Assembly: GCA_011045955.1 (NCBI GenBank)
Contig: DSBV01000109.1
Coordinates: forward strand, 42,934-106,933
DNA length: 64,000 bases
Direction: 5' to 3'
Origin: Bacteroidales bacterium
GTDB lineage: Bacteria; Bacteroidota; Bacteroidia; Bacteroidales; Tenuifilaceae
The number at the start of each line of letters is the position of its first letter. The stretch's first letter is position 1. The notes under the pieces were generated by a model. The model did not search any database and was not told the origin of the DNA. It saw only the letters and a list, made by a program, of their open reading frames with translations. Below are positions 1 to 64,000 of this stretch, piece by piece. Both the position numbers and the translations under genes were made by a program.

Positions 1-199
1 GCCAACCCAAAAAGTCGGGGAAGCCATTGGGGGTAACCATTTGCGCGTTAATACCCAGGGCTTTAAGGGCATGGTAAAGCCCGAGCACAGAGCCAATAGC
101 ATCGCCATCGGGGTTGTGATGAGTGGTTATTACGATGTTTTTTGAACTGCTTATTGCCTTTATCAGCTCATTTAGTTGACTTTTATCAATTTGAAGCAT
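1..199 (-). CDS. DHH-family phosphoesterase / oligoribonuclease NrnA-like, N-terminal part (cut by window edge)
   Basis: Reverse translation MLQIDKSQLNELIKAISSSKNIVITTHHNPDGDAIGSVLGLYHALKALGINAQMVTPNGFPDFLG; THHNPDGDAIGS is the DHH-family metal motif. Confidence 0.8.
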   Translation of the reverse strand, partial: MLQIDKSQLNELIKAISSSKNIVITTHHNPDGDAIGSVLGLYHALKALGINAQMVTPNGFPDFLGW

Positions 200-289
200 C
201 CGTTGGATTATTTTTATAAACTGTTTACAAAGATATGTTTTGAGTTTTACTTTACATTTACTATTTTGGGAAAATAAATTAACAACGAT

Positions 290-709
290 ATGAATACACG
301 GTTCACTTTCTGTATGATTAAGCCCGATGCTTTTAAAAACGACACGGTAAGCGATATTTTATTGGAAATTCTTAAGGCAGGATTTAAGATAAGGGGGATA
401 AAAATTACCATGCTCACCAAGTCGAAGGCTGAACAGTTTTACGATATTCATCTGGGGAAAGAGTTTTTCGATAGGCTAACAACTTTTATGAGTTCAGGGC
501 CAGTAATGGCCATGGTTCTGGAACGCCCCGATGCGGTCGAATCGCTTCGAAAACTGATTGGTAAAACCGATCCATCCCAGGCCGACGAGGGTACAATACG
601 GAGAAAGTACGGAACCGATACAACCCATAATGCCGTTCATGCGGCCGACAGTTACGAACACGCTGAACGCGAGTGGAGTTTCTTCTTCTCCAAGAGGGAA
701 ATTTATTAG
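290..709 (+). CDS. ndk: Nucleoside diphosphate kinase
   Basis: FCMIKPDAFKN start, RKYGTDTTHNAVHAADSYEHAEREWSFFF with active-site His region. Confidence 0.93.
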   Translation: MNTRFTFCMIKPDAFKNDTVSDILLEILKAGFKIRGIKITMLTKSKAEQFYDIHLGKEFFDRLTTFMSSGPVMAMVLERPDAVESLRKLIGKTDPSQADEGTIRRKYGTDTTHNAVHAADSYEHAEREWSFFFSKREIY

Positions 710-833
710 TGTGAATCCTTAGTTATAGGGTCTTGCTTTTAAAAAACGAACTTGTTTGATAGTTTGCCGAAAAAATTCATTAGCTACTCTCAACAAAACA
801 ACATCAAGTTAAAACGAACAACCATCAACTAAA

Positions 834-859
834 AAAGCCAGTCTGTATTGACTGGCTCT
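834..859 (-). terminator. Hairpin terminator downstream of tRNA-Arg
   Basis: AGCCAGTC-tgtatt-GACTGGCT stem, followed on the minus strand by a T run. Confidence 0.7.
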
Positions 860-864
860 TCAAG

Positions 865-938
865 TGACCCCGGAGGGATTCAAACCCCCAACCTTCTGAT
901 CCGTAGTCAGATGCTCTATTCAGTTGAGCTACGGAGTC
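865..938 (-). tRNA. tRNA-Arg (anticodon ACG)
   Basis: Reverse strand GACTCCGTAGCTCAACTGAATAGAGCATCTGACTACGGATCAGAAGGTTGGGGGTTTGAATCCCTCCGGGGTCA; cloverleaf arms visible, anticodon loop CTACGGA. Confidence 0.92.
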
Positions 939-989
939 GTTTGTTTTGCGTCTGCAAAGATAGATATAATTTTTTTTCCTGCAAAGGGA

Positions 990-1023
990 GGTCAAAAAAA
1001 AAATCCCCAAACGGGAATTTTTT
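990..1023 (-). terminator. Terminator of rplS
   Basis: Reverse strand ATTCCC-gttt-GGGGAT stem plus T run right after the rplS stop. Confidence 0.55.
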
Positions 1024-1392
1024 TTAATTATTTTCACCTCCAATGCTGCGCTTTTTCTCTTTAATGCGAGCCTTTTTGCCGGTAAGGTTACGTAGGTAGT
1101 AAATACGAGCCCTACGAACTCTACCTTCCTTGGCAACTTCAATCTGTTCAATGAATGGTGAGTGCAAAGGGAAAATTCTTTCTACGCCAACACCGCCTGA
1201 AATTTTACGAACGGTAAAGGTTTCAGTAGCGCCGGTTCCTTTACGCTGAATCACAACACCCCTGAAGTTCTGAATACGCTCCTTGTTGCCTTCTTTAATC
1301 TTGTAGTGAACAACTACAGTGTCGCCACTCTTAAAATCGGGGTGATTCTTCTTCTCAACAAATGCTTGCTCGGCAATCTTAATGAGATCCAT
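1024..1392 (-). CDS. rplS: 50S ribosomal protein L19 (start inside the ORF-track ORF)
   Basis: [86 protein letters not shown]. Confidence 0.95.
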
Positions 1393-1551
1393 TTTAAAAT
1401 GTTTTAGTTGATTTACACTAAGGTGTGGAATATTATCGGCCCCTATGTCCTGATAAGAGATTACACACCAATTCAGGCGCAAAATTATTTACTTTTTAAG
1501 AAATTGCCAAAAATAGAAGCCATTAATTGTAAAATTTAAGAAAAAATCAAT

Positions 1552-2652
1552 TTATTCCCTCTTTATGCCTGCCTCATTCTTTCTCCGGTAAAAGTGTTTT
1601 GAGTTTCCATGCTCCCCATATTCAATCTCATAGCCGGTGAGTTGAATGCGTGCCTCAAGGCAATTCTTACAGTCGTCGGCAGCGTCATCGGTGCAGGGTT
1701 TATTTTCGTAAAGCTTGTAATCGTTGCGGTAGGCGCCAGGGGTAATGTTAGGCATAACGATATTGGCCCCCACCTTTATAGCCTTTTCCCTTCCAAGAGG
1801 GTCGATGGCTTGAAGTGCGGTTGGTGCGGCAATGTTAATATCCTTCATGAGAATTCGAAGCAAAGCCGTCATCTTAAGGGCTAGGTTAAAGCGTTCGGTA
1901 ATAGGAAGAAGTTTATCGCGATGCTGGAAAAGAGGAGTGTCGGGGTGTTCAACGTATGGCCCCATGCCAACCATATCCACATCCATTTCCTGCATCCAAA
2001 GTAGGTCATCGGCAAGGTGCTCTAAGGTTTGAAAAGGTAACCCTATCATCACTCCAGTTCCAACTTGGTATCCAACACGTCGGAGTGCCCTCAGGCATTC
2101 CAGCCGATCATCGAAATCGTGGATTTTATCGTTGGGGTGTAGTTTTGCGTAAAGCTCACGGTTCGAGGCCTCAATACGAAGCAGGTAACGAACGGCGCCT
2201 TTGGCAAACCATCGCCGGTATGTTTCCTCAGTCTGCTCACCTAGCGAAAGTGTAATTCCTAGCTCATGGTTGGTGGCTTTGTTGATTTTATCGAGCAGGT
2301 TTTCTATTCTATCAACAAACTTTTTAGTGCTTACTTCGCCGGTTTGAATGGCAATGCTGCCGTAACGGTTTTCCCAGGCAAATTTGGCTGCTTCAATTAC
2401 CTCATCGTCGGTTAAATTGTACCGGTGAACATTGGTGTTACCCGAACGGATGCCACAGTAAAAACAGTTTTTACAGCAAATATTCGACATTTCAATTAAT
2501 CCTCTGAAGTAAACCTTGCGCCCAATATACTTGGTCTTTACTTCAGCGGCCTTTGCGAAAAGCTTTGTTTTTTCCTCGCCCTCGCACCCCAAAAGGTAAA
2601 CAAGTTCTTCCTTGTTGAAAGTATCTTTATTTAAAAGATTATCGATGTTCAT
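1552..2652 (-). CDS. hydE: [FeFe]-hydrogenase H-cluster radical SAM maturase HydE
   Basis: Radical SAM motif CCKNCFYCGIRSGN, GTGVMIGLPFQTLEHLADDL, ITPGAYRNDYKLYENKPC. Confidence 0.88.
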   Translation of the reverse strand: MNIDNLLNKDTFNKEELVYLLGCEGEEKTKLFAKAAEVKTKYIGRKVYFRGLIEMSNICCKNCFYCGIRSGNTNVHRYNLTDDEVIEAAKFAWENRYGSIAIQTGEVSTKKFVDRIENLLDKINKATNHELGITLSLGEQTEETYRRWFAKGAVRYLLRIEASNRELYAKLHPNDKIHDFDDRLECLRALRRVGYQVGTGVMIGLPFQTLEHLADDLLWMQEMDVDMVGMGPYVEHPDTPLFQHRDKLLPITERFNLALKMTALLRILMKDINIAAPTALQAIDPLGREKAIKVGANIVMPNITPGAYRNDYKLYENKPCTDDAADDCKNCLEARIQLTGYEIEYGEHGNSKHFYRRKNEAGIKRE

Positions 2653-2734
2653 TGTAAATTAGTTTATATTTTTTCCTAAGTTTACCAGCAAAATGTGGTG
2701 GTTGGTAATTCATTGCAAAAATAAATTAATTCCC

Positions 2735-3427
2735 ATGGAACGAGCTAAGGCAATAGGTCAAATAATAACTGTTATAAAACAGCTTAAAAAGGAAGCGGAT
2801 GAGCTATTTGCGCCTGATAAAATAATTAACCGTTCAGAATTGCTTATTGAGGAGTTTTTTCAGCAACTTTTCAACCCGTTTGTAAAAAAGGTTAAGGCCG
2901 ATATACGTTCTTTGCCACTGGATGAGTATTTACCCATTGAGCTGGACTCATGGATTAGAGTTCTAAAAATGAAACTGGTTGTCATTGAGCGCGGGGAGCT
3001 CACCGAGAAGTATGCTGAGGTGCTGTACATCAAGCAAAGGTTTTACCCGGAACTAATTGATGTTTTAAAGGAGCTGCAGCTCGAGGCACTTGAAGCCGAA
3101 TTTGATGCTCGTGTTGATAAGGAACAATTATCAAAACCAATTCTTGGCCCTAACACCATAGTTCTTTCCATTGAATCGGTAGCTATGCTTATTGCCATGC
3201 TATACAACTTCAACATCATCTCGGGCGCAGTTCCCGTTGATGAGATATGCAAAAGCTTTGCCGCGATGACTGGATATAATGCAGGCGAACTGAAACAACT
3301 ACTTAGGTTTGACGAGGAGAATGGCCGACTAACATCAATTGTAAAAGCTGAGGATATGGATGTGCTGCTTAAGCTTTTGCGGAGTATTGTGGCCAGAATC
3401 GAAAACTTACGCCAGTATACCGATTAG
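2735..3427 (+). CDS. Conserved hypothetical protein, mostly helical
   Basis: Intact ORF; start placed at MERAKAIGQ; no domain recognised. Confidence 0.6.
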   Translation: MERAKAIGQIITVIKQLKKEADELFAPDKIINRSELLIEEFFQQLFNPFVKKVKADIRSLPLDEYLPIELDSWIRVLKMKLVVIERGELTEKYAEVLYIKQRFYPELIDVLKELQLEALEAEFDARVDKEQLSKPILGPNTIVLSIESVAMLIAMLYNFNIISGAVPVDEICKSFAAMTGYNAGELKQLLRFDEENGRLTSIVKAEDMDVLLKLLRSIVARIENLRQYTD

Positions 3428-3819
3428 TTATAGGGAATGCATTTATAGGGCAGGTTGATATCGGGCAGTTCAAACAGAACTACCCCCTCATGGAGCAACT
3501 CCTCATCCTCCTCATGGTAGTTCCAAATAACCTCAACCTCAAAATTTGCGCTCCGAAACGATGAAATTTTTCTTAAAACGTCGCGGAGATACTTGTATGA
3601 AGTAGAGTTTATATACCTAAAGTTAAGGTCAATAATGATTTTTGATGGCTCTTGGTTTTTAATGAACTCATAGTATTCATCGAGCCAATCGAGTATTTGC
3701 TGGTAAAATTCCTTGGCATTCTCCGGGTGCGAAATGCCGGAAATGGAAAATACTTTTGTGTCAGGGTTGAAGTATATTTCGGGTGAATCAATCTCAGCCT
3801 CTATTCTTAAAGTTTTCAT
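3424..3819 (-). CDS. DUF1987 / SiaC-family regulatory phosphoprotein
   Basis: MKTLRIEAEIDSPEIYFNPDTKVFSISGISHPENAKEFYQQILDWLDEYYE...NFRYINSTSYKYLRDVLRKI. Confidence 0.8.
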   Translation of the reverse strand: MKTLRIEAEIDSPEIYFNPDTKVFSISGISHPENAKEFYQQILDWLDEYYEFIKNQEPSKIIIDLNFRYINSTSYKYLRDVLRKISSFRSANFEVEVIWNYHEEDEELLHEGVVLFELPDINLPYKCIPYN

Positions 3820-4060
3820 TGGTCCTTCTTTCAATTAACAACGTAAAATTAAACCTTTAGCGTCATTAATAGCAAACTTTTAACAATATCTTTGATGAAA
3901 ATAGGAAATAATCGGGTGAAGTTTTAAACCTTTTGGGTAAAATAACATCAATAGTAAAACACTTTTTAGCTATTTGCTGGTGGTAAAAATTAATTTTGGT
4001 TTTATATTTGTGATATACACATTAGCTTCCGGCACTTTCATGGAGAGTTGGTTGGTTAGT

Positions 4061-4497
4061 TCAAGGAAGCTTTCGGTTTTCGTGTAAAATCGGAGTGTTT
4101 GGGGCGAAGGGGGTCAACTTGACCTCCTTCATTTCGTTTATTACTTTTTTAAAAATGAAGTAAACGGCGAGTATTAAAAACCCAAATCCAATGATATGGT
4201 TTGTACGAATGGTTTCCGTTTTGAAAGCATAAAAACAACCAGTGTTATGGCTTCCTGAATCACTTTGAGTTCAACGAGCGAAAAGGGGCCTCCATTTTCT
4301 CTAAAGCCTAAACGGTTTGCAGGTACCTGAAAAAAATATTCGAATAGGGCTATGCCCCAGCTAATAAGAACTATACCCACTAAACTTAAGTTCTCAAACC
4401 ATTTCATGTCTTTAAACTTAAGGTGTCCATATCAAGCAAGGGTCATGAAGGTGTTGGACAATTCAAGAAGCAAAATGGTAATCAATCCTCTGGTCAT
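4061..4497 (-). pseudogene. DMT-family (DUF486) small membrane protein, disrupted by one nonsense codon and one frameshift
   Basis: MTRGLITILLLELSNTFMTLA[TGA]YGHLKFKDMKWFENLSLVGIVLISWGIALFEYFFQVPANRLGFRENGGPFSLVELKVIQEAITLVVF then the frame changes to YAFKTETIRTNHIIGFGFLILAVYFIFKK. Confidence 0.8.
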
Positions 4498-4591
4498 ACG
4501 ATGTTATTTAAAAATTGTGTGCAAAATTATAGGTTGTGTTAGAATGCAATGAGCACAAACTCTTTTTTATCCTGTAATTTTAAGTTAATTC

Positions 4592-4625
4592 TTGTTAATA
4601 CTCAATCAATTTTTCGATACTTTTG
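4592..4625 (+). promoter_or_regulatory. Bacteroidota-type promoter upstream of the yicC-like gene
   Basis: TTG (4592-4594), 23 nt, then TACTTTTG (4618-4625), which fits TAnnTTTG; start codon about 24 nt downstream. Confidence 0.5.
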
Positions 4626-4648
4626 TGGTGATATTTAAATATACTACC

Positions 4649-5527
4649 ATGTTGGTATCGATGACCGGCTATGGAAGAGCCGAAACGGTATTTGGGAACA
4701 AGAAAATTGTTGTTGAGGTTCGTTCGCTTAACTCAAAGCAGCTCGATTTTAACCTTCGTTTGCCCGCTATTTACCGTGAGCTGGAGATGGAGATCAGAAC
4801 AAGGACTGCCAAGCAGCTGGAGCGCGGAAAGGTTGATATGTCTATTAGCATAGAGGAGGCTGCTGAGTCGCAAACCATACCTATTAATGATACAGTTTTC
4901 ATGGCTTACTACCGGCAACTTAGCGATATTGCTTCAAAAAATAGCATCAATTTCAACCCTGCCGAGGTTGTTCCGGCAATTCTGCGATTACCTGAGGTAA
5001 TTAGTGCGCAAAAGGAAGAGATTGCCCCCGAAGAGTTTGACGCAGTTTTGCAGGCTTGTGCTGAAGCGTTGAACGCGTTAATCCAGTTCCGAAAACAAGA
5101 GGGCGCTATTCTTGAAAAGGATCTACTGAGCCGTGTTAACCTGATACTTGAATACTTGCAAAGGGTTGAGCCTTACGAAAAGCAACGTATACAGGATGTG
5201 CGTAAACGCATTTCGGATAGCCTAAAGCAAATTGATGCCAATATTAGAGTTGACGATAACCGTTTTGAGCAGGAGGTGATTTACTACCTTGAAAAGCTAG
5301 ACATTACCGAGGAGAAAGTCCGTTTGCGACAGCATTGTAGCTATTTTACGGAAACAGTAAACCAGCCCGAACCGGTTGGACGCAAGCTTGGGTTTATAGC
5401 CCAGGAAATGGGACGCGAAATAAATACCTTGGGGTCAAAGGCAAACCATGCCGAAATCCAAAAAATTGTGGTGATGATGAAGGATGAACTTGAGAAAATC
5501 AAGGAGCAATCGCTAAACATCTTGTAG
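4649..5527 (+). CDS. YicC/YloC family endoribonuclease
   Basis: MLVSMTGYGRAE...VEVRSLNSKQLDFNLRLP...FIAQEMGREINTLGSKANHAEIQKIVVMMKDELEKIKEQSLNIL. Confidence 0.92.
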   Translation: MLVSMTGYGRAETVFGNKKIVVEVRSLNSKQLDFNLRLPAIYRELEMEIRTRTAKQLERGKVDMSISIEEAAESQTIPINDTVFMAYYRQLSDIASKNSINFNPAEVVPAILRLPEVISAQKEEIAPEEFDAVLQACAEALNALIQFRKQEGAILEKDLLSRVNLILEYLQRVEPYEKQRIQDVRKRISDSLKQIDANIRVDDNRFEQEVIYYLEKLDITEEKVRLRQHCSYFTETVNQPEPVGRKLGFIAQEMGREINTLGSKANHAEIQKIVVMMKDELEKIKEQSLNIL

Positions 5528-5530
5528 TGA

Positions 5531-6103
5531 ATGGATGGTAAACTTTTAATATTTTCAGCCCCTTCGGGTGCAGGTAAAACTACCATTGTAAGGCATTTGC
5601 TGGAAAAATTCCCGCAATTGGAGTTTTCGGTATCGGCTTGCAGTCGAATGCCGCGCGATGGAGAGGTAAACGGCAAGGATTACTATTTCCTTACGGTTGA
5701 TGAATTCCGCAACAAAATAGATAATGGTGAATTTGTTGAGTGGGAAGAGGTTTACCCCGGCTCATACTATGGGACTTTATGGACCGAAATAAGACGCATT
5801 TGGGAAAAGGGACACCATGTGATGTTCGATGTTGATGTTAAGGGAGGGGTTAACCTCAAGCGAAAGTTTCCGAATAACTCGTTGGCAGTATTTGTGATGC
5901 CTCCTTCCATTGACGAATTGCGTGAACGGCTCCTTAAAAGAAGAACTGAAACCGAGGAGTCGCTTAAGGTGCGTATTGGTAAAGCACAGGAGGAAATGAC
6001 CTATGCAAATCAGTTCGATTATGTATTAACCAATAATCAGGTAGAAACTGTATTTGCCGAGGCTGAGCGCATAGTTGAAAATTTTTTATTGAAAAAATTA
6101 TGA
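5531..6103 (+). CDS. gmk: Guanylate kinase
   Basis: LLIFSAPSGAGKTTIVRHLLEKFPQLEFSVSACSRMPRDGEVNGKDYYFLTVDEF. Confidence 0.95.
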   Translation: MDGKLLIFSAPSGAGKTTIVRHLLEKFPQLEFSVSACSRMPRDGEVNGKDYYFLTVDEFRNKIDNGEFVEWEEVYPGSYYGTLWTEIRRIWEKGHHVMFDVDVKGGVNLKRKFPNNSLAVFVMPPSIDELRERLLKRRTETEESLKVRIGKAQEEMTYANQFDYVLTNNQVETVFAEAERIVENFLLKKL

Positions 6104-6702
6104 AAGTAGGACTATTCTTTGGGTCGTTTAACCCAATACACACGGGGCATCTGGTAATAGCCGAATATATACTCGAGTTTTCCGATTTATCGGAGATATG
6201 GTTTGTGGTTAGCCCACAAAATCCGCTAAAAAGCCCTGACGATTTGGAAAAGGATGAGCATAGGTTAAACATGGCTCGTTTAGCTGTGCACGAGAACAAT
6301 AAAAGGCTTAAGGTTTGCGAAATTGAAATGTCCATGCCTCGTCCTTCGTACACTATTGATACCCTTAAGAAACTTGGTGAACAGTATCCCACGAATCATT
6401 TTGTGTTGATTATTGGCTCCGATACTCTTCAAACTTTACCTCAATGGAAAAGCTATGATGAGTTGATATCGGGTTACGATTTCTTGGTTTACCCGCGCGA
6501 CAGCAATGCCTATAAGCAAGATTTCCCTTCAGAAAGATTTAGCCTAGTTGATGCGCCGGTTATTGGAATATCTTCTACGCATATCCGATCAATAATAGCC
6601 AAGGGAAAGGATGTTTTAGGTTATGTTCCCGATGATGTTTGGGATTACATTGAGAGGCATGGACTATACGGATACAAAGGGATTAAGATTTCAAATCTAT
6701 AG
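6100..6702 (+). CDS. nadD: Nicotinate-nucleotide adenylyltransferase
   Basis: VGLFFGSFNPIHTGHLVIAEYILE, PSYTIDTLKKL, FVLIIGSDTLQTLPQWKSY, ISSTHIRSII. Confidence 0.94.
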   Translation: MKVGLFFGSFNPIHTGHLVIAEYILEFSDLSEIWFVVSPQNPLKSPDDLEKDEHRLNMARLAVHENNKRLKVCEIEMSMPRPSYTIDTLKKLGEQYPTNHFVLIIGSDTLQTLPQWKSYDELISGYDFLVYPRDSNAYKQDFPSERFSLVDAPVIGISSTHIRSIIAKGKDVLGYVPDDVWDYIERHGLYGYKGIKISNL

Positions 6703-6703
6703 G

Positions 6704-6961
6704 ATGGAAAGGTTCGTGGATTTACTTCAGGAAGGGAAACTTACTGAAGCCGAAGAGTTTCTGCAAAATTTAGATCAAGCCAACGATAATGTTCTATACT
6801 GCTGGGGTCGGTTGTATTCCAGAAAAGGCGATGAAGCAAAGGCCATTTCGTATTACGCTAAAGCATTAGAGGTTTACCCTAATAACGAGGAGGCTAGGGT
6901 AAGACTCGAGATTGCAAGAGAAATATTATCGTTTCGCGATGCAAACCTATACAACCATTAG
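6704..6961 (+). CDS. Small TPR-repeat protein
   Basis: MERFVDLLQEGKLTEAEEFLQNL...WGRLYSRKGDEAKAISYYAKALEVYPNNEEARVRLEIA. Confidence 0.65.
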   Translation: MERFVDLLQEGKLTEAEEFLQNLDQANDNVLYCWGRLYSRKGDEAKAISYYAKALEVYPNNEEARVRLEIAREILSFRDANLYNH

Positions 6962-7282
6962 GGCATCTGCAAATTCCCTATTAGGAACTGAATTGCAATT
7001 TCAGCCGATTTGGCATGTATTAAGTTTGGTGTACGCTCATCGCCCACTTGTTGCTCAATGTAATCAGGGTATTATCCACAAGCAAGAAAGCATTTTCTAC
7101 TGTTGTGGCACTCATACGGATACACCTGGTAAGCCATTTAGACCTGATGTGGGTAGTAACCGAGGGTAGGCGTGCCTATACCAAGCGCAGGACAAGCCGC
7201 AACAAGAGCTCTTCAGCCATACAAATGTCCCTCTTTTGAGGGGGGTAGGTTTTATTAAAACGAAAAACTGATTTGTAAATCA

Positions 7283-8130
7283 TTGAATATGAATAATATA
7301 AAAACAAAACCGACAATTATTGAGTTTTGTCGGTTGATAGTGAAAAATATTATTGGATATAGAGTGTACAGGGCAAACGATCCTTCGCGTGAGTTCATTG
7401 CTGTTTCTGGACATATTCATCCCGACACAATGTTTTTCGATTCCATTTCGCTCAATACCTTGTCGCAGAATATATACTATCGGGTATCAGCAGTTAATAG
7501 CCGTTATCAGTATTCGGTACAGTAGCCAATTCTAAGGTTGTGCCGTCCCGATTCTAATTCGCCCGCCCCGGCTGTTATCTACGATTTTTTAGTTCCCGAA
7601 AAGTCGGTAACCCTCAATTGGCATTGCAGCCCAAGCTCCGATGTGGCGATACAACGTATTCTGCGTCGAACCGAAAGCGATTCGCAATGGTTTGTGATCG
7701 ATAGCTTGAAACCAGGCGTTGGGAAATATGTCGAATTGAAGGTTGTTCCCAAAACAACCTACTACTACTCGCTGGTAAGTGTCGATAGTTCCGGGAATAT
7801 TTCCAAAATGGCCAGTTCCATATCGGCACGGCCATACTACACCAGTAAACGTGAATCGGTTAAGCAGTTTACTGCCAAGTATAATAGGAAAAGTAATTCG
7901 GTAACGCTAAATTAGCAATACACTGAAAACCAGTCAAGTGGTTACTGGTTTGTGTTTTACAGAAAAACCAACAATAACGATTTTATTGAGCTGAAAGGCC
8001 TTAAACCGGATATTAATGAGTTTGTGGATTCATCACCGCAAAAGGTTTAAATACCTATGGTATTTTTATAATGACTGCCGATGGAGAGCAATCGGAAATG
8101 GTTACTCAAAAGATTGATGTTACTGAGTAA
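7283..8130 (+). pseudogene. Degenerate fibronectin type III repeat protein
   Basis: GYRVYRANDPSREFIAVSG...YYRVSAVNSRYQYS[TAG]...VTLNWHCSPSSDVAIQRILRRTESDSQWF...TYYYSLVSVDSSGNIS...VTLN[TAG]QYTENQSSGYWFVFYRKTNNNDFIELKGLKP, then a frameshift near 8048 leading to GLNTYGIFIMTADGEQSEMVTQKIDVTE*. Confidence 0.8.
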
Positions 8131-8137
8131 AAGTATT

Positions 8138-8160
8138 AAGCCCTGCAAAAAGCAGGGCTT
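8138..8160. terminator. Bidirectional hairpin terminator
   Basis: AAGCCCTGC-aaaaa-GCAGGGCTT. Confidence 0.75.
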
Positions 8161-8187
8161 TTATTCAATTTCTTTGATTTTAACACC

Positions 8188-9036
8188 TTATATCAAACCA
8201 ATTTTTACTCTGGCCCAGCTGCTTGCCATCAGCAACATTTTTTTTGTGTTGCTTATTCGGTAGCGTTTACCAAGGAGTTTGGGTGGAGAAATTTGTTTTA
8301 TCTTACTAAAAAGCGATAGGTAGTAACGGTAAGCTACAAAAACTCCCAGTTTATATTTGTCCTCCAACATTTTAATGCCTTCAAGTGCAGCATCAAAATC
8401 CGATTGGATATCGGCTTCAATTTGTAGTTTTTGTTCCAGAGTAAAGTTGTTGAAATCGACATTCGGAAAGTAAACCCTGCCCAGATCGTAGAAGTCCTCA
8501 CTTATATCACGTAAAAAGTTAATTTTTTGGAATGCTGTCCCCAGCCTTCGTGCTGGTTGGTAAAGTTTTTCATACATAACCTGATTGCCTCGGCAAAAAA
8601 CTTTGAGACACATTAGTCCAACCACTTCGGCCGAACCGTAAATGTATTCGCCTATCTTATCCTTATCGTATGTTGTTGGGTCAAGGTCCATTTCCATGCT
8701 ATGCAGAAAGGCATCTATTAGGTGCCTATCGATGTTGTACTGGTTAGCCACAAGCTGAAAGCTTTGCAGTATTGGATTCAGGGAGATACCCTCTTCAATG
8801 GCTTTATAGGTATCTGTTTTAAATCGGGCAAGTAGCTCAGGCTTATTGAATTGATGAAATGAGTCCACAATTTCATCGGCAAAGCGCACAAACCCGTAAA
8901 TGGCATAAATGGCATCGCGGGTAGGCTTATCGAAAAGGCGTGTTCCTAAAGAAAAACTTGTGCTGTAGCGGTTAGTTGTAATCCTGCTACACTCCATGCA
9001 TACATTATTATAAAGTTCGATTCTATCGCTTATCAT
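8188..9036 (-). CDS. crtB: Phytoene/squalene synthase family protein
   Basis: SFSLGTRLFDKPTRDAIYAIYGFVRFADEIVDSF; GTAFQKINFLRDISEDFYDLGRVYFP. Confidence 0.9.
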   Translation of the reverse strand: MISDRIELYNNVCMECSRITTNRYSTSFSLGTRLFDKPTRDAIYAIYGFVRFADEIVDSFHQFNKPELLARFKTDTYKAIEEGISLNPILQSFQLVANQYNIDRHLIDAFLHSMEMDLDPTTYDKDKIGEYIYGSAEVVGLMCLKVFCRGNQVMYEKLYQPARRLGTAFQKINFLRDISEDFYDLGRVYFPNVDFNNFTLEQKLQIEADIQSDFDAALEGIKMLEDKYKLGVFVAYRYYLSLFSKIKQISPPKLLGKRYRISNTKKMLLMASSWARVKIGLI

Positions 9037-10504
9037 ATCGTTTTACAATTTGCTCGGTGGTTAACTTTGAACTTACAACAGCCATTGGCAAGCCCGTTCC
9101 TGGAATAGTGCTCGATCCCACATAAAACAGATTTTTAAATTTCTCGTCGGTGTTATGGGGGCGCATGTAGGCTATCTGATTCAAGTCGTGGGCAAGACCA
9201 AGCCCACTGCCCTTGTACAGGTTAAACATTTTTTGCCAGTGGGTAGGGTTGTAAATTATATGGGTGTCGAGGTTACTGGCAATGTCGTAATCGACCCTCT
9301 CCGAAAGGTCGGCTATAATATTATCGGCCAGCTCATGGCTATCGGTCCAATCGGGTTTGTAGCGTAAATCGGGAACAGGACAAAGTATGAAAAGGCTCTC
9401 GCTGCCTTGTGGGGCAAATTCAGGGTTGGCTCTGGAAGGAACGTTAACGTAGTAGTAGGGTTTTTGAAGGCTTACCTGATTCTTAAAGATTTTGGAACTA
9501 TACTCCTTAAAGTTAGTCCCCAAAAAATAATTGTGAACACTCAAACCATCAATCTTTCCTTTTACTCCTAAGTAAACTGTAAATGGAGCAAGAGTCCATT
9601 TCATTTTATCGAGTTTAGGCTCGCTAAAAGCTTTGCGTTTAAGAATAGCGCCTCTAAACCAGGCTGCATCGGCATTTATAACAAAGATGTCGGCACTCCA
9701 AAGGTTTCCGTTTTGGTCTATCACATCGGTTACCTGTCCATTGTGGAATTTAACATCAACAATCTCAGTGTTGTAATGGAATTTTACCCCACGCATTGAG
9801 AGAATGTCAACCATGCCATCAACAATACTATACATACCGCCACGCACGTTGTGGTAGCCATCATGTTTGAGTTCTGTGTAGGTTAGTAAGGAGTAAACTG
9901 CAGGTGTATCGAACGGAGTGGCTCCTAAAAAGAATGCTACTAGCGAGAATATCACCTTAACCTCGTAGCTGGTAAACCTTCGGTTAAGCTCATCCCACAT
10001 CGTTTTAACCATCAACGGGGCATGACCCCAGGGCACTGAGGCCAATCCCAATGCGTAGGAAAGCAGGCTGTTGAAGTTGCGCCGAATAATTCGGTTTTCC
10101 ACATCATGGAAAAGTTTGCCTGTTTTTTCCAGGTATCGGTACATCTTCTCGGCAAATTCATCCTCAATGCCTTCGAACTCTTGCGCAAGCTTATCGACGT
10201 CCTTATGTATGGTAAAATATCTTTTTGAATTGCTGAAGTTGACCTTGTAAAGCGGGTCGAGTTCATAAAACTCGAATGGCTTATCTATGCCACAGAAATC
10301 AATTAGCTCTTTGAACTCGTAACTCATGGAGAAAAAGGTTGGGGCCATATCCCATGTATAGCCACTGTGTTGCAGCTTATTCAAACGGCCACCGGGTTGA
10401 TGAAACTTCTCAACCATTTCCACCTCAAAACCCAATGTAGTGAGCCTTAGTGCAGTTGATAATCCACCAAGACCCGTCCCAACAATAACAACTTTCTTTG
10501 CCAT
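9023..10504 (-). CDS. crtI: Phytoene desaturase
   Basis: KKVVIVGTGLGGLSTALRLTTLGFEVEMVEKFHQPGGRLNKL; C-terminus FYVGSSTIPGTGLPMAVVSSKLTTEQI. Confidence 0.9.
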   Translation of the reverse strand: MAKKVVIVGTGLGGLSTALRLTTLGFEVEMVEKFHQPGGRLNKLQHSGYTWDMAPTFFSMSYEFKELIDFCGIDKPFEFYELDPLYKVNFSNSKRYFTIHKDVDKLAQEFEGIEDEFAEKMYRYLEKTGKLFHDVENRIIRRNFNSLLSYALGLASVPWGHAPLMVKTMWDELNRRFTSYEVKVIFSLVAFFLGATPFDTPAVYSLLTYTELKHDGYHNVRGGMYSIVDGMVDILSMRGVKFHYNTEIVDVKFHNGQVTDVIDQNGNLWSADIFVINADAAWFRGAILKRKAFSEPKLDKMKWTLAPFTVYLGVKGKIDGLSVHNYFLGTNFKEYSSKIFKNQVSLQKPYYYVNVPSRANPEFAPQGSESLFILCPVPDLRYKPDWTDSHELADNIIADLSERVDYDIASNLDTHIIYNPTHWQKMFNLYKGSGLGLAHDLNQIAYMRPHNTDEKFKNLFYVGSSTIPGTGLPMAVVSSKLTTEQIVKRYDKR

Positions 10505-10611
10505 AAGTACTTATTAACTATTTAAAACAGATTAACACTCATTAAATATACAATTTTAATTAAATTTACCATGAGTAATAACCAAAAAATTCCTTATTTT
10601 GTTTAGAAAAT

Positions 10612-12066
10612 ATGCAAATGATTTCAACAATTGGGGCAGGAATTGGCGGAATAGCCTCCGCTGTCAGGTTAGCCCGAAAGGGCTACCAAGTAAGGGTTTT
10701 CGAGCAACAGGGTAAACCCGGGGGTAAGCTCAATGAGTTAAGGGTAAATGGTTTCAGGTTCGATGCCGGCCCCTCGTTATTCACTTTGCCCCAGCTGGTT
10801 GACGAACTCCTTGCTGGCTCTAATACTTCGGCACTTAGCTACCAAAAACTAGAGCTCATTACCCGTTACTTTTACCCCGATGGCACTATTCTTAATGCCT
10901 GGGCCGAACCCGAACGATTTGCTGAAGAGGTTGCTGATAAGTTAAACGATAAGCGCACCGATGTGCTGCGTTACCTCAAGGAGAGTAGGGAACTATACGA
11001 GCTTACAGCCAACACCTTTGTGTACAGCCCTTTCCCACAGCTAAAAAATTTTTTCACGCTGCAATCGCTCAAACTTGCCATGAATCCTAAAAAACTCAAG
11101 GCGTTTGAAACCATGCATGAGGTGAACTGTAAGTTTTTTACCGATTTCCGTACCATCCAGTTTTTCGATAGGTATGCCACTTACAACGGCTCAAACCCAT
11201 ACCTTGCCCCCGGTACCCTTACCATGATACCCCATCTGGAGCATAACATTGGAGCATACTTCCCTAATGCTGGGATGTATGCCATAACAACCGAGCTGGT
11301 TCGAATAGCAGAGGGCTTGGGTGTTGAGTTTGTTTATAATGCTCATGTTGATAAAATTGATATCCGAAATGGCCGTGTAGTGGGCATAAAGGTTAATGGA
11401 AGTGGTGTTGAAAGCAGCTATGTGGTAAATAACACCGATATTTTCACGGCATACCAAACCTTGTTGAACGAAGTACCCTTGACCTCAAGACTGGCTGTCC
11501 AGCAGCCTTCGTCTTCGGCTTTAATCTTTTACTTTGGCGTTAAGGGATCCCACCCTCAACTCGACGTTCATAACATCCTGTTTACTTCCGATTACTTTTC
11601 GGAGTTTAAAGCTATGGAACAAGGCTTAATTTCCGATGACCCTACCGTTTACATTTTTATCACGTCAAAACGTATTATCACCGATGCCCCCGATGGGCAC
11701 GAGAACTGGTTTGTGATGATAAATGTTCCGCCAAATACCGGTCAGAACTGGGAAGAGCTTAGGCTTAAAGCTCGTGAGGCTATACTGGCCAAGGTGAAGC
11801 GTATGGTGGGTATCGACCTTGCCAATTTGGTTGTTGCGGAGGAGTATCTCGACCCTCTAAGAATTGAGCATCGCACTGGGTCGTTCCGTGGTTCGCTTTA
11901 CGGAATTAGCTCAAATAACCGGATGGCTGCATTTAACCGCCACCCCAATCGCAGCAAAAATGTGAAAGGCCTTTACTTTGTTGGCGGAAGCGTTCATCCG
12001 GGTGGTGGAATACCCCTTTGCCTGGCTTCGGCCAAAATAGTGGATAACTACTTCAAAACCCTTTAG
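10612..12066 (+). CDS. CrtI/CrtD-family carotenoid desaturase (possible 1-hydroxycarotenoid 3,4-desaturase)
   Basis: STIGAGIGGIASAVRLARKGYQVRVFEQQGKPGGKLNELRVNGFRFDAGPSLFTLP; LYFVGGSVHPGGGIPLCLASAKI. Confidence 0.8.
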   Translation: MQMISTIGAGIGGIASAVRLARKGYQVRVFEQQGKPGGKLNELRVNGFRFDAGPSLFTLPQLVDELLAGSNTSALSYQKLELITRYFYPDGTILNAWAEPERFAEEVADKLNDKRTDVLRYLKESRELYELTANTFVYSPFPQLKNFFTLQSLKLAMNPKKLKAFETMHEVNCKFFTDFRTIQFFDRYATYNGSNPYLAPGTLTMIPHLEHNIGAYFPNAGMYAITTELVRIAEGLGVEFVYNAHVDKIDIRNGRVVGIKVNGSGVESSYVVNNTDIFTAYQTLLNEVPLTSRLAVQQPSSSALIFYFGVKGSHPQLDVHNILFTSDYFSEFKAMEQGLISDDPTVYIFITSKRIITDAPDGHENWFVMINVPPNTGQNWEELRLKAREAILAKVKRMVGIDLANLVVAEEYLDPLRIEHRTGSFRGSLYGISSNNRMAAFNRHPNRSKNVKGLYFVGGSVHPGGGIPLCLASAKIVDNYFKTL

Positions 12067-12067
12067 C

Positions 12068-12706
12068 ATGGAACAGTTAACTAAGTATTTTAGAGTGCTA
12101 ATTCCCATAGCCTACCTGATAGGTGTGGCTGGTATATCAGTAAAAATTGATAGTCCTCAATATTTTAGGGTTACCACTTTTTTTGTCCCTCTGTCGTTTT
12201 TGATGCTGATACTTTTTCATAAGCCAAACAGCAGGAGGTTCTGGCTAATTATGGGTTTGATTGGTATTATGGGTTTTTCAATTGAAGCCATTGGAACCAA
12301 TACTGGGGTTATATTTGGTCGATACACCTATGGCGCTTCATTGGGCCCTAGCTTATTTGGCACACCTTTTAACATGGCCATTAACTGGATGATGCTTGTT
12401 TACCTTGTTGCATTTGTTTTGCAGCGCTGGAATACCAGCCTTGCCCTAAAGTCGGTTGCATCGGCAATTATTCTAACCGTATTTGACTGGATACTTGAAC
12501 CAGTGGCCATCAGGCTCGATATGTGGAGTTGGGATTGGGTAACGCCACCATTGCATAACTATATCGGCTGGTTTTTGTTCTCGCTTCTAGTGTTTGGAAT
12601 CTTTTACAGGTTCTCACCCAAATTGTATAACCCGCTCGCTAATCTTTTTGCGCTGATGCATGGTTTGTTTTTTATCGCTTTAAACCTTATTTTTAGGTTG
12701 ATTTAA
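12068..12706 (+). CDS. CruF-like carotenoid biosynthesis membrane protein (DUF422)
   Basis: Multi-TM; GFSIEAIGTNTGVIFGRYTYGASLGPSLFGTPFNMAINWMMLVY; DWILEPVAIRLDMWSW. Confidence 0.8.
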   Translation: MEQLTKYFRVLIPIAYLIGVAGISVKIDSPQYFRVTTFFVPLSFLMLILFHKPNSRRFWLIMGLIGIMGFSIEAIGTNTGVIFGRYTYGASLGPSLFGTPFNMAINWMMLVYLVAFVLQRWNTSLALKSVASAIILTVFDWILEPVAIRLDMWSWDWVTPPLHNYIGWFLFSLLVFGIFYRFSPKLYNPLANLFALMHGLFFIALNLIFRLI

Positions 12707-12719
12707 AATTGGAGGCAAA

Positions 12720-13343
12720 GTGATTAAGCCGGCACATAACGCGTTGTACGAGAGGTTTTTCAATGCCTACTTCAACTACATTCTAAAACGAAATTTCAGG
12801 GAAATTCAAATTGAGGGTGAATTTATTCCCGATAATCGCTCAATTCTACTGGTGCCCAACCATTTTAGCTGGTGGGATGGTTTCTTTGCATGGAAATTGA
12901 ACACCATGCTTCTTCACAAGAAGTTTTACCTGATGATGCTCGAAAGCCAACTTGCCAAGCACCGCTTTTTTGCCAAGCTGGGAGCGTTTTCCATTGCACC
13001 AACATCAAAGGGTATGCTGGAGAGCCTAAGGTTTGCCCACGAGATTATTAAGCAGCCCAACAACCTTTTGGTGTTTTACCCGCAAGGCAAACTCTACAGC
13101 CAACATCACATGGCACTTGAGTTTCAGAAAGGGATTGAGCGAATAGTGGAGCAAGCGGATAATTTCAGGCTGCTCATGTGTGCAAACCTTATCGATTACT
13201 ACGCACACCCTAAACCATCGTTGACCATTTACCTGCAAGATTACGACCGGTTATCCGATTTTAATCCTATCCAGTTCCAGCTAACCTATAATCTTTTCCT
13301 AAAGCAGAGTATTCATAAGCAGGATAAAATACACAGGCAATGA
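12720..13343 (+). CDS. PlsC-family acyltransferase (GTG start)
   Basis: SILLVPNHFSWWDGFFAWKLN (H-x4-D), LLVFYPQGKLYSQH. Confidence 0.8.
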   Translation: MIKPAHNALYERFFNAYFNYILKRNFREIQIEGEFIPDNRSILLVPNHFSWWDGFFAWKLNTMLLHKKFYLMMLESQLAKHRFFAKLGAFSIAPTSKGMLESLRFAHEIIKQPNNLLVFYPQGKLYSQHHMALEFQKGIERIVEQADNFRLLMCANLIDYYAHPKPSLTIYLQDYDRLSDFNPIQFQLTYNLFLKQSIHKQDKIHRQ

Positions 13344-14443
13344 TATTGTTTTATATGGTTTTATCCGTTGTGGTTTTTGCGTTTGTCCGGTTTTTAGTTG
13401 CGCTTTTCAACTACCTTACCCAGCCCTACCTGATTAAATACCCGTTAAAAACGCCCGATAGCGTTTCGGTACTTATCCCTGCCCGCAACGAGGAATCTAA
13501 TATTAGGAATCTGCTTGCCGATTTACAGCAGCAAACCTACGGAGGAAATATCGAGGTAATTGTTTATAACGATTCCTCAACCGATGCTACCGGACAGGTT
13601 GTTGAGGAATTTGTTAGGGTTGATAATCGCTTTCGACTGATAAACGGTAACGTATTGCCCGATGGCTGGTTAGGTAAAAACAATGCCTGTCATCAACTTG
13701 CCCTGCAAGCTAAGGGCAATTACCTACTTTTCCTTGATGCCGATGTTAGGGTACAGAAAGACTTTGTGGAGCAAACCCTTGCCTACATGCAGCACAAGAA
13801 ACTTCATTTGCTATCGTTCTTTCCTTACCAGGTTTTGGGCTCATTTGGCGAGGCTATTACCGTTCCGGTTATGCAGTGGATTTTACTTTCGTTGCTGCCA
13901 CTCAAATTGGTTATGTGGAGCCGCCACAGGTCGCTATCGGCTGCCAATGGCCAAATGATGATGTTTAAAGCCGAAACTTACAGAAAACATCGTTTTCATG
14001 AGATGTTCCGGAACAATCCCGTTGAGGATATTCTCATAGCCCGAACCGTTAAACGTTTTGGATACCAGATGGCTACATTGCTTGGTTTGCCCGGCGATAT
14101 CCGCTGTAGGATGTATGTGAGCGGCAACGATGCCATTGAGGGTTTTTCGAAAAATGTTTGCGAATTTTTTGGGGGTGACCGTAAGGTAATGTTTGGTTAT
14201 GCAACCATAACCACCCTAGGCCCCTTTGCGGTGCTGTTTTTTATGCCTTACCCTTTGATTTTTATTTACTTTTTCTCGGTACTAATGGCTCGTATAATGA
14301 TTGCCGACCTCTCGAAACAAAGTGTTTTAAAATCTGTTATACTTTTCCCCCTGCAGCAGATGTCGTTTATGCAGATGGTTGTTCGTTGGGAAAAAAATCG
14401 TAGGAATGGGACATTAATGTGGAAAGGGCGAAAAATAGTGTAG
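13340..14443 (+). CDS. Glycosyltransferase family 2
   Basis: VSVLIPARNEESNIRNLLADLQQQTYGGNIEVIVYNDSSTD; FLDADVRV. Confidence 0.87.
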   Translation: MILFYMVLSVVVFAFVRFLVALFNYLTQPYLIKYPLKTPDSVSVLIPARNEESNIRNLLADLQQQTYGGNIEVIVYNDSSTDATGQVVEEFVRVDNRFRLINGNVLPDGWLGKNNACHQLALQAKGNYLLFLDADVRVQKDFVEQTLAYMQHKKLHLLSFFPYQVLGSFGEAITVPVMQWILLSLLPLKLVMWSRHRSLSAANGQMMMFKAETYRKHRFHEMFRNNPVEDILIARTVKRFGYQMATLLGLPGDIRCRMYVSGNDAIEGFSKNVCEFFGGDRKVMFGYATITTLGPFAVLFFMPYPLIFIYFFSVLMARIMIADLSKQSVLKSVILFPLQQMSFMQMVVRWEKNRRNGTLMWKGRKIV

Positions 14444-14448
14444 CTGTT

Positions 14449-15186
14449 ATGATAAGATACTTAGTATTACTTGTCGTTCTTACTCTTTCATCGTTTGGCC
14501 TGCAGGTGTATGGCAGTGCAGACGATTACGACCAATGCCTTTACATGGCCTTTGTATCGGGCAACATGGCCGATTGGGAAAAGGTTTTGGATGAGTTCGA
14601 AGCATTAGCCACCAAAAGCCCAATCGCTGCAAACCGATTTAAGCTCTTGCATGCCCAGTACGGTTACATTGGATACTTACTGGGTGTAAACCAAACCGCA
14701 AAGGCAAAGCGGCTAATTGAGAAAGCCGAAAAGCAGGCCAATATTTTGGCTGGCATATCAACTTACCAATCTACAGCCAAGGCCATGCAGGCCGCCCTGC
14801 TGGCATACAGAATCTCAATAAGTCCCTACAAGGCGCCATTCCTGGGCCCTAAAAGTGCATCGCTAATTGATGAGGCGCTGACGCTTAGCCCAACAAATTA
14901 CTATGCGCTTATCGAAAAAGGCAATGCACGGCATTATGCCCCAGTAATTGTGGGAGGTAACCCCACCGAAGCGGTTGAACTTTACCGCAAAGCCATTGAG
15001 CTAATTGAAAAGGAATATCCAACCGGTAAACCCAAAACATGGTGGTATATCAACACCTATACACAAATGGGGCTTGCAGCGCAAAAGGCCGGCAATAAAA
15101 ACCTTGCCAAAAAAATTTACCAAACCATATTGACCATTGAGCCCAACTACCAGTGGGTAAAGGAGGAATTGTTACCGAAAGTGTGA
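14449..15186 (+). CDS. TPR-containing secreted/periplasmic protein
   Basis: N-terminal signal MIRYLVLLVVLTLSSFGLQVYGSA; TPR-like repeats. Confidence 0.6.
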   Translation: MIRYLVLLVVLTLSSFGLQVYGSADDYDQCLYMAFVSGNMADWEKVLDEFEALATKSPIAANRFKLLHAQYGYIGYLLGVNQTAKAKRLIEKAEKQANILAGISTYQSTAKAMQAALLAYRISISPYKAPFLGPKSASLIDEALTLSPTNYYALIEKGNARHYAPVIVGGNPTEAVELYRKAIELIEKEYPTGKPKTWWYINTYTQMGLAAQKAGNKNLAKKIYQTILTIEPNYQWVKEELLPKV

Positions 15187-15666
15187 TTCAGAGCAGAGGT
15201 GAGAGTTAGATTTAATTTGGAATTGAACCCTCTGAGTACTGAAGCGTGAACCGTTGTTCGGGATAGATAAAACTAAAATCCGTCAATTGAAAAAACTTTT
15301 GACGAACAGACAAACAAAATCTATCCATTCCAAAAGTTCGGAACGAAAGATTTTGATAAATTGAGATTATCTCGATAAGTCAATAGAAACAAGGTGTGTA
15401 TATATTTTTGTGTTTCTAGTGTCTAATCTTGGGTTTATAATTTGCACCATTTAAAACTTAAGTGTAAGTGTTTGTGTATAAATTTCATAATGTGTATTCA
15501 AGGGAGAATGCCATAAAGATATAACTATTTTAACAGTTTATGAATATTAGTAACAATATCTTTTCATACGTATGCAAGTAAACGATTTCAAAAAATAGTT
15601 TATAGGATTTGTTGTTTTTAATTTGTTTTATTATTTTTTGGGATTGTTAAACTTAAAATAAGCACG

Positions 15667-17889
15667 ATGAGAAGGGTTGTATTGATTGGAAACTTTCCTC
15701 CACGTAAATGTGGCATTGCTACTTTTACTCGCGATTTATACCAAGGTTTACTTCAAAACAAGGTAGATGTTGCCGTTATTGCCATGAACGATGGTTTGGA
15801 ACATTACTCATACCCCGATGTTGTAGTTTTTGAAATAAACCAAAACCATTTGGCATCGTACCTTGATGCTGCTTACTACGTAAACCAACATCAATTCGAT
15901 GCTGTAATATTGCAGCATGAATTTGGCATTTTTGGTGGTAAAGATGGTTCACACATTTTGCAACTGCTGAAAAGAATAAAAGTGCCTATTATTACAACCC
16001 TACACACCATTCTGGATAATCCAACAGATAGCCAAAAGGAAATAATTTTAGAACTTACTGAGTTGTCTGATCTGTTGGTAAGCATGTCGGAAAAGGGTAT
16101 ACAGTTTTTAAATAAAATATATGATATTCCTATTTCGAAATTGCAACTTATACACCATGGCTTACACGAAATTGAGCTTAATGGACTTAAGCAAAAGAAA
16201 AGATTAAAGCTAAATAACCATATCGTTTTAATGACTTTTGGTCTCTTGTCAAGAAATAAGTCGATTGAGGTTGTTATTGATGCGTTACCACAAGTAGTAA
16301 AAAAGTATGATAATGTGAAATACCTTGTTTTAGGGGCTACCCATCCGCATGTACTAAAGCACGATGGGGAGGAATACAGGTACATGCTCAGAAGCAAGGT
16401 AAATGAGTTGGGACTTCAGGGTCATGTTGAATTTATAAATCGTTATATCAGCAACGATGAACTTTTCGAATATCTGAGTGCTTGCGACATTTACGTTATA
16501 CCATATTCCAACGAAAAACAAATTACCTCAGGAACCCTCATTTATGCCATGGGGGCAAAAAATGCTATTGTTTCAACTCCTTTTTGGCATGCTAAAGAAA
16601 TATTAGTTGATAATAGGGGTAAACTGTTTGATTTTAACAATTCTGAACAGCTAAGCCAAATACTCGTTGAACTAATTGAAAATCCTGCAAAACGAAAATT
16701 ATTAGCCGAGAATGCATTCAACTTTGCGCGAAATCTTTACTGGCCTAAAATTGCGCGAAAATACCTACAACTTATTGACAAAATACTGGAAGAAGGTGCC
16801 GTTAGAGAGATAGCAATAAAAACTGGAGAAGACTTACTGAGCGATCTTCCTTCAGTAAAGCTCGATCAACTTATTCGGTTAACCGATGAAACAGGCATTA
16901 TACAACACGCTCGTTTTTGTATTCCAAATCGCCAGCACGGCTATTGCCTTGATGACAACGCGCGGGCACTGAGATTGATAGTTATGCTTCAAAATTATAG
17001 CCAGCATACACACGAACTTCACCGTCTTATCGATATTTACCTGTCTTTCATCGATTATGCTTATAATCCTGCTACCAAACGATTCCGGAATTTTATGAGC
17101 TATGACCGGCGCTGGTTGGAGGATGTAGGATCAGAAGATAGCCAGGGTCGCACAACCTGGGCTTTGGGATATTCTGTTTCACACTTGAAAAAAGCTATTT
17201 ACTCACACCACGTTAGCTATTTGTTCGAAAAAGCCCTCGAAATAGTTCCGCATCTTAACTATCCACGAAGCATTGCTTATGCCATTCTAGGTTTAACTGA
17301 ATATCTGAAAGTGAAAAATGATCAGAACGTTTTTTCGCTGATGAAAAGTAAGGTTGATCAGCTTTCAAGTTTTTTTTCTGAATCTATAAACAATCCCCAT
17401 TGGCCCTGGTACGAAAACATTGTTACCTATGCCAATGCAAGAATACCTCAGGCATTAATAGCATCGGGTAGAATTTTAAATGATAAATCTTTGATTCAGA
17501 TGGGGGTAAAGTTAATCGACTGGCTGGTTGATAAACAGTTTCAAAACAGCGTTTTCGTTCCGATAGGCAATATGGGGTGGCTAACACCCGATGGCATTTC
17601 TCAATTCGACCAACAACCCATTGAGGCGCATGGAATGCTTGATGCCTGTTTAGAGGCTGAGGATTATTTCAATAATCAAAAGTATGAAGCTATTGCCCTA
17701 AGTGTGTTTGCATGGTTCACAGGTAGAAATTTTTCAAAACAAAATATTTGTGATTACTCAACGGGTGGTTGCTTCGACGGTTTAAGTAATAAAGGCGTAA
17801 ACCTAAATCAAGGTGCCGAGTCAACTTTATCCTGGATGATGTCATTGGTTAAACTAACAAACTACTTGGAGAACAAGAAAAAAAGATAG
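15667..17889 (+). CDS. GT4 glycosyltransferase fused to a C-terminal helical-barrel-like domain
   Basis: RRVVLIGNFPPRKCGIATFTRDL, EQITSGTLIYAMGAKNAIVSTPFWHA; C-terminal IIQHARFCIPNRQHGYCLDDNARALRL. Confidence 0.85.
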   Translation: MRRVVLIGNFPPRKCGIATFTRDLYQGLLQNKVDVAVIAMNDGLEHYSYPDVVVFEINQNHLASYLDAAYYVNQHQFDAVILQHEFGIFGGKDGSHILQLLKRIKVPIITTLHTILDNPTDSQKEIILELTELSDLLVSMSEKGIQFLNKIYDIPISKLQLIHHGLHEIELNGLKQKKRLKLNNHIVLMTFGLLSRNKSIEVVIDALPQVVKKYDNVKYLVLGATHPHVLKHDGEEYRYMLRSKVNELGLQGHVEFINRYISNDELFEYLSACDIYVIPYSNEKQITSGTLIYAMGAKNAIVSTPFWHAKEILVDNRGKLFDFNNSEQLSQILVELIENPAKRKLLAENAFNFARNLYWPKIARKYLQLIDKILEEGAVREIAIKTGEDLLSDLPSVKLDQLIRLTDETGIIQHARFCIPNRQHGYCLDDNARALRLIVMLQNYSQHTHELHRLIDIYLSFIDYAYNPATKRFRNFMSYDRRWLEDVGSEDSQGRTTWALGYSVSHLKKAIYSHHVSYLFEKALEIVPHLNYPRSIAYAILGLTEYLKVKNDQNVFSLMKSKVDQLSSFFSESINNPHWPWYENIVTYANARIPQALIASGRILNDKSLIQMGVKLIDWLVDKQFQNSVFVPIGNMGWLTPDGISQFDQQPIEAHGMLDACLEAEDYFNNQKYEAIALSVFAWFTGRNFSKQNICDYSTGGCFDGLSNKGVNLNQGAESTLSWMMSLVKLTNYLENKKKR

Positions 17890-17891
17890 CT

Positions 17892-19328
17892 ATGATTAAG
17901 TATTTGCCTTTAAAAATTTACCCCTCAACAAAACGAACACTTATCAGGCCGTTCGTTCCGGGGTCTACTGCTCAGGTTGAGCATATCCTATTTAGAATTT
18001 TTTCAACACCGCCTAATGAAATAGAGAACTATCTTTTAGAAATCTACGATCAGCTTAACTCAGCCGACGCGAGACTGAAAGCAATCTTTACAAAGCATTT
18101 TGAATATGTGAAGGATAAAATTCCTGCCAATCTCGATATTTCCGATTTAGAAAAAGAACTTATTGGTGCATACTTTACTCAACAATACGCGCTGGAATCA
18201 ACCGCTGTTTTCAATCCTTCTGTTGTTCCACACCCAGTGCAGGACAAGGAGGGCGTACTTAAAATAATTCTAAGCCTCAGAGCTATTGGCGAAGGCCACA
18301 TTTCAAGCATTATTTTTATGGAAGGTGAAATTGACGGTTCACTAGACTTAACTCTCAAATCCGATAAATCTACCCTAATTTACGAACCAGATAGGATACA
18401 GCATTCCTACGAGAAAAAGCTTTTCTTTAAAACGGCATATGAGTTAGACCTGCTTAATAAGATGAATAAACCTGTCTTCGATATCTTGGGTTCCGTTTTT
18501 GAATTTTCCGATTTAGAAAATGCTATAAATGAGGTTATTAAAAAAAACACTGAAAATAACAGGGCAAACCTTGAGGAGGCGTTGAATAAACTTAGGTTGC
18601 TTGCCCAATCGAATTTTACTTTACGTTTTAAAACCGATAGCTTGGTTGAACGTGCCATTTTTCCTGCCTCACCAACTCAAAGCAATGGACTGGAAGACGC
18701 CCGTTTTGTTCAATTTAGAAACGACGATGGTAGTTTTATCTACTATGCAACCTTTACGGCTTACGACGGAAAAACGGTTATGCCTGAAATGCTTGAAACA
18801 AAAGACTTTTGTGAGTTTAAGATATCCACTTTAAACGGTCCAGCTGCCCGCAACAAGGGAATGGCTCTTTTCCCCCGCAAAATCAACGGTTGCTATATGA
18901 TGATTGGTAGGCAGGATAACGAGTCGTTGTATATTATGAAATCGGATAACCCCTATTTCTGGTACGATTCTAAACCATTAATTAAACCAAAATACAAATG
19001 GGAACACATACAAATAGGGAATAGTGGGTCGCCCATTGAGATTGATGAGGGATGGCTGGTGCTAACCCATGGCGTTGGGCCAATAAGAACCTACTCCCTT
19101 GGAGCAATTCTTTTAGATAAGGATAACCCTGAAAAAGTAATTGGCCGCTTGGAAGAACCATTGGTTAAACCTACTAAAGATGAAGCACTGGGATACGTAC
19201 CAAATGTGGTGTACACCTGTGGGGCTTTAGCGTACGGTAGGTCCTTGTTTTTACCCTATGCCATAGGCGACATTATTACAAGGTTTGCATTTGTTGATAT
19301 CGACCAGTTGTTGAACCATTTAAAATAG
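17892..19328 (+). CDS. Glycoside hydrolase family 130-like protein (long form)
   Basis: GLEDARFVQFRNDDGSFIYYATFTAYDG...NKGMALFPRKINGCYMMIGRQDNESLYI...IQIGNSGSPIEIDEGWLVLTHGVGPIRTYSLGAILLD. Confidence 0.8.
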   Translation: MIKYLPLKIYPSTKRTLIRPFVPGSTAQVEHILFRIFSTPPNEIENYLLEIYDQLNSADARLKAIFTKHFEYVKDKIPANLDISDLEKELIGAYFTQQYALESTAVFNPSVVPHPVQDKEGVLKIILSLRAIGEGHISSIIFMEGEIDGSLDLTLKSDKSTLIYEPDRIQHSYEKKLFFKTAYELDLLNKMNKPVFDILGSVFEFSDLENAINEVIKKNTENNRANLEEALNKLRLLAQSNFTLRFKTDSLVERAIFPASPTQSNGLEDARFVQFRNDDGSFIYYATFTAYDGKTVMPEMLETKDFCEFKISTLNGPAARNKGMALFPRKINGCYMMIGRQDNESLYIMKSDNPYFWYDSKPLIKPKYKWEHIQIGNSGSPIEIDEGWLVLTHGVGPIRTYSLGAILLDKDNPEKVIGRLEEPLVKPTKDEALGYVPNVVYTCGALAYGRSLFLPYAIGDIITRFAFVDIDQLLNHLK

Positions 19329-19335
19329 CCTTAAA

Positions 19336-20349
19336 ATGAGGATAGCCATGTTATCGCCAATTGCTTGGCGAACTCCGCCAGTTCATTACGGGCCATGGGA
19401 ACTTGTAACCTCCATGCTTACTGAAGAACTGGTTAAATTGGGTTTGGATGTAACTCTTTTTGCAACAGGGAAATCCATAACCAATGCTAAGTTGATGTCG
19501 GTTTGTGAGAATGGCTACGAGGAGGACAAATCATTAAACCCAAAGGTGTATGAATGCCTTCATATTTCTAACTGTTTTGAAAGAGCTAACGAGTTTGATT
19601 TAATCCATAACCATTTCGATTTTTTACCCATTACCTATTCAAAACTGACCAGAACGCCTGTTGTAACTACTATTCACGGCTTTTCATCGCCAAGCATCCT
19701 GTCTGTTTATGAAAAGTATAATGGTCATGTTCATTATGTTTCAATAAGCAATGCTGATAGGGCTGAATCGCTGGACTATATCGCAACCATTTACCATGGC
19801 ATCGACTTAAACCAGTTTCATTTTCAAAATAATCCCAAAAGGAATTACCTGCTTTTCTATGGCCGAATTCATAACGACAAGGGAGCGCATGAAGCCATTC
19901 AAATTAGTAAACGGGTTGGTTTGCCTTTAATAATGGCAGGGATTATACAGGATCAGAAATACTTTAGCGAAAAGGTTAAACCCTACTTAAAACCAAGCGT
20001 GATTGATTATATAGGTAGCGTTGGGGGTAAACGTCGCGAAGAACTACTGGGTAATGCACTCGCTCTTTTGCATCCGATCAATTTCAATGAACCTTTTGGC
20101 TTATCCGTTGTGGAGGCTATGGCATGTGGTACTCCTGTAATCGCTTTTAACCGTGGTAGCATGCCCGAACTAATTTCCGATGGATTCAACGGTTTTTTGG
20201 TGAATGATATTTCTGAGGCTGTTAGTAAGGTAAACTTAGTGGAAAGTATAAATAGGGAGAACTGTAGAATAACGGTTGAAAAAAGATTTACAAAAGAAGT
20301 TATGGCAGCCAAGTATGTAGATATTTATAAAAAGATTCTAAAACAGTAA
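19336..20349 (+). CDS. GT4 glycosyltransferase
   Basis: MLSPIAWRTPPVHYGPWELVTSMLTEELVKLG; LHPINFNEPFGLSVVEAMACGTPVIAFNRGSMPELI. Confidence 0.9.
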   Translation: MRIAMLSPIAWRTPPVHYGPWELVTSMLTEELVKLGLDVTLFATGKSITNAKLMSVCENGYEEDKSLNPKVYECLHISNCFERANEFDLIHNHFDFLPITYSKLTRTPVVTTIHGFSSPSILSVYEKYNGHVHYVSISNADRAESLDYIATIYHGIDLNQFHFQNNPKRNYLLFYGRIHNDKGAHEAIQISKRVGLPLIMAGIIQDQKYFSEKVKPYLKPSVIDYIGSVGGKRREELLGNALALLHPINFNEPFGLSVVEAMACGTPVIAFNRGSMPELISDGFNGFLVNDISEAVSKVNLVESINRENCRITVEKRFTKEVMAAKYVDIYKKILKQ

Positions 20350-20352
20350 TTT

Positions 20353-21291
20353 ATGGCAATAGTAAAACGATACAGCGGGAATCCTATCTTAACTCCAAGA
20401 GATATTCCCTATGAGGTTGCAACTGTTCATAATGCAGCTGTAACGCAGTTTGATGGTGAGTATATCATGCTTTTCCGGTCGCATCAATTAAACGGACGAA
20501 GTATTTTAGGTTTGGCTCGAAGTGCCGATGCCCTTAATTTTAAAGCTGAGAATCATCCTTTTTTGGTTCCAGCTAAGAAAGGGGAAGCCGCCGTGTACGA
20601 AGAGTATGGCGTTGAGGATCCCAGAATAACATGTATCGATAATGTTTACTACATCACTTATTCTGCTTATTCGCGACATGGCGTTCGGATTGGACTTGCA
20701 AAAACCACCGACTGGAAAAAAGTAGAGAGAATCTCGTTTATTACTCAGGCTGATTATCGAAATGTGGTCATTTTCCCTGAAATGTTTAATGGTAACTACA
20801 TCAGGCTCGATCGTCCCCATTCCGAAATATCCCCTTGGTCTATCTGGATTTCCTATTCGCCTGACCTAATCCATTGGGGAAACTCAAAGCTGATAATGAA
20901 ACCCGAAAAATACCATTGGGATGAAATGAAAATTGGGCCAGGAGCACCACCCATAAATACAAAAGCGGGTTGGCTGCATATTTACCATGGTGTTTTCCCT
21001 ACAATGGACGGCAGTGTGTATCGCCTGGGGGTTGCCTTGCACGACCTTAGCGACCCTTCGAAAATTATTGGTGTTGGCGATGAGTGGATACTTCAGCCCG
21101 AAGAACCTTATGAAAGAACAGGCTACGTACATAACGTAGTGTTTACATGCGGAGCCATTAAACTTAACGATTCGGTAGTGCGAATTTATTGGGGAGCTGC
21201 TGATTCAGTGATGTGCGTGGGTGATGCTAATATTGATGACCTGGTTGATTTATGCTTAAATAAAAGCCGTCACCCTATGGGCGGAACCTGA
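20353..21291 (+). CDS. Glycoside hydrolase family 130 (mannosyl-oligosaccharide phosphorylase-like)
   Basis: YGVEDPRITCIDNVYYITYSAYSRHG; VVIFPEMFNGNYIRLDRPHS; IGPGAPPINTKAGWLHIYHGV. Confidence 0.88.
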   Translation: MAIVKRYSGNPILTPRDIPYEVATVHNAAVTQFDGEYIMLFRSHQLNGRSILGLARSADALNFKAENHPFLVPAKKGEAAVYEEYGVEDPRITCIDNVYYITYSAYSRHGVRIGLAKTTDWKKVERISFITQADYRNVVIFPEMFNGNYIRLDRPHSEISPWSIWISYSPDLIHWGNSKLIMKPEKYHWDEMKIGPGAPPINTKAGWLHIYHGVFPTMDGSVYRLGVALHDLSDPSKIIGVGDEWILQPEEPYERTGYVHNVVFTCGAIKLNDSVVRIYWGAADSVMCVGDANIDDLVDLCLNKSRHPMGGT

Positions 21292-21568
21292 ACCACTCTT
21301 CTGTTAAATAGGGATTAGTCAATAGAAACACAAAAACCGTTTACATAACTTGTTACTGTTGACTTAATAACGAATCTCTACTTAACCCAACTTGTTATTA
21401 AGAAATCATAAGCATCACTTAATCATTTAGTTACGGGTTTTATTTTCGGTTTTCGAGGATTACACACTTTTTCATTCTTGTAATATGGTACCATTTTATA
21501 ACTCAGTGCATCATATATTTGTTTTGCCTCAACGGATGGCTCGCTGCATTTTTACACTTGAAAAAAGT

Positions 21569-21736
21569 TCATTTTTTTGAGGGTTGATGCAAATTGCTTA
21601 TTGTGCATGAAGCCGATGAACATCTGGCACATTTACCCGAATTTATACGTTTTGGGTTGAAAACTTGATACACGCTGTATGCAGTATAACCCATTGCTCC
21701 TAATACTATTATTAATACTGCTATTTCCTGAACCAT
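21569..21736 (-). CDS. FeoB-associated Cys-rich small membrane protein (55 aa, below ORF-track cutoff)
   Basis: MVQEIAVLIIVLGAMGYTAYSVYQVFNPKRINSGKCARCSSASCTISNLHQPSKK*; one TM plus CxxC, immediately 3' of feoB. Confidence 0.8.
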   Translation of the reverse strand: MVQEIAVLIIVLGAMGYTAYSVYQVFNPKRINSGKCARCSSASCTISNLHQPSKK

Positions 21737-21737
21737 A

Positions 21738-24239
21738 TCAACCAATTATTATATTTCCAATTTGGTAAACTAAAAAGGCTAAAATCCATGCCAGCGAGGT
21801 AGTAAAAACAATTGTAAAGAGAGCCCACTTCCACGAGCCCGACTCGTTCTTGATTGCCGAAATTACAGCCACACAGGGGAAGTAAACCAGAATAAAGATA
21901 AGGAATGCGAGTGCAGTAACTTTTGTAAAAACCACCTGTCCGGTTAGTTTTCCTGATTGGTGGGTTTCGTTTCTGAGTTTTTGAGCAAGTCCGCCACTGT
22001 CGGAATCGGGGTCGGTTTGGTAAAGTACGCCCAGCGTACTAACTACAATCTCCTTGGCTGCAACTCCTGAAAGAAGGCTAACTCCCATTTTCCAATCGAA
22101 CCCAAGAGGCCGAATGGCTGGTTCAATAAATTTGCCTATCCGTCCCAGATACGAATTAGCTTGCCTTTCAGCTTCCATTTCCAGCTCAAGCTGATGTAAT
22201 ATCTGATTTAGGCTATCCAAAGAGGGTTGGTAGAGCTTATCATCCGAAATCTTTTGTAAAATAGTTTCAATTTCGGCATTATAATCCTTGGTGTAGTCCA
22301 CATTACGGGGGTAATAGCCCAATGCCCACACAAAGATTACAGCTACAAGAATTACTCCCCCCATTTTTTTCAGGTATTGCGAACCCTTTTGCCACATGTG
22401 CAAAAGGATTGAACGTAATGTTGGCATGCGGTAAGGGGGTAGTTCCATCACAAAGGGTAAGTCCTCCGCTTTGAAAATGGTTTTCTTGAATGCCAGGGCT
22501 GTTCCTATGGCCAGCAGAATACCTGTAAAGTATATGACAAAAAGCAGGTTGCCGGCGTTTTCCGGGAAAAATGCACCAAGAATAAGTATATAAACCGGCA
22601 ATCTGGCGCTACAGCTCATGAAAGGCGTAATGAGCATGGTTACTAAACGGTTATTGGGGTTTTCAATGGTTCGCGACGCCATTATGGCTGGAACATTACA
22701 TCCAAATCCCATCACTAGGGGTATGAACGATTTACCATGGAGGCCAATTTTATGCATCAGCTTATCCATGATAAATGCAGCACGTGCCATATACCCAGTA
22801 TCCTCAAGTAGCGATATGAATAGGAAAAGGATTAAAATGTTGGGTAGAAAAACAATTACACTCCCAACACCGCTGATAATCCCATTAACCAAAAGGTCTT
22901 TTAAAGGCCCACTGGCCATGTATGTACTAATGGTATTACTAATCCATTCTACCCCCAGTTCAATCCATTCCAAGGGGTATTGCCCCAGGGTAAATGTGGT
23001 AAAAAACGTGAGCCATATCAGGAAAATGAATATGGGAAATCCCAGCAAGCGGTGGGTAAGAACTGCGTCGATTTGTTCTGTAACCCGACGCTTTTTGTGA
23101 CTGCTCTCCTTGAATGTTTCCTTGAGTGCGCCTGCTATAAAACCGTATTTGGCATCGGTTACTAGGGTTTCAGTATCCTCATGGAATAGGCTTTCGAGCC
23201 TGCTTACCTCATGGTCGGCTTGGTTCCTGATTTCCTGGTAGTTTGGTTCATTGCGCAGCAACTTGACTACTACCTTGTCTTTTTCCAGCAGCTTAATGGC
23301 AAGGTATCGGCTGGAATAGTTTATGGTTATTGCTGAGTTTTTTTCAATTTCATTTTGGATGGATTGTATCGATTTTTCAATCTCTTCACCGTAGTTAACA
23401 TGGATGTGGCGGGTAACTTTATCCTTTTCTACATAAACATTTATGGTTGTATCTAAAAGCCTGTCGAGCCCCTTACCTTTGCTCCCCACTGTAGGTACAA
23501 ATGGAATACCAAGCAGTTTGGCCATCATGGCGTAATTGAATTTGTCTCCCTTTTCCAGAAGTTCATCATACATGTTTAGGGCAACAATCACCCGTATGTC
23601 CATATCGATGAGCTGGGTGGTAAGGTATAGGTTGCGTTCAAGGTTCGATGAGTCAATAACATTTATGACAATGTCAGGGTTTTGATCATGGATAAATCGC
23701 CGTACAAATACCTCCTCGGGTGTATAGGCTGTAAGGGAGTAGGTGCCCGGTAGATCGGTGATGTTAATTGTATATCCTTTATACTTAAACTTTGCGTTTT
23801 TTGAATCGACTGTAACCCCGCTATAATTTCCAACATGCTCCCTTGCCCCTGCAAGATGATTGAATATGCTGGTTTTACCAGCATTGGGATTGCCAACCAA
23901 AGCAATATTAATAGTTTTGCTAAGCTCCTTTACCCCGGTGTCAATAATTTCAGGTTCGGTATAGGTGACAAGCTTATGGTCATCAGGATGATAGTTTAAA
24001 ATTTGCTTTGCCTCATTGGGTGTAATAACCTCAATTAGCGAAGCCTCACTTCGACGGAGCGATACTTCGTAACCCATAATTGAGTATTCAATGGGATCCT
24101 TTAGGGGGGCGTTTTTAACAACTATTACTTTTTTCCCTTTCACAAATCCCATTTCGGTAATACGCTTCCTAAACGCTCCGCGTCCTTTTACTTTTGCAAT
24201 TATGCCGTATTCTCCGTTCTGTAACTCCGATAGTAGCAT
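21738..24239 (-). CDS. feoB: Ferrous iron transport protein, FeoA-FeoB fusion
   Basis: N-terminal FeoA-like MLLSELQNGEYGIIAKVKGRGAFRKRITEMGFVKG; then ALVGNPNAGKTSIFNHLAGAREHVGNYSGVTVDSK, DLPGTYSL, multi-TM with ARAAFIMDKLMHKIGLHGKSFIPLVMGFGCNVPAIMA. Confidence 0.95.
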   Translation of the reverse strand: MLLSELQNGEYGIIAKVKGRGAFRKRITEMGFVKGKKVIVVKNAPLKDPIEYSIMGYEVSLRRSEASLIEVITPNEAKQILNYHPDDHKLVTYTEPEIIDTGVKELSKTINIALVGNPNAGKTSIFNHLAGAREHVGNYSGVTVDSKNAKFKYKGYTINITDLPGTYSLTAYTPEEVFVRRFIHDQNPDIVINVIDSSNLERNLYLTTQLIDMDIRVIVALNMYDELLEKGDKFNYAMMAKLLGIPFVPTVGSKGKGLDRLLDTTINVYVEKDKVTRHIHVNYGEEIEKSIQSIQNEIEKNSAITINYSSRYLAIKLLEKDKVVVKLLRNEPNYQEIRNQADHEVSRLESLFHEDTETLVTDAKYGFIAGALKETFKESSHKKRRVTEQIDAVLTHRLLGFPIFIFLIWLTFFTTFTLGQYPLEWIELGVEWISNTISTYMASGPLKDLLVNGIISGVGSVIVFLPNILILFLFISLLEDTGYMARAAFIMDKLMHKIGLHGKSFIPLVMGFGCNVPAIMASRTIENPNNRLVTMLITPFMSCSARLPVYILILGAFFPENAGNLLFVIYFTGILLAIGTALAFKKTIFKAEDLPFVMELPPYRMPTLRSILLHMWQKGSQYLKKMGGVILVAVIFVWALGYYPRNVDYTKDYNAEIETILQKISDDKLYQPSLDSLNQILHQLELEMEAERQANSYLGRIGKFIEPAIRPLGFDWKMGVSLLSGVAAKEIVVSTLGVLYQTDPDSDSGGLAQKLRNETHQSGKLTGQVVFTKVTALAFLIFILVYFPCVAVISAIKNESGSWKWALFTIVFTTSLAWILAFLVYQIGNIIIG

Positions 24240-24351
24240 CTAGTTTAAAATCAATAACAGTAAAACCTCAATATCTCAAAAAAGTTTTGGAATTACTAAA
24301 ATTTTACAAATGTAAGAGTTTTCTGTTATTTAGATCGATTTTAAGTAAAAA

Positions 24352-24373
24352 AGCCATTCATGACTGAATGGCT
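24352..24373. terminator. Hairpin terminator
   Basis: AGCCATTCA-tgac-TGAATGGCT just after the PUR gene stop. Confidence 0.65.
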
Positions 24374-24400
24374 GTAATGTTTAGTAATTCGGGTTAAAAA

Positions 24401-24772
24401 TTATTTTCCTAAGTCGTCGAAGTCAACCGATGAGTAATTGGGTTCAACCTCAGTAAGTTCCACCTCATCGGTATGCTCAATGCGTGGAACAATTTCCTGG
24501 TTGGCTTTAATGTAGTCAAAAACACTGTTCAGGCTTTCGATAAACTTTTCAAAATCCTCTTTGTATAGAAAGATTTTATGTTTCTCGTAATACATCTTGC
24601 CATCCTTACCCATTCGTTTTTTACTCTCAGTAATGGTAAGGTAATACTCATTGCTGCGTGTTGCCTTTACATCAAAGAAATACGTTCTTTTCCCGGCCTT
24701 TACTACCTGAGAAAAAACCTCTTCTCTTGTGTTCCTGTCTAAATCGTTTGTGTTATCAAATTCCTCAATCAT
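24401..24772 (-). CDS. DUF3276 / PUR-family nucleic-acid-binding protein
   Basis: FSQVVKAGKRTYFFDVKATRSNEYYLTITESKKR...YEKHKIFLYKEDFEKFIESLNSVFDYIK. Confidence 0.85.
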   Translation of the reverse strand: MIEEFDNTNDLDRNTREEVFSQVVKAGKRTYFFDVKATRSNEYYLTITESKKRMGKDGKMYYEKHKIFLYKEDFEKFIESLNSVFDYIKANQEIVPRIEHTDEVELTEVEPNYSSVDFDDLGK

Positions 24773-24971
24773 TGCTTTTAATATTTTTAGGTTAGGTTTT
24801 CACTTTTACACTGGCCAAAATTAAAAAAATCTTAATATCATGGTTCGTTGATTTGAAAAAAATATAAAAAAACATGTAAAAGATTTTGTTTTGAAATATT
24901 AACCTTGTTTATTCTGCTGCACTGGATTAATCTTTCTATCTTTGCAGAACTGAAAAAAATCGTTCTTACTA

Positions 24972-25970
24972 ATGATTAACCGCCGTTTAATTCGAATCAA
25001 AGCCTTACAGGTTCTTTTTGCCTTCTTCCGCAACCAAGGTGACTCACTTAGCGCATTAGAGCGTGAGCTGTTTCACAGCATTGAAAAATCATATCATCTT
25101 TACCTGCTTTTGCTGCTTCTGCCCAAGAATATGGTGGAGCATGCACAGGCAAAAATTGAACTGGGTAAACAAAAATTTCGGCCTTCGCCTGAGGAGCTGA
25201 ACCCCAACCTACGGTTTGTTCAGAATAAAGCTGTTGCTGCATTGGCTGCTTGTAAAGAGTTACAAGCCAAAGCAAACGATAATCGTTTGAACTGGATCCA
25301 TTTCCCTGAGGTTACCAAATCGCTTTTCAACCACTTTGTGGCATCGGATTTTTATAACGAATACATGAATGCCCAGCAATGCTCATTTGCCGATGACAAA
25401 GCTGTTCTGGTTAATCATCTCAGCAAAATATTGAATGCAAACGACGATTTTGAAGCTTTCCTTGAGGAACAGAGCATATACTGGAACGATGATCTTGAAT
25501 TTGTTTCCAGTATGGCTGCCAAAACAGTAAAGAAAATTGATGAAGACACATCCTCGGTTCCTCTGATGTCGCTCTTTACCAATGCCGACGACGAGGAGTT
25601 TGCCAAGCGACTGCTTCGCAAGACGGTTTTAAGGCATAGGGAGAACCTGGAACTTATTGATAAGTTCACTATTAACTGGGAACTTGACCGAATAGCCGCA
25701 ATGGATATTGTAATTATGGAAATGGCTATCACCGAGATCCTTGAATTCCCTACCATCCCTGTAAAGGTAAGCATGAATGAGTATATCGATATTGCCAAGT
25801 TCTATAGCACTGAACAAAGCAAAACATTTGTGAATGGCGTACTCGATAAGATAATTGCTCACCTTAAGGAGAATGGACAAATCCAGAAGCAGGGTAGGGG
25901 GTTGATTGGCGAAAACGACGAACAGCTCTCACCTGAAAATATAAACTCTTTTGAAGATGAGGACAATTAA
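24972..25970 (+). CDS. nusB: Transcription antitermination factor NusB
   Basis: MINRRLIRIKALQVLFAFF...NWELDRIAAMDIVIMEMAITEILEFPTIPVKVSMNEYIDIAKFYSTEQSKTFVNGVLDKI. Confidence 0.93.
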   Translation: MINRRLIRIKALQVLFAFFRNQGDSLSALERELFHSIEKSYHLYLLLLLLPKNMVEHAQAKIELGKQKFRPSPEELNPNLRFVQNKAVAALAACKELQAKANDNRLNWIHFPEVTKSLFNHFVASDFYNEYMNAQQCSFADDKAVLVNHLSKILNANDDFEAFLEEQSIYWNDDLEFVSSMAAKTVKKIDEDTSSVPLMSLFTNADDEEFAKRLLRKTVLRHRENLELIDKFTINWELDRIAAMDIVIMEMAITEILEFPTIPVKVSMNEYIDIAKFYSTEQSKTFVNGVLDKIIAHLKENGQIQKQGRGLIGENDEQLSPENINSFEDEDN

Positions 25971-26370
25971 GCTTTGGGGTGGGCTTATCCTTCTTATCGC
26001 TTTATCGTGCGGCAGGAAAAGCAACCAATCCTCCGAACGGGTTGCTGACTCCACCCACTTTGCCGAACTTACCTATGTTGAGGATTTTTTCGATGCAGGC
26101 ACCATGCATAGCGGGGAACTTGTTAAGCACTCATTCAAGTTTAGGAGTACTGGGAACATGTCGCTTGTGGTCAAGGATGTTATTCCTTCGTGCGGATGCA
26201 TAAATGTTAATGTTTCAAAAAAAATCCTTAAACCTTACGAAGAGGCTCAGCTTGAGGTGGTTTTCGATAGTAAGAGCTGGTTTGGCTCCCAGTATAAATC
26301 GGTAACCCTTAGAACCAATGGGGTTATTCGTGAAAAATCGGTAACCCTAAAGGCAAATGTGATACCCTAA
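25951..26370 (+). CDS. DUF1573 domain lipoprotein
   Basis: Lipobox-like LIALSCG; FDAGTMHSGELVKHSFKFRSTGNMSLVVKDVIPSCGCINV. Confidence 0.83.
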   Translation: MKMRTIKLWGGLILLIALSCGRKSNQSSERVADSTHFAELTYVEDFFDAGTMHSGELVKHSFKFRSTGNMSLVVKDVIPSCGCINVNVSKKILKPYEEAQLEVVFDSKSWFGSQYKSVTLRTNGVIREKSVTLKANVIP

Positions 26371-26442
26371 CTTACAAAACAATTTTGTAACTTTGTATGT
26401 TTATTATTCTGAACTAGTTAATTAATTAAAGTTGATAAAGTT

Positions 26443-26760
26443 ATGATTACAAGTTTTATTACGCTGCAAGCAGCCCAGCAGGGCGCAAATCAATCATTGA
26501 TGACCTTCTTAATGTTTGGTCTAATCATCGTTGTTTTTTATTTTTTCATGATTCGCCCACAAATGAAACGCCAAAAAGAACTTCGCAAGTTCCAGGAATC
26601 ATTGAAAAAAGGCGATAAGGTGATTATTGCTGGTGGTGTTTATGGCAAGGTTGCAGAGGTAAAGGATGAGTATGTATTGGTTGAAATTGCCAATAATGTT
26701 GAAGTAAAGGTTGCCAAGAGTACAGTTATTCGTGATGTGACCGATATCCAAACTCGTTAA
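26443..26760 (+). CDS. yajC: Preprotein translocase subunit YajC
   Basis: FFMIRPQMKRQKELRKFQESLKKGDKVIIAGGVYGKVAEVKDEYVLVEIANNVEVKVAKSTV. Confidence 0.92.
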   Translation: MITSFITLQAAQQGANQSLMTFLMFGLIIVVFYFFMIRPQMKRQKELRKFQESLKKGDKVIIAGGVYGKVAEVKDEYVLVEIANNVEVKVAKSTVIRDVTDIQTR

Positions 26761-26777
26761 CATTTTTTTACACCTGT

Positions 26778-26818
26778 GGGGCTAAAAGTTTATTCTAAAC
26801 TTTAAGCCCTTTTTTTTT
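26778..26818 (+). terminator. Terminator after yajC
   Basis: GGGCTAAAAGTTTA...TAAACTTTAAGCCC followed by a T run. Confidence 0.75.
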
Positions 26819-26910
26819 ATCGATATATTAACCAATATTTTTAAAATTACCCATAGGATTTTTTACTAAGAACATTTACTTTTGGTTTCCAAATAAATCA
26901 ACCCTATTGT

Positions 26911-27897
26911 GTGAATAAGCGCTCAATAATTTATACCCCGTTTCTCCGCCACGATAAAATCCGCTTTAACAAGCGGGTTTACATGTTCATTTTTTTTCTT
27001 TTCATATCCATTATACTCTGGTTGCTTATTAAGTTACGATACGAGTATGTTTCAACAATAACCTATAAGGTAAATATTTCAGAGCTGCCTGATAACAAGG
27101 TGGTTGTTGACCCAGATGGGTTGAGCGTCACAGTTAGAGTTAGGGCATTGGGATACAATTTGTTAAGGTATAAGTTTTTCAAGTATTACAAACCTTTGCA
27201 GGCTGCTGCCGATGGCCTTATACCTAGTAAAGGCATGTATTATATACTGCTTTCCCAGCAACGGGAACGGTTCTCCCTGCAGCTAGGTGCTGATTTAACC
27301 CTTCTCGATGTAAGTCCCGATACCCTTTACTTTCAGCTAAGCGAAGTGGTTCACAAAATGGTAGCCGTAAAACCCAACTTGAAAATTGCTTATGCCAAGC
27401 AGCACATGCAGTCCAGTTGCTACACTGTTTCTCCATCTGAGGTTAGCGTTAAAGGGCCTGCTTCGATAATCGACACCTTAAGTTTCATTTACACTCAGCC
27501 CTTGGTTTTGGAAGATGTTTCAGATAAAATAGATGTTGAACTACCTATAAAGCCAGTTAAAGGAATAAGTTTCCAGCCCTCCGGGGTTCGTGTTTCAATT
27601 CCAGTGGAAAAGTTTACCGAGGCAAGGGTCGAGGTTCCGGTTTCCTGCATCAACATACCGCTAGGGTATGATGTTTTGCTCTCTCCAAAGTCAGTTACCG
27701 TTATTTGTAATGTGGCCGTGAGTAAGTATTTCGCATTAAAACCTGACATTTTCACCATTGTTTGTGATTATAACGACTTAATTGTTGAGCCAACCGGTAA
27801 GGCACATGTTAAGGTTAGCAAGCATCCCGATTTTATTGGAAGAATTCAACTGGAGCCGCGTAAGGTCGATTTTATCATTGTAAAAACTATGCACTAA
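26911..27897 (+). CDS. YbbR/CdaR-like domain protein
   Basis: Single N-terminal TM, then repeated domains with RVRALGYNLLRYKFF, EVSVKGPASIIDTLSFIYTQPLVLEDVSD. Confidence 0.72.
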   Translation: MNKRSIIYTPFLRHDKIRFNKRVYMFIFFLFISIILWLLIKLRYEYVSTITYKVNISELPDNKVVVDPDGLSVTVRVRALGYNLLRYKFFKYYKPLQAAADGLIPSKGMYYILLSQQRERFSLQLGADLTLLDVSPDTLYFQLSEVVHKMVAVKPNLKIAYAKQHMQSSCYTVSPSEVSVKGPASIIDTLSFIYTQPLVLEDVSDKIDVELPIKPVKGISFQPSGVRVSIPVEKFTEARVEVPVSCINIPLGYDVLLSPKSVTVICNVAVSKYFALKPDIFTIVCDYNDLIVEPTGKAHVKVSKHPDFIGRIQLEPRKVDFIIVKTMH

Positions 27898-28493
27898 TGT
27901 CGCTCAGGATTGGTGTTACAGGGGGAATTGGAAGTGGTAAATCATTTGTTTGCAGAGTGATTGAAGTGTTGGGCTATCCGGTTTTTTACTCCGACTATAT
28001 AGCCCATACAATAACCGATACCGATCCCCAAGTCAAAGGACAGGTAATGGAACTTTTTGGCAGTAACATTTACACCTACGGAAAGCTTAACCGCAAGGAA
28101 GTTGCTGAAATGGTGTTTGCCGATAATGAATTGCTTATCAAACTCAATAGTATCATCCATCCGGCAGTGGCCCGTAGTTTTGAGCAGTGGTGCATGCAAA
28201 ACAGCAACAGTGAACTTGTTTTTAAAGAAGCTGCCATACTTTTTGAAACGGGTATTTATCATGAACTCCACAAAACAATTCTTGTAACAGCACCCGAGGA
28301 ACTCCGAATTAAAAGAGTAATGGAACGCGATGGAGTTTCCGAGTTGGAAGTTAGGGCTCGAATGGCTAAACAAATGCCCGAAGAGGAGAAGAAAAGGCTT
28401 GCCGATTTTATTATCGTTAACAGCTCAAATCAACTTATTTTACCGCAAATATTAAGCATAGTTCAAACTTTAAGTGCTACTTTGAATGGGTAA
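27897..28493 (+). CDS. coaE: Dephospho-CoA kinase
   Basis: [48 protein letters not shown]. Confidence 0.93.
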
Positions 28494-29202
28494 GTATGGT
28501 AAATGGATTACTGGCGGATTAGGGTGGGCGTTTTTCGGGCCCATAGGCGCCATCTTGGGTTTTGCCATTGGTTCCATTTTCGATAACATGGAAACCTCTA
28601 AAATATATACGGGCGAGACAAGCAGGAATGGTTTCATTGTAAGTTTACTGGTTTTGGTTTCGGCAGTTATGAAAGCTGATGGCAAGGTGCTTAAATCGGA
28701 ACTAGAGTACGTTAAGAGTTACTTCTATAACAATTTTGGACCAGCGGCTGCTCGCGAGGCAATTCTTCTGCTTCGCGATATTCTTAAGCAGGCTGTACCG
28801 CTTCGCGACGTGTGCCTCCAGATAAAGGATAATGTCGATTACCATTCGCGCCTACAGCTACTGCATTTCCTTTTCGGAATAGCCCAAGCCGATGGCGTTG
28901 TTAGCTCTGTGGAGCTAAAGGTAATTGTTGAAATTGCAGGCTTGCTCGGTATCTCCGATGCCGACTTCGGTTCCATTAAGACAATGTTCATTCCCGATAC
29001 TGATAAGTATTACACGATACTTGAGGTTTCGCCCAATGCTACCAACGAGGAAATTAAAAAGGCTTACCGGCAAATGGCCATTAAGTATCATCCCGATAAA
29101 GTGCAACACCTAGGCGAGGATATCAGGCAGGCTGCCGAGCAAAAATTTAAGATGGTTAATGAGGCTTACGAGAAGATTAAAAAAGAGCGTGGGTTTAACT
29201 AA
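28486..29202 (+). CDS. TerB-like plus C-terminal DnaJ domain protein (DjlA-like)
   Basis: [27 protein letters not shown]...[34 protein letters not shown]. Confidence 0.87.
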
Positions 29203-29214
29203 ATCGTTACTACA

Positions 29215-29511
29215 GTGAATACAACCGATTTTATTGAGGCTTTAGGCTGGTTTGGTAATATCATACTTAGCATTGGCGTGCTGCCTCAAGTGGTTCAAAC
29301 ATGGCGAACACATGATGTACAAAGTTTCAATTGGCTTTTCCTCTTGATGTGGGCATTTGGAGTACTATTTACTTTTATCTATATTGCCTACAACGATATT
29401 GTTTTGGCTAAGTATCAATGGCCTTTATGGTTAAACTACCTAGTAAATATTATTGCTACATTTTACTTGGTTTGGGCAAAGTATTACTACGGTAGGTTGA
29501 AGAAAAATTAA
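29215..29511 (+). CDS. PQ-loop/SemiSWEET-like small membrane protein (GTG start)
   Basis: IEALGWFGNIILSIGVLPQVVQTWRTHDVQSFNWLFLLMWAFGVLFTFIYI. Confidence 0.75.
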   Translation: MNTTDFIEALGWFGNIILSIGVLPQVVQTWRTHDVQSFNWLFLLMWAFGVLFTFIYIAYNDIVLAKYQWPLWLNYLVNIIATFYLVWAKYYYGRLKKN

Positions 29512-29562
29512 TTTACTAAATTTTTTTAATTAACTTCGCGTTAACAAACAACTCGTTTAAGT

Positions 29563-29994
29563 ATGGATGTAAAACTTAAAGAACTACTTGCAATATCCGG
29601 ATATTCAGGATTATTCAGGTTTATTTCGCAGGGTCGTCAGGGGGTTATTGTTGAATCGCTTACCGATGGCAAGCGTACCCTTATTCCGGCCTCTGCCAGG
29701 GTTAGTGCAATAGCTGACATTGCTGTATTCACCCAAACCGAAGAAATACCGTTGAAAGATGTTCTGAAAAAGATAGAATTGCTTGAAAACGGTGGCCCAG
29801 CCATTAATGTCAAATCGACCGATAAGGAAATTCGTAGCTACTTTGAAAAGGTTTTGCCCAAGTTCGATAAGGACAGGGTTTACACAAGTGACATTAAAAA
29901 GATAATTGGTTGGTATAACTTACTTCAAAGCAAAGGCCTTTTAGAAGTTCTAAACCAAACCGATGAAGAGGTTAAACCTGAAGGTGAAAAATAA
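29563..29994 (+). CDS. DUF5606-type conserved Bacteroidota protein
   Basis: KELLAISGYSGLFRFISQGRQGVIVESLTDGKRTLIPASARVSAIADIAVFTQTEEIPL. Confidence 0.7.
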   Translation: MDVKLKELLAISGYSGLFRFISQGRQGVIVESLTDGKRTLIPASARVSAIADIAVFTQTEEIPLKDVLKKIELLENGGPAINVKSTDKEIRSYFEKVLPKFDKDRVYTSDIKKIIGWYNLLQSKGLLEVLNQTDEEVKPEGEK

Positions 29995-30020
29995 TTTAAA
30001 AGTAAATATCATTCCCGGCG

Positions 30021-30041
30021 AAGCGACTCCCTGAGTCGCTT
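30021..30041. terminator. Hairpin terminator
   Basis: AAGCGACTC-cct-GAGTCGCTT. Confidence 0.55.
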
Positions 30042-30140
30042 TCTTAGTATTCATAAATCACCCTAAACCCAAAACTCCTGTCAAGTCATGGTAGTGGCCC
30101 GTGTGCGCCTTTGTAGGGTTGTAGGTAGTAAAAATCAGTG

Positions 30141-30184
30141 TTTAAAAGATTTGTGGCAATTAATTGATTTTCAAATCTTTTAAA
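30141..30184. repeat. 13-bp perfect inverted repeat
   Basis: TTTAAAAGATTTG (30141-30153) and CAAATCTTTTAAA (30172-30184). Confidence 0.8.
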
Positions 30185-30240
30185 TGGGAAATCGGACAAC
30201 ACTAAATTCAAACCCACCAAAAGGTTGGCTTTCTGCTTTA

Positions 30241-32051
30241 CTAAAAATCGTTATTGTTATTCAGGTAGTTATATGAGTATCGTTCGCCAAAATAGGAAGT
30301 TGTGGTAGAAACTGTCGATTTCTTTGATATTTTATAGCCCATTAGACTTTTTATCCTTACCAGTGAAAGTGCAAGGTATTGGCCTTTGTCAGTTGGAACC
30401 ATAAATAGACTATCGGAGTTGGTAGATTTTCTCTTATAGTATGCGAAATTTATAGTGCTAAGAAACTTGTCAGTGTTTATTTTGAAGCCAAATTCAATAC
30501 CTGTGGTTCCAACGCGCCCTTGATTTTGTAGTAACCCACTCCTGTTTGTGGCTCTTTTCCGTATATTATTATATCCTCAAAGGTTATGTCGTATAGGTTT
30601 ATGGTTTACATTGTATTTTTTGAGATTAGATAACCATTTTCAAATTCAAGGGTTATGCTCGATTCGGGGTATAACTTAGGGTAATTATTAGGAATACGGT
30701 TGGGCAAAATTCCCCCAGACGTTCTAAAGGATTTACTTCCCATTAGTTTGAAATGATATCGCTTAAACAATTTTGTTAATCCAATTCGTGAAGTTAATGC
30801 ATCGCCAAATTCACTTGAGTAATCGTATCGGGCCCCAATGTTAAGGTTTACGTATTTGGAGATCCACAGAACCTGGCTATAAGCTGAAAAATTAGTGTAT
30901 GAAAGTAAATCTTTTCCATTCTTGAAGGTTTCGTCATAAAGGGTATCAACCATGCTTGGCAGCTTTAGCTTGTCAGTTTTAAATTCAACCCCACTAACAG
31001 CTTGTAAATTTTTATTGTTATAGTATGCGTTAATGCTGGGAGTTAAACTTTGATATACCTTATTATTGCTGTAGTTTATTTCGGGTATGTTTACTTGCCA
31101 TGGCTTTTGCCATTCATTGGAAATATGGGGTATTACGTTGAAATTGGCTCTCTAAAATTTATACGATATATCAACATAGTTGCTTTTAAAACTTTCATGA
31201 ATTGGTGTGCCCTTATATAGCTCATCCCATAAATCAATTTGGTAATATAGGTAATCGTCTAAAAATGTTTGAATTGTAAAGTTTTTATAGTCAGGTTTTA
31301 ATGCTAATTGCTATGTATAGGTGTCGCTTGCTTTTAGTAAATCTCTGCTATTCTGGTAGTAATCAGTATAGGCTCTGTCACTTCTGGAGCCTGTTCCAAA
31401 GGTGGCAGAGATATTCATTAGTAAATCATTGTCACGAGTGGTATGGCCAAAGCTGAGCTGGTTATGGCTAAACTATTTTCCCGTATGTGTTACGGTGTAG
31501 GCAACCTTCCCCCCTTGCTCATCAGTATCGCGGGTGATAATATTCACAACTCCAAGCCCTGCAAACCCACCATATATGGCTGATTCTGGGCCACGAATAA
31601 TTTCTATTCTTTCAACATTATCCAGTGGAAAATGATTCCCAAACGGAAAGCATGCAAACATACCATCATTCATTGTAAAACCATTACCCATGAATAAGTA
31701 TTTCCCCTCATGCGCCCAAATTCTTCGTATTCCCATTCCAACTACCCCCTCAACATCAACACCGAAATCAAAGCCCGGTACAAAAAGATGAAATAGTTCA
31801 ACTATATCCCTTGCTCCACTTCTTTTTATTTATTCTTTTGTAATGATTGTTACAATACCCGGAGTTTCCCTAAGCCCAACTTTAGTTTTAGTGGTAATTG
31901 ATACTTCAATATTTATCAAATCTTCAAGGGATAGCGAGTATAAATCGATTTCTTTTTCCTGCCCATGTATTGTGCTGTATGCGAGTATGATTGCAATGAA
32001 TGCAAGAGGCCTCATAGTTTTTTCTTGCGCAAGATATAAAGACACCCCCAA
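30241..32051 (-). pseudogene. TonB-dependent receptor pseudogene
   Basis: Plug motifs LPGIVTIITKE-like and VERIEIIRGPESAIYGGFAGLGVVNIITRD; premature stops at 31830, 31473, 31311, 31152 and 30606 all in one frame, then a frameshift near 30515-30530; C-terminal remnant FGFKINTDKFLSTINFAYYKRK...NNNDF*. Confidence 0.88.
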
Positions 32052-32064
32052 AAAGTCAACATCC

Positions 32065-32709
32065 CTAGAGTAATTCTCTGAAATCGCTAATTATGGTTAA
32101 AGCAGGATCATGTTCCTCCTTTTTATGGGTGGTGGCAACTGCTACAACTTGCATACCAGCATTTATTGCAGCTTGAATTCCTGAAAAAGAGTCCTCAAAT
32201 ACAAGGCATTTTTGAGGTTGAATATGCAAAAGCTCTGCGGCTTTAAGGAATATATCAGGGTTGGGTTTCCCAAACTTAACCATGTTGCCATTTACTGAAA
32301 CATCAATATATTCCTTTATACATGTTTTCTCAACAACAAAGTTGATGTTGCTCTGTGGAGCAGAACTGGCAATAGCAATTTTCCCACCTTGTATTCTTAA
32401 TTCCCTCATAAAATCTATAAGCCCGTCCAAAGGTTTGATATAAGGCTGGTATAATTCCCTGTAAATTGCCTCTTTTTCTTCGCCAAGTAAATCAATTTCT
32501 ATATCAGAAAGGCTCTTCCCAAGTAAGGCTTGCAAAATATCAGTATTATTCTTTCCAAAGTATTTACTTGTAAAGGCACCTACTTCAAAACTTAACCCAT
32601 GTCGTTTGCAAAATTCTCTCCAGGCATCAATGTGGTAGTGGTGGTTATCAGCAATAACACCATCCATGTCGAATATAAACCCATTGTAATGCTTCAGATC
32701 AATTACCAT
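32065..32709 (-). CDS. HAD-superfamily hydrolase, beta-phosphoglucomutase-like
   Basis: YNGFIFDMDGVIADNHHYHIDAWREFCKRHG; GKPNPDIFLKAAELLHIQPQKCLVFEDSFSGIQAAINAGMQVVAV. Confidence 0.87.
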   Translation of the reverse strand: MVIDLKHYNGFIFDMDGVIADNHHYHIDAWREFCKRHGLSFEVGAFTSKYFGKNNTDILQALLGKSLSDIEIDLLGEEKEAIYRELYQPYIKPLDGLIDFMRELRIQGGKIAIASSAPQSNINFVVEKTCIKEYIDVSVNGNMVKFGKPNPDIFLKAAELLHIQPQKCLVFEDSFSGIQAAINAGMQVVAVATTHKKEEHDPALTIISDFRELL

Positions 32710-32827
32710 TTTATGTTTTTTTTTTATTAAGCTTTGCAAAGTTAGCATTGACCCAATCAATATTTGTGTTGAATAGGATAAAGATTTACTATTTTTGGCA
32801 TAATCTTCGAAAAGTTTATATAAATTG

Positions 32828-33280
32828 ATGCATATGAGAACCGTATTTGTATTAGCCTTTTTGGCTCTGTTTTCCGTTGCTCTTAGAGCGCAGGATGTTA
32901 GCGTTTATTCAGTTAAGAATGGTAAGGGCGATGTTATAATGGTATCGGCCGACACCATTAACTTGGGGGAGATTTACCTCGACGATTTATCTAGTGAGCA
33001 TGGTGTTTTATATATTAATTTAACCAATTCGGGCAATAAACCCTTGCTTATTAGAAATGTTACAGGTTGCTGTGGAACAAATATAAAGACATGGCCAAAA
33101 GCACCAGTATTGCCGGGTAAGCAATCGGAAATAAGGGTTGAATTTCGAATTGAGCCAAAGCCACAGCGAATAAATAGAACGGTTACCATAAAGTCAAACG
33201 CTTTGGGGAGGTCAATTGCTAAGCTTCATATAATTGGCCTAGTAATGCAACAAAGGCAGGCTAATGAATTAATTCTATAG
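32828..33280 (+). CDS. DUF1573 domain protein
   Basis: DTINLGEIYLDDLSSEHGVLYINLTNSGNKPLLIRNVTGCCGTN. Confidence 0.78.
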   Translation: MHMRTVFVLAFLALFSVALRAQDVSVYSVKNGKGDVIMVSADTINLGEIYLDDLSSEHGVLYINLTNSGNKPLLIRNVTGCCGTNIKTWPKAPVLPGKQSEIRVEFRIEPKPQRINRTVTIKSNALGRSIAKLHIIGLVMQQRQANELIL

Positions 33281-33300
33281 ATATTTGTTAAGTATTAATG

Positions 33301-33330
33301 AAAAGGGATTGATGTCAATCCCCTTTTTTA
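33301..33330 (+). terminator. Hairpin terminator
   Basis: AAAAGGGATTGA-tg-TCAATCCCCTTTTTT. Confidence 0.7.
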
Positions 33331-33346
33331 CTAAATTTAGCGTGAT

Positions 33347-34564
33347 ATGAAAAAACGATTAAGCACCACCATATTCGATCTCCCGGTTCAGGAGTTGCGC
33401 CGGGGTTACCGCAGCGATGTGTATTTCTGGCGCGAAAAAGTTGTCCTGGAAAACCATAACCTTCACTCTAGGGTAACCATGCAGGTTTTCCAAAAAAACA
33501 ACGCCATTCTTTGTGGAATTGATGAGGCCATTGCTGTTCTCAAAGTGGCAAGTGGCCGATACTCCGATTATGCAAGAGCATATCAACTTTTCGATAAGCT
33601 AATTGAACTTAAGAAACTTGCCCGAACCCAGTTTCTGAACGACAAGTCTACGTACTTAAAAATTGAGGAGGAACGAATAAAGGTTGCCCAGGAGTTAGAT
33701 AACCTGTGGATTGATGGATTTTCCGAAATTGAAATCGATGCCTTATGGGATGGTGATTCCATATCGCCTTATGAGTCAGTAATGCATATCCATGGCGATG
33801 CCTCGTTATTCGCACACCTTGAAACTATATACTTGGGTATTCTTGCACGTCGCACAAAAATTGCTACCAATGTCAGCAGGGTTGTTGAAGCTGCAAATGG
33901 TAAAACTGTTTTGTACTTTCCTGCCCGGTTCGACCATTGGGCTGTTCAGGGTGGCGATGGTTATGCTGCTCATATAGGTGGAGCATCGGGCGTTTCCACC
34001 GATGCGCAAGGCGAATGGTGGGGGGCAGGGGCTTCTGGGACCATTCCTCATGCCTTAATAGCCGCTGTTGGCGGCAGTACTGTTAAAGCGGTTCAGTTTT
34101 TCCATGAAACATACCCTAATGCAACCCTTATAGCTTTGGTTGACTTTGACAACGATTGCGTGAATACCGCTTTGGGGTGTGCCCGAGCCATGGGCGACAA
34201 GCTATGGGGTGTAAGGCTCGATACCTCTGAAAATCTTGTAGATAAAAGCATATTCCCAATAATGGGAACTTACAAACCCACTGGGGTTAATCCCAAGTTG
34301 GTAGAACTGGTGCGATCGGCTCTCGACCGCGAGGGCTTTTCAAATGTAAAGATAGTGGTTTCCGGAGGTTTTAACCCTGACCGTATAAGGCAATTTGAAG
34401 CAATGGGCGTTCCGGTTGATGCCTATGGGGTTGGCAGTTACCTCATGCAGGGAAGTTACGACTTTACTGCCGATATTGTTCATGTTAACGGAAAACCAAT
34501 GGCTAAGGTTGGTAGGCATTTCATGCCAAACCCACGTTTGCAAAGGTATAACCCAAACGAGTGA
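33347..34564 (+). CDS. pncB: Nicotinate phosphoribosyltransferase
   Basis: MHIHGDASLFAHLETIYLGILARRT; FPARFDHWAVQGGDGYAAHIGGASGVSTDAQGEWWGAGASGTIPHALIA; SGGFNPDRIRQFEAMGVPVDAYGVGSYL. Confidence 0.88.
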   Translation: MKKRLSTTIFDLPVQELRRGYRSDVYFWREKVVLENHNLHSRVTMQVFQKNNAILCGIDEAIAVLKVASGRYSDYARAYQLFDKLIELKKLARTQFLNDKSTYLKIEEERIKVAQELDNLWIDGFSEIEIDALWDGDSISPYESVMHIHGDASLFAHLETIYLGILARRTKIATNVSRVVEAANGKTVLYFPARFDHWAVQGGDGYAAHIGGASGVSTDAQGEWWGAGASGTIPHALIAAVGGSTVKAVQFFHETYPNATLIALVDFDNDCVNTALGCARAMGDKLWGVRLDTSENLVDKSIFPIMGTYKPTGVNPKLVELVRSALDREGFSNVKIVVSGGFNPDRIRQFEAMGVPVDAYGVGSYLMQGSYDFTADIVHVNGKPMAKVGRHFMPNPRLQRYNPNE

Positions 34565-34569
34565 ATACT

Positions 34570-35112
34570 ATGAAAGCATTAATTGTGGTTGATGTTCAAA
34601 ACGACTTTTGCCCTGGCGGTGCCTTGGCAGTAACCGATGGTGATAAAGTGATTGACCCCATCAACGAGCTAAGCAAACAATTTGAAGCCGATGGATTACC
34701 AATCATTTTTACCCGTGATTGGCATCCGGTTAACCATTTGTCATTCAAGGAGAATGGAGGTTTTTGGCCTCCGCATTGCATAGCAGGAACCCCTGGTGCC
34801 GCTTTTCATCCCGACTTATACTTCCCCTCAGTTGCTTTTCTTGTATCTAAAGCCACCGACCCCGATGTGGAAGCATATTCAGGTTTTCAAGGGACGGGCT
34901 TGGCTTCATGGTTGCGTCAGATAGATGTAGATGAACTGGTTGTTACTGGACTTGCCACTGATTATTGTGTAAAAAATACAGTAATTGATGCTGTAAAGCT
35001 TGGATTTAAGGTAACGGTTGCCTTCAATGCAATTAGGGCTGTTAATGTAAACCCAACTGATGGTGAAACGGCTATTAACGAAATGAAAAGTATAGGGGTT
35101 CAAATTGTTTGA
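34570..35112 (+). CDS. pncA: Nicotinamidase
   Basis: ALIVVDVQNDFCPGGALAVTDGDKV; FTRDWHPVNHLSF; VTGLATDYCVKNTVIDA. Confidence 0.93.
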   Translation: MKALIVVDVQNDFCPGGALAVTDGDKVIDPINELSKQFEADGLPIIFTRDWHPVNHLSFKENGGFWPPHCIAGTPGAAFHPDLYFPSVAFLVSKATDPDVEAYSGFQGTGLASWLRQIDVDELVVTGLATDYCVKNTVIDAVKLGFKVTVAFNAIRAVNVNPTDGETAINEMKSIGVQIV

Positions 35113-35120
35113 AAATAAAA

Positions 35121-35158
35121 AAAAGAGGAAGGGGCTTTAATAAGCCCCTTCCTCTTTT
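35121..35158. terminator. Strong bidirectional terminator between convergent pncA and C10 peptidase genes
   Basis: AAAAGAGGAAGGGGCTT-taat-AAGCCCCTTCCTCTTTT, 17-bp perfect stem. Confidence 0.9.
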
Positions 35159-35166
35159 AGTTCTTT

Positions 35167-37815
35167 TTAGCGGGTAACGGTTAGCTTACGTGTTATAACT
35201 GTACCATTGTCACTTTTAATTTTGACCAGATACACTCCCGTGGAAAGATTTGAAACATCTATTTTCCCTTCGGTTGTTTCTGTACCCGAAGACCACACCA
35301 ATGCTCCAGTAATGTTGTAAACATCAATTGTGCCCTTGGTAAACCCGGCAATGTTAACAAAAACCGATGAATTGGTTGGGTTTGGGTAAACGAAAAGTTT
35401 GGTCTTATGTTCTTCGGTGTCCACACTGGCTGGCCAGGTTACAAAAAGAATGTTTTCCCTAATGTATACTTGAATATCCTCTCCTTTTTGCACAGTTAGT
35501 GTTACAGTTTTACTACCATATGTTGTGTATTTCACCGTATGTGGGCCTTTCCCTGTTTTAGTTGCCGGTTCAGCACCATCGCCAAAATTCCACTCCCAAC
35601 TTTCAGGCGATCCATAGGTCATATCTGTGAAAACTACAGAGCTGTCTCTCATGTTAGCTGTTGATTTGTTAACCATAAAATTTGCAGAAATAACCGATAC
35701 TCCTTTTTTCCAAATCCCGCCATAGTTAGCATTTGAGTTAAAACTTCCAGCCCAAACAGTACCATTGGGTGAAGCTCCCATATTTGTAAACTGGAAATTT
35801 TTATAGAAGGGTGCATAATCGGTAAACGTATTACCACCGTCAAAGCTATAGGATACGCCCATCTTATTGGCAGAATAGTTTGAACCGGTTGAGATTAATG
35901 TGTCGGTTCCATGTATCCAGCATAAATCAGCAGTGTAAACGCTTCCGCTGGGAGTAAATTGCGTCCAAGTAGCACCTCCATCGGTGGTACGGTAAAACTT
36001 ATAGATATCATTCTCCTTGCCATAAATAATACCTTCATTGCTGTTCTTAAAGGCAATCTTAAAGGCAGTTGAAGTTAGAGGGGTTTGGTAGGCTTGCCAG
36101 GTTGCACCCTTGTCGGTTGACTTGAATATTCTACCCTTAGTGGTTGAAAACCAAACATTATCGCCAATAACATCGTAGTAACCAATTATACCGTATTCAC
36201 CATCAAAGGGTGATGGAATGTTGGCTTGTGAAACTCTAGTCCAGTTTGTGCCTCCGTTGGTTGTGGTGTATATTTCAAAATACCCTCCGTTAGGATCGCC
36301 CATGCAGAAACCATTATTAGCATCCCAGAAATGGACAACATTTGGGAAGCCATTTGGCTTTGTAAAAAATGCGGATGTTTGCTGTGTCCATGTTTTTCCA
36401 CCATCGGTAGTTTTGGCTATCATTCCACCACCGTTTGTACCATCGTAAAGGGGTACCCAGGCGGTTTTGTCGTCAATGGCGCATATCATACCAGCTGCAA
36501 AGCCTGTAGAGTTATCAGGGTTAATTGCACCGGCTATCCAAGTAGCACCCCCATCAATGGTCATGGTATACTCCTTAACCTTGGCATTACTTCCCGAACC
36601 ATCGTAGGCTACAGCCCATGCCACCCTGTTACTTACTGCCGATATGTATTGAATTCCTCGCGATGAAGTTCCAAATCCGCTGGCTTGCCGAACCCATAAA
36701 TGTTTGTATTCGGATTCATTTGGTTTGATGCCAATAATCATATCGTTGCTTTCGCTGAAATCGTAATTCCCTGGTTTCATAGCGGTTGGCGCAAAATAAC
36801 CATTGGCATATCCTCCCCATCCCCAGTTAATATGTAGTTCGTCATTGTCATTGTAACCATCGCAAACCCAAGCATGGCCTCCATCATTTGTACTGCTACC
36901 CGCGTAATAAATTGGCCTTCCCGCATCAATTTCTGTTTTAACCATATTTATCCATTCGGTTTGATTGTTTGGGTCAAAGGAGTAGATCTGAATGGTAGAA
37001 GGATCGTAGTTAAAGTAGTTTGTAAGGGCATAAAGAACATCCCTGCTATACGCTCCCGAACCATCGGTGGAATAATTCATGTTAACCGATACACCTGTAT
37101 GGTAGCAAAGGGTAGCTACGGCATCTATCTCTGCTTCTGAACTTTGGGGGGTGAGTTTATCAGGCATATTTGCCCATTCGTATGTTGTTTCCCCAAAATT
37201 AGCGTATTGTGTTCCATACGTAGGATGCATATATTTGTGCCAACCCTTGCCGTTTAGTGGCCACTGGTGGTAATGCATAATCTGGGACATTGATGTTGCT
37301 ACGCATCCAGTTGGTGTATTCGGTGGGCAGAATTTATTATAACGAGGTTCCTGGTTCCATTCAGTGGTGAGCAACGGTCCTGCACTATTTAACCCTTTAG
37401 TGATTTTACCTTCAAGAATGTCCTGCCATTCCTGCTTAACCGACTTATCCCCAATATTTGATTTTGCTGCATAGTTTACCTGTTTGGCATACCAATTTAA
37501 CCGTTCAAAAACCACAGGGTTATCAATCTTTTGGGGCATAGGGTTGGTTAACGACCACCCAATAATTGGCTTTGCCTCATCATCGGCCGATACTATAACA
37601 AAACCGCCTTTCCTCATGGCAAAAATGTAAAGTGCATCTTTACCATCAAACTGATGTGTGTTTATCAGTTTTAAATCGAAGGTATCAATACCTGCCCCCT
37701 TTTTTGCGTTCAGGTAGCTAATTGCAACCTTTCGGGCCAATTTCACATCAACAGGATTAGCAATCACAAGCAATCCTGAAAATGCAAGCAGTAATAATGT
37801 GTAAAATTTTTTCAT
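35167..37815 (-). CDS. Secreted C10-family (streptopain-like) cysteine peptidase with YCF48/BNR-like repeats, PKD-like domain and T9SS sorting domain
   Basis: Signal peptide; PTGCVATSMSQIMHYHQWP and GGHAWVCDGYNDNDELHINWGWGG; repeated TTDGGATW/TDKGATW; SPESWEWNFGDGAEPATKTGKGPHTV; C-terminal VYPNPTNSSVFVNIAG...GVYLVKIKSDNGTVITRKLTV. Confidence 0.92.
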   Translation of the reverse strand: MKKFYTLLLLAFSGLLVIANPVDVKLARKVAISYLNAKKGAGIDTFDLKLINTHQFDGKDALYIFAMRKGGFVIVSADDEAKPIIGWSLTNPMPQKIDNPVVFERLNWYAKQVNYAAKSNIGDKSVKQEWQDILEGKITKGLNSAGPLLTTEWNQEPRYNKFCPPNTPTGCVATSMSQIMHYHQWPLNGKGWHKYMHPTYGTQYANFGETTYEWANMPDKLTPQSSEAEIDAVATLCYHTGVSVNMNYSTDGSGAYSRDVLYALTNYFNYDPSTIQIYSFDPNNQTEWINMVKTEIDAGRPIYYAGSSTNDGGHAWVCDGYNDNDELHINWGWGGYANGYFAPTAMKPGNYDFSESNDMIIGIKPNESEYKHLWVRQASGFGTSSRGIQYISAVSNRVAWAVAYDGSGSNAKVKEYTMTIDGGATWIAGAINPDNSTGFAAGMICAIDDKTAWVPLYDGTNGGGMIAKTTDGGKTWTQQTSAFFTKPNGFPNVVHFWDANNGFCMGDPNGGYFEIYTTTNGGTNWTRVSQANIPSPFDGEYGIIGYYDVIGDNVWFSTTKGRIFKSTDKGATWQAYQTPLTSTAFKIAFKNSNEGIIYGKENDIYKFYRTTDGGATWTQFTPSGSVYTADLCWIHGTDTLISTGSNYSANKMGVSYSFDGGNTFTDYAPFYKNFQFTNMGASPNGTVWAGSFNSNANYGGIWKKGVSVISANFMVNKSTANMRDSSVVFTDMTYGSPESWEWNFGDGAEPATKTGKGPHTVKYTTYGSKTVTLTVQKGEDIQVYIRENILFVTWPASVDTEEHKTKLFVYPNPTNSSVFVNIAGFTKGTIDVYNITGALVWSSGTETTEGKIDVSNLSTGVYLVKIKSDNGTVITRKLTVTR

Positions 37816-37831
37816 TGGATTTGATTTTGTG

Positions 37832-39574
37832 TTAATGTTTAGTTTGGTTTGGTTCTTTAAACTTATCGCCAGTTTCGTTTATTATTGTTCTCAACCATTC
37901 ATCACTGTATCCGGGCTGCGAGGGACTGACAGGGTAGCCCCATGGATTTCGCGAGAATTGTCCATTATTTTCTTTCTTAACATTGCCATCGATATATTTA
38001 ACCAGGAGCCAGTTGCTTAAGTCGTTCCATTTTTGTACAGTGCTGTTGGCAGTATTTACAGAATAGTCCGTCAAAAACTCAATGGCGAGGTTAGAATCGT
38101 ATTCCCATAGTTTCATAGCTGCTGCGTCAACTGCAGGAGTGTAGGCTTCAAACTTGCGTTCTAATTCATCCTGAACCCTTTTCACATCCTTCATAATCAA
38201 ATCGTAACGCAGGTAGGCAAAGTGTGCAACGCGGTTAAATACCCAGAAAGCCGAAGTGGGGGAGTAGGTTAGCATATCGCCATTGCCCTCAGCGTAGCTT
38301 TCGGGAACCCTACTTATTCCGCAGTATATGGGTACGTAAACAGTAGAGGCTGCATCATCAACACCAAACCATAGAATTCCTCCGATTGGGTTGGGGAGCC
38401 AGCTACGCATCTGCGCAATAAACGAAAAACCTGTCTGTTGAGTGGCCGTTACACGTTCATGAAAGTATGTTATACCGTCAACTTTCCAGGTTAGTGGTCG
38501 CCAACGGTAGGGTAACCCATGAGGGCCAGCACCAACGTCTTTGCTCATGTCAAGTTCAGTTCCTTCAAAATGGTCACGCTTAAAACCCATTAAATCGCGT
38601 GGGATGAGCTTTCGGTTGGGTTTAATGTATAAGGGCATTCTGTTACTTAGGTTTTCACCTTTTGCATAATCCCAGAAAACCTCCATGCCATCGCTGGTGT
38701 GGTTAAAGAATGCCCACACTCGGGCGTCGCAAAAACGAGCACCCTCAAATGTTATTGGATTATATACATCGCTGAAGCTGAATTCAGCATCGTTGCCGGA
38801 AAAATATCCGTTTTTGCGGGCGTAGTCAATTACGTCGTAGGAGTAAACCACTTCAACATCGGTATTATTTATTAAGTGCAAATTCTTACTGCTTATGGAT
38901 GTTTTTAGGTTCTCCAGTGGAAATGTTTGAATTCGGGCCTGATTGGCATGTGCCGAGATGTACCCATCGGGTATTCGGATAGCTACCCAAACAGCACCTT
39001 TATCAACATTTACAATTTTTTTACTTTTCTTGTCGTACTTCAAGTTGGTCTTTTTGGCAATCATCTCCAATACCCAAACCTCATTGGGGTCGCCAATGGA
39101 AAACGATTCTCCGCTGCTGACATAGCCGTATTGCTCAACCAGTTCAGCCATAACCTTAATGGCTTCGCGGGCAGTTTTTGCCCTTTGAAGCGTAAGGAAC
39201 ATAAGGCTGCCGTAATCTATTATTCCCGTTGAGTCCATTAACTCCTCAATACCCCCAAAGGTGGTTTCGCCAATGGCAACCTGATACTCATTCATAAACC
39301 CTATCACCTGGTAGGTTTCGAGTGCCTGAGGAATTTGACCAAGGGGCTTGTTTGTTCCCCTATCGTAAAGAGTTATCATTGTGCCTGCAGGCCATGTGCC
39401 ACGTGGTTTAAAGTATAGTTCCCCATACCTTATATGAGAATCGGCTGCATAGCTTACCATGGTTGAACCATCGGCACTAGCCCCTTTGGTTACAAGGTAG
39501 TTGGTACACGCGTAACTTTGACGCCAAACCAACACACCAGTAAATAGTAAGGTGTATGAAATCAATTTCTTCAT
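37832..39574 (-). CDS. C69-family dipeptidase
   Basis: Signal peptide then CTNYLVTKGASADGSTMVSYAADSH; YQVAIGETTFGG; GESFSIGDPNEVWVLEMI. Confidence 0.88.
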   Translation of the reverse strand: MKKLISYTLLFTGVLVWRQSYACTNYLVTKGASADGSTMVSYAADSHIRYGELYFKPRGTWPAGTMITLYDRGTNKPLGQIPQALETYQVIGFMNEYQVAIGETTFGGIEELMDSTGIIDYGSLMFLTLQRAKTAREAIKVMAELVEQYGYVSSGESFSIGDPNEVWVLEMIAKKTNLKYDKKSKKIVNVDKGAVWVAIRIPDGYISAHANQARIQTFPLENLKTSISSKNLHLINNTDVEVVYSYDVIDYARKNGYFSGNDAEFSFSDVYNPITFEGARFCDARVWAFFNHTSDGMEVFWDYAKGENLSNRMPLYIKPNRKLIPRDLMGFKRDHFEGTELDMSKDVGAGPHGLPYRWRPLTWKVDGITYFHERVTATQQTGFSFIAQMRSWLPNPIGGILWFGVDDAASTVYVPIYCGISRVPESYAEGNGDMLTYSPTSAFWVFNRVAHFAYLRYDLIMKDVKRVQDELERKFEAYTPAVDAAAMKLWEYDSNLAIEFLTDYSVNTANSTVQKWNDLSNWLLVKYIDGNVKKENNGQFSRNPWGYPVSPSQPGYSDEWLRTIINETGDKFKEPNQTKH

Positions 39575-39797
39575 TCCTAATCCTTGATAATGTCAACCAA
39601 CAAAAATAGAAAAATAATTTTATGAACCGGGTTGTTATTTTTTAATACATAAGTTTTGAAGATTATCGTATCATTTAAGTTGACAAAAAGCCAATTTCAG
39701 TTGACATAAAACAGCTCTTTGTTTTGCTTTGGCATGCCATTTGTATTAACTTGCAAGAAAGTTTTTTATGTTAAATCAAAACTTAAACTTTATGAAA

Positions 39798-40877
39798 ATG
39801 AAAAAAAATTCAATGATTGCCCTGCTTATGGCAGGTATGTTTGCCTTTGTTGCTTGCGACAAGGATGATACTAAGAATTTGAATAAGGATGAAGCCCAAC
39901 AGCAGATAACCAATGCTGAGCAAGAACTGATAGCCAAGAGCGGTGAAATTGTTGCTACCGACGGTTATAAAATTCAGGAATATTTTGCAACCCAACTTCC
40001 CTCTCCTTTTTATTCAAAATCTAATGTATTAAAAAGCGTTGTGCCTTCAAATTTTCAAAAGGCCTATGAACTAACAAGGGAAAGCCTTCTGCTTGAAAAC
40101 CCTGAGATTGATTTTTATTTTGAACATTTTATTCTTTGGTTCTTCAACGATGTAAAGGGAACCTGGAATTGGACACCTAATGGTTGGACTCACGAAACAA
40201 CCCCAACCGATAATGTTGTTGTTAAGTTTCCATATCCGGCAGGTAATGCTTCAAACAACGTAACTGTTACCTATTACGATTTTTCTTCCACCCTTGTTGA
40301 CGGCCAAACCGTTCCAACCGATATCAAGGTTAAAATTGAGTACAACAATACTCAAGTGTTTACTTTGGCTTACTCCGCCACCATTGCCAACATCGAGAAG
40401 TTCTCTACTAAAGTTGATGTTACCTTTAGCCCATTTGCCATTTCTAATGAGGAATCCATTGATGTTTCCGTAAATGATAAAGTGCTATATAGTAAGAAAT
40501 TCACCTTTAAGAAGGATGGCAAGCTTTTCTACAGCGAGGATGCTAATTTAACCATTACCATTCTAAACGAAGAGTCAGCCGATGTTTTAATTACTGCCAA
40601 GATGGTAATTGGTAACCTTGAATTCCGGTTAAAGATAGAGGCAAATACCAATGAGTTTGAAACAGGTAATCCTAACGATATTGTATTGTTGTCGCTTTAC
40701 ACAACCGGTGGCGACAAGGTTGGTGATTTTGTGTTTGTAGAGGAAGAAAGAGATTGGGTTCTTTATTTTAAGTTTAACAGTGGTGAACAGGTTAAGGCCG
40801 AAACGCTAATGCCTTTAGTCTCTGAAAGATTTTTTTCTTTCATTGACGATTTGTTTAGCAACATATCTGAGAATTAA
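39798..40877 (+). CDS. Hypothetical lipoprotein
   Basis: Lipobox MALLMAGMFAFVAC-like N-terminus; no recognised domain. Confidence 0.65.
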   Translation: MKKNSMIALLMAGMFAFVACDKDDTKNLNKDEAQQQITNAEQELIAKSGEIVATDGYKIQEYFATQLPSPFYSKSNVLKSVVPSNFQKAYELTRESLLLENPEIDFYFEHFILWFFNDVKGTWNWTPNGWTHETTPTDNVVVKFPYPAGNASNNVTVTYYDFSSTLVDGQTVPTDIKVKIEYNNTQVFTLAYSATIANIEKFSTKVDVTFSPFAISNEESIDVSVNDKVLYSKKFTFKKDGKLFYSEDANLTITILNEESADVLITAKMVIGNLEFRLKIEANTNEFETGNPNDIVLLSLYTTGGDKVGDFVFVEEERDWVLYFKFNSGEQVKAETLMPLVSERFFSFIDDLFSNISEN

Positions 40878-40894
40878 CCAGTGAGCAAGTAGGG

Positions 40895-40922
40895 AAAGGC
40901 TGCATATTTGCAGCCTTTTTTC
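40895..40922 (+). terminator. Hairpin terminator
   Basis: AAAGGCTGCA-tatt-TGCAGCCTTTTTT. Confidence 0.85.
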
Positions 40923-40982
40923 TTTTATAAAAACTTGACTTTTATTGCTCAGTGGCTTAAATTTATTGAAAACTAAAATGCC

Positions 40983-42086
40983 ATGGAAGATAAATTGATA
41001 GTCATTGCAACCGAAAGTAACTCAAAAGCTTTGGTGCTAAAATCGTACCTTGAGGCACATGGTGTAGAGTGTTTTTTGAAGAGTGTTAACGTACTGCAGG
41101 GAGTTATAGCCGAGGGAGTGAAGGTGCTAATTCGGGAGTCAGATGCAGAAAAGGCCTTGAAGCTATTAATGGCAATGCACCATGATGAGAATATAAAAAA
41201 GGTCGATCAACAGCTTCGTAAAATACTTGTACCTGTCGATTTTTCAGAACCATCGCATAATGCTGCCCGTTATGCTGTAATGCTTGCCTCTACGTATAAA
41301 GCTCAAATTAAGCTATTGCACGTATTTAACTCACCGGTAGTTGATATGATACCCTTTACCGATGTGGCAAGCATTCAAATTGATTTTGACATGAACTACC
41401 ATGTGCTTTATAATTCTGCAAAGGAGCGGTTGGTAAAATTCTATGAAAACCTTTTAGAATTTGCCAATCAGATGGGGTTTGGCGACGTGCAAATAGGATA
41501 CACCCTGCGCGAGGGATATGCCGCCTACGGCATTATTGAGGCCAGTAAGCGCTATAAGCCCGGAATAATAGTTATGGGCACTAAAGGTGAAGGTTATAGG
41601 AGTACTGAGCTTGTAGGTAGCGTGGCTGCCGAGATTTCGGACGAGACCCATATTCCACTACTCGTAATACCCGAAAAAGCTGTTCTTAAAGGTGTTGACG
41701 AGGTTAAAAGGGTGCTTTACATTACCAATTTTGATAGTAGCGATAATGCTTCTATTCGTAAACTCCTTAAAATTGTTTCACCATTCCAGGTTGAGCTTCA
41801 CTGCATTCATGTAACTGATGAACCCGAATCCCCGGGAATAAATGCTCTTATGACCTCTACCCGTGAATATCTGGCAAGTGTAACATCTCATGTATCAATA
41901 AAGTGTGATATTATTGTTGGTAAGGAAACGGATAGGAGTGTCCTTGAATACATAAAAAATAACAATATTAACCTCGTTGCCCTAACTTCGGTTAAAAGGA
42001 ATCTAATCTATAAACTCTTTAATCCGTCATTGGCTAAACGGATGATTTATCAATCGGATGTTCCCGTATTGCTCTTCCACGCATAA
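40983..42086 (+). CDS. Two-domain universal stress protein with N-terminal DUF2007-like domain
   Basis: MEDKLIVIATESNSKALVLKSYLEAHGVECFLKSVN...EKALKLL, then RKILVPVDFSEPSHNAARYAVMLAS...GIIVMGTKGEG and a second UspA-like half ending SDVPVLLFHA. Confidence 0.85.
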   Translation: MEDKLIVIATESNSKALVLKSYLEAHGVECFLKSVNVLQGVIAEGVKVLIRESDAEKALKLLMAMHHDENIKKVDQQLRKILVPVDFSEPSHNAARYAVMLASTYKAQIKLLHVFNSPVVDMIPFTDVASIQIDFDMNYHVLYNSAKERLVKFYENLLEFANQMGFGDVQIGYTLREGYAAYGIIEASKRYKPGIIVMGTKGEGYRSTELVGSVAAEISDETHIPLLVIPEKAVLKGVDEVKRVLYITNFDSSDNASIRKLLKIVSPFQVELHCIHVTDEPESPGINALMTSTREYLASVTSHVSIKCDIIVGKETDRSVLEYIKNNNINLVALTSVKRNLIYKLFNPSLAKRMIYQSDVPVLLFHA

Positions 42087-42087
42087 A

Positions 42088-42113
42088 AAAATGGCCATTA
42101 TTAGGTGGCCATT
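42088..42113. terminator. Bidirectional terminator between convergent genes
   Basis: AAATGGCCA-ttattagg-TGGCCATTT. Confidence 0.75.
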
Positions 42114-42131
42114 TCTGTTGTTTTTTGAAAA

Positions 42132-42848
42132 TTACTCAATAACCATGTTGTGAAACACATTGGTTACATCCTCATCCTCCTCAATTTTTTCGATAAGCTT
42201 TTCAACCTCAGCTTGTTGTTCTGGGGTTAATTTTTTTGTATCATTGGGGATTCGTTCAAATTGAAAACTTATAATGCTTAAACCCTTTTCCTCAAGGAAT
42301 TTTTGTATGGGGCCAAACTGGGTAAACTCAGCAAAAAGCATTATGGTTTCATCCTCAGCAAAAACTTCCTCAACCCCAAAGTCAATAAGTTCAAGCTCTA
42401 GGTCTTCCATTGAGATATTGGGGTTTTTGGCTACTTTGAAAGAACATTTACGTTCGAATATGAAATCGAGCATGCCTGTGGTTCCTAGCGAACCTCCATA
42501 CTTGTTGAAATAGCTACGAACATTGGCAACTGTCCTTGTCGGATTATCGGTAGCAGTTTCAACCAAAATGGCAATACCATGGGGGCCGTACCCCTCATAA
42601 ACAATTTCCTTATAATCCTTAGTGTCTTTATCGGTTGTCCTTTTAATGGCACGCTCTACGTTCTCTTTGGGCATGTTCTCCGACTTTGCGTTTTGGATTA
42701 GTAGTCGGAGTTTGGGATTAGTCTCGGGGTCAGGTCCACCAGTTTTTGCGGCCATGGTTATTTCTTTCCCAAGCCTGGTAAATACCCTTGCCATGTTTCC
42801 CCAGCGCTTCAGCTTGCGTGCTTTTCGATATTCAAATGCTCTTCCCAT
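42132..42848 (-). CDS. yebC: YebC/PmpR family transcriptional/translation regulator
   Basis: MGRAFEYRKARKLKRWGNMARVFTRLGKEITMAAKTGGPDPETNPKLRLLIQNAKSENMPKENVERAIKR. Confidence 0.93.
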   Translation of the reverse strand: MGRAFEYRKARKLKRWGNMARVFTRLGKEITMAAKTGGPDPETNPKLRLLIQNAKSENMPKENVERAIKRTTDKDTKDYKEIVYEGYGPHGIAILVETATDNPTRTVANVRSYFNKYGGSLGTTGMLDFIFERKCSFKVAKNPNISMEDLELELIDFGVEEVFAEDETIMLFAEFTQFGPIQKFLEEKGLSIISFQFERIPNDTKKLTPEQQAEVEKLIEKIEEDEDVTNVFHNMVIE

Positions 42849-42958
42849 TTTGTGAAAAATTGTTTGTTCAATTTTTTTGCAAACCTATATTTTTTTAGCT
42901 ATGGGCCAACCATTCTTAAATCTTTTTGTTTTCTTTGTGTTGCGTATTTCTAATAAAT

Positions 42959-45775
42959 ATGAGCTATTACAAGGGTTTAACCGATAGTGAGGTTTTAAGG
43001 AACAGAGAACTGTATGGTGTAAACATAATTACACCACCCCAAAAAACTCCCTGGTGGAAACTTTTACTCGAAAAGTTTGACAATCCAATTATCAAGATTC
43101 TCATTGTGGCTGCTTTTATTGCTATTGCTATTGGAGTAACAAATGGACATTACTTGGAGGGCATTGGAATTATTGTGGCGATTCTTTTGGCCACGCTCCT
43201 GGCATTTATTGATGAGTACAAAGCCTCAAAGGAGTTTGAACTGCTTAATAATATGAACGATGAGCTTCCGGTTAAAGTTATTCGAAACGGAGGAGTTACA
43301 CAGGTTCCTAAACGGGATGTAGTAGTTGGCGATATTGTTATTGTTGATCGCGGTGATGAAATTCCCTCGGATGGGGTTCTTTTAGAGTCGGTTTCGCTAA
43401 TTGTTAATGAGTCGTCGCTTACTGGTGAGCCATCCACCAACAAAACCTCATTGCCTACTGATAGCTTTAAAACAACATATTCACCCAACCGGGTTTTTAA
43501 GGGAACTACGGTTACCGATGGTCATGGCATATACCGTACAACTGCCGTAGGCGATAGTACTGAGATTGGCAAAACTGCCCGGGCGGCGACTGTGGAGATT
43601 ATTAATCCAACCCCCTTAACCAAGCAACTTCAAAAGTTGAGTGAGTACATCAGTTCAGCAGCCTTTTTTATAGCAGTCCTGGCATTTGTCATTCTTACCA
43701 TTTTTTATGTGGTAAATCCAGCTAGCAGCTATACCCTTGAGCAGAAGTACATACTGGTTGTAACAGTAATTGCGATTATCATTATACTGGCCAAGTTCTG
43801 GGTTCCTTCAGTAAATACTATATTTGGTTGGGTAAGAGTACCAATCAAAATTCCGCTGCCTTATCCCAATAATTCTAAACAACAGCTGCTTGTGCTACTA
43901 GCATCGGCAATTTTTCTGGTTTTGCTGGGATTGGTAATAGCGGTTTTATTAAACATCGATATTTTTAATACATCGGTGGTGTTTGATAGTAATCTGCTAA
44001 GCCACCTGCTTAGCTATTTTATGGTTTCCATGACCCTTATTGTTGTTGCTGTTCCTGAGGGTCTCTCAATGAGCGTTACACTTAGCCTTGCTTACAGCAT
44101 GCGCAAAATGACCGCTGAGAATAACCTGGTACGAAAACTTCAAGCAACCGAAACTATGGGGGCCGCTACCGTAATATGTACCGATAAAACTGGAACACTC
44201 ACTCAGAACCGTATGCGTGTTATTGAGTGGGATTTTTGGGGTGATACAAGTAGCAGTGGACTTCCGTTTCTTGTAAAATTATCGTTGGCTGTAAATTCTA
44301 CAGCTCATATCGATTTTTCACAAGAACCCTATGGCATTGTTGGAAACCCTACCGATGGTGCCCTTTTACTTTGGCTTTATGAGAATGGTGTAGATTACCG
44401 TGTGCTACGCGATGGTTTTAATACTGTTGTACAGCACCCTTTTTCATCGGAGAAAAAGTACATGTTAACTATAGGGTACTCTAATGAGATTGGGAGAAAA
44501 ATGCTTTTGGTTAAAGGCGCACCCGAAAAGGTTTTGTCCATGTGCGATCCCCAATCGGTTAGTAGCAGTGTACCGGAAAAACTAAGGGAATTTCAGGTAA
44601 AGGCATTGCGAACCATTGCCTTTGCCTACTCTGAAAGCGAGGCTGATAGCATTACCGATATAGATACCCCTCTGGGTTTAACTTTTCTAGGTATAGTTGG
44701 CATTGCTGACCCTTTGCGCGATGATGTTCCCAATGCGATAAGCGAATGCCATACGGCTGGTATCGATGTTAAAATGGTTACGGGCGATAACCAGGATACA
44801 GCAATTGCAATCGGCAAAAATGCAGGATTGATAGCAAGTAATGCTGAATATGCCTCCATTTCGGGCCCCGATTTCGAAAAACTCTCCGACGATGAGGCTT
44901 TAAAGGTATTGCCCAATCTTAAGGTAATGTTTAGGGCTCGCCCTACTGACAAGTTGCGGATGGTGTCGTTAATCCAAAGGTTGCATAATGTTGTTGCCGT
45001 TACTGGCGATGGTACCAATGATGCCCCGGCCCTTAATCAGGCTGATGTGGGTTTAGCAATGGGTTCAGGAACTCAGGTTGCCAAGGATGCCTCCGATATT
45101 ATCTTACTTGACGATTCGTTCTCAAGCATAGTTAATGCAACCCGTTGGGGAAGGGCTCTTTACCAAAATATTCAGAAATTCTTATACTTCCAGCTTACCA
45201 TAAACATAGTTGCCGTTGCAATTGTGCTAACCGGGCCGTTTACCGGAATAGATTTACCACTAACCGTTACCCAAATGCTTTGGGTTAACCTGATTATGGA
45301 CACCTTTGCAGCTCTTGCGCTTGCAACAGAACCCCCACATTCTGAGGTGATGAAAAAGAAACCTCGATCACCCCATGAGTTTATTTTGAGTGCTGGTATT
45401 TTTAGGTATCTAGTAACTACAGCAGTTTTATTTTACCTAGTTCTGGTTGGCTTACTATTTTACTTAAAGCATGATGCAGGTTTTAGTGATAGGGATCTCA
45501 CAGGCTTTTTTAATGTATTTGTTTTAATGCAGTTCTGGAACCTTTTTAACGCACGAAGGTTGTTCGGGGGTGTTGGGGTGTTTAGTTTTTCGTCCAATAA
45601 ACTATTTGTTGCCATTGCCACAATAATTCTGCTTGGACAATTCGCAATAGTTCAGTTTGGCGGTGAAGTTTTTAGAACAGTTCCGCTAAGCGGAAAGGAA
45701 TGGCTAATTCACATTGTTGCCACCATGCCTGTGCTGATGTTTGGTTACCTGGCAAAAATGATCATTAAAATTTAA
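42959..45775 (+). CDS. Calcium-translocating P-type ATPase (PMCA-like)
   Basis: MSYYKGLTDSEVLRNRELYGVN; VAVPEGLSMSVTLSLAYSMRKM; ICTDKTGTLTQNRM; VTGDGTNDAPALNQADVGLAMGSGTQVAKDASDIILLDDSF. Confidence 0.92.
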   Translation: MSYYKGLTDSEVLRNRELYGVNIITPPQKTPWWKLLLEKFDNPIIKILIVAAFIAIAIGVTNGHYLEGIGIIVAILLATLLAFIDEYKASKEFELLNNMNDELPVKVIRNGGVTQVPKRDVVVGDIVIVDRGDEIPSDGVLLESVSLIVNESSLTGEPSTNKTSLPTDSFKTTYSPNRVFKGTTVTDGHGIYRTTAVGDSTEIGKTARAATVEIINPTPLTKQLQKLSEYISSAAFFIAVLAFVILTIFYVVNPASSYTLEQKYILVVTVIAIIIILAKFWVPSVNTIFGWVRVPIKIPLPYPNNSKQQLLVLLASAIFLVLLGLVIAVLLNIDIFNTSVVFDSNLLSHLLSYFMVSMTLIVVAVPEGLSMSVTLSLAYSMRKMTAENNLVRKLQATETMGAATVICTDKTGTLTQNRMRVIEWDFWGDTSSSGLPFLVKLSLAVNSTAHIDFSQEPYGIVGNPTDGALLLWLYENGVDYRVLRDGFNTVVQHPFSSEKKYMLTIGYSNEIGRKMLLVKGAPEKVLSMCDPQSVSSSVPEKLREFQVKALRTIAFAYSESEADSITDIDTPLGLTFLGIVGIADPLRDDVPNAISECHTAGIDVKMVTGDNQDTAIAIGKNAGLIASNAEYASISGPDFEKLSDDEALKVLPNLKVMFRARPTDKLRMVSLIQRLHNVVAVTGDGTNDAPALNQADVGLAMGSGTQVAKDASDIILLDDSFSSIVNATRWGRALYQNIQKFLYFQLTINIVAVAIVLTGPFTGIDLPLTVTQMLWVNLIMDTFAALALATEPPHSEVMKKKPRSPHEFILSAGIFRYLVTTAVLFYLVLVGLLFYLKHDAGFSDRDLTGFFNVFVLMQFWNLFNARRLFGGVGVFSFSSNKLFVAIATIILLGQFAIVQFGGEVFRTVPLSGKEWLIHIVATMPVLMFGYLAKMIIKI

Positions 45776-45845
45776 AAAGGTACTTAGTGGGTAGCGTGCA
45801 ATATCATTTTTTACTTAATTTGTATGAACTACAAAAATAATTGCA

Positions 45846-46310
45846 ATGAAACCACGTATAATTGCTAAACAAGAAGAAATTAAACAGGTTATCAATTCGG
45901 TTGATGTTTGCCACATTGGTATGATCGATTTGGAGGGAAACCCTTACGTTTTACCCTTTAACTTTGGTTATGAAGAAGGTGTGCTTTACTTTCATTCAGG
46001 CCCTGAAGGTAAAAAAAACGACATTTGGAAACAAAATCCAAGCGTATGCGTAGCTTTTAGTTCCGACTACCATTTACGCTACCAGCACGAGAACGTTGCT
46101 TGCTCATGGTCAATGAAGTACCGTAGCGTTCTTATTTACGGAAAGGTTGAGGAAGTAACCAACTTAGACGAGAAGAGGAAATGTATGAATATTATCATGA
46201 AAAAATATTCTGGCCGCGATAGTTTTGAGTATAGCATGCCTGCCATTAAAAATGTAAAGGTTTTCAGATTAATACCAGAGAAGGTTGAGGGTAAAGCTTA
46301 CGGGTATTAG
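45846..46310 (+). CDS. Pyridoxamine 5'-phosphate oxidase family (NimA-like) protein
   Basis: VDVCHIGMIDLEGNPYVLPFNFGYEEGVLYFHSGPEGKKNDIWKQNPSVCVAFSSD. Confidence 0.85.
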   Translation: MKPRIIAKQEEIKQVINSVDVCHIGMIDLEGNPYVLPFNFGYEEGVLYFHSGPEGKKNDIWKQNPSVCVAFSSDYHLRYQHENVACSWSMKYRSVLIYGKVEEVTNLDEKRKCMNIIMKKYSGRDSFEYSMPAIKNVKVFRLIPEKVEGKAYGY

Positions 46311-46421
46311 TAAATATTGCAAAACTTTGTAGCTGCTTTTCATCAAAAAAAATATCAATTTTTACTTGTTTTTTAAGAAATGGTTTATATTTATATGAAA
46401 AATTGTTGTTAATAGTTTGAT

Positions 46422-46703
46422 ATGGCCAGCGTAAAAGATCTTAAAAAGGACATAAAACATATGGTAAAGCATCTGCTTGACGAGTGCTATGCCCAATTAA
46501 CTTATTCTGAGCCAATATCTAAGGAGCGAATTCTTGATATCATTTCCGATATAATGGTTTTGGAGCAGGAAACTATCTCAAAAATATCAAAAAAAACATA
46601 CAAGAAAGGTGAATTAACCAATGTTGATTATCAGAAAATAGCCAATGATTTTTACGACCAGGTGGTCGGACTGGCTGAACGCATTAACTCCTTGGAGGAG
46701 TAA
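46422..46703 (+). CDS. Conserved hypothetical protein
   Basis: Intact 93-aa helical ORF. Confidence 0.55.
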   Translation: MASVKDLKKDIKHMVKHLLDECYAQLTYSEPISKERILDIISDIMVLEQETISKISKKTYKKGELTNVDYQKIANDFYDQVVGLAERINSLEE

Positions 46704-46730
46704 TTTTCTGATAGTAGTTTATTATTAGTG

Positions 46731-47438
46731 CTAGAATGGAATAGGAAATCTCTTGAGTTCCTTTGAGAGTATCTTTGAATTTCCTTGGCATACCGAGTCC
46801 AACATTTGCCAAAACCTAGGGCCATGATTCTTTTCCTTGGTGTGGCAAAGCTCATGGAGCAGCACATAGTCAATAAGATGTTCTGGCAAGAACATTAGCC
46901 TGAGGCTAAGGCTGATATTATTTTTACCACTACAGCTCCCCCAGCGCGATTTTGCGTTACGGATGGTAACTCTCCCATAGGTGAAATTATGCCTAGTGGC
47001 TAATTCCTTTAGCTTTTGGGGTAAATAGTACTTAGCCTCAGCGCGTAATACTTCAGTGATAACTTTTTTTGTTAGCAACTGTATGTTGTAACTTGTCGGG
47101 TCGGCGGTTGAGGGGTAAAGTAATAGTACATCGGTTCCATTCTTAATAACCTTACATTTGGACAGACTGCTTTCAGCTTGCAGTCGAACTAAGTGATGCC
47201 TGCTCTTAAACTCAGTAATAGGCTTTATACGCTCTGCGTTTTCTTGGATTTTCTTTTTTATCCAGTTAATTTTTGAAAGTACAAAATCCTCTGCAAATGA
47301 GAATCTTACAAGGTAAGGAATGGTAACATGGATTGAACTGTCTTTTTTTACTCTTAAAGTGATTCTTTTGCTTCCAGTTCTATACGTGTAGGTTACAGTT
47401 CCAATGTGCGGGTAGGTGCATTGCTTAGTTCTGTTCAT
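46731..47438 (-). CDS. YgjP-like M48/DUF45 metallopeptidase
   Basis: VTIRNAKSRWGSCSGKNNISLSLRLMFLPEHLIDYVLLHELCHTKEKNHGPRFW (HExxH-like HELCH). Confidence 0.88.
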   Translation of the reverse strand: MNRTKQCTYPHIGTVTYTYRTGSKRITLRVKKDSSIHVTIPYLVRFSFAEDFVLSKINWIKKKIQENAERIKPITEFKSRHHLVRLQAESSLSKCKVIKNGTDVLLLYPSTADPTSYNIQLLTKKVITEVLRAEAKYYLPQKLKELATRHNFTYGRVTIRNAKSRWGSCSGKNNISLSLRLMFLPEHLIDYVLLHELCHTKEKNHGPRFWQMLDSVCQGNSKILSKELKRFPIPF

Positions 47439-48625
47439 TGCTTTCGGCTAATAATCCATATTCCCTGAAATTGGTTTTTGAGTTTATCCCTTTGTTGATT
47501 GGCTTCGTCTTTTTTACTATATCGGCCAATTACTGCAAGATACTTCCCGTTAGGTTTGCTATAAACCTCAGCGCTAAATCCCTTTGCCTTAAGATCGTTC
47601 ACGAATTTTTGGGCATTTGCCTTCTCGGCAAAACTTCCAACAACAAGGCTGTAAATTGTTGATGGGTTGCTAACAGGAGTACCTTGGATTAGCGTTTTTT
47701 CAATTACTTCTTCCGTTGATTGTGCTGGTTGCTCATTACCTTTAGCGGTTTTGCTTTCATGGTCGGCAGGGTTTGTGGCTTCAAATTTCTTATCAAAATC
47801 ATCGGATTTTAGAACATAGTCGGATGGCAACTTAATGGGCTCTACCTTTTCCGGTTTGTTTTTAATGTTTTCCCAATCGGCTTCATCAGGGGCAAAGGCC
47901 AACTCTCTCATGATGAATGCAAATGTTAGTATAACAAACAGCGATACTGCTATAAAAACAATAATTCGTAGAATTGATGATGACTTTTTTTTACTAGTGC
48001 CTTTCATGTTAGATTGTACCAAATCTTTTTCAATTTGATTGCTGATTTCAGTTGGAGTTTTTTCTACTATGATGCTGTCAAGGACATTGGTATTAACACG
48101 CTCAGCATCCGGGCTAACCTGAGTATAATGTTTAGTAATGGCGTTCTCTTCGTGTATAATCTCTTCTTTTACACTTGAATTATTGGTGGCTTGGTTTTTG
48201 TCACTGGTACTCGCGTCTAAATCAAGGGGGGGATTGATATTGTTGGCTTGAATATTTTTACCATCGTCAGAATCGATTGACTTACCATGGCTTGATGATT
48301 CCTCCGATGCCAAACTAATGGAGCCCTTTGAATCATATATTAATATTCCAATACCGGGTATTGCGTATGAACCACTTTCTTTAACTTCATCAATAATTTC
48401 AATCGATAGTTTTTTTATTTGCTCGTTTGCCTCAATCTTTGAAAGTCCATAATTACTTATCAATAAATCTTCGAGTTGACCATCGTTATACTTCAGGAAA
48501 GGGCTAAAAGTAATACTGAGCTGTGTGTTGCTTCCAGTATCACGATGAAGGAATGCTCCCACGTTGGGTATTATTAGTCGTTTGTTTTTGCGTATTAGCT
48601 CTGCCAGAATTAATCTGTCCATCAC
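47435..48625 (-). CDS. HU-CCDC81-type and SPOR domain membrane protein
   Basis: N-terminal LILAELIRKNKRLIIPNVGAFLHRDTG; TM ILRIIVFIAVSLFVILTFAFI; C-terminal YSLVVGSFAEKANAQKFVNDLKAKGFSAEVYSKPNGKYLAVIGRY. Confidence 0.82.
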   Translation of the reverse strand: MMDRLILAELIRKNKRLIIPNVGAFLHRDTGSNTQLSITFSPFLKYNDGQLEDLLISNYGLSKIEANEQIKKLSIEIIDEVKESGSYAIPGIGILIYDSKGSISLASEESSSHGKSIDSDDGKNIQANNINPPLDLDASTSDKNQATNNSSVKEEIIHEENAITKHYTQVSPDAERVNTNVLDSIIVEKTPTEISNQIEKDLVQSNMKGTSKKKSSSILRIIVFIAVSLFVILTFAFIMRELAFAPDEADWENIKNKPEKVEPIKLPSDYVLKSDDFDKKFEATNPADHESKTAKGNEQPAQSTEEVIEKTLIQGTPVSNPSTIYSLVVGSFAEKANAQKFVNDLKAKGFSAEVYSKPNGKYLAVIGRYSKKDEANQQRDKLKNQFQGIWIISRKQ

Positions 48626-48692
48626 ACGCGATGATTTTATAGGTTTTTCAGTACCAGCAAAGGTATATTTTTATCCCAATAGTTGTAATTTT

Positions 48693-49067
48693 TTAAATGG
48701 GAGTTAGAACCTTTTCAATAGCCTGTTTAATTTTTTCAATGGAGTATGGTTTAGTCATTAGAAAATCAAAGCCTACATCCCTGAAATCCTCAAAAAAGTT
48801 TGCCGGATTGTGAGCGGTTAACGCTACAATGGGGGTGTGTTTTTGTGGCGAAGGGAATTTTTCACGAATGTACTTGGTGGTTTCCAGCCCATTCATCACA
48901 GGCATTTCAATGTCCATGAAAACCAGGTCAACTTTCTCTTTAGTAATAATGCCAATAGCCTCCTTGCCATTTTGAGCCTCAAGGCAGGTAACATTTAAAC
49001 TTTTCATCACTTCTTTTAGAAGAAGCCTGTTAACAAATATGTCATCGACAATAAGAATTTTAGCCAT
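48693..49067 (-). CDS. Single-domain response regulator
   Basis: KILIVDDIFVNRLLLKEVM...DLVFMDIEMPVMNGLETTKYIR...IVALTAHNP...MTKPYSIEKIKQAI. Confidence 0.9.
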   Translation of the reverse strand: MAKILIVDDIFVNRLLLKEVMKSLNVTCLEAQNGKEAIGIITKEKVDLVFMDIEMPVMNGLETTKYIREKFPSPQKHTPIVALTAHNPANFFEDFRDVGFDFLMTKPYSIEKIKQAIEKVLTPI

Positions 49068-49086
49068 AAGATTTACTTTTTTTGCA

Positions 49087-49803
49087 TTAACCGAATCTGC
49101 TCAATGTTTTTAGTATATCGTAACTAATAATCCTGATTCTATTTCGTTGCAGTTCAATTATTCTATCGTGGTTAAATTCCGATAAGGTTCTAATCAAGCT
49201 TTCCTTGGTTGTTCCGCAAAGCTCAGCTAGTTCAGTTCTGTTTGCGGGAAATTCAAACTCGTTGTTGCAGAATATGTCATCGGCAAAGTAAAGAATCAAA
49301 TCTGCTACTCGGCCGGGTAGCTGCTTGTAAAGCAATCCGGCTAGTCTGTTTACAAGGAATAAACCATGCCTGCATGTTAGCTGGCTAATTTCAAGGGCAA
49401 AGCGTGAATTTTGAAGCATTACCGATTTCAGCGTAGCAATGGGGATTTGTGCCAGTGTGCAATTTTCAACTGCAGTAACCGTAAAGTTATAGGAATCGCC
49501 GCCAAGAAGTGAAATTAGTCCTACAAAACTACCAGTGGTATCAATCTTCACGACCAGATTCTTGCCTTTTCTTTGCTCACTACTCACCTTAAGAATACCT
49601 TTAATAATATAGTAAATATGGCTTGATGCTGAGAACTGTTTAACAATGATATCCTTACGGTTATAGCTTACAATATTGATATTATCCATAATGATAGCCT
49701 GCTGCTCTGTTGTTAGCAGTTGGTTAATAGGCAATTTGCAATTTTCAAATGTTTTATCAAACGATATGTTTACTATTTCAGACATATTTGAATCTAAAGA
49801 CAC
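49087..49803 (-). CDS. Crp/Fnr family transcriptional regulator
   Basis: cNMP-binding fold ILKVSSEQRKGKNLVVKIDTTGSFVGLISLLGG; HTH ANRTELAELCGTTKESLIRTLSEFNHDRIIELQRNRIRI. Confidence 0.9.
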   Translation of the reverse strand: MSLDSNMSEIVNISFDKTFENCKLPINQLLTTEQQAIIMDNINIVSYNRKDIIVKQFSASSHIYYIIKGILKVSSEQRKGKNLVVKIDTTGSFVGLISLLGGDSYNFTVTAVENCTLAQIPIATLKSVMLQNSRFALEISQLTCRHGLFLVNRLAGLLYKQLPGRVADLILYFADDIFCNNEFEFPANRTELAELCGTTKESLIRTLSEFNHDRIIELQRNRIRIISYDILKTLSRFG

Positions 49804-49835
49804 TTAAAGTTAGATAATTCTCGTCAAATAAAAAA

Positions 49836-49871
49836 GTGATATAAATCATTTATATAAATAATTTATATCAC
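49836..49871. promoter_or_regulatory. Nested inverted repeat in the divergent Crp/Fnr-receiver intergenic region (candidate operator)
   Basis: GTGATATAAAT (49836-49846) and ATTTATATCAC (49861-49871), with internal palindrome ATTTATATAAAT (49848-49859). Confidence 0.6.
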
Positions 49872-49878
49872 CGTGTAG

Positions 49879-49912
49879 TTTGTTATTCTGCTGCTTCATT
49901 TTAATAGATTTG
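49879..49912 (+). promoter_or_regulatory. Bacteroidota-type promoter for the chemosensory cluster
   Basis: TTTG (49879-49882), 22 nt, then TAGATTTG (49905-49912); start codon at 49931. Confidence 0.55.
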
Positions 49913-49930
49913 AAAAGATATAGAAATACT

Positions 49931-50311
49931 ATGGATTTCAAAGGATACGTTTTGGTGATTGACGATTCAGTTACGAATCAGGTACTTGTGGAAGCCCTAC
50001 TTGACGAAGAGGGAATCAAGGTGGTTACCGTGAGCAATGCCACTGATGCATTTAAACTTATTGAAAAAGAACTACCAGGCCTTATACTTTTGGATTTACT
50101 TATGCCCAATGTTACAGGAATTGATTTTCTTAAATCTGTCAAGCAGGATGAGCGTGTAAGTGCAATTCCAATTTTCATAGTAACCGCTGCTAACACTGAG
50201 TTTTACCGTAACCAGTGCGAAGTGCTTGGAGTAAAGGATTTCTTCCCAAAACCAGTTGATATACTTTTACTGGTTAAGAGGGTGAAAGAGGTTTTATTGG
50301 CTGGGGCGTAA
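49931..50311 (+). CDS. Single-domain response regulator
   Basis: MDFKGYVLVIDDSVTNQVLVEALLDEEGI...LILLDLLMPNVTGIDFLKSVK...IFIVTAAN...FFPKPVDILLL. Confidence 0.88.
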   Translation: MDFKGYVLVIDDSVTNQVLVEALLDEEGIKVVTVSNATDAFKLIEKELPGLILLDLLMPNVTGIDFLKSVKQDERVSAIPIFIVTAANTEFYRNQCEVLGVKDFFPKPVDILLLVKRVKEVLLAGA

Positions 50312-50322
50312 TTTAAATTGTT

Positions 50323-52056
50323 ATGAAAAAAATCAAGGAGATATCTGAACAGTTTACTGTAATTGATAGTCTTATAGTTGAGATACTAAATTGCGCCGCT
50401 GAGGATTTTTTAGGTCTTAACGAAAGGTTCAAGGAAGCATACGCAAAGTCAACCTCAATCTCAGCAAATGCAGAAGAGGTGTTTGCCGTATATGCTTCCA
50501 GCTATACTAGTGAATCGTTGCTGAATCTCAAGCTACTTTTTAAAAAGTTCAGTCAGGCCAAAAAAGAAACTAACAAGTACGCCGACTCCATAGTAAAAAG
50601 TATTGATGAGGTATATGATATTCTCGATTCCATTGACCTACATAGCAAAAACATTAACCAAAATCTCCTAACCCTCAAGTTTTTGCTAGCCAACCTTAAA
50701 ATTACAGGTATTGAGTCCAACTCAGTTGGAACTACCAAGGAAAAGGATGAACTTTTTATTGAGTTTAACCGATTAGTAAACAAGTCAAAACTAGCAGAGC
50801 TTGAACTTGCCAAGTCGCTTCATGGCAACATGAAGTTTCTTCGCGAGGGTGTTGATAGGGTTAAGAAGAACATGCGAAATGCTAATCAGCCTATTGGTAT
50901 TGCCATTGAAATCATTAACGAATCCATTCTGGTATTTTCGGAAAAACAGCAAGACCTAAGCCTCAATTTACCAAAACTCCAGGAGCATAATGCAAAACTC
51001 CGCGATTCCATTGACAGTATTATCACAAACCTCCAGTACCACGACATAATTCGCCAAAAAATTGAACACGTACAGGTATCGCATAAGGAAATACTAAATA
51101 ACCTCTCCTCTGAAGATGAAAGCGAGCAGAAAAACTATTTAAATCAGATAGCAGAGCTTGTTAACATTCAGTCGGCATTACTGGTTAGGGCAAACAAAGA
51201 GTATCAAAGAGCCATTGAGCAGATAATAGATAAGTTCAAGATCATTGGAAGCATTGCACAAAACATATTGAACCAATGCCGGGATTTAAAAAGAATACAA
51301 GAATCGGATACAGAGCAACCTTTTACAAATGTTGCGCATAAGCTTACAAATACTACGCTACCTGTTAGCAAATACCTTTCCTTACTGGCTAGGGTGAACA
51401 ACTTGCTTCAATCAATTAGGCATAACGTTAGTTTAATGGTTGAAGCCTCTGCTATTGATGATGACGCCAACCGATTCGGTGAGTTGCTGTTAAAAAGAAT
51501 AAAGCAGCCGGAGTTAATGCTTCAATCGAACCTAATTCAACAGATTGAAACAGTTACTTTTGACATCATTACCTCCCGAAGCCAAATAGGCACGCTATAC
51601 ATGCACCTTGAGTCCAAAATATCTGATATTGAGCGATTATCGGAATTGATTTCAGAAAATACTAAATCGCAGGAATGGGAATCAATTCCAACAACGCTTA
51701 AGGAGATAGCTAGTAACCTGCTAGAGTGCGATGAAAAAGTGAGTATTTTACTCAAGGAAAAGTTTCAGGCTAGTAATGATTTAGGCGATATCATCCACAG
51801 GGCTGTAAGCCAGGTTAAGTACTATGAAGTATTTGAGCTAAAAATTCTTGATGTAATAAAACTTCTAAACCAAATATACTCCACATTAACCGGTAAGGAG
51901 GAGAGCCAGTTCGATAGGGATGACCTGGAGTTTATGCGAAAGCTTTATACCATGGAGTCGGAACATCGGATACACAACATGGTTATTAAAGGGAATGCGG
52001 GTATCAACGATTTATCGGAAACAGATCAGGATGAGTCAAACATTGAGTTCTTTTAA
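50323..52056 (+). CDS. Coiled chemosensory accessory protein with CheZ-like DxxxQ motif
   Basis: Predominantly helical; LRDSIDSIITNLQYHDIIRQKIEHVQ resembles FQD-T-Q motifs; C-terminal LEFMRKLYTMESEHRIHNMVI. Confidence 0.6.
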   Translation: MKKIKEISEQFTVIDSLIVEILNCAAEDFLGLNERFKEAYAKSTSISANAEEVFAVYASSYTSESLLNLKLLFKKFSQAKKETNKYADSIVKSIDEVYDILDSIDLHSKNINQNLLTLKFLLANLKITGIESNSVGTTKEKDELFIEFNRLVNKSKLAELELAKSLHGNMKFLREGVDRVKKNMRNANQPIGIAIEIINESILVFSEKQQDLSLNLPKLQEHNAKLRDSIDSIITNLQYHDIIRQKIEHVQVSHKEILNNLSSEDESEQKNYLNQIAELVNIQSALLVRANKEYQRAIEQIIDKFKIIGSIAQNILNQCRDLKRIQESDTEQPFTNVAHKLTNTTLPVSKYLSLLARVNNLLQSIRHNVSLMVEASAIDDDANRFGELLLKRIKQPELMLQSNLIQQIETVTFDIITSRSQIGTLYMHLESKISDIERLSELISENTKSQEWESIPTTLKEIASNLLECDEKVSILLKEKFQASNDLGDIIHRAVSQVKYYEVFELKILDVIKLLNQIYSTLTGKEESQFDRDDLEFMRKLYTMESEHRIHNMVIKGNAGINDLSETDQDESNIEFF

Positions 52057-52069
52057 ATAAACCAAAAAC

Positions 52070-52378
52070 ATGTCAATGCAAGAGAAAAACTTTACCATCG
52101 AAAGGCAGAAAGGTTCATCGCTAGTTACCCTGAGTGGCGATTTAAGTCTCAATAATATCAGCGATATAAAGAGTGAACTGGTAAAGCTATTTAGTGAGGC
52201 TAAACCAACCGATTTGCTCATTAAAAACGCTGAGGTCGTTGACCTCGGTTTTATTCAACTTGTACGCTCCTTTAATTTCTCCATGAACGAGCGAGGCTTA
52301 GAATCGACTGTTAAGTTTGAGTTGACTGCTGACCAGCGCACAATACTTGAACGATCGGGCATAAAATCAGAATATTAA
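52070..52378 (+). CDS. STAS-domain protein
   Basis: FTIERQKGSSLVTLSGDLSLNNISDIKSELVKLFSEAKPTDLLIKNAEVVDLGFIQLVRSF. Confidence 0.8.
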   Translation: MSMQEKNFTIERQKGSSLVTLSGDLSLNNISDIKSELVKLFSEAKPTDLLIKNAEVVDLGFIQLVRSFNFSMNERGLESTVKFELTADQRTILERSGIKSEY

Positions 52379-52399
52379 CAAAATAAATTATCCATTGCT

Positions 52400-52765
52400 A
52401 TGGCAAAAACAATACTAATTGTTGACGATTCCGATAGTATTCGAGAAGTAGTTCGGTTTACCCTTGAGAACGAAGGGTACAATGTGCTTGTTGGTGTTGA
52501 TGGCAAAGATGCCTTAAAACATCTTGATGGTAAAACAATCGATTTGGTGATCACCGATCTTCATATGCCTGAAATGGACGGCATAGAGCTCATTAAGCAT
52601 ATTAGAGCAATGCCGGAGTACGAACGCGTGCCAATCCTATTCCTGACTACCGAATCGCAAACCTCAAAAAAAATGGAAGCTAAAGATGCCGGTGCTACGG
52701 GATGGATTATTAAACCGTTTGTTCCTGCTAAACTCATTTCGGCAATTAATAAAGTGATTAGGTAA
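52400..52765 (+). CDS. cheY: CheY-like response regulator
   Basis: MAKTILIVDDSDSIREVVRFTLENEGYNVLVGVDGKDALKHLDGKTIDLVITDLHMPEMDGIELIKHIRAMPEYERVPILFLTTES...WIIKPFVPAKL. Confidence 0.9.
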   Translation: MAKTILIVDDSDSIREVVRFTLENEGYNVLVGVDGKDALKHLDGKTIDLVITDLHMPEMDGIELIKHIRAMPEYERVPILFLTTESQTSKKMEAKDAGATGWIIKPFVPAKLISAINKVIR

Positions 52766-54792
52766 TGGATAGCTTTAGGAATAAGTTTATAGAGGAGGCT
52801 GCGGAGCTTATTGATAAACTTGAAGTGTCCGTTTTAGAACTTGAGAAAAGCCCCAACGATGAGAAGCTGATTCAACAAGTCTTTAGGGTGATGCACACCC
52901 TTAAGGGCAACAGCGCCATGTTTGGGTTTGACCTTATCGATAGCTTTACGCACAACCTTGAGACCATATACGACATGATTCGTAATGGACAGCTCGAGGT
53001 AAGTAAGGATATATTGAACATAACCTTTTCATCGGTAGATCATCTCAAGGCTATGCTCGACGAGCAAAACTATGAGGATCCCGACTTTAAAACAGTTCAT
53101 GATGGCTTAATGGGGAAAATTAATAGTATCATTAACCCGGGTAACGCTGAAACTGTAACCCAAAAAACTGAAACTACTAAGGAAAAATCCGAATCGCTAT
53201 CTACCTACTACATTCTTTTTGAACCGAATGAGGATATTTTTAAGAACGGAACAAACCCTCTGTACCTTCTTGATGAGCTTTGCTCGTTGGGCGATCATAA
53301 GGTTTTTGCCCATTTCAACAGGCTGCCTGGAATAATGGAAATCATCCCAAACCTTTGCTATACCTACTGGGAGGTATTGCTGGCAACCGATCAGGACGTA
53401 AATGCCATTCATGACGTGTTCATTTTTGTTGAAACCGATTCAAAGCTTGAAATACAAAAGTTGGCGGAGGAGAACCTGCTTGCGGACAAATTATTTGTTG
53501 AAGAAGTTTCGCAGCTCGCAGAGGTTCAAAAGGATGTAGGATTGGTAACCATACAACGTCTGGCAACAAAAGCTGTTGCCCGAATCAATAAGGAAAAGGC
53601 CAAACAGTTCACTAAAGAGCGAATAGCCACTAAGGACAAAACCGCTGCAAGCATTCGCGTGTCGTCCGATAAGCTCGACCATCTCATGAACCTTGTGTCG
53701 GAACTAGTTACCACTCAGGCCCGTTTAAGCCTTTTTGCTGAGCAAACAAATGTTCCAGGATTGGCACCCATAGTTGAAAACGTTCACAAGCTAACCCGCC
53801 AGCTTCGCGATATTGCCTTTAGCATAGTTCTGATACCCATTGAAAACCTATTTGGTCGCTTTCAGAGGCTTGTCAGGGATTTGTCAGCCGAATTGCACAA
53901 AGAGGTCGATTTTATTGTTGAGGGAGCCGATACTGAACTCGACAAAACCATCATTGAAAACCTATCCGACCCCCTGATGCATGTTATCAGGAATAGTATG
54001 GATCATGGTATTGAGGATGCCCGGGTGCGCATAGCCAATGGAAAGCCTGCTAAGGGTAAGATTCACCTGAAAGCATTCTACTCCGGGGCAAGTGTAATAA
54101 TCCAGGTTAGCGATGATGGCGCAGGGATTGATACTGAAACCATACATGCCAAAGCAATTTCAAAAGGTTTGGTGCCATCGGATAAAAAGATGAGCAAGAA
54201 GGAGATTCTTGACCTTATCTTTTTACCCGGATTCTCTACAGCCAGAAAGGTAACCGATGTATCGGGCAGGGGAGTGGGTATGGATGTGGTAAAAAAGAAA
54301 ATTGCCGACATCAGAGGCGAGGTTGAGGTTGAATCGGAAGTTGGCAAGGGAACCACTATTACCATAAAGCTGCCCTTAACCCTTTCAATTATCGATGGGT
54401 TGCTGGTTAGTATTGATAGTTCCCCCTTTGTTATCCCTCTTTCTTCCATCGACAAGATTTATGCGGTTGACAAGGAGAGTGTATACAACTCTTTCAATAA
54501 CCTTGTAACCCTCGATGGAACTCAAATTCCATTCTTTAGCTTACGTAAGGAGTTTAACCTCAAGCCTAGCAATGAGGAACTAGAACAGGTTGTTGTAGTA
54601 AATTTTGAGGATAACAGGGTTGGCCTGGTAGTTGACTATGTAATTGGCGAATACCAAGCTGTGCTTAAACCTTTAGGGAAACACTACAAGAGTCACGATA
54701 TTTTCTCAGGAGCAACAATACTAGGCGATGGTACGGTTGCCCTAGTAATGGACACCAATAAGATTATTAAAATGTTTGCAACAAGGAAGTAA
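52765..54792 (+). CDS. cheA: Chemotaxis histidine kinase CheA
   Basis: HPt VFRVMHTLKGNSAMFGF; P3 ASIRVSSDKLDHLMNLVSELVTTQARL; DPLMHVIRNSMDHGIE; GRGVGMDVVKKKI; C-terminal CheW-like domain. Confidence 0.94.
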   Translation: MDSFRNKFIEEAAELIDKLEVSVLELEKSPNDEKLIQQVFRVMHTLKGNSAMFGFDLIDSFTHNLETIYDMIRNGQLEVSKDILNITFSSVDHLKAMLDEQNYEDPDFKTVHDGLMGKINSIINPGNAETVTQKTETTKEKSESLSTYYILFEPNEDIFKNGTNPLYLLDELCSLGDHKVFAHFNRLPGIMEIIPNLCYTYWEVLLATDQDVNAIHDVFIFVETDSKLEIQKLAEENLLADKLFVEEVSQLAEVQKDVGLVTIQRLATKAVARINKEKAKQFTKERIATKDKTAASIRVSSDKLDHLMNLVSELVTTQARLSLFAEQTNVPGLAPIVENVHKLTRQLRDIAFSIVLIPIENLFGRFQRLVRDLSAELHKEVDFIVEGADTELDKTIIENLSDPLMHVIRNSMDHGIEDARVRIANGKPAKGKIHLKAFYSGASVIIQVSDDGAGIDTETIHAKAISKGLVPSDKKMSKKEILDLIFLPGFSTARKVTDVSGRGVGMDVVKKKIADIRGEVEVESEVGKGTTITIKLPLTLSIIDGLLVSIDSSPFVIPLSSIDKIYAVDKESVYNSFNNLVTLDGTQIPFFSLRKEFNLKPSNEELEQVVVVNFEDNRVGLVVDYVIGEYQAVLKPLGKHYKSHDIFSGATILGDGTVALVMDTNKIIKMFATRK

Positions 54793-54812
54793 CAACCTAA
54801 TAATTTTTTACA

Positions 54813-55325
54813 ATGGATACCGAGAACAAAAATCAAATCAAATCATATCTTACCTTTAAGCTAGGTAACGAGGAGTTTGCTGCACATGTTGGCAAGGTAT
54901 TGAATATCCTGGAGTTGACCCCTATTACAAAGGTGCCTAAAGCGCCTGAATACCTGAAAGGGGTAATTAACCTAAGGGGGGCTATACTACCTGTAATAGA
55001 TACACGCATAAAGTTTGGAATGCCTGAAACCGAATACACCAACAACACCTGTATCATTGTGCTGGATATTGATGTTGATGGCGAATCGGTTCATGTTGGG
55101 GCCATTGTCGATTCCGTGCAAGCAGTTCTGGAGATAGATAATAGCCAGATAATGCCTTTACCAACCCTGGGCAGTCGCTATAAGTCGGAATTTATAATCG
55201 GTATGGCAAAGGTTGATGAGCGATTTATCATCATTCTTAACATGGATGCCATTTTTTCAGTGGATGAGATTACATCTATTGTTGATTCTAACCAGACAAT
55301 TAACGAGGAAACCGATCCACAATAG
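54813..55325 (+). CDS. cheW: Chemotaxis coupling protein CheW
   Basis: SYLTFKLGNEEFAAHVGKVLNILELTPITKVPKAPEYLKGVINLRGAILPVIDTRIKFG. Confidence 0.93.
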   Translation: MDTENKNQIKSYLTFKLGNEEFAAHVGKVLNILELTPITKVPKAPEYLKGVINLRGAILPVIDTRIKFGMPETEYTNNTCIIVLDIDVDGESVHVGAIVDSVQAVLEIDNSQIMPLPTLGSRYKSEFIIGMAKVDERFIIILNMDAIFSVDEITSIVDSNQTINEETDPQ

Positions 55326-55339
55326 TAATTCTTTAATAT

Positions 55340-56194
55340 ATGCAGGCCGATGAGTTTGTGGATTACTACAAGCTACAGCTTACCGACGATGAGTTTAAAC
55401 GGCTTAGTGCATTAATCTACAAGGAGAGCGGTATTAAACTTCCACCTATAAAAAAGGTAATGCTGCAATGCCGCCTCCAGAAAAGGTTAAAACACTTAAA
55501 AATTGGCTCTTTTAAGGCTTATATTGAATATCTTTTCAGTCGCGAAGGCTTTGATAGCGAGATTATTCATATGTTGGATGTGGTTAGCACCAACAAAACT
55601 GATTTTTTCCGTGAGCCAGCCCATTTCGAGTTTTTATCAACCGAATTACTTCCCGCGTATTACGAGGCAAATAAGTCGGGTATTTTTAAGGTTTGGAGTG
55701 CAGGCTGTTCAAGCGGTGAAGAACCCTACACCCTCGCCATGGTGCTTTTTGAGTTTGCTGAAGCACACCCTGGCTTTAACTTTTCCATTTTTGCTACCGA
55801 TATCTCTACCCGAATTCTTCAAACAGCAATTGATGCCATATACAAAGAGGAAAAAGTTGAGGGTATCCCTCTAACTCTTAAGCGGAAATACGTGCTAAGG
55901 AGCAAGGATAGAGCAAACCCTACCATCAAAATGGCTCCTCATGTTCGCACCAAGGTAACCTTTGCCCGTTTAAACCTCATGGATTCCAGTTACGATACCA
56001 GGCACTTGTTCGATGTTGTTTTTTGCCGAAACGTACTTATTTACTTTGATAGGAACACCCAAGAAGCTGTTATTAATAAACTGTGCCAACGTATAAAACC
56101 CTATGGCTACCTAGTTTTGGGGCATTCCGAATCGATTTTAAACATGAATGTGCCGCTTAAACAGGTAAAACCTACTATTTACCGGAAAGTATAA
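55340..56194 (+). CDS. cheR: Chemoreceptor methyltransferase CheR
   Basis: TNKTDFFREPAHFEFL; KVWSAGCSSGEEPYTLAMVL; FDVVFCRNVLIYFDRNTQEAVINKLCQRIKPYGYLVLGHSES. Confidence 0.94.
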   Translation: MQADEFVDYYKLQLTDDEFKRLSALIYKESGIKLPPIKKVMLQCRLQKRLKHLKIGSFKAYIEYLFSREGFDSEIIHMLDVVSTNKTDFFREPAHFEFLSTELLPAYYEANKSGIFKVWSAGCSSGEEPYTLAMVLFEFAEAHPGFNFSIFATDISTRILQTAIDAIYKEEKVEGIPLTLKRKYVLRSKDRANPTIKMAPHVRTKVTFARLNLMDSSYDTRHLFDVVFCRNVLIYFDRNTQEAVINKLCQRIKPYGYLVLGHSESILNMNVPLKQVKPTIYRKV

Positions 56195-56205
56195 AGTTAA
56201 CTACT

Positions 56206-57117
56206 ATGGCTAAAAAAACTGAAGAATTAACCGATAGCGAACTGCTTGCTGAGCTCCAGCGCAGGTTTGAGCTTAACAAGAAAGCTCTCGATGAGCTAAA
56301 AGTTCTGAATGCTGAGTTGAAGCAGGTAAACAAGAAGTTGGAGGAGTCCGAAGCCTTGAAGTCGCACTTTATTTCAAACATCACCAATGAGATTATTAAC
56401 CCATTTACCTCAATAATAGGACTTTCCAAGGCAATACTCTCAGTTGATAAGGAGAACTGGAAAAAGGTTATTTCCATGGTGGCCCTAATCCACTCCGAGG
56501 CATTTAACCTCGATTTTCAGTTTCGGAATATCTTTGTGGCTGCTAAGATTGAAGCTGGCGAAATACAACCCGAGATCATGCAGGTTGATGTTAACAACCT
56601 GCTCGAAAGTGTTATTGAGTCGTTTAAGTATGAACTACGCAAAAAGAATTTAAAGGTTGAATATTCCTACAACTCAGATCCGTCCATTGATAACCCAAAG
56701 ATTTTTAAAACCGACCCCGAGAAGTTAAAGTTAATAATAGCAAACCTACTAAGCAATGCAGTGAATTTCAGTTTTGAGGGAGGCATTATTGAGATAATTG
56801 CACAGCGTACAACTAACCAGCTTACTATTTGCGTAAAAGACCATGGTATTGGCATTTCAAAAGAAAATCACAAGATAATATTCGATAGGTTTAAGCGACT
56901 CGATACCGGAATTAATTCTTTGAACCGTGGTCATGGATTAGGATTATCTGTAAATAAGGCTATTATTGATATGCTCAATGGTAGCATTGAAATTGAGAGC
57001 GAACTTGGCAAAGGCGCATGCTTCACAATTTCAATACCCGAACCCAACATTGACGTTGACGATTTAGCCACTGATGCCAACGAGATGTTTTTTGATCAGG
57101 ACGCAGAAATTTTTTAA
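56206..57117 (+). CDS. Histidine-kinase-like HATPase protein with atypical (His-less) dimerisation box
   Basis: Coiled N-terminus; KSHFISNITNEIINPFTSIIGLSKAIL; N-box IIANLLSNAVNFS; DHGIGISKENHKIIFDRFKR; GHGLGLSVNKAI. Confidence 0.88.
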   Translation: MAKKTEELTDSELLAELQRRFELNKKALDELKVLNAELKQVNKKLEESEALKSHFISNITNEIINPFTSIIGLSKAILSVDKENWKKVISMVALIHSEAFNLDFQFRNIFVAAKIEAGEIQPEIMQVDVNNLLESVIESFKYELRKKNLKVEYSYNSDPSIDNPKIFKTDPEKLKLIIANLLSNAVNFSFEGGIIEIIAQRTTNQLTICVKDHGIGISKENHKIIFDRFKRLDTGINSLNRGHGLGLSVNKAIIDMLNGSIEIESELGKGACFTISIPEPNIDVDDLATDANEMFFDQDAEIF

Positions 57118-57126
57118 CGCCGGTTG

Positions 57127-57636
57127 ATGGAGCATTTCAAGTCACATTACCTATACCCTGCATCGCTATTTGCCGATAAAGAGCCCCATGTTGTTACCAC
57201 AATTCTGGGCTCATGTGTTGCTGTATGCCTTTACGATTCTGAGTTAAAGCATGGCGGAATTAACCACTACATGCTGCCATTGTGGAATGGACAAGGGCTT
57301 GCAAGTCCAAGGTATGGCAATATTGCCATAGATCGATTGATTGATAGAATGATTGCTCTGGGCTCAAAAAAGGAAAATCTTAAGGCAAAAGTATTTGGGG
57401 GAGGTGAGGTGCTTGAAACAAGTCTGGACAACTTCCATATAGGCCAACGTAACATCGCTATCGCCCTGGAACTTTTGGCTGAACACGGAATTCCAGTAGT
57501 AGCTAAAAGCGTTGGTGGTAACCAGGGACGAAAGATTGAGTATGATACCGCAACAGGTGAAGTTCGCCATAAGTTTATTCAAAAAACACTAAACCCCAAT
57601 GAGGTTAAAAGTATAAGTTCCAAAAAGACTAAGTAA
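57127..57636 (+). CDS. cheD: Chemoreceptor glutamine deamidase CheD
   Basis: HVVTTILGSCVAVCLYDSELKHGGINHYMLP; AKVFGGGEVLE. Confidence 0.93.
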   Translation: MEHFKSHYLYPASLFADKEPHVVTTILGSCVAVCLYDSELKHGGINHYMLPLWNGQGLASPRYGNIAIDRLIDRMIALGSKKENLKAKVFGGGEVLETSLDNFHIGQRNIAIALELLAEHGIPVVAKSVGGNQGRKIEYDTATGEVRHKFIQKTLNPNEVKSISSKKTK

Positions 57637-57680
57637 ATTGCGCAGTATTTTTATGGCCATTAATATTAAAGTTGATGTAA

Positions 57681-58775
57681 ATGGCTGACATGCTGAATAG
57701 AATAAAAGTGCTGATTGTTGACGATTCAGCATTAGTTAGGCAAACGTTAATGGAGATTATCTCATCCGATTCCGAGCTGGAGGTTATTGGAACTGCAGCC
57801 GACCCGTACTTTGCAGCCCGTAAAATGGCTGAGGTAACCCCCGATGTAATAACTCTCGACATTGAAATGCCCCGGATGGATGGACTCACCTTCCTACGTA
57901 AAATAATGTCACAGCACCCCATACCGGTTGTAATCATATCGAGCCTTACAAGCCGGGCTACTGAAATGGGGATGCGTGCCCTTGAGCACGGCGCAGTTGA
58001 ATTGATTACTAAGCCGCAGGTAAATACCAAAGTTTTTCTCGAAGAATCAAAGATTATCATTTGCGATGCAATTAAAGCTGCCGCTCGCAGCAAAATAGCA
58101 AGACGTAAAGTTCTTACACCTCCTATTGTTGAGCCAAAACTCTCAGCCGATGTTATTATCCCTAAACAGGTTATTCCCTCAGCCCCCCTTACAACTACCG
58201 AGAAAATTATAGCAGTAGGTGCCTCCACGGGTGGAACGGAGGCCATTGTTACATTCTTACAAGCAATGCCTGTTGATTGCCCTGGAATTGTTATAGTACA
58301 GCATATGCCCGAGAAATTTACAACATCGTTTGCTAATCGCTTAAACGATATATGTAAGATTACGGTTAAGGAAGCACAGAATGGCGATGCTGTTCTCCCG
58401 GGGCAAGCGTTAATAGCCCCTGGAAATTACCATATGCTTTTAAAGCGCAGCGGTGCACGATACTATGTTGAGGTGCTACAAGGCCCTCTGGTTAACAGGC
58501 ATAGACCTTCCGTTGATGTTCTTTTCCGCAGCGTTGCACGTTTTGCTGCGCATAACGCTATAGGCGTAATTATGACCGGCATGGGCGACGACGGAGCAAA
58601 AGGTTTGCTTGAAATGAAGGAGGCAGGTGCTCACACAATTGCACAGGACGAAAAATCGTGTGTGGTTTACGGAATGCCTCGTGAAGCCGTAAAACTTGAT
58701 GCAGCATCTGCCCTTTTGCCCTTACAGGATATAGCGAATCATATTATGCAAAGAGTAAAAACACGCTTAAGCTGA
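57681..58775 (+). CDS. cheB: Chemotaxis response regulator methylesterase CheB
   Basis: [79 protein letters not shown]. Confidence 0.94.
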
Positions 58776-58883
58776 TAGCTGGAACTTTCCTAGCAAATTA
58801 CTATTTCAATTGAATTAGAATCAATAGATTTGCATATAAGTTGAAAAAATGCTTATTTTTAAACTTCAAAAATTGAGTTATAC

Positions 58884-61166
58884 ATGGAATCTAAGTACTC
58901 ATTTAAATACATTGTTCAAGGGAATCTCCTTGGACTTACCGTAGGGCTTGTATTTCTTGCCATTGCATATGTTATAGGTATATTAACCAATGATCTTGCA
59001 TTAACTCCGGGAGGAATTTTGGACCTACATCGCATAATGCCATTGTTCTATATATTTGATTTTTTACCTGTCATTCTTGGTGCTGTTGGATATTTTGTTT
59101 ACCAGAAAATTTCGCTACGAATAAACGATTTCGAAACCACATTACAGAAAAACATAAGTAGAGAGCGTAAGCTTTATCGGTTTGTGGAAAAGTTACGAGA
59201 AGGTGATGTTGAAGCCGAATACACTCCCGATGATACTGATGCACTTGGTAAGGCAATAGTCAGTTTACGTAACGATATTCGCCAGAGCAAATTAGAGGAG
59301 GAAAAAAGGAAAAAGGAGGATGAGCAACGACGCTGGGCTGCTGAGGGCATGGCTCTCTTTGGCGAAATCCTACGTCAGAACAACGATAACATTGAGAAGT
59401 TAACCTTTCAGGTTATCCGCAATTTAGTAAATTACGTTGGTACAAATCAGGCTGCATTCTACCTTTTGGAAGATGACGATGAAACCGATATCCATTTCCG
59501 GATGACAGCCTGCTATGCCTATGAGCGCAGAAAATATGCCGATAAAATTATACCCTGGGGCGATGGGCTTGTTGGTGCCTGTGCCTTGGAAAAGGAAAAA
59601 ATCACTTTAAAAAAGATTCCCGATGGTTATTTGAATATTACCAGCGGACTTGGTAAGGCTAATCCCAAGTATCTGATGCTTATTCCTCTTAAGATGAACG
59701 ATGTTGTTCATGGTGTCATTGAGCTGGCATCGTTTAATCCATTTGAAAAGCACCAGGAGGAGTTTATCGATAAGGTTTCGGAGAGCGTGGCAACAACTAT
59801 TGCAACAGTTAAGATAAATATTCGAACGGCAAAGCTTTTGAAGGAATCGCGCGAGCAGGCCGAGGAGTTGGCGCTTAAGGAGGAACAAATGCGCCAGAAC
59901 ATGGAAGAACTCCAGGCCACACAGGAAGAGGCAAGCCGCCAGTCGGCAAAGTTTATCAGCTTCTCCAACTCTGTGAACCATACCATGATTCGTGCCGATT
60001 TCGATGTGGACGGTACATTGCTGTATGCAAACTCCAAGTTTTTGCAGAAGTTGGAGTATTCATCCAATAGCGATGTGGAACGGCAACACATATCGATGTT
60101 TATCAACAAAAAGGATAGGCTTTGGTTTGATGATATATGGAATACCCTTAGCAAAGGTGGCAAACATTTTGAGGGTGACATGAAATTACTTACCCGCAAT
60201 GGTAATGACCTTTGGACAATTGCAACATTCACTTGTGTACGAAATGAAGCCGGAGGTGTAGATAAGATCCTATTCCTTGGAATTGACACAACCGATCAAA
60301 AGAAGCTAAGCCTCGACTACGAAGGTCAAATTAGTGCGCTTAACCGTTCGTCAATTAAAGCAGAGTTTTCGCCAACAGGCGATTTAATTGATGCTAATGA
60401 GAAATTGCTCCTTTCCCTTTCCTATAATCTCAATGCTGCAAAGGAAAAATCTATATTTGAACTTGTTCATACATCGGAACGTAAGAATATTGAGCGCGTT
60501 TGGGATGATGTAATACATGGAATCCCATATGAGGGGCAATTTCGTGTGCTCACCAACAATGGCAATGGGCGTTGGTTCCGCTGTACCTTTACTGCAGTGA
60601 ACGATATGTACGATGAGGTGGCTAAGGTGATTTTGATTGCCAACGATATCACTCGCGAAAAACACATGGAGTTTGAAACCCAACGTCAAACTGAGCAAGT
60701 CAAAAAACAGGAAGAACAGCTACGTCAGAATGAAATTGAGCTGAACAAGAAGTTGCGCGAGGCCAAGGAAGAAGTTAGGAACCAGTTTAAAGAGATTGAA
60801 AAGGTTAAAATACGGAATGAAAAAACGCTGGAAGGTTTCCTTGATGCCATAATAATTACCGACCACGATGGCATTGTGCAGTTTTTCAACAAGGCTGCCG
60901 AAGAACTGTTTGAAATCAGCAGAGATAAAGTGATTGGACAAAGTGTGCGTTTACTCTTCCCAACTGATATTGCGCAAAAAGATACTTACATAGCCGCATA
61001 CATCGATCCAAATAAGGAAAAAATAACTGGACAACGAAAGGAGGTTACTATAATTACTAAGAATGGAAACGAAATTCCTGTATTAATGCTGATTACCGAG
61101 GCTAGAGTGGGAAGAGAACTTACACATACAGCGTTTATTCAAAATATTTCTATTGATCTGTTCTAA
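58884..61166 (+). CDS. Membrane GAF/PAS sensor protein without recognisable output domain
   Basis: Two N-terminal TMs; HAMP-like LREGDVEAEYTPDDTDALGKAIVSLRNDI; GAF; multiple PAS with C-terminal PAS FLDAIIITDHDGIVQFFNKAAEELFE; ends shortly after the last PAS. Confidence 0.85.
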   Translation: MESKYSFKYIVQGNLLGLTVGLVFLAIAYVIGILTNDLALTPGGILDLHRIMPLFYIFDFLPVILGAVGYFVYQKISLRINDFETTLQKNISRERKLYRFVEKLREGDVEAEYTPDDTDALGKAIVSLRNDIRQSKLEEEKRKKEDEQRRWAAEGMALFGEILRQNNDNIEKLTFQVIRNLVNYVGTNQAAFYLLEDDDETDIHFRMTACYAYERRKYADKIIPWGDGLVGACALEKEKITLKKIPDGYLNITSGLGKANPKYLMLIPLKMNDVVHGVIELASFNPFEKHQEEFIDKVSESVATTIATVKINIRTAKLLKESREQAEELALKEEQMRQNMEELQATQEEASRQSAKFISFSNSVNHTMIRADFDVDGTLLYANSKFLQKLEYSSNSDVERQHISMFINKKDRLWFDDIWNTLSKGGKHFEGDMKLLTRNGNDLWTIATFTCVRNEAGGVDKILFLGIDTTDQKKLSLDYEGQISALNRSSIKAEFSPTGDLIDANEKLLLSLSYNLNAAKEKSIFELVHTSERKNIERVWDDVIHGIPYEGQFRVLTNNGNGRWFRCTFTAVNDMYDEVAKVILIANDITREKHMEFETQRQTEQVKKQEEQLRQNEIELNKKLREAKEEVRNQFKEIEKVKIRNEKTLEGFLDAIIITDHDGIVQFFNKAAEELFEISRDKVIGQSVRLLFPTDIAQKDTYIAAYIDPNKEKITGQRKEVTIITKNGNEIPVLMLITEARVGRELTHTAFIQNISIDLF

Positions 61167-62620
61167 TCTTTCTTTAACAGGATATTTTTCAAAAATTTAA
61201 AATTTATCTCATTTCGATATGTGAGATATGAAGTGATTCCCGTTACTGCAATTAAAATGATTATGTTTATAAATACATTAAAGTTTAATGCGAAAAGTAA
61301 AGCAAGGCAAAGAATATTGACGCCTGGAAAAAGTAGGATCTTTTTAGGGTTAATGTTAAAATGAAAAAAAGTTCTCACATACAGAAATATTAGAGCAGAT
61401 TGGAAAAGTCTAGTAATAAAGTTAGCCCATAAAGCCCCGTTAATTCCCATAAGGGTAATTAAAAAATAGGTTAATCCAATTTGTAGAACGGCAACAATAG
61501 AAAAAATGATAGGCATCACTTTTGTCCGTTGGAAGTAGAAAATTGGACTTGTTAGGTAGTAGTACCAGATTCTGGTGGCTCTAGTGGCAAAAAGTATAGG
61601 AAAAAAACTGAACGAAGCATACAATTCAGTATTGTTTACTACCCAAGGTATTACTATTGGAAGAGCAATGTAAAAAAGGGGAATAATAGAGATATTAATA
61701 AGTGCAAAAACATGAAAATACTTGTTAATTTCGATGTTTCCGCTTGGTGCATCATTACTCTTTTTCCATAGCTTGAATACTTTGGGAGATATGGCACCAG
61801 CTAACCCATTTTGTATTAATTCTAACGCCATGGCGACTTTTACAGCAAAATCATAGATAGCTACAGATTCTTTTGATATTAGCCCCAAAATTAGATATCT
61901 ATCCATGTTGTTTATAATCCAGTGCAATAAGTAATAAATGTAAAGAGGGGCAGCGTAGTTTAAAAGTTTCCGAAGGTACGAAAATTTGAATTTAAATTTG
62001 CCATGCGAAATAAAGAATGAAAAAGCCCAAATAAACGATACTGCTGAGGCAACTAATCTGGCATAAATTGGTGCATCGAGTGAAAGGGGGTTTAAGTATA
62101 ATCCAACAGTTGATAGAGAGAGAATTAGAAATACTTGGGTTATGTTTACCCAAAAATAGGGAAGTGGCTTTTCCCTGTATATTTGTATGGTGGTATATGC
62201 CTTAAAGTTCCCATTTAACATACCGGTTAGTAACGATGCAAATCCGTATGGGAAAAAACTAATATCCTTTTCCGGATAGGCCAAGTCGAATATAGATTGT
62301 CCAAATGTAGACAAAATTAAAAGCAGGGTTGCTCCATATATGAGCATGAACAATGAAGATGTGCCAATAAATGCTTCTTTTTGACTTTGGTTTGAACTAT
62401 AATGAACATAATTTAGGCCCATAAAATTATCAGTGGCAAATATGAAAAGGACTCTAGCCAACTCGCTTATTGTAAGGTAGATGGCTAGCATGCCATAGTC
62501 TGATGTACTTAATAGATTCTGATTGCCAAAGAAAGGAAGTAAAATTATGCTGGTCGCTAGAGGCAAAGAGCCAACAAGAGTATATATAAAAGTAGATTTT
62601 AAGGACGATTTGGAAATCAT
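61163..62620 (-). CDS. Polysaccharide flippase (Wzx/MATE-like)
   Basis: Multi-TM, about 12 helices; TLVGSLPLATSIILLPFFGNQNLLSTSDYGMLAIYLTISELARVLFIFATDNFMGL. Confidence 0.82.
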   Translation of the reverse strand: MISKSSLKSTFIYTLVGSLPLATSIILLPFFGNQNLLSTSDYGMLAIYLTISELARVLFIFATDNFMGLNYVHYSSNQSQKEAFIGTSSLFMLIYGATLLLILSTFGQSIFDLAYPEKDISFFPYGFASLLTGMLNGNFKAYTTIQIYREKPLPYFWVNITQVFLILSLSTVGLYLNPLSLDAPIYARLVASAVSFIWAFSFFISHGKFKFKFSYLRKLLNYAAPLYIYYLLHWIINNMDRYLILGLISKESVAIYDFAVKVAMALELIQNGLAGAISPKVFKLWKKSNDAPSGNIEINKYFHVFALINISIIPLFYIALPIVIPWVVNNTELYASFSFFPILFATRATRIWYYYLTSPIFYFQRTKVMPIIFSIVAVLQIGLTYFLITLMGINGALWANFITRLFQSALIFLYVRTFFHFNINPKKILLFPGVNILCLALLFALNFNVFINIIILIAVTGITSYLTYRNEINFKFLKNILLKKD

Positions 62621-62621
62621 T

Positions 62622-64000
62622 TTATAAATTATGTGAAAGAAAGTTATATAGGTTTTTCAAATAATTAGGTTTAAAAATATTTGCATTAGCCTCAATAACT
62701 TCTTTGGATGACATATTTTGAAGTTTAGAAATAATTTTATCAAATTCAGCAGTACTATTTAGGTAAAATGTTGATTTGTTTTGAGTTAGAATGATTTTAT
62801 AGTAGGTCATAGCTTTATTTTCAATATTAAATAAAATGTTAGGTTTTCCTAGAGATGGGGCTTCTAGTGCAGTAGTTGAGTACGCTGTAATGTGATAATC
62901 GCAATGCAAGATTAACTCATATATATTTAGATTATTGTTGAATATTGTGTTTGTTGGGAAATTATAATTTTCTTTATAATATGATATTGGGGTTTCACGT
63001 GGCTTTAATACAAAAATATTTTTTGGATTGTTTTTGGCAATCTCAATAATCCAAGGTATTATAGAAAAGCCAACTTCGCAATCTTGAAGTGAAACGCAGA
63101 AACTTAATTCGTATTTTTTAATCAACTCAGACAACTCTTTTTGAGGTTTAAAATTATTCTTATAATAATCGATTATATAACTTCCTGTGGGGTGTATTTT
63201 CGTTACTTCAGAAAAACGATTAGGATGTTTTAAAATCTTTTTTTCGTTTGACCCAAAAGATAATAGATAGTCTGGAAAATACAGATTTGGATAATTGGAA
63301 TATATCACATATCCTACATGTGAATTGTTTATCACGCCATGTTGTATTTCAACTATTTTAACAGATTTCTCTTTTAACGCTTTAACATATCCGTAATAAG
63401 AATAGGCACTAACAAGAAACAAAACTTTTGGCTTTTTTTTAAAGAAAAGTAGTAGTTTCATAGTATGGTATTGTCCTACAATTTTTTTAATGGAATGCTT
63501 TATGTCTATTTCGTTTCGTTTTATTGTTTTGAAATGTTTCAAAATTTCATTTTCTATTTCTATAATTTTTTTGTTGTTTGTTAGTAAACATGAAATAAAC
63601 TTTTCAACAATAATCAGCAGAAGCATCGATGAAACCTTTTGATATGGGATTAGTTTTTTGGGATAATGTTGTTTCAAAGTGTATTCAATTTTCCAACTAT
63701 TAGGCAATTTCTCCATGATATGATCTGTAAAGATATCACGATAGGTTCCATTTATTGGTTTTCGTGTTGTTGTAGATGAGATAAACCAATAATCATATCT
63801 ATGGAACCAGTAACTAAAACCATAAAATGCATTAAGAAAAAGTTTAACTACCTTAATTCCTTGGGGAGATTTTAATTTATAGATACCCTTTGTGAGTTTC
63901 GGGTAAATGTGTTTACGTATTGCAAGCCAAACATGAAAATTCATGTATTTTATATCAGGGAGGTTTGTTTCGGTTTCTATTTTATGTATTATCTTTTCGA
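62622..64000 (-). CDS. Surface polysaccharide biosynthesis protein, possibly glycosyl/glycerophosphotransferase-like; N-terminus probably beyond window
   Basis: VLFLVSAYSYYGYVKALKEKSVKIVEIQHGVINNSHVGY; HCDYHITAYSTTALEAPSLGKPNILFN; reading frame stays open from the annotated Met (63944) to the window edge (EKIIHKIETETNLPDIKYMNFHVW). Confidence 0.65.
   Translation of the reverse strand, partial: EKIIHKIETETNLPDIKYMNFHVWLAIRKHIYPKLTKGIYKLKSPQGIKVVKLFLNAFYGFSYWFHRYDYWFISSTTTRKPINGTYRDIFTDHIMEKLPNSWKIEYTLKQHYPKKLIPYQKVSSMLLLIIVEKFISCLLTNNKKIIEIENEILKHFKTIKRNEIDIKHSIKKIVGQYHTMKLLLFFKKKPKVLFLVSAYSYYGYVKALKEKSVKIVEIQHGVINNSHVGYVIYSNYPNLYFPDYLLSFGSNEKKILKHPNRFSEVTKIHPTGSYIIDYYKNNFKPQKELSELIKKYELSFCVSLQDCEVGFSIIPWIIEIAKNNPKNIFVLKPRETPISYYKENYNFPTNTIFNNNLNIYELILHCDYHITAYSTTALEAPSLGKPNILFNIENKAMTYYKIILTQNKSTFYLNSTAEFDKIISKLQNMSSKEVIEANANIFKPNYLKNLYNFLSHNL

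Follow-up and report, generated by a model that had tools for sequence, protein, structure and literature searches.

Many chemosensory systems have no annotated phosphatase. Within the 64,000-nucleotide stretch of a Bacteroidales genome analyzed here (the window), a chemosensory operon encodes a helical protein, P0001, between a receiver protein and the CheY and CheA genes, and this raises the question of whether P0001 could switch off the signal. A preliminary description had assigned it to the open reading frame at 50323-52056, had likened its DIIRQ motif to the catalytic segment of CheZ, and had proposed either a phosphatase or a soluble signal hub. Both the frame (577 aa, plus strand, ATG start) and the motif were confirmed, the latter lying in LQYHDIIRQKIEHV at residues 237-250 (window positions 51031-51072). 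The features of P0001 and its neighbors are collected in Table 1.

Table 1. Features of P0001 and of the surrounding operon, in window coordinates.
Feature	Position	Strand	Basis
P0001, soluble helical protein, 577 aa, MCP-derived, internally duplicated, with one CheZ-type site	50323..52056	+	ATG start
Decayed equivalent of the MCP hairpin tip, KNINQNLLTLKFLLANLKIT, residues 109-128	50647..50706	+	Alignment to the recognizable MCPsignal tips of L095-L097
CheZ-type catalytic helix, IITNLQYHDIIRQKIEHV, residues 233-250	51019..51072	+	Best-conserved window; Q238/D241/Q245/H249 in 24/24; profile finds CheZ genes
D241, counterpart of the CheZ catalytic Asp	51043..51045	+	Aligned with the CheZ Asp; polar helix face
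Q245, counterpart of the CheZ catalytic Gln	51055..51057	+	Aligned with the CheZ Gln; polar helix face
Degenerate second copy, VKYYEVFELKILDVI, residues 498-512	51814..51858	+	hhalign of N-half and C-half with controls; acid retained at 502, no Gln at 506 in P0001
YTMESEHRIH, residues 542-551, conserved motif opening the low-confidence tail	51946..51975	+	T543/E547/H551 in 24/24; pLDDT <50
Acidic C-terminal tail, ESNIEFF-type, residues 570-577, candidate CheY-binding peptide	52030..52053	+	F577 in 23/24; disordered in model
Receiver-only protein, upstream, alternative substrate candidate	49880..50311	+	Pfam Response_reg 8e-24; upstream position conserved except in L091 and L092
Small STAS-like ORF, conserved next gene	52070..52378	+	Synteny; no Pfam STAS match
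CheY, presumed substrate; D9, D10, D53, T83 and K105 present	52400..52765	+	Pfam Response_reg 3e-30
CheA kinase	52765..54792	+	Hpt, H-kinase_dim, HATPase_c and CheW domains

Single-sequence searches of Pfam, NCBIfam and the PDB with P0001 returned noise only. By Pfam, the protein has no transmembrane, HAMP or sensor domain, no MCPsignal match (PF00015) at E<=10, and no match to CheC or CheX, the phosphatases with an ExxN site. No match to the CheZ model PF04344 was found either, the score against NF041271 was 7.6 bits compared with a cut-off of 350, and the best of 18 family members reached only E 0.0011 against the curated CheZ models. Since P0001 fails the formal tests for both CheZ and MCPs, it is filed as neither.

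The surrounding genes were largely as previously described, with the receiver at 49880, CheY at 52400 and CheA at 52765, but the ORF taken for a STAS gene did not match Pfam STAS even with the threshold relaxed to E<1. Its putative STAS identity rests on its position, on a weak STAS_2 match in a relative (L097, E 0.004) and on an annotated STAS gene in the same place in Shinella. Downstream of CheA, the window encodes CheW, CheR, a HATPase kinase, CheD and CheB. The kinase-like protein (56206-57117) showed no HisKA match at E<=1e-4, and its gene between those for CheR and CheD is conserved in the family loci extending that far. Genomes of the window's GTDB family encode a complete chemosensory operon, in many cases together with 10-22 MCPs. 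These bacteria are flagellum-less, and no FliM was found in any of the 27 genomes (G295-G320 and G000), which indicates that CheY acts on something other than a standard flagellar switch.

The gene was present in 22 of these 27 genomes, including 20 of the 21 of good quality, and the one good-quality genome without it (G313) also lacked any MCP above the cut-off (best match E 0.005), an observation that we count in favor of a phosphatase. In all 20 extended family loci the gene occupied the same place, and the STAS-like ORF, CheY and CheA followed directly 3' in each of the 19 in which the contig continued; at two loci of genus g159 it likewise preceded these three genes. One family genome, G312, carries a copy (L079, 9805-11204) broken by stops and splitting, through either decay or assembly error, with the other operon genes intact; it is the only complete genome of its genus with a broken copy.

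When a class-wide sample of 295 genomes was searched with the single sequence, the window's own copy was the only match. Distant members emerged when 396 genomes of the phylum were searched with a profile; among them are four Bacteroidota proteins of 591-610 aa (L094-L097), encoded directly before CheY-CheA (L094) or before a small ORF followed by CheY and CheA (L095-L097). A further branch resides on plasmids of Alphaproteobacteria (Methylosinus, Agrobacterium, Shinella, Sphingomonas, Azospirillum and Rhizobium); of the six cases examined, five lie within a che cluster or close to one. Where annotated, its members are called "hypothetical protein," "chemotaxis protein" or "type VII secretion target"; the last of these labels, borne by a family member on a Shinella plasmid (L146, 5719-7443) that lies divergent from STAS-CheY-CheA, is probably a misannotation. 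We found no description of the family in the open-license literature, which is weak evidence of absence.

Chance alone would be expected to place a D-x3-Q somewhere in a sequence of this length; the argument for a catalytic site therefore draws on conservation and homology. No other 15-residue segment of the protein is as well conserved as the one that holds the DIIRQ copy, and D241 and Q245 rank joint first among all 577 positions. Both were identical in all 24 sequences of a set spanning Bacteroidota and Alphaproteobacteria, as they were in a Bacteroidota-only set (24/24). Across the two phyla only eight positions were invariant, namely, F29, Q238, D241, Q245, H249, T543, E547 and H551, while Y542, M544 and F577 each differed in a single sequence. 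This pattern indicates that selection maintains the CheZ-type pair, the YTMxxExxxH motif, which is perhaps a binding motif, and the C-terminal tail with its final F. In a helical-wheel projection, D241, Q245, Q238 and H249 lie at 130 to 175 degrees from the hydrophobic face, as do the D and Q of CheZ, and the invariant pair thus shares one polar helix face.

Homology of this segment to CheZ was detected in two ways. Aligned by hhalign to a set of 18 CheZ sequences, D241 and Q245 coincided with the CheZ pair; the narrow family reached a probability of 44-53%, the wide N-terminal half 90% and the distant members 92-95%, while reversed or heptad-block-shuffled targets did not exceed about 6%. A segment profile of 119 positions, built without any CheZ sequence, was also searched over the 396 genomes. 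Its top matches were six family members (E 3e-25 to 3e-38), and of the next 23 (E 9e-7 to 9e-5), 21 overlapped PF04344 CheZ loci that had been found independently. Together, these results support the CheZ-like segment proposed at the outset. The other two matches were MCPs with IQFQDVLRQKIDLV beside a cheY gene (L100, 9057-10415, and L101, 7684-9060); these MCPsignal proteins end in IQFQDVLRQKIDLV plus IELF and are single-hairpin receptors with the same CheZ-type motif. The view that CheZ is mainly proteobacterial is incomplete, since 50 of 396 genomes of the phylum had CheZ above the Pfam cut-off, although none of the 27 genomes of the window's family did; we thus reject an essentially proteobacterial CheZ.

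The suggested second, degenerate copy (QVKYYEVFELKILDVI) was likewise borne out. The N- and C-terminal halves aligned by hhalign with 93% probability (E 3e-7), compared with 8% for a reversed control and no more than 2% for 20 block shuffles, and the alignment sets DIIRQ opposite EVFEL. Position 502 is D or E in 20 of 24 sequences and position 506 is Q in only 3, so that most sequences retain the acid and most lack the Gln, and the residue counts support the proposal that P0001 has an active site and a degenerate one. The second half, which retains the fold and usually the acid without the Gln, probably acts as a partner in a structural or regulatory role. The sole sequence of the 24 with both residues is L023 (1483-3141, genus g159), whose second copy reads YYDVFEQKI; two active sites are possible there.

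The scaffold traces back to receptors. P0001 and its distant homologues align over their full length (hhalign E 2.6e-30 over 561 columns), and the latter match MCPsignal once or twice (E 5e-11 to 3e-15), with PF00015 above its cut-off in L094-L097 and the CheZ-type motif between the two halves. AlphaFold2 predicted helices at 60-131 and 138-261, with a turn at 131-138 just after the decayed tip. Used as a Foldseek query, the hairpin fragment (residues 58-266, mean pLDDT 87.5) did better than the full model, which gave no meaningful match: MCP cytoplasmic domains made up 10 of its top 11 PDB matches, none at E <0.001, and CheZ was absent among the 50 matches listed. A search of the PDB with the A1 profile also gave MCPs (E 4e-7), together with designed coiled coils, for which reason it is not used alone as evidence. 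Full-length homology to L094-L097, along with these fold matches to MCPs (E >0.001), identifies the scaffold as an MCP hairpin. The preliminary description would have taken clear homology to an MCP signaling domain as refuting its proposal. That homology holds for the scaffold; the catalytic claim nevertheless survives it, since D and Q are invariant while the MCP tip has decayed. Phosphatase and soluble hub, offered as alternatives, may therefore both apply, the protein being soluble, descended from an MCP and equipped with a CheZ-type site.

Taken together, we consider it likely that this soluble, internally duplicated descendant of an MCP hairpin is the signal-termination phosphatase of its CheA-CheY system and that it probably works like CheZ. 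Counted against a phosphatase are the failure of PF04344 and NF041271 to detect P0001, the hairpin matches to MCPs and not CheZ, and the presence of both a family member and CheZ in some distant genomes of the phylum (G509, G527, G627 and G663). Other phosphatases are rare in the window's family: CheX passed its cut-off in one genome, with weak matches in two more of the same genus, and CheC passed in one, G312, the genome with the broken copy. As this CheC belongs to a second che cluster, the coincidence is suggestive only, and we do not claim CheC as a strict replacement.

The MCP ancestry would also suit a soluble receptor-like input or scaffold that binds CheW or CheA, with the Q-D-Q-H stripe as a docking surface instead of a catalytic site. 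The gene order, which matches that of the rhizobial cytosolic receptor in atu0514-CheS(STAS)-CheY1-CheA (numbering of PMC12654446), and the invariant YTMxxExxxH motif agree with such a role. We nevertheless regard it as unlikely, because the tip through which MCPs contact CheW and CheA has decayed while D and Q have not, the family has true MCPs, and the segment profile retrieves CheZ and not MCPs in general. That P0001 replaces all receptors is rejected, since MCPs abound in the family. Still less probable is that P0001 sequesters CheY-P or modulates CheA-STAS-CheY phosphotransfer, as a phosphate-sink helper, without catalyzing hydrolysis; the STAS-like and CheY neighbors are conserved, and CheS (STAS) of S. 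meliloti alters both CheA-CheY1 binding and CheY1 dephosphorylation (PMC12654446), but the joint invariance of D241 and Q245 at CheZ spacing would be left unexplained. Chance resemblance of an unrelated coiled coil is barely credible even though D-x3-Q is frequent and coiled coils yield spurious matches, given that reversed and block-shuffled controls scored far below the observed values, that 21 of 23 blind matches were CheZ genes, and that the residues are invariant across two phyla.

If P0001 is the phosphatase, its disordered acidic C-terminal tail (DDxVELF/EFF) would first catch CheY-P. This tail is conserved, acidic and disordered in the model and ends in -LF or -FF, similar but not identical to the SQDxIDxLF ending of CheZ proteins, and it is from these CheZ tails that we infer the tethering. 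Helix 233-250 would then dock on the CheY active site, where D241 could pair with the conserved CheY lysine and Q245 could orient the attacking water, as in CheZ, whose Gln orients water and whose Asp pairs with the receiver lysine (PMC3035606). Release of phosphate would reset CheY, and the enzyme may be held at the receptor array by its MCP-like scaffold. The alphaproteobacterial relatives keep the same residues, which suggests that the family is probably an unrecognized chemosensory switch-off enzyme. A conserved protein with a CheZ-type site beside CheY and CheA would fill the phosphatase gap in two phyla, and labels such as "type VII secretion target" would need correction.

A tentative extension, which we think possible though not the likelier case, is that CheZ itself arose from an MCP-type hairpin. 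The duplicated MCP/D-x3-Q proteins and the MCPs ending in QFQDxxRQ would then be living intermediates, that is, a cross-phylum family of receptor-derived CheY phosphatases in which one protein serves as array scaffold and terminates the signal. The question of where CheZ came from becomes testable, since recognizable MCP domains persist in some lineages of the P0001 family and are gone in another.

Compared with known systems, P0001 shares with CheZ (PF04344) the Q-x2-D-x3-Q helix segment, a helical hairpin, a flexible linker, an acidic C-terminal tail and a neighboring CheY; CheZ of the Bacteroidota phylum reads LQVQDITSQQIAAVN where distant family members read LQFHDITRQQIEHVL. Unlike CheZ, which has about 214-360 aa, the 577-aa protein has a duplicated, MCP-derived scaffold, remains below the Pfam and NCBIfam cut-offs, and has H249 and the YTMxxExxxH motif as additional invariants. 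With the MCP signaling domain (PF00015) it has in common the MCPsignal matches of its distant full-length homologues and the fold of the modeled hairpin; unlike MCPs, it has no PF00015 match, a decayed tip and an invariant CheZ-type D/Q pair. A likeness by gene order links it to the rhizobial receptor Atu0514, whose counterpart in S. meliloti we take to be IcpA. The gene for Atu0514 also precedes those for a STAS protein, CheY and CheA, but its product is described as a chemoreceptor (PMC12654446). CheT of Sinorhizobium meliloti is a DXXXQ phosphatase outside the CheZ sequence family; it acts on one CheY and has no significant homology to known chemotaxis proteins (PMC12654446). It is described as resembling CheZ in predicted structure. 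CheT thus provides a precedent for a DXXXQ phosphatase outside the known chemotaxis families.
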